Assembly (NCBI GenBank): GCA_016932965.1
Contig: JAFGBW010000122.1
Span: 1 to 9,120, forward strand
Origin: Candidatus Auribacterota bacterium
GTDB lineage: Bacteria; Auribacterota; JAFGBW01
Direction: 5' to 3'
Length of the DNA stretch: 9,120 bases
The position numbers and the translations under genes were made by a program. The notes under the pieces were generated by a model. It ran no database searches and was not told the DNA's origin. It was given only the letters and a program-made list of their open reading frames with translations. Position 1 is the first letter of the stretch. Every line of letters begins with the position of its first letter. Positions 1 through 9,120 of this stretch are shown piece by piece.

Positions 1-1239
1 GGATACATGGACGGCGGCAGATCCAAAAGGATGTGCACTTTTTTTAAAGGCCGGTATGAAATGAAAGAGATTTCGATGGAGCTGATTTCAGGATACTCTG
101 ATTTTGATATCGGGGAATACGAGCAGAAACGGTTTTTCATCAGAACAGAGCTGGACGGCCATGATTTTTATTCCGGTTTGAAGATCAATTCCGACGCGTT
201 ATTTTCAAACCAGGACCTGGCAGGCAGTCTCTTTATCAACGGGATTAAAAACAAGGGCCAGAGACGGTATTATCTTCTCGATGAAGCGGACACGCTGCAT
301 GATGTGACGAACGCTTCTGAGTCCAGGGTGGGTATAAGAGCGGATCTTTTTTATCAGTTCAATGATAATGCCATGACTATTGAAGTCAACCATGACCAGT
401 CGGTACTGGAATCCAGCAACTTCGATGGAGAAATGAAAGTGAGAAGAAGCTGGTTTTCCATTCAGGACGAGTATGAATTTTCAAAGAAGGTCAGCGCCGA
501 AGTACAAGGGCGTTATGATTCCAATTCCGCTTTTTCGGATGAAGGGTCCTTTGGAGCCGGAATCATGTTAAAGGGGGTCAAAGGCTGGAATATCCGTCAA
601 TTTTTTTCCAGGGATTTTAACGCGCCTCCTCTGGCGGAAAAATTCATGGATCGTCCGGAGCTCGGTTTGAAAAGCAATGAATCCTTGTCCGCTGAGACAG
701 GATATACCTGGCAGATGTCTTTGGAAAAGAGCTTTTTTGAAAAATGGCTGGCTCAGATTAAAACCTATATCCAGAAACTACAAGACGGCATTATCGTATC
801 CATGGATGAGGAGGGATTTTTTTATTATGACAATGCCGATTCCATAAAAAGGCAGGGGGTCGAGGTCAATTTGACCTGGATGCCGTTTGAAAAAACCTTA
901 TTAAAGGCCGGTGCCGCATTCAATGACGTGAAGAATGAAGACACGGATGAAACGGTCTCAGGCAGGGAGCGTTTGAAATACACCTTTGATTTGGAGCAGA
1001 AACTGCCTCAAAATTGCACGTTCACTATGACCGGATATTATCTCTGGTGGAACATGGAGGAGATCTATCATTCAAAAGAGAGAAATTTTCTTTTTAACGC
1101 CAAATACAGCTGGCAGCCGAAAAAGAGTTTTTCTCTTTACGGTGCCGTATACAACCTCTTTGACACGGAATTATACTGGATTGATGTTTATCCCAATCCG
1201 GAGCGGAGTTATGAGGCAGGCTTTGAGTATCAGTTTTAA
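1..1239 (+). CDS. TonB-dependent outer-membrane receptor, C-terminal part (5' end outside window)
   Basis: The reading frame is already open at base 1, so the ATG at nt 7 is very likely internal and the plug domain and signal peptide lie to the left of the window. About 412 residues remain. They read as alternating polar/hydrophobic beta-strands rich in Tyr, Phe and Trp, with no hydrophobic helix. Typical barrel landmarks are FSRDFNAPPLAEKF (about nt 604-645), a downstream SNESLSAETGYTW, RQGVEVNLTW (about nt 850-880), and near the end YNLFDTELYW (about nt 1150-1179). The chain ends in Phe (EYQF), the usual outer-membrane assembly signal. Such receptors import scarce ligands (metal chelates, cobalamin, peptides) using TonB energy; the ligand cannot be read from this portion. 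Its position directly upstream of a binding protein and a modified-peptide cassette suggests, but does not prove, that it handles the cassette's product. Confidence 0.86.
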   Translation, partial: GYMDGGRSKRMCTFFKGRYEMKEISMELISGYSDFDIGEYEQKRFFIRTELDGHDFYSGLKINSDALFSNQDLAGSLFINGIKNKGQRRYYLLDEADTLHDVTNASESRVGIRADLFYQFNDNAMTIEVNHDQSVLESSNFDGEMKVRRSWFSIQDEYEFSKKVSAEVQGRYDSNSAFSDEGSFGAGIMLKGVKGWNIRQFFSRDFNAPPLAEKFMDRPELGLKSNESLSAETGYTWQMSLEKSFFEKWLAQIKTYIQKLQDGIIVSMDEEGFFYYDNADSIKRQGVEVNLTWMPFEKTLLKAGAAFNDVKNEDTDETVSGRERLKYTFDLEQKLPQNCTFTMTGYYLWWNMEEIYHSKERNFLFNAKYSWQPKKSFSLYGAVYNLFDTELYWIDVYPNPERSYEAGFEYQF

Positions 1240-1292
1240 CTGTTGATATTTAATAATAGGAAGTTCGGTATCTTCAGCTCCGTTTACTATAT

Positions 1293-1318
1293 GAAGCGTA
1301 GGCAAGCTCCTGCACTTC
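1293..1318 (+). promoter_or_regulatory. Imperfect hairpin in the receptor/binding-protein gap
   Basis: GAAGCGTAGG (1293-1302) can pair with CCTGCACTTC (1309-1318) over ten positions, with one C-A mismatch and one wobble, around a 6-nt loop CAAGCT. It is followed by AATAATAATTG and not by a T-run, so it is not a convincing intrinsic terminator. It may be an mRNA structure separating the receptor and binding-protein messages, or it may be chance. Confidence 0.3.
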
Positions 1319-1326
1319 AATAATAA

Positions 1327-1366
1327 TTGCACAAAAACTTGTTTAAGTGCACAATCGTTTGTGCAA
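1327..1366 (+). promoter_or_regulatory. Operator-like perfect inverted repeat before the binding-protein gene
   Basis: TTGCACAAA (1327-1335) is exactly mirrored by TTTGTGCAA (1358-1366) with 22 nt between. A third, inner copy of the motif occurs as GTGCACAA (1347-1354), and a small ACTT/AAGT pair lies between. The repeat ends 4 nt before the ATG at 1371. It also contains a weak sigma-70-like pair, TTGCAC (1327-1332) and CACAAT (1350-1355), with a 17-nt spacer. It could be a repressor or activator site, or a hairpin over the translation start. No regulator can be named from the sequence. Confidence 0.45.
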
Positions 1367-1370
1367 CTTT

Positions 1371-2969
1371 ATGCAGATTCCATTTAAAAAAATCTCGGTT
1401 TTTCTCGTTTTGACCGGCGGGGTAATCCTTTTTCTGTTCATTCTGTTTGACTCTTTTTTTTCAGATAGGGAAACGGTTTCATCCTCCACTCATAACACGT
1501 TATTTCTTGGAGGGGTTTATGATAAAAAAGTAGGGCTGAATCCTTATTTCATTCTGGACGGAGATAATATTCAGATGGTCCAGTTTCTTTATTCAACCCT
1601 GGTGAAACTGGATGAAAAAGGGCAAGTCATCGGGGATGTTGCTGAAGATTGGTCCGTTGCTCCTGATTTTAAATCCATCACATTCAGGCTCAGAAAAGAT
1701 GTTTATTTTCACGATAAGACCCCTTTGACTTCAAAAGACATTAAATGGACCTGGGAAAAAATGATCCGTTCTTCAGACAATGTTTTTTTCCAATGCTACT
1801 CTTTTATCGATTCATCTGAAACGCCTGATCCCTATACCATTTCATTTTATTTTAACAGGGCAACTCCTTCCCCTCAGTATTATTTTATTTTTGAGATTCT
1901 GCCCTCTCATGTGAATGCAGATTCCAGGACTTCGGATTTTAGTTCAACGCCTGTCGGATCAGGGGCTTATGTTTTTGATCATTGGGATGATTCGGTTTGT
2001 TATTATAGAAAAAATCTTGTTTATTATGAAAAGACCCCTCGTCTTGAATTCATTCGTTTTATATCGTATCCGAATAATGATGCGGTTTGGTCAGGTTTCA
2101 TGCGGGAGGAAATTGATTTTTTTCTAAGGCTGAATCATGATCAGTATAACATGATCAGCCGGTCAGATGAATTCATCATCAAAGAAGCAAAGAGCCTGCG
2201 ATATTTTCTTCTGCTTCTAAATAAAAACCAGGTTTTTCTAAAAAATAAAAGGGTCAGACAGGCCATTGACCTCTGCATCAACAGGGTGGAGCTGGTTGAA
2301 AAGATATTTTATGGAAAAGCCAGGATTATTTCAGGCCCCTATGATGAGGATTTTCTATATGTTGTCGGCGGCAGGGAAAAGGCATCTTATCAGCCGGAAA
2401 AGGCTATCAGTATGTTAAAATCCTGCGGATTTGAAGACTCTAATCATGACAGTATTTTGGAAAAGCAAAATCAGCCTTTTATTTTGAGATTATTGATTAA
2501 TGAGAATATGACGGATAGTCTTGAGATAGCAAAGTTGATAAAATTGCAATTAAAACAGGCAGGAATTTTTGTTAAAATCATATCGATCTCTAATGCAGAA
2601 GAATATGCCGGTGCTTTATCCCGAGATATGGATTTTGACATGATCATTGATTATAAGCCTTTGAATCTGGAGGAATTGGCTTTGATTTACTGGGTTAAGG
2701 ATATCGGAAGAAAACCTTATCTTCTTGAAAAACAGTCCCTTTTCACCAGGATGTACTGGAAAATGCTGAGAACAAAAAACAAAAATATAAAAAGATATTA
2801 TTATCAGTCCCTGTTAAAAATAATCGCCAATGAAAAAACCAGCCTGTTTTTGGTGAATCCTTTGGAAATGTTAGCTTTTCAGAAGGGTTTGGATTTAAGT
2901 GGCACGAGTTTTGCACCTCAATTTCAATATGAAAATCTGGGGAAAATACAAAAGGAGGCAAGAACATGA
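1371..2969 (+). CDS. Membrane-anchored family-5 ABC solute-binding protein (oligopeptide/nickel type)
   Basis: This is a 532-residue protein of the SBP_bac_5 family (OppA/DppA/NikA relatives), which bind peptides or metal complexes outside the inner membrane. Family features: LVKLDEKGQVIGDVAEDW (about residues 77-94), the SITFRLRKDVYFHDKTPLTSKDI stretch (about 102-124), a TPVGSGAYVF turn, and RVRQAIDLCINRVELVEKIFYGKA in the second half. The N-terminus (KK, then about 20 hydrophobic residues 9-28) is a signal or anchor segment with no lipobox Cys and no clear AxA cleavage site, so the protein is probably tethered. A GTG at 1347 would add eight polar residues but sits inside the inverted repeat, and an in-frame stop lies at 1344-1346. 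ATG 1371 is preferred, though neither start has a clear Shine-Dalgarno. No permease or ATPase partners for import are nearby. The gene looks more AT-rich than its neighbours. Its stop overlaps the next start (ATGA), so the peptide gene may be translationally coupled to it. Confidence 0.82.
   Translation: MQIPFKKISVFLVLTGGVILFLFILFDSFFSDRETVSSSTHNTLFLGGVYDKKVGLNPYFILDGDNIQMVQFLYSTLVKLDEKGQVIGDVAEDWSVAPDFKSITFRLRKDVYFHDKTPLTSKDIKWTWEKMIRSSDNVFFQCYSFIDSSETPDPYTISFYFNRATPSPQYYFIFEILPSHVNADSRTSDFSSTPVGSGAYVFDHWDDSVCYYRKNLVYYEKTPRLEFIRFISYPNNDAVWSGFMREEIDFFLRLNHDQYNMISRSDEFIIKEAKSLRYFLLLLNKNQVFLKNKRVRQAIDLCINRVELVEKIFYGKARIISGPYDEDFLYVVGGREKASYQPEKAISMLKSCGFEDSNHDSILEKQNQPFILRLLINENMTDSLEIAKLIKLQLKQAGIFVKIISISNAEEYAGALSRDMDFDMIIDYKPLNLEELALIYWVKDIGRKPYLLEKQSLFTRMYWKMLRTKNKNIKRYYYQSLLKIIANEKTSLFLVNPLEMLAFQKGLDLSGTSFAPQFQYENLGKIQKEART
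2900..2915 (+). promoter_or_regulatory. Sigma-54 (-24/-12) promoter for the precursor peptide
   Basis: TGGCACGAGTTTTGCA matches the core consensus TGGCACG-N4-TTGCW at every specified base, with the strict GG-N10-GC spacing (GG at 2901-2902, GC at 2913-2914). It lies inside the last codons of the binding-protein gene. The predicted start of transcription is near 2926, giving a leader of about 40 nt that contains the strong RBS before the ATG at 2966. Transcription ending at the terminator would give an mRNA of about 195 nt encoding only the peptide. Sigma-54 promoters need an NtrC-type activator; none is in the window. Confidence 0.85.
2951..2958 (+). promoter_or_regulatory. Strong ribosome binding site of the precursor peptide
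   Basis: AAAGGAGG lies 7 nt before the ATG at 2966. It is close to an ideal Shine-Dalgarno and the strongest in the window, and it decides the start of a gene that is otherwise easy to miss. It lies within the final codons of the upstream gene. Confidence 0.88.
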
Positions 2970-3076
2970 AATTCAAAATCCTTAAAAAGGGCGTAAAAAG
3001 CGCTGTGAAGGCCCTTGCCGGCAGATGCTGCATGACTATGCCGGTTAACTATTTCCCTGGCGCCCCCGAGAACTAG
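2966..3076 (+). CDS. Putative RiPP precursor peptide, 36 residues (radical-SAM substrate)
   Basis: This small ORF starts with ATG overlapping the upstream stop (ATGA) and ends with TAG at 3074-3076. Residues 1-20 are strongly basic (seven Lys/Arg, no acidic residue) and could form an amphipathic helix (KILKKGVKSAVKALAG). The tail, residues 21-36, has a different character: CCMTMPVNYFPGAPEN, with adjacent Cys21-Cys22, aromatic Tyr29-Phe30, three prolines and a single acidic residue, Glu35. This leader/core split, a dedicated sigma-54 promoter, an excellent RBS, an intrinsic terminator and a SPASM radical-SAM gene directly downstream are what a RiPP precursor locus looks like. There is no Gly-Gly leader cleavage site. 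Cys21/Cys22 are the obvious candidates for thioether formation or metal binding, but the aromatic residues or a C-C link are also possible. I do not recognise the peptide family. Confidence 0.86.
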   Translation: MKFKILKKGVKSAVKALAGRCCMTMPVNYFPGAPEN

Positions 3077-3090
3077 ATCAGGGGGAAGTT

Positions 3091-3121
3091 GGCCGGAACT
3101 AAAGTTCCGGCCTTTTTTTTT
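3091..3121 (+). terminator. Strong rho-independent terminator after the precursor gene
   Basis: GGCCGGAAC (3091-3099) pairs perfectly with GTTCCGGCC (3104-3112) around a TAAA loop, followed by nine T (3113-3121). A weaker C5/G5 hairpin (3063-3067 with 3081-3085) brackets the peptide's stop codon just upstream. Transcripts from the sigma-54 promoter should mostly end here. Readthrough would supply a lower level of the maturase, exporter and kinase message. Confidence 0.95.
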
Positions 3122-3175
3122 AAATGAGGCTGTTTGGCAAGAGACCATGATTCATTTTATCAGGCAGCCTCATTT
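3122..3175 (+). promoter_or_regulatory. Second large hairpin in the maturase leader
   Basis: AAATGAGGCTG (3122-3132) is perfectly complementary to CAGCCTCATTT (3165-3175), and five further pairs including wobbles can extend the stem inward to 3137/3160. It begins directly after the terminator's T-tract. It lacks a proper T-run of its own, so it is more likely an mRNA stability, processing or readthrough-control element of the radical-SAM message than a second terminator. Its function is inferred only from position. Confidence 0.5.
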
Positions 3176-3214
3176 CCTTATTTAGAAGGGGGGGGACATT
3201 TTTACCGGATATCC

Positions 3215-3220
3215 AGGGAG
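3215..3220 (+). promoter_or_regulatory. Ribosome binding site that fixes the maturase start
   Basis: AGGGAG sits 6 nt before ATG 3227. An upstream in-frame TTG at 3134 would add 31 residues but lies inside the hairpin and reads through a G8 tract (3188-3195), so the ATG start is much better supported. Confidence 0.7.
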
Positions 3221-3226
3221 ATAATA

Positions 3227-4564
3227 ATGAAACCGTCCTATTTCAACCTTTACATCCAGAATTATCCCGGAAACGGACAGACCCTGGTCTATAACACCAG
3301 AACCCAGGCCATGGCTGTTTTTGAAAATGACCTGGCATGCCTTCTTGAAAACAATACCGGCATCATACTCAAACTGCAGGAAAAGGAATTCGGCAGCCTC
3401 ATTGAAGAGGGGTTCTGCGTGTACGATCACGAGGACGAGAGAGCCATTTTAGAAGACTGGTTCAATGAGGTTTGTTATTCAAGAGATGTCCTTTCAGCCA
3501 CGATTTTAACAACCTACCGCTGTAATTTTAACTGTCCCTATTGCTTTGAGCAAAAGGCTGAAAAACATTCTCAGGACATGAGCCAGGAGATGGCAGGCAA
3601 GGTTTTTCACTGGCTTTTTGAAAAAGCGCGGGAGAAAAAGGTCCGGGCGATCCATCTTTTTTATTACGGGGGAGAGCCGCTCTTAAACAAAAAGATCATC
3701 CGGTATCTTTCGGTCCTGATGAAGGACTTTGCGGACCTGTATCATATTGACTTTAAGTTTGGAATCGTCACCAACGGTTATCTGATCGATGCTGCCGATA
3801 CAAAGGATTTGAAAACACTGGGGCTGGATTTTTACCGGATCACCCTGGACGGGAGTGAAAAGTGGCATGATCAGACCAGGAGGCTGAAAAACGGAAAAGG
3901 GTCTTTTGCCAGAATCATGGAGAATATCGAGAAAAACACAGACGGGGTCAAGATCCTGATCAGCGGGAATTTCACTGAGAAGAATTTTCCCGGGATTTTA
4001 GATTTGATCGATTATCTAGGAACTCATCCGGCAAAATCCCGGATTCATTCGCTGTCTTTTTCGCCCCTTGTGGAAATCATGGACGCGAGCTGCCAGTTTG
4101 ATACCACGCATTGTTTCAAAAACTATGAATCGGAATTCAGCCGCATCGCCCTGACGATCCAGGAGTCGTTGAAAAAGCGGGGTTTTAAAACGACAAGGGA
4201 TAAGATCGGCATGCAGACCTGTCCTTTTAAAATAAAGGATACGGACGTGGTCATCACCCCTGAAGGAGACATCTATAAATGTCCGGTCACTCTCGGCAAC
4301 AAGGATTTCTGCGTCGGGCATGTCAGTTCATTGGAATTGAACGAAAAAAATAAATCCATCATCGCCAATGATTCATGGAAAAGATGTTATCCCTGCCCGT
4401 ATCTGCCGATATGCTGCGGAGGATGTTATTACAAGGCTCTGGTCCATCACGGGGATTTGTTTGCCATCGACTGTCCGAAACTGTTTTTTGAAGATTCTCT
4501 GCCCTTAATCATCAAGGAGGAGTATGAAAAGCTGTCTCTTGAAGCTTGCGCCTCTTCTTTATAG
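3227..4564 (+). CDS. Radical SAM/SPASM peptide maturase
   Basis: This 445-residue enzyme is predicted to modify the 36-residue peptide encoded just upstream. The N-terminal 90 residues (including LVYNTRTQAMAVFENDL) resemble the leading region common in SPASM peptide maturases. The radical SAM core has Cys99, Cys103 and Cys106 in RCNFNCPYCFE (CX3CX2C, the SAM-binding 4Fe-4S cluster), then YYGGEPLL (about 146-153), VTNGYLI (181-187) and ITLDGS (205-210). The C-terminal SPASM domain shows Cys332, a GX4C unit ending at Cys352, an exact CX2CX5CX3C (Cys387, 390, 396, 400) and Cys416, consistent with ligands for two auxiliary clusters. Known SPASM maturases make thioether or C-C crosslinks using radical chemistry; which reaction occurs here cannot be read. 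The gene shares the operon with the exporter, which overlaps its end by 41 nt. NCBI lists several named small-peptide/SPASM pairs (for example geopeptide maturases); membership is untested. Confidence 0.94.
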   Translation: MKPSYFNLYIQNYPGNGQTLVYNTRTQAMAVFENDLACLLENNTGIILKLQEKEFGSLIEEGFCVYDHEDERAILEDWFNEVCYSRDVLSATILTTYRCNFNCPYCFEQKAEKHSQDMSQEMAGKVFHWLFEKAREKKVRAIHLFYYGGEPLLNKKIIRYLSVLMKDFADLYHIDFKFGIVTNGYLIDAADTKDLKTLGLDFYRITLDGSEKWHDQTRRLKNGKGSFARIMENIEKNTDGVKILISGNFTEKNFPGILDLIDYLGTHPAKSRIHSLSFSPLVEIMDASCQFDTTHCFKNYESEFSRIALTIQESLKKRGFKTTRDKIGMQTCPFKIKDTDVVITPEGDIYKCPVTLGNKDFCVGHVSSLELNEKNKSIIANDSWKRCYPCPYLPICCGGCYYKALVHHGDLFAIDCPKLFFEDSLPLIIKEEYEKLSLEACASSL

Positions 4565-6299
4565 GCAGAAAAAATGGCTTGCCTGTTTGATACTTCTCAT
4601 ATTATGCGCCTCATTATTGGAAATGATTTTTCCCCTTGGCATCCGTTTTTTATTTAACGAGGCGATTCCCTTAAAAAAGACTTCCTCCATTGCCTGGTTT
4701 TTTTTTGTGGTGCTTCTTGCTTTCAGCCTGAAATCGTTTTTGACCGTGCTCCAGGAAAAAGGTTCAGCGGTTTTTGCCGGAAATATCGTGACGGAACTTC
4801 GTGAACAAATGTTCCGGAAGCTTTTCCGGACAACAATTGGTTACGTGCATGAACGGGGTCCAGGAGAAATCAGTTCGCTTTTTATGAACGATCTCCAGAC
4901 GCTCTATGACATGATCCAGACGGGAGTGGTGAACGGGACGGCTTCCCTTCTCATGGCGGTCTGTTTTCTCAGCGCTCTCCTTGTCATTCATGCTCCGCTG
5001 ACACTGGTTTCCTTTATCACGGTGCCTTTTTTTATTTATTTTTTCATAGGCTGGCACCGTTCAGTCAAGGAAAGAACGTTAGACACCCGGAAAAGCCTGG
5101 ATAAAATGAACGCATTCATCATCGAGACCGTGCATCTTCTGTCCCTGGTCAGGCTGAATAATCTGGAAGCGCTTTTTCATTCCCGCAGGCGGCGTTTGGA
5201 CCATTCCATATTCATGAGCCTTGTCAGGCAGAAGGCCGGTCAGGGCGTTTTCATGGCTTTGGTGTTTTTCAGTATTCTTCTGTCGTTTGCGCTGACCCTT
5301 TGCGCAGGCGCCTGGCTTGTCATGGAAAACAGGCTTTCCATCGGGGATTTGTTCGCATTTTATATTCTTTTACAGGCTTTTTTTCAGCCGCTCATGGGAT
5401 TTTTTGTTGCATTCCGATCCATCCAGACAGGGATCGCGGTTTTTGAAAGGATGGATCATTTCATGGAAGATCTTGATTCCCATTGTTTCGGCAACGGGAT
5501 TTTTCCCCATCCTTTGAAAGCAAGGCTTTCCGAGAAAAAACGCCTGGCTTTGGAATTGAGGGACGTCAGTTTTGCGTACAACGGAAAGGCGGTTCTGAAA
5601 AATTTAAACCTGGAGATTCTCAAGGGAGAGAGGGTGCTGATCGTGGGATTGAACGGCAGCGGAAAATCGTCGCTGGTCAAATTATTTTTAGGTTTTTACG
5701 CGCCTTATGAGGGTGAGATTTTCGTCCTGGGAAAAAATTTAAGGGATTGGCCCCAGCAGAATCTGTCCCGGATTTTTTCCGTGGTGGAACAGGATACACA
5801 TGTGTTTCGGGGAAGCCTCAGACAAAATCTGAATTACGGGAGAGATGCGGCCTCAAAAGCCGAGTATCCTTATTTTCTGGAGGGCCTTAATCTGAAAAGG
5901 TTTGAAGGGGAAAAGCCGGTCATCCTCGAAAACGGAAAAAATCTTTCCGCAGGGGAAAGACAGCGGATTGCCCTGTTAAGGGCATTGATGAAGGAAAAGC
6001 CGGTTTATGTTTTTGACGAGGCTTTTTCAAGCCAGGATGCGGACTGGCTCGGTTTTCTTCCTCATTTCATGAACGCCCTTTCGCCGGATAAGACTTTCAT
6101 TGGGATCACTCATCAGTTGTCAAACGCTCCTTATGCTGATAGAGTGGTGGTGATTGACCAGGGTTCCATTCTTGAAACGGGAAGTCACAGTGATTTAATG
6201 GAAAACTGCCAGTGGTACCGCCATTTGTATAGTCTCTATCAGAAGGAAAATGGAAAAAGGAATCTCAGAAACGAAACCGCAAACGTCCGTTCCTGTTAA
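4524..6299 (+). CDS. ABC exporter, fused permease and ATPase, probable peptide export
   Basis: This is a 591-residue inner-membrane half-transporter expected to act as a homodimer. Residues about 17-305 are a type I exporter membrane domain with some six hydrophobic segments (for example 19-40, 57-75, 140-156, 159-176, 244-266 and 275-295). The ATPase domain has Walker A GLNGSGKSS (375-383), Q-loop Gln423, signature LSAGERQ (474-480), Walker B VYVFDEA with Asp498 and Glu499, and H-loop His530, so it should be active. There is no N-terminal C39 peptidase domain: the first membrane helix starts near residue 17, so the transporter does not cut the leader itself. The start is ATG 4524, preceded by AAGGAGG with a short 3-nt spacer, inside the maturase gene, which suggests coupled translation. 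Position next to the precursor and maturase makes the modified peptide the likely cargo. A lipid or drug exporter is the alternative. Confidence 0.93.
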   Translation: MKSCLLKLAPLLYRQKKWLACLILLILCASLLEMIFPLGIRFLFNEAIPLKKTSSIAWFFFVVLLAFSLKSFLTVLQEKGSAVFAGNIVTELREQMFRKLFRTTIGYVHERGPGEISSLFMNDLQTLYDMIQTGVVNGTASLLMAVCFLSALLVIHAPLTLVSFITVPFFIYFFIGWHRSVKERTLDTRKSLDKMNAFIIETVHLLSLVRLNNLEALFHSRRRRLDHSIFMSLVRQKAGQGVFMALVFFSILLSFALTLCAGAWLVMENRLSIGDLFAFYILLQAFFQPLMGFFVAFRSIQTGIAVFERMDHFMEDLDSHCFGNGIFPHPLKARLSEKKRLALELRDVSFAYNGKAVLKNLNLEILKGERVLIVGLNGSGKSSLVKLFLGFYAPYEGEIFVLGKNLRDWPQQNLSRIFSVVEQDTHVFRGSLRQNLNYGRDAASKAEYPYFLEGLNLKRFEGEKPVILENGKNLSAGERQRIALLRALMKEKPVYVFDEAFSSQDADWLGFLPHFMNALSPDKTFIGITHQLSNAPYADRVVVIDQGSILETGSHSDLMENCQWYRHLYSLYQKENGKRNLRNETANVRSC

Positions 6300-8070
6300 A
6301 AGGAATAATCCCTTCTCACTTGCCGCCATGCTCCGCCGAAAGATTGAAGAGAGTCTTGCCTGGCAATTGCTTTTTATTTTTTTCTGGATTGTATTCATCA
6401 TCATCCTTTCCCACGCCTTGCTCATCAGAAAAGGGCTCATCAGCCATGTCATGAAAAGCCGCGAGTTGGCTGCGAAACAAATCGTCAGTCTCACTGCCCA
6501 CCAGGCCGGTTATTTTGTCATTGAATCGGAAAAAAAACTACAGATGCTCAAAGCGGTCCTGGAGACGGCCCAGCTCACTTCTAATGACATGGAGTCCCTT
6601 TTGGTGAGGACTTCTTTGGAAGATCGCGCATTTGGTTACCTGTCCCTTTTCGACCGTGATGGAAAGGAGCTTTACTGCAGTGAGCCTGTTAAAAAGGGTC
6701 ATGTGTTGCCCCAGGGCGTCTTTATTGACACGGTTCATCAACAGATTTCCTTTCGTTCTGAAGTGGGCATCAGCCGGGAGTTTTTTCCCGTTATTTTTGA
6801 AGCATGGCCTGTTTCAATTTTAGGAAAGACAAAATGGGTATTGTACGCGGAGATCAACCTGAAGGGATTATGGGAATATCTCGACACGCTCGAGAGAGAA
6901 GGAGAAGGCCATTTTTTTATGGTCAGCGATAAAGGGGTGCTGTGCTCCTATAAGGAAAGAAAGTTTGTCATGAGAAATGAGGATGAAAAATCCAGAAAAA
7001 TCGCGGAATCCGCAATCCTGGCCATCCATAAGCCGGTGCTCATCCGATTGGGCTCGGATGAACAGTATCTGTTGTCTGCGAAAACCATCCAGAACCTCCC
7101 CTTTTATCTTGTGTACCAGGAGGACATGTCGCTGATCATGAATGAGACTTCCAAGATCAGTTTTATTGTGGTCTGGTCCTCTTTGGGTATTCTTGTTTTG
7201 TCTCTTGTTCCCGTGGTCTGGGCATCGAAAAGGATTTCCAGGCCGGTTCTGGATCTGGTTGCGAATACCAAATGGATCGGTGATAAGTATCTGAACCGGA
7301 TGCCCCTCATGGAAAAAAGAAAAGATGAAATCGGCACGCTTTTCCGGGCTTTTTATGATATGAACGAAAAGGTGATGGAATCCAAAGCCAGGGAGAGAAT
7401 GGCCGTCATCGGCGAATCAGCCGTGGGGATTTCCCATGAAATCAAAAATCCCATCACGGCTATTAAAAATTTCATATCTCTGATGATCGAAAATCCTGCT
7501 GATCCTGAGGTCCAGAAGGAGTTCAAAAAGGCGGTCCCAAGGGAGGTCCGCCGGATCGAGGGCATGCTGGAGGATCTATCGTCTCTTTCCCTGGTTAAAA
7601 AACTCGATAAAAGAAATTGCACCCTGGATGCCGTCCTGGATGATGTCTTTTCCCTTTTTGACAGGGAATTGAAGGAACGCCGTATTCAATATGTGAAAAA
7701 TAATTTTTCTGGAACGGATGCCTCTCTCAACGCCGATCCCGAAAGGTTGAAATCCGTTTTCATCAATTTACTGCAGAATTCCATTGCCTCCATGCCTGAG
7801 GGGGGGCTGATCCAGGCCGAAATCAGGGAAAGCGAGGTCAAACCAGGCGGAAGAAAGGAATGGGTGGTCACTTTCGAGGACAACGGCAGCGGGATTCCTC
7901 CCCAGGTCATCGGTAATATTTTTAATCCCTTTTTTACGACTAAAAAGAAGGGGCTAGGTATCGGACTCACTCTTTCGAAGGGGATCATTGAACAGCATGG
8001 CGGATCTATGTCTGTTTTTTCCGAAGGGGAGGGCAAAGGAGCGTTATTTACGATTATGCTGCCGGTGTGA
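6250..8070 (+). CDS. Membrane sensor histidine kinase (dCache-like, HAMP, HisKA, HATPase), NtrB-like core
   Basis: This is a 606-residue kinase. A transmembrane segment at about 36-58 is followed by a periplasmic region of about 245 residues with the look of a double Cache sensor (GYLSLFDRDGKELYCS near 129-144; HFFMVSDKGVLCSY near 221-234). A second membrane segment (about 304-324) and a HAMP linker (about 325-380) follow. The catalytic core has H-box GISHEIKNPITAI with His396, N-box NLLQNSIASMPEGG with Asn510, G1 DNGSGIP (544-550), an F-box FNPFFTT and G2 GLGIGL (568-573). This pattern resembles NtrB/AtoS/ZraS kinases, whose partners are often sigma-54 activators. No receiver domain or response-regulator gene is in the window. 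The gene starts inside the exporter gene (50-nt overlap) with AGAAGG 3 nt before the ATG. Likely job: sensing an extracytoplasmic ligand, possibly the exported peptide, and controlling the cassette. The ligand is unknown. Confidence 0.93.
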   Translation: MEKGISETKPQTSVPVKRNNPFSLAAMLRRKIEESLAWQLLFIFFWIVFIIILSHALLIRKGLISHVMKSRELAAKQIVSLTAHQAGYFVIESEKKLQMLKAVLETAQLTSNDMESLLVRTSLEDRAFGYLSLFDRDGKELYCSEPVKKGHVLPQGVFIDTVHQQISFRSEVGISREFFPVIFEAWPVSILGKTKWVLYAEINLKGLWEYLDTLEREGEGHFFMVSDKGVLCSYKERKFVMRNEDEKSRKIAESAILAIHKPVLIRLGSDEQYLLSAKTIQNLPFYLVYQEDMSLIMNETSKISFIVVWSSLGILVLSLVPVVWASKRISRPVLDLVANTKWIGDKYLNRMPLMEKRKDEIGTLFRAFYDMNEKVMESKARERMAVIGESAVGISHEIKNPITAIKNFISLMIENPADPEVQKEFKKAVPREVRRIEGMLEDLSSLSLVKKLDKRNCTLDAVLDDVFSLFDRELKERRIQYVKNNFSGTDASLNADPERLKSVFINLLQNSIASMPEGGLIQAEIRESEVKPGGRKEWVVTFEDNGSGIPPQVIGNIFNPFFTTKKKGLGIGLTLSKGIIEQHGGSMSVFSEGEGKGALFTIMLPV

Positions 8071-8144
8071 TCATTAAGCTGGAACATCATATCACCGCGT
8101 TTGGATTAACTAAGTATGACAGATGGATTGGATTCAAAAAATAT

Positions 8145-8287
8145 TCATCACGAAGGACACGAAGAGCACGAAGGAGAAAGCAGGCCTAACGCCTGATAAT
8201 TTTTAGATTTGAAATTTGTCATTTGAGATTCATCATGCCTTAACGGCATGATGACAAACTTCGTGCTCTTCGTGTCCTTCGTGATGA
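8145..8287. repeat. MITE-like inverted-repeat element, 143 bp
   Basis: Bases 8145-8173 and 8259-8287 are perfect reverse complements over 29 bp. The left arm contains three tandem 9-nt units CACGAAGGA / CACGAAGAG / CACGAAGGA (8149-8175). Inside are two smaller hairpins: CAGGC/GCCTG (8181-8195) and TCATCATGCC/GGCATGATGA (8230-8254, loop TTAAC), plus ATTTG-type short repeats between them. There is no ORF and no clear target-site duplication. Similar CACGAAGGACACGAAG sequences are, from memory, dispersed in many environmental bacterial genomes, so this is probably a non-autonomous mobile or dispersed repeat. As RNA it would fold into a very stable stem and may protect or end the kinase message. 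The 74 bases before it (8071-8144) show nothing else that I can support. Confidence 0.8.
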
Positions 8288-8298
8288 TAGAAAATAAA

Positions 8299-8325
8299 TT
8301 GAATTGTTATTTTATATTTTATTAT
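8299..8325 (+). promoter_or_regulatory. Weak candidate promoter of the methyltransferase-like gene
   Basis: TTGAAT (8299-8304) and TATTAT (8320-8325) with a short 15-nt spacer lie in a very AT-rich stretch between the repeat element and the ATG at 8368. The spacing is poor and AT-rich DNA gives many such matches, so this is only a candidate. Confidence 0.25.
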
Positions 8326-8367
8326 TTAAAAATCCCCTTTAGTTTAAATATGTTCTGAGAATCATGT

Positions 8368-9012
8368 ATGAAAGATATTGAGGAAAAGCCAGGTTTCAAG
8401 TATTTGTTCCGGAGATTCGTTTCCGGGCTCTTTTATTATCGTTTTTATCGCCTGTTTTGTCCGGACAGACCTTTTTATGCCCCGGCTGCGATTAAAAATA
8501 TCGGACGAAGACTGAATAAAAATTTAACCGTCTTTGAATGGGGGACCGGACAGAGCAGTGTCTGGTATTCCAAAAGAGTGAAAGAATATATCGGTGTTGA
8601 ATACGATGAAACCTGGTTCAAAAAGGTAACCGGAGAACTTCAGAAAGATCAGTTGGGTAATGCGAGGATCATCTATTCTCCACCGAGCCGCGATGCTGCT
8701 GATTTTAACTGGGAAGGGGAATGGCCCCATTATCCTCTCTTGAAGCACCCTCCCTCCAGACCTGAATTCAGAAATTATATGTCGGTTATTGACGGTTTTC
8801 CGGATCATTATTTCGACTGCATATCCGTAGACGGGAGGGAAAGAGTGGGCTGTGTTCTGCATGCCTTGCCGAAACTGGCTCAGGATGGTTTTTTAATCCT
8901 GGATGATTCCTCCAGAGCCAGATACAAAGAGGCATTCGAAATATTGAGCGGCTGGAAGAGACTGACATTTGATTTCGGCTTGCTGCAGACAAGTCTGTTT
9001 TTCAGGAACTGA
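8368..9012 (+). CDS. Putative class I SAM-dependent methyltransferase
   Basis: This is a 214-residue soluble protein with a Rossmann-like methyltransferase pattern: motif I as VFEWGTGQSS (55-64), an acidic loop after the next strand in YIGVEYDE (74-81), a later strand FDCISVDGRERVGC (149-162) and GFLILDDSSRARY (174-186). It resembles small FkbM/Methyltransf_24-like proteins often found near polysaccharide or lipid biosynthesis genes. The substrate is not evident. The ATG at 8368 has only a weak purine stretch upstream (TCTGAGAATC); an overlapping ATG at 8364 is out of frame and stops after five codons. The repeat element and a gap of almost 300 bp separate it from the kinase, so it is probably a separate unit. 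A role in modifying the peptide is possible but unsupported. Confidence 0.8.
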   Translation: MKDIEEKPGFKYLFRRFVSGLFYYRFYRLFCPDRPFYAPAAIKNIGRRLNKNLTVFEWGTGQSSVWYSKRVKEYIGVEYDETWFKKVTGELQKDQLGNARIIYSPPSRDAADFNWEGEWPHYPLLKHPPSRPEFRNYMSVIDGFPDHYFDCISVDGRERVGCVLHALPKLAQDGFLILDDSSRARYKEAFEILSGWKRLTFDFGLLQTSLFFRN

Positions 9013-9109
9013 TATGTATTTCTCTCTTGCCTAATTGTCAGAACCATGGAAAAATCTCGAAAGAACTAAGGTTGCCTGATCATTTTTTATGTTTAAAAAG
9101 GGAAATACC

Positions 9110-9120
9110 ATGAACCGAAA
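9110..9120 (+). CDS. Possible start of another gene (3' end outside window)
   Basis: ATG AAC CGA AA at the right edge is preceded by AAAAAGGG with about 7 nt spacing, a believable ribosome binding site. Only three codons are visible, so nothing can be said of the product. No convincing terminator or promoter is seen in 9013-9109. Confidence 0.35.

Follow-up and report, generated by a model that had tools for sequence, protein, structure and literature searches.

Geopeptide maturases are represented in NCBIfam by TIGR04280, an equivalog model marked hypothetical, and no mention of a geopeptide maturase was found in the open-access literature searched. The CteB/CteA thioether RiPPs provide the closest solved maturase, CteB, and the PQQ set (PqqA-PqqE-PqqU) joins a short precursor, an RRE-SPASM enzyme and a TonB receptor. 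Methanobactins arise from precursors of 22-40 aa; the copper-loaded product is taken in through MbnT and then bound by MbnE, a relative of OppA/AppA, and no importer at the inner membrane is known for it (PMC7558416).

The window, that is the whole stretch of 9,120 nucleotides analyzed here, is an entire 9.1-kb contig whose start cuts the TonB gene (Table 1). For comparison, loci with true TIGR04280 members and with sub-threshold relatives were gathered from several genome groups, and the short ORFs in their surroundings were read. One of these genomes, G001, belongs to the same order as the window.

Table 1. Features of the window, in order of position
Feature	Position	Strand	Basis or detail
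TonB-dependent receptor, C-terminal part (gene truncated by contig start)	7..1239	+	PF00593, 5.6e-21
Membrane-anchored family-5 solute-binding protein, peptide/nickel type	1347..2969	+	PF00496, 3.2e-62; NikA-type matches
Precursor ribosome-binding site AGGAGG	2953..2958	+	Sequence; 7 nt before ATG
RiPP precursor, 36 aa, MKFKILKKGVKSAVKALAGRCCMTMPVNYFPGAPEN	2966..3076 (stop included)	+	Orthologue and family alignment
Parts of the precursor			Strand motif KFKILKKG; 12-residue stretch ending AGR; CC = Cys21-Cys22; tail MTMPVNYFPGAPEN
Intrinsic terminator/attenuator between precursor and maturase	3091..3121	+	
Radical SAM/SPASM maturase, N-terminal RRE-like domain (residues 1-84)	3227..4564	+	TIGR04280 match, model, cysteines
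ABC exporter, membrane and ATPase domains	4524..6299	+	PF00664, PF00005; orthologue in G001
Sensor histidine kinase	6250..8070	+	HisKA, HATPase_c; G001 orthologue, 1.7e-168

The precursor gene and its orthologue

The 36-residue ORF that the initial annotation had singled out as an easily missed gene lies exactly where it was placed, and it is a real gene with an orthologue (MKLKVIKKGVKSALKCAAGPCCKQGPVNFFPEP) at the same position in G001, before the orthologous maturase. The two precursors are 64% identical over 33 positions and the two maturases 52% identical; the precursor alignment scored 107.5, against a maximum of 51.5 among 20,000 shuffles, and third codon positions hold 19 of the 37 nucleotide differences between the two peptide genes. 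This conservation, together with the family-wide pattern described below, led us to reject a chance ORF. Gene order is identical in the window and in G001, running from TonB receptor through family-5 binding protein, peptide, radical SAM enzyme and ABC exporter to histidine kinase.

Most of the signals attributed to the gene by the same annotation were recovered, including its ribosome-binding site and, after it, a terminator formed by a perfect hairpin of 9 bp, rich in G+C, and a T-tract; G001 has a hairpin in the same precursor-maturase gap, with a different sequence. The SPASM radical SAM gene and then the ABC exporter follow downstream, as had been described. The claim of a dedicated promoter did not survive, since no promoter-like site was found in the 380 bp upstream of the precursor and its ATG shares bases with the TGA that ends the upstream 540-aa binding-protein gene (ATGA, 2966-2969). 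Start of the peptide gene and end of the binding-protein gene overlap in G001 as well, and promoter-like sites across the region occur at chance level (7 found, 6.0 expected). Given the overlap and the empty upstream stretch, the precursor is probably cotranscribed and translationally coupled with the binding-protein gene. At the far end of the window, positions 8368-9012 encode a protein of 214 aa whose sole match, to a methyltransferase model (PF13578), is weak (E 0.067).

The maturase and the precursor family

The longest ORF of the maturase begins at a TTG, a start that was rejected in favor of the ATG at 3227 by alignment with the G001 orthologue. TIGR04280 was its best NCBIfam model, at 271 bits against a curated cut-off of 400, so that the enzyme falls outside the equivalog; the G001 maturase scored 258 bits. 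In a maximum-likelihood tree, the 34 core-clade maturases came together on a single branch (100/100). The window fell with G001 and nine further enzymes in a neighboring group with weak support (81/51), at the base of which L143 and L097 were unplaced; these 13 are hereafter the window's group. Because it branches beside the core clade, the window maturase is, judged from its sequence, a geopeptide-like relative on a sister branch, outside the TIGR04280 equivalog. Its predicted structure (pLDDT 89.9) has an N-terminal domain of b-b-b-a-a-a order and aligns with CteB (5why) over residues 5-434, RRE domain included (Z 29, rmsd 3.6, 380 aligned), at 19-20% sequence identity. C99, C103 and C106 of the radical SAM site and the SPASM cysteines are invariant among the maturases. 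PADLOC returned generic radical SAM (viperin) matches only, which were set aside, plasmids yielded only other maturase families (<29% identity), viral contigs only distant radical SAM proteins, and the genome contigs one distant radical SAM locus. Three core-clade maturases (L164 3628-5793, L166 5019-7100 and L167 7020-9200) carry a C-terminal extension of about 270 aa with no Pfam match.

Around some 47 related maturases from several phyla, about 45 precursors with a single plan were recognized: a short strand hhVhxxG, then 7-16 residues, a CC or single C, and a short tail, as aligned on the conserved Gly and Cys. The search for conserved small ORFs that the initial annotation had suggested thus found one adjoining nearly every maturase homologue, which bears out the status of the window ORF as a RiPP precursor candidate. 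CC is present in 38 of 46 precursors and a single C in the other 8, all from the window's group; an aromatic residue often follows, and the tails beyond CC differ widely between lineages. The plan pattern with a ribosome-binding site occurred at 35 of 49 loci, whereas shuffled flanks averaged 0.55; this serves as a consistency check, the pattern having been derived from these very data. Five precursors depart from the strict spacing (L143, L137, L093, L164 and L170, the last of them doubtful), and no convincing precursor was found among the short ORFs of L097; at L136 and L151 the contig fragments end before the place that the peptide occupies in their close relative L135.

Ten precursors searched against NCBIfam with E up to 10 gave no matches, the window peptide had none in Pfam, and TIGR04279, guessed to be a precursor model, proved unrelated. 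The initial annotation had also held that the core matches no recognized class of modified peptide. This is not so for the anatomy, which is that of precursors beside bona fide TIGR04280 maturases, and it stands insofar as the window enzyme scores below the cut-off. Under our own definition of a geopeptide-like superfamily, the window shares both the precursor anatomy and the neighboring TonB receptor. Small ORFs of other kinds were also encountered: at L100 8837-9457 (G309), three small ORFs of another, Cys-rich precursor type (MEYIIKPVE...GPGGC...) stand in tandem behind a further SPASM maturase, and at L074 3106 and 3680 (minus strand, G339), two near-identical 35-aa ORFs (MIYLVDPQEAGTINGCILKFCFRMVPLYGV...) adjoin the maturase and likely belong to another RiPP type.

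Receptors, binding proteins and kinases beside the maturases

The company of TonB receptor, binding protein and histidine kinase lay outside the initial annotation, and it is this pattern that carries functional information. Neighborhood counts come from homology searches in which proteins of the window and of the loci served as queries, with spot checks by Pfam. A TonB receptor adjoins 31 of the 34 core-clade maturases, the remaining three being on contig fragments, and the only TonB receptors in the 3.1-Mb genome G452, two in number, are those of its two maturase loci. These loci form, at L156, two complete geopeptide cassettes in tandem, each with receptor, PF04392 protein, kinase, peptide and maturase. 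Within the window's group, the receptor was present at 5 of 13 loci, among them G001 with a full-length 639-aa homologue at the same place, and was not seen in the fetched DNA of the other 8. Similarity of the receptors to BtuB and to siderophore receptors is only generic, and that to PqqU weak; the ligand could therefore be something other than the peptide. In G001 and G474 (by Pfam), and probably in G402, the TonB gene is immediately preceded by genes for sigma-54 regulators.

The family-5 binding protein is adjacent at 12 of the window group's 13 loci, and at nine of these a histidine kinase is present too. A PF04392 binding protein occurs at 24 core-clade loci, beside the receptor and/or the kinase and most often with a histidine kinase. 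In the window, the closest folds to the binding protein are NikZ, NikA and AppA (Z 32-35), and residues 13-38 form an N-terminal helix. A screen by motif and hydrophobicity found no binding-protein-dependent import permease near the loci, except in G413. There, at L142 4313-8850, a geopeptide-like precursor lies beside a FecCD permease, Peripla_BP_2 and cobalamin-assembly-like genes; the locus lacks the family-5 protein, and FecCD comes with its own Peripla_BP_2 protein. This neighborhood may hint at a link to B12 or cobalt. Exporters adjoin the maturase at few loci only, as ABC proteins in the window and G001 and as MFS proteins in a few others. The window exporter matched only ABC_membrane, ABC_tran and generic AAA models, lacking the C39 peptidase domain of double-glycine, peptidase-exported bacteriocin systems.

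Proposed retrieval of the product, alternatives and known systems

We think it reasonably probable that the locus makes a RiPP that is secreted, retrieved and probably sensed, working as methanobactin does with a different chemistry. The common precursor anatomy, the CteB-like maturase, the company of receptor, binding protein and kinase, the NikA/NikZ/AppA-like binding proteins and the FecCD genes of G413 all point this way. An RRE binds a leader by taking it up as an extra strand, and the conserved hhVh strand of the precursors suits such docking; the KFKILKKG strand would accordingly be held by the RRE domain of the adjacent SPASM radical SAM enzyme, which we infer to modify the Cys-Cys region. 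A thioether at Cys21/Cys22 would be the likeliest product by analogy with CteB. The ABC protein would export the finished product, and the TonB-dependent receptor would return it through the outer membrane, probably carrying a metal. In the periplasm the membrane-anchored, peptide/nickel-type binding protein may capture it, and the linked histidine kinase would report its presence or control the operon. A metal site built of CC only is disfavored by the single-Cys members of the family.

The same genes could serve a pure signal, a modified pheromone re-imported only as far as the periplasm and presented by the binding protein to the histidine kinase with no metal involved. We regard this as rather unlikely, although each of the two binding-protein families, family 5 and PF04392, which are unrelated, is paired with a histidine kinase, the usual import permease was not seen at the loci, and sigma-54 regulator genes precede the TonB gene in the genomes named above. 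A TonB receptor would be an expensive means of taking up a small peptide, a metal complex would fit the conserved Cys-Cys and the NikA-like binding protein as well, and a known permease is likewise absent from methanobactin loci (PMC7558416).

Two further readings appear improbable. Excision of a redox cofactor or electron shuttle from the peptide, with recovery by the TonB receptor in the manner of PQQ, would account for the parallel between the gene sets and for the aromatic residue that often follows CC or C; a small cofactor would need a fixed core, yet the tails vary widely between lineages, and the similarity of the receptors to PqqU is weak. That the product is a bacteriocin, with the receptor as its target or as an immunity gene, we consider very improbable. 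The dedicated ABC exporter would suit it, as would the terminator after the precursor, which favors an excess of peptide over enzyme, but the window genes include neither a peptidase-type exporter nor an immunity gene, and at most loci the receptor lies in or beside the operon together with binding protein and kinase. A simple bacteriocin was rejected for want of the peptidase exporter.

Should retrieval of the product be confirmed, these peptides would be metallophores or signals made by radical SAM enzymes; until now such a role has been linked to other RiPP chemistries, that of methanobactin among them. We propose, as a tentative generalization a little short of probable, a radical SAM RiPP class built on retrieval, in which a dedicated TonB receptor and a binding protein feeding a histidine kinase would serve metallophore uptake or self-sensing, independently of methanobactin, in several phyla and with two binding-protein families. 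The geopeptide maturase has had a name in NCBIfam and hypothetical standing, with the ten precursors tested here lying outside the NCBIfam models; a shared precursor plan and an almost ubiquitous TonB receptor offer a functional lead and make the class testable.

Set against geopeptide systems proper, the window shares a sister-clade maturase, the succession of strand motif, spacer, Cys-Cys and tail, and the adjacent TonB receptor. It differs in a maturase of 271 bits where the cut-off is 400, in a family-5 binding protein where geopeptide loci have PF04392, in a basic leader where theirs are mostly acidic, and in a longer tail, PVN(Y/F)FP. CteB matches the maturase in structure over its full length, RRE domain included; identity is 19-20%, and the window has a CC-plus-tail core and genes for a TonB receptor and a binding protein. 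Sactipeptides and ranthipeptides are marked by a Cys thioether that a SPASM radical SAM enzyme installs; what the window offers toward this is only the enzyme fold (CteB, Z 29) and conserved Cys.

No MbnB or MbnC was found by Pfam and NCBIfam among the large ORFs of the 9.1-kb contig, and MbnE (5icq) fell outside the best 50 or 60 structure matches of the binding protein, which has no bearing either way. In common with methanobactin (mbnABC, MbnT, MbnE), the window joins to a short precursor a TonB receptor and a periplasmic binding protein of OppA/AppA type, without a known importer at the inner membrane (PMC7558416). A SPASM radical SAM maturase stands here in place of MbnB/MbnC, and a histidine kinase lies beside the binding protein. 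By this analogy, the system would work like methanobactin, yet would be no methanobactin.
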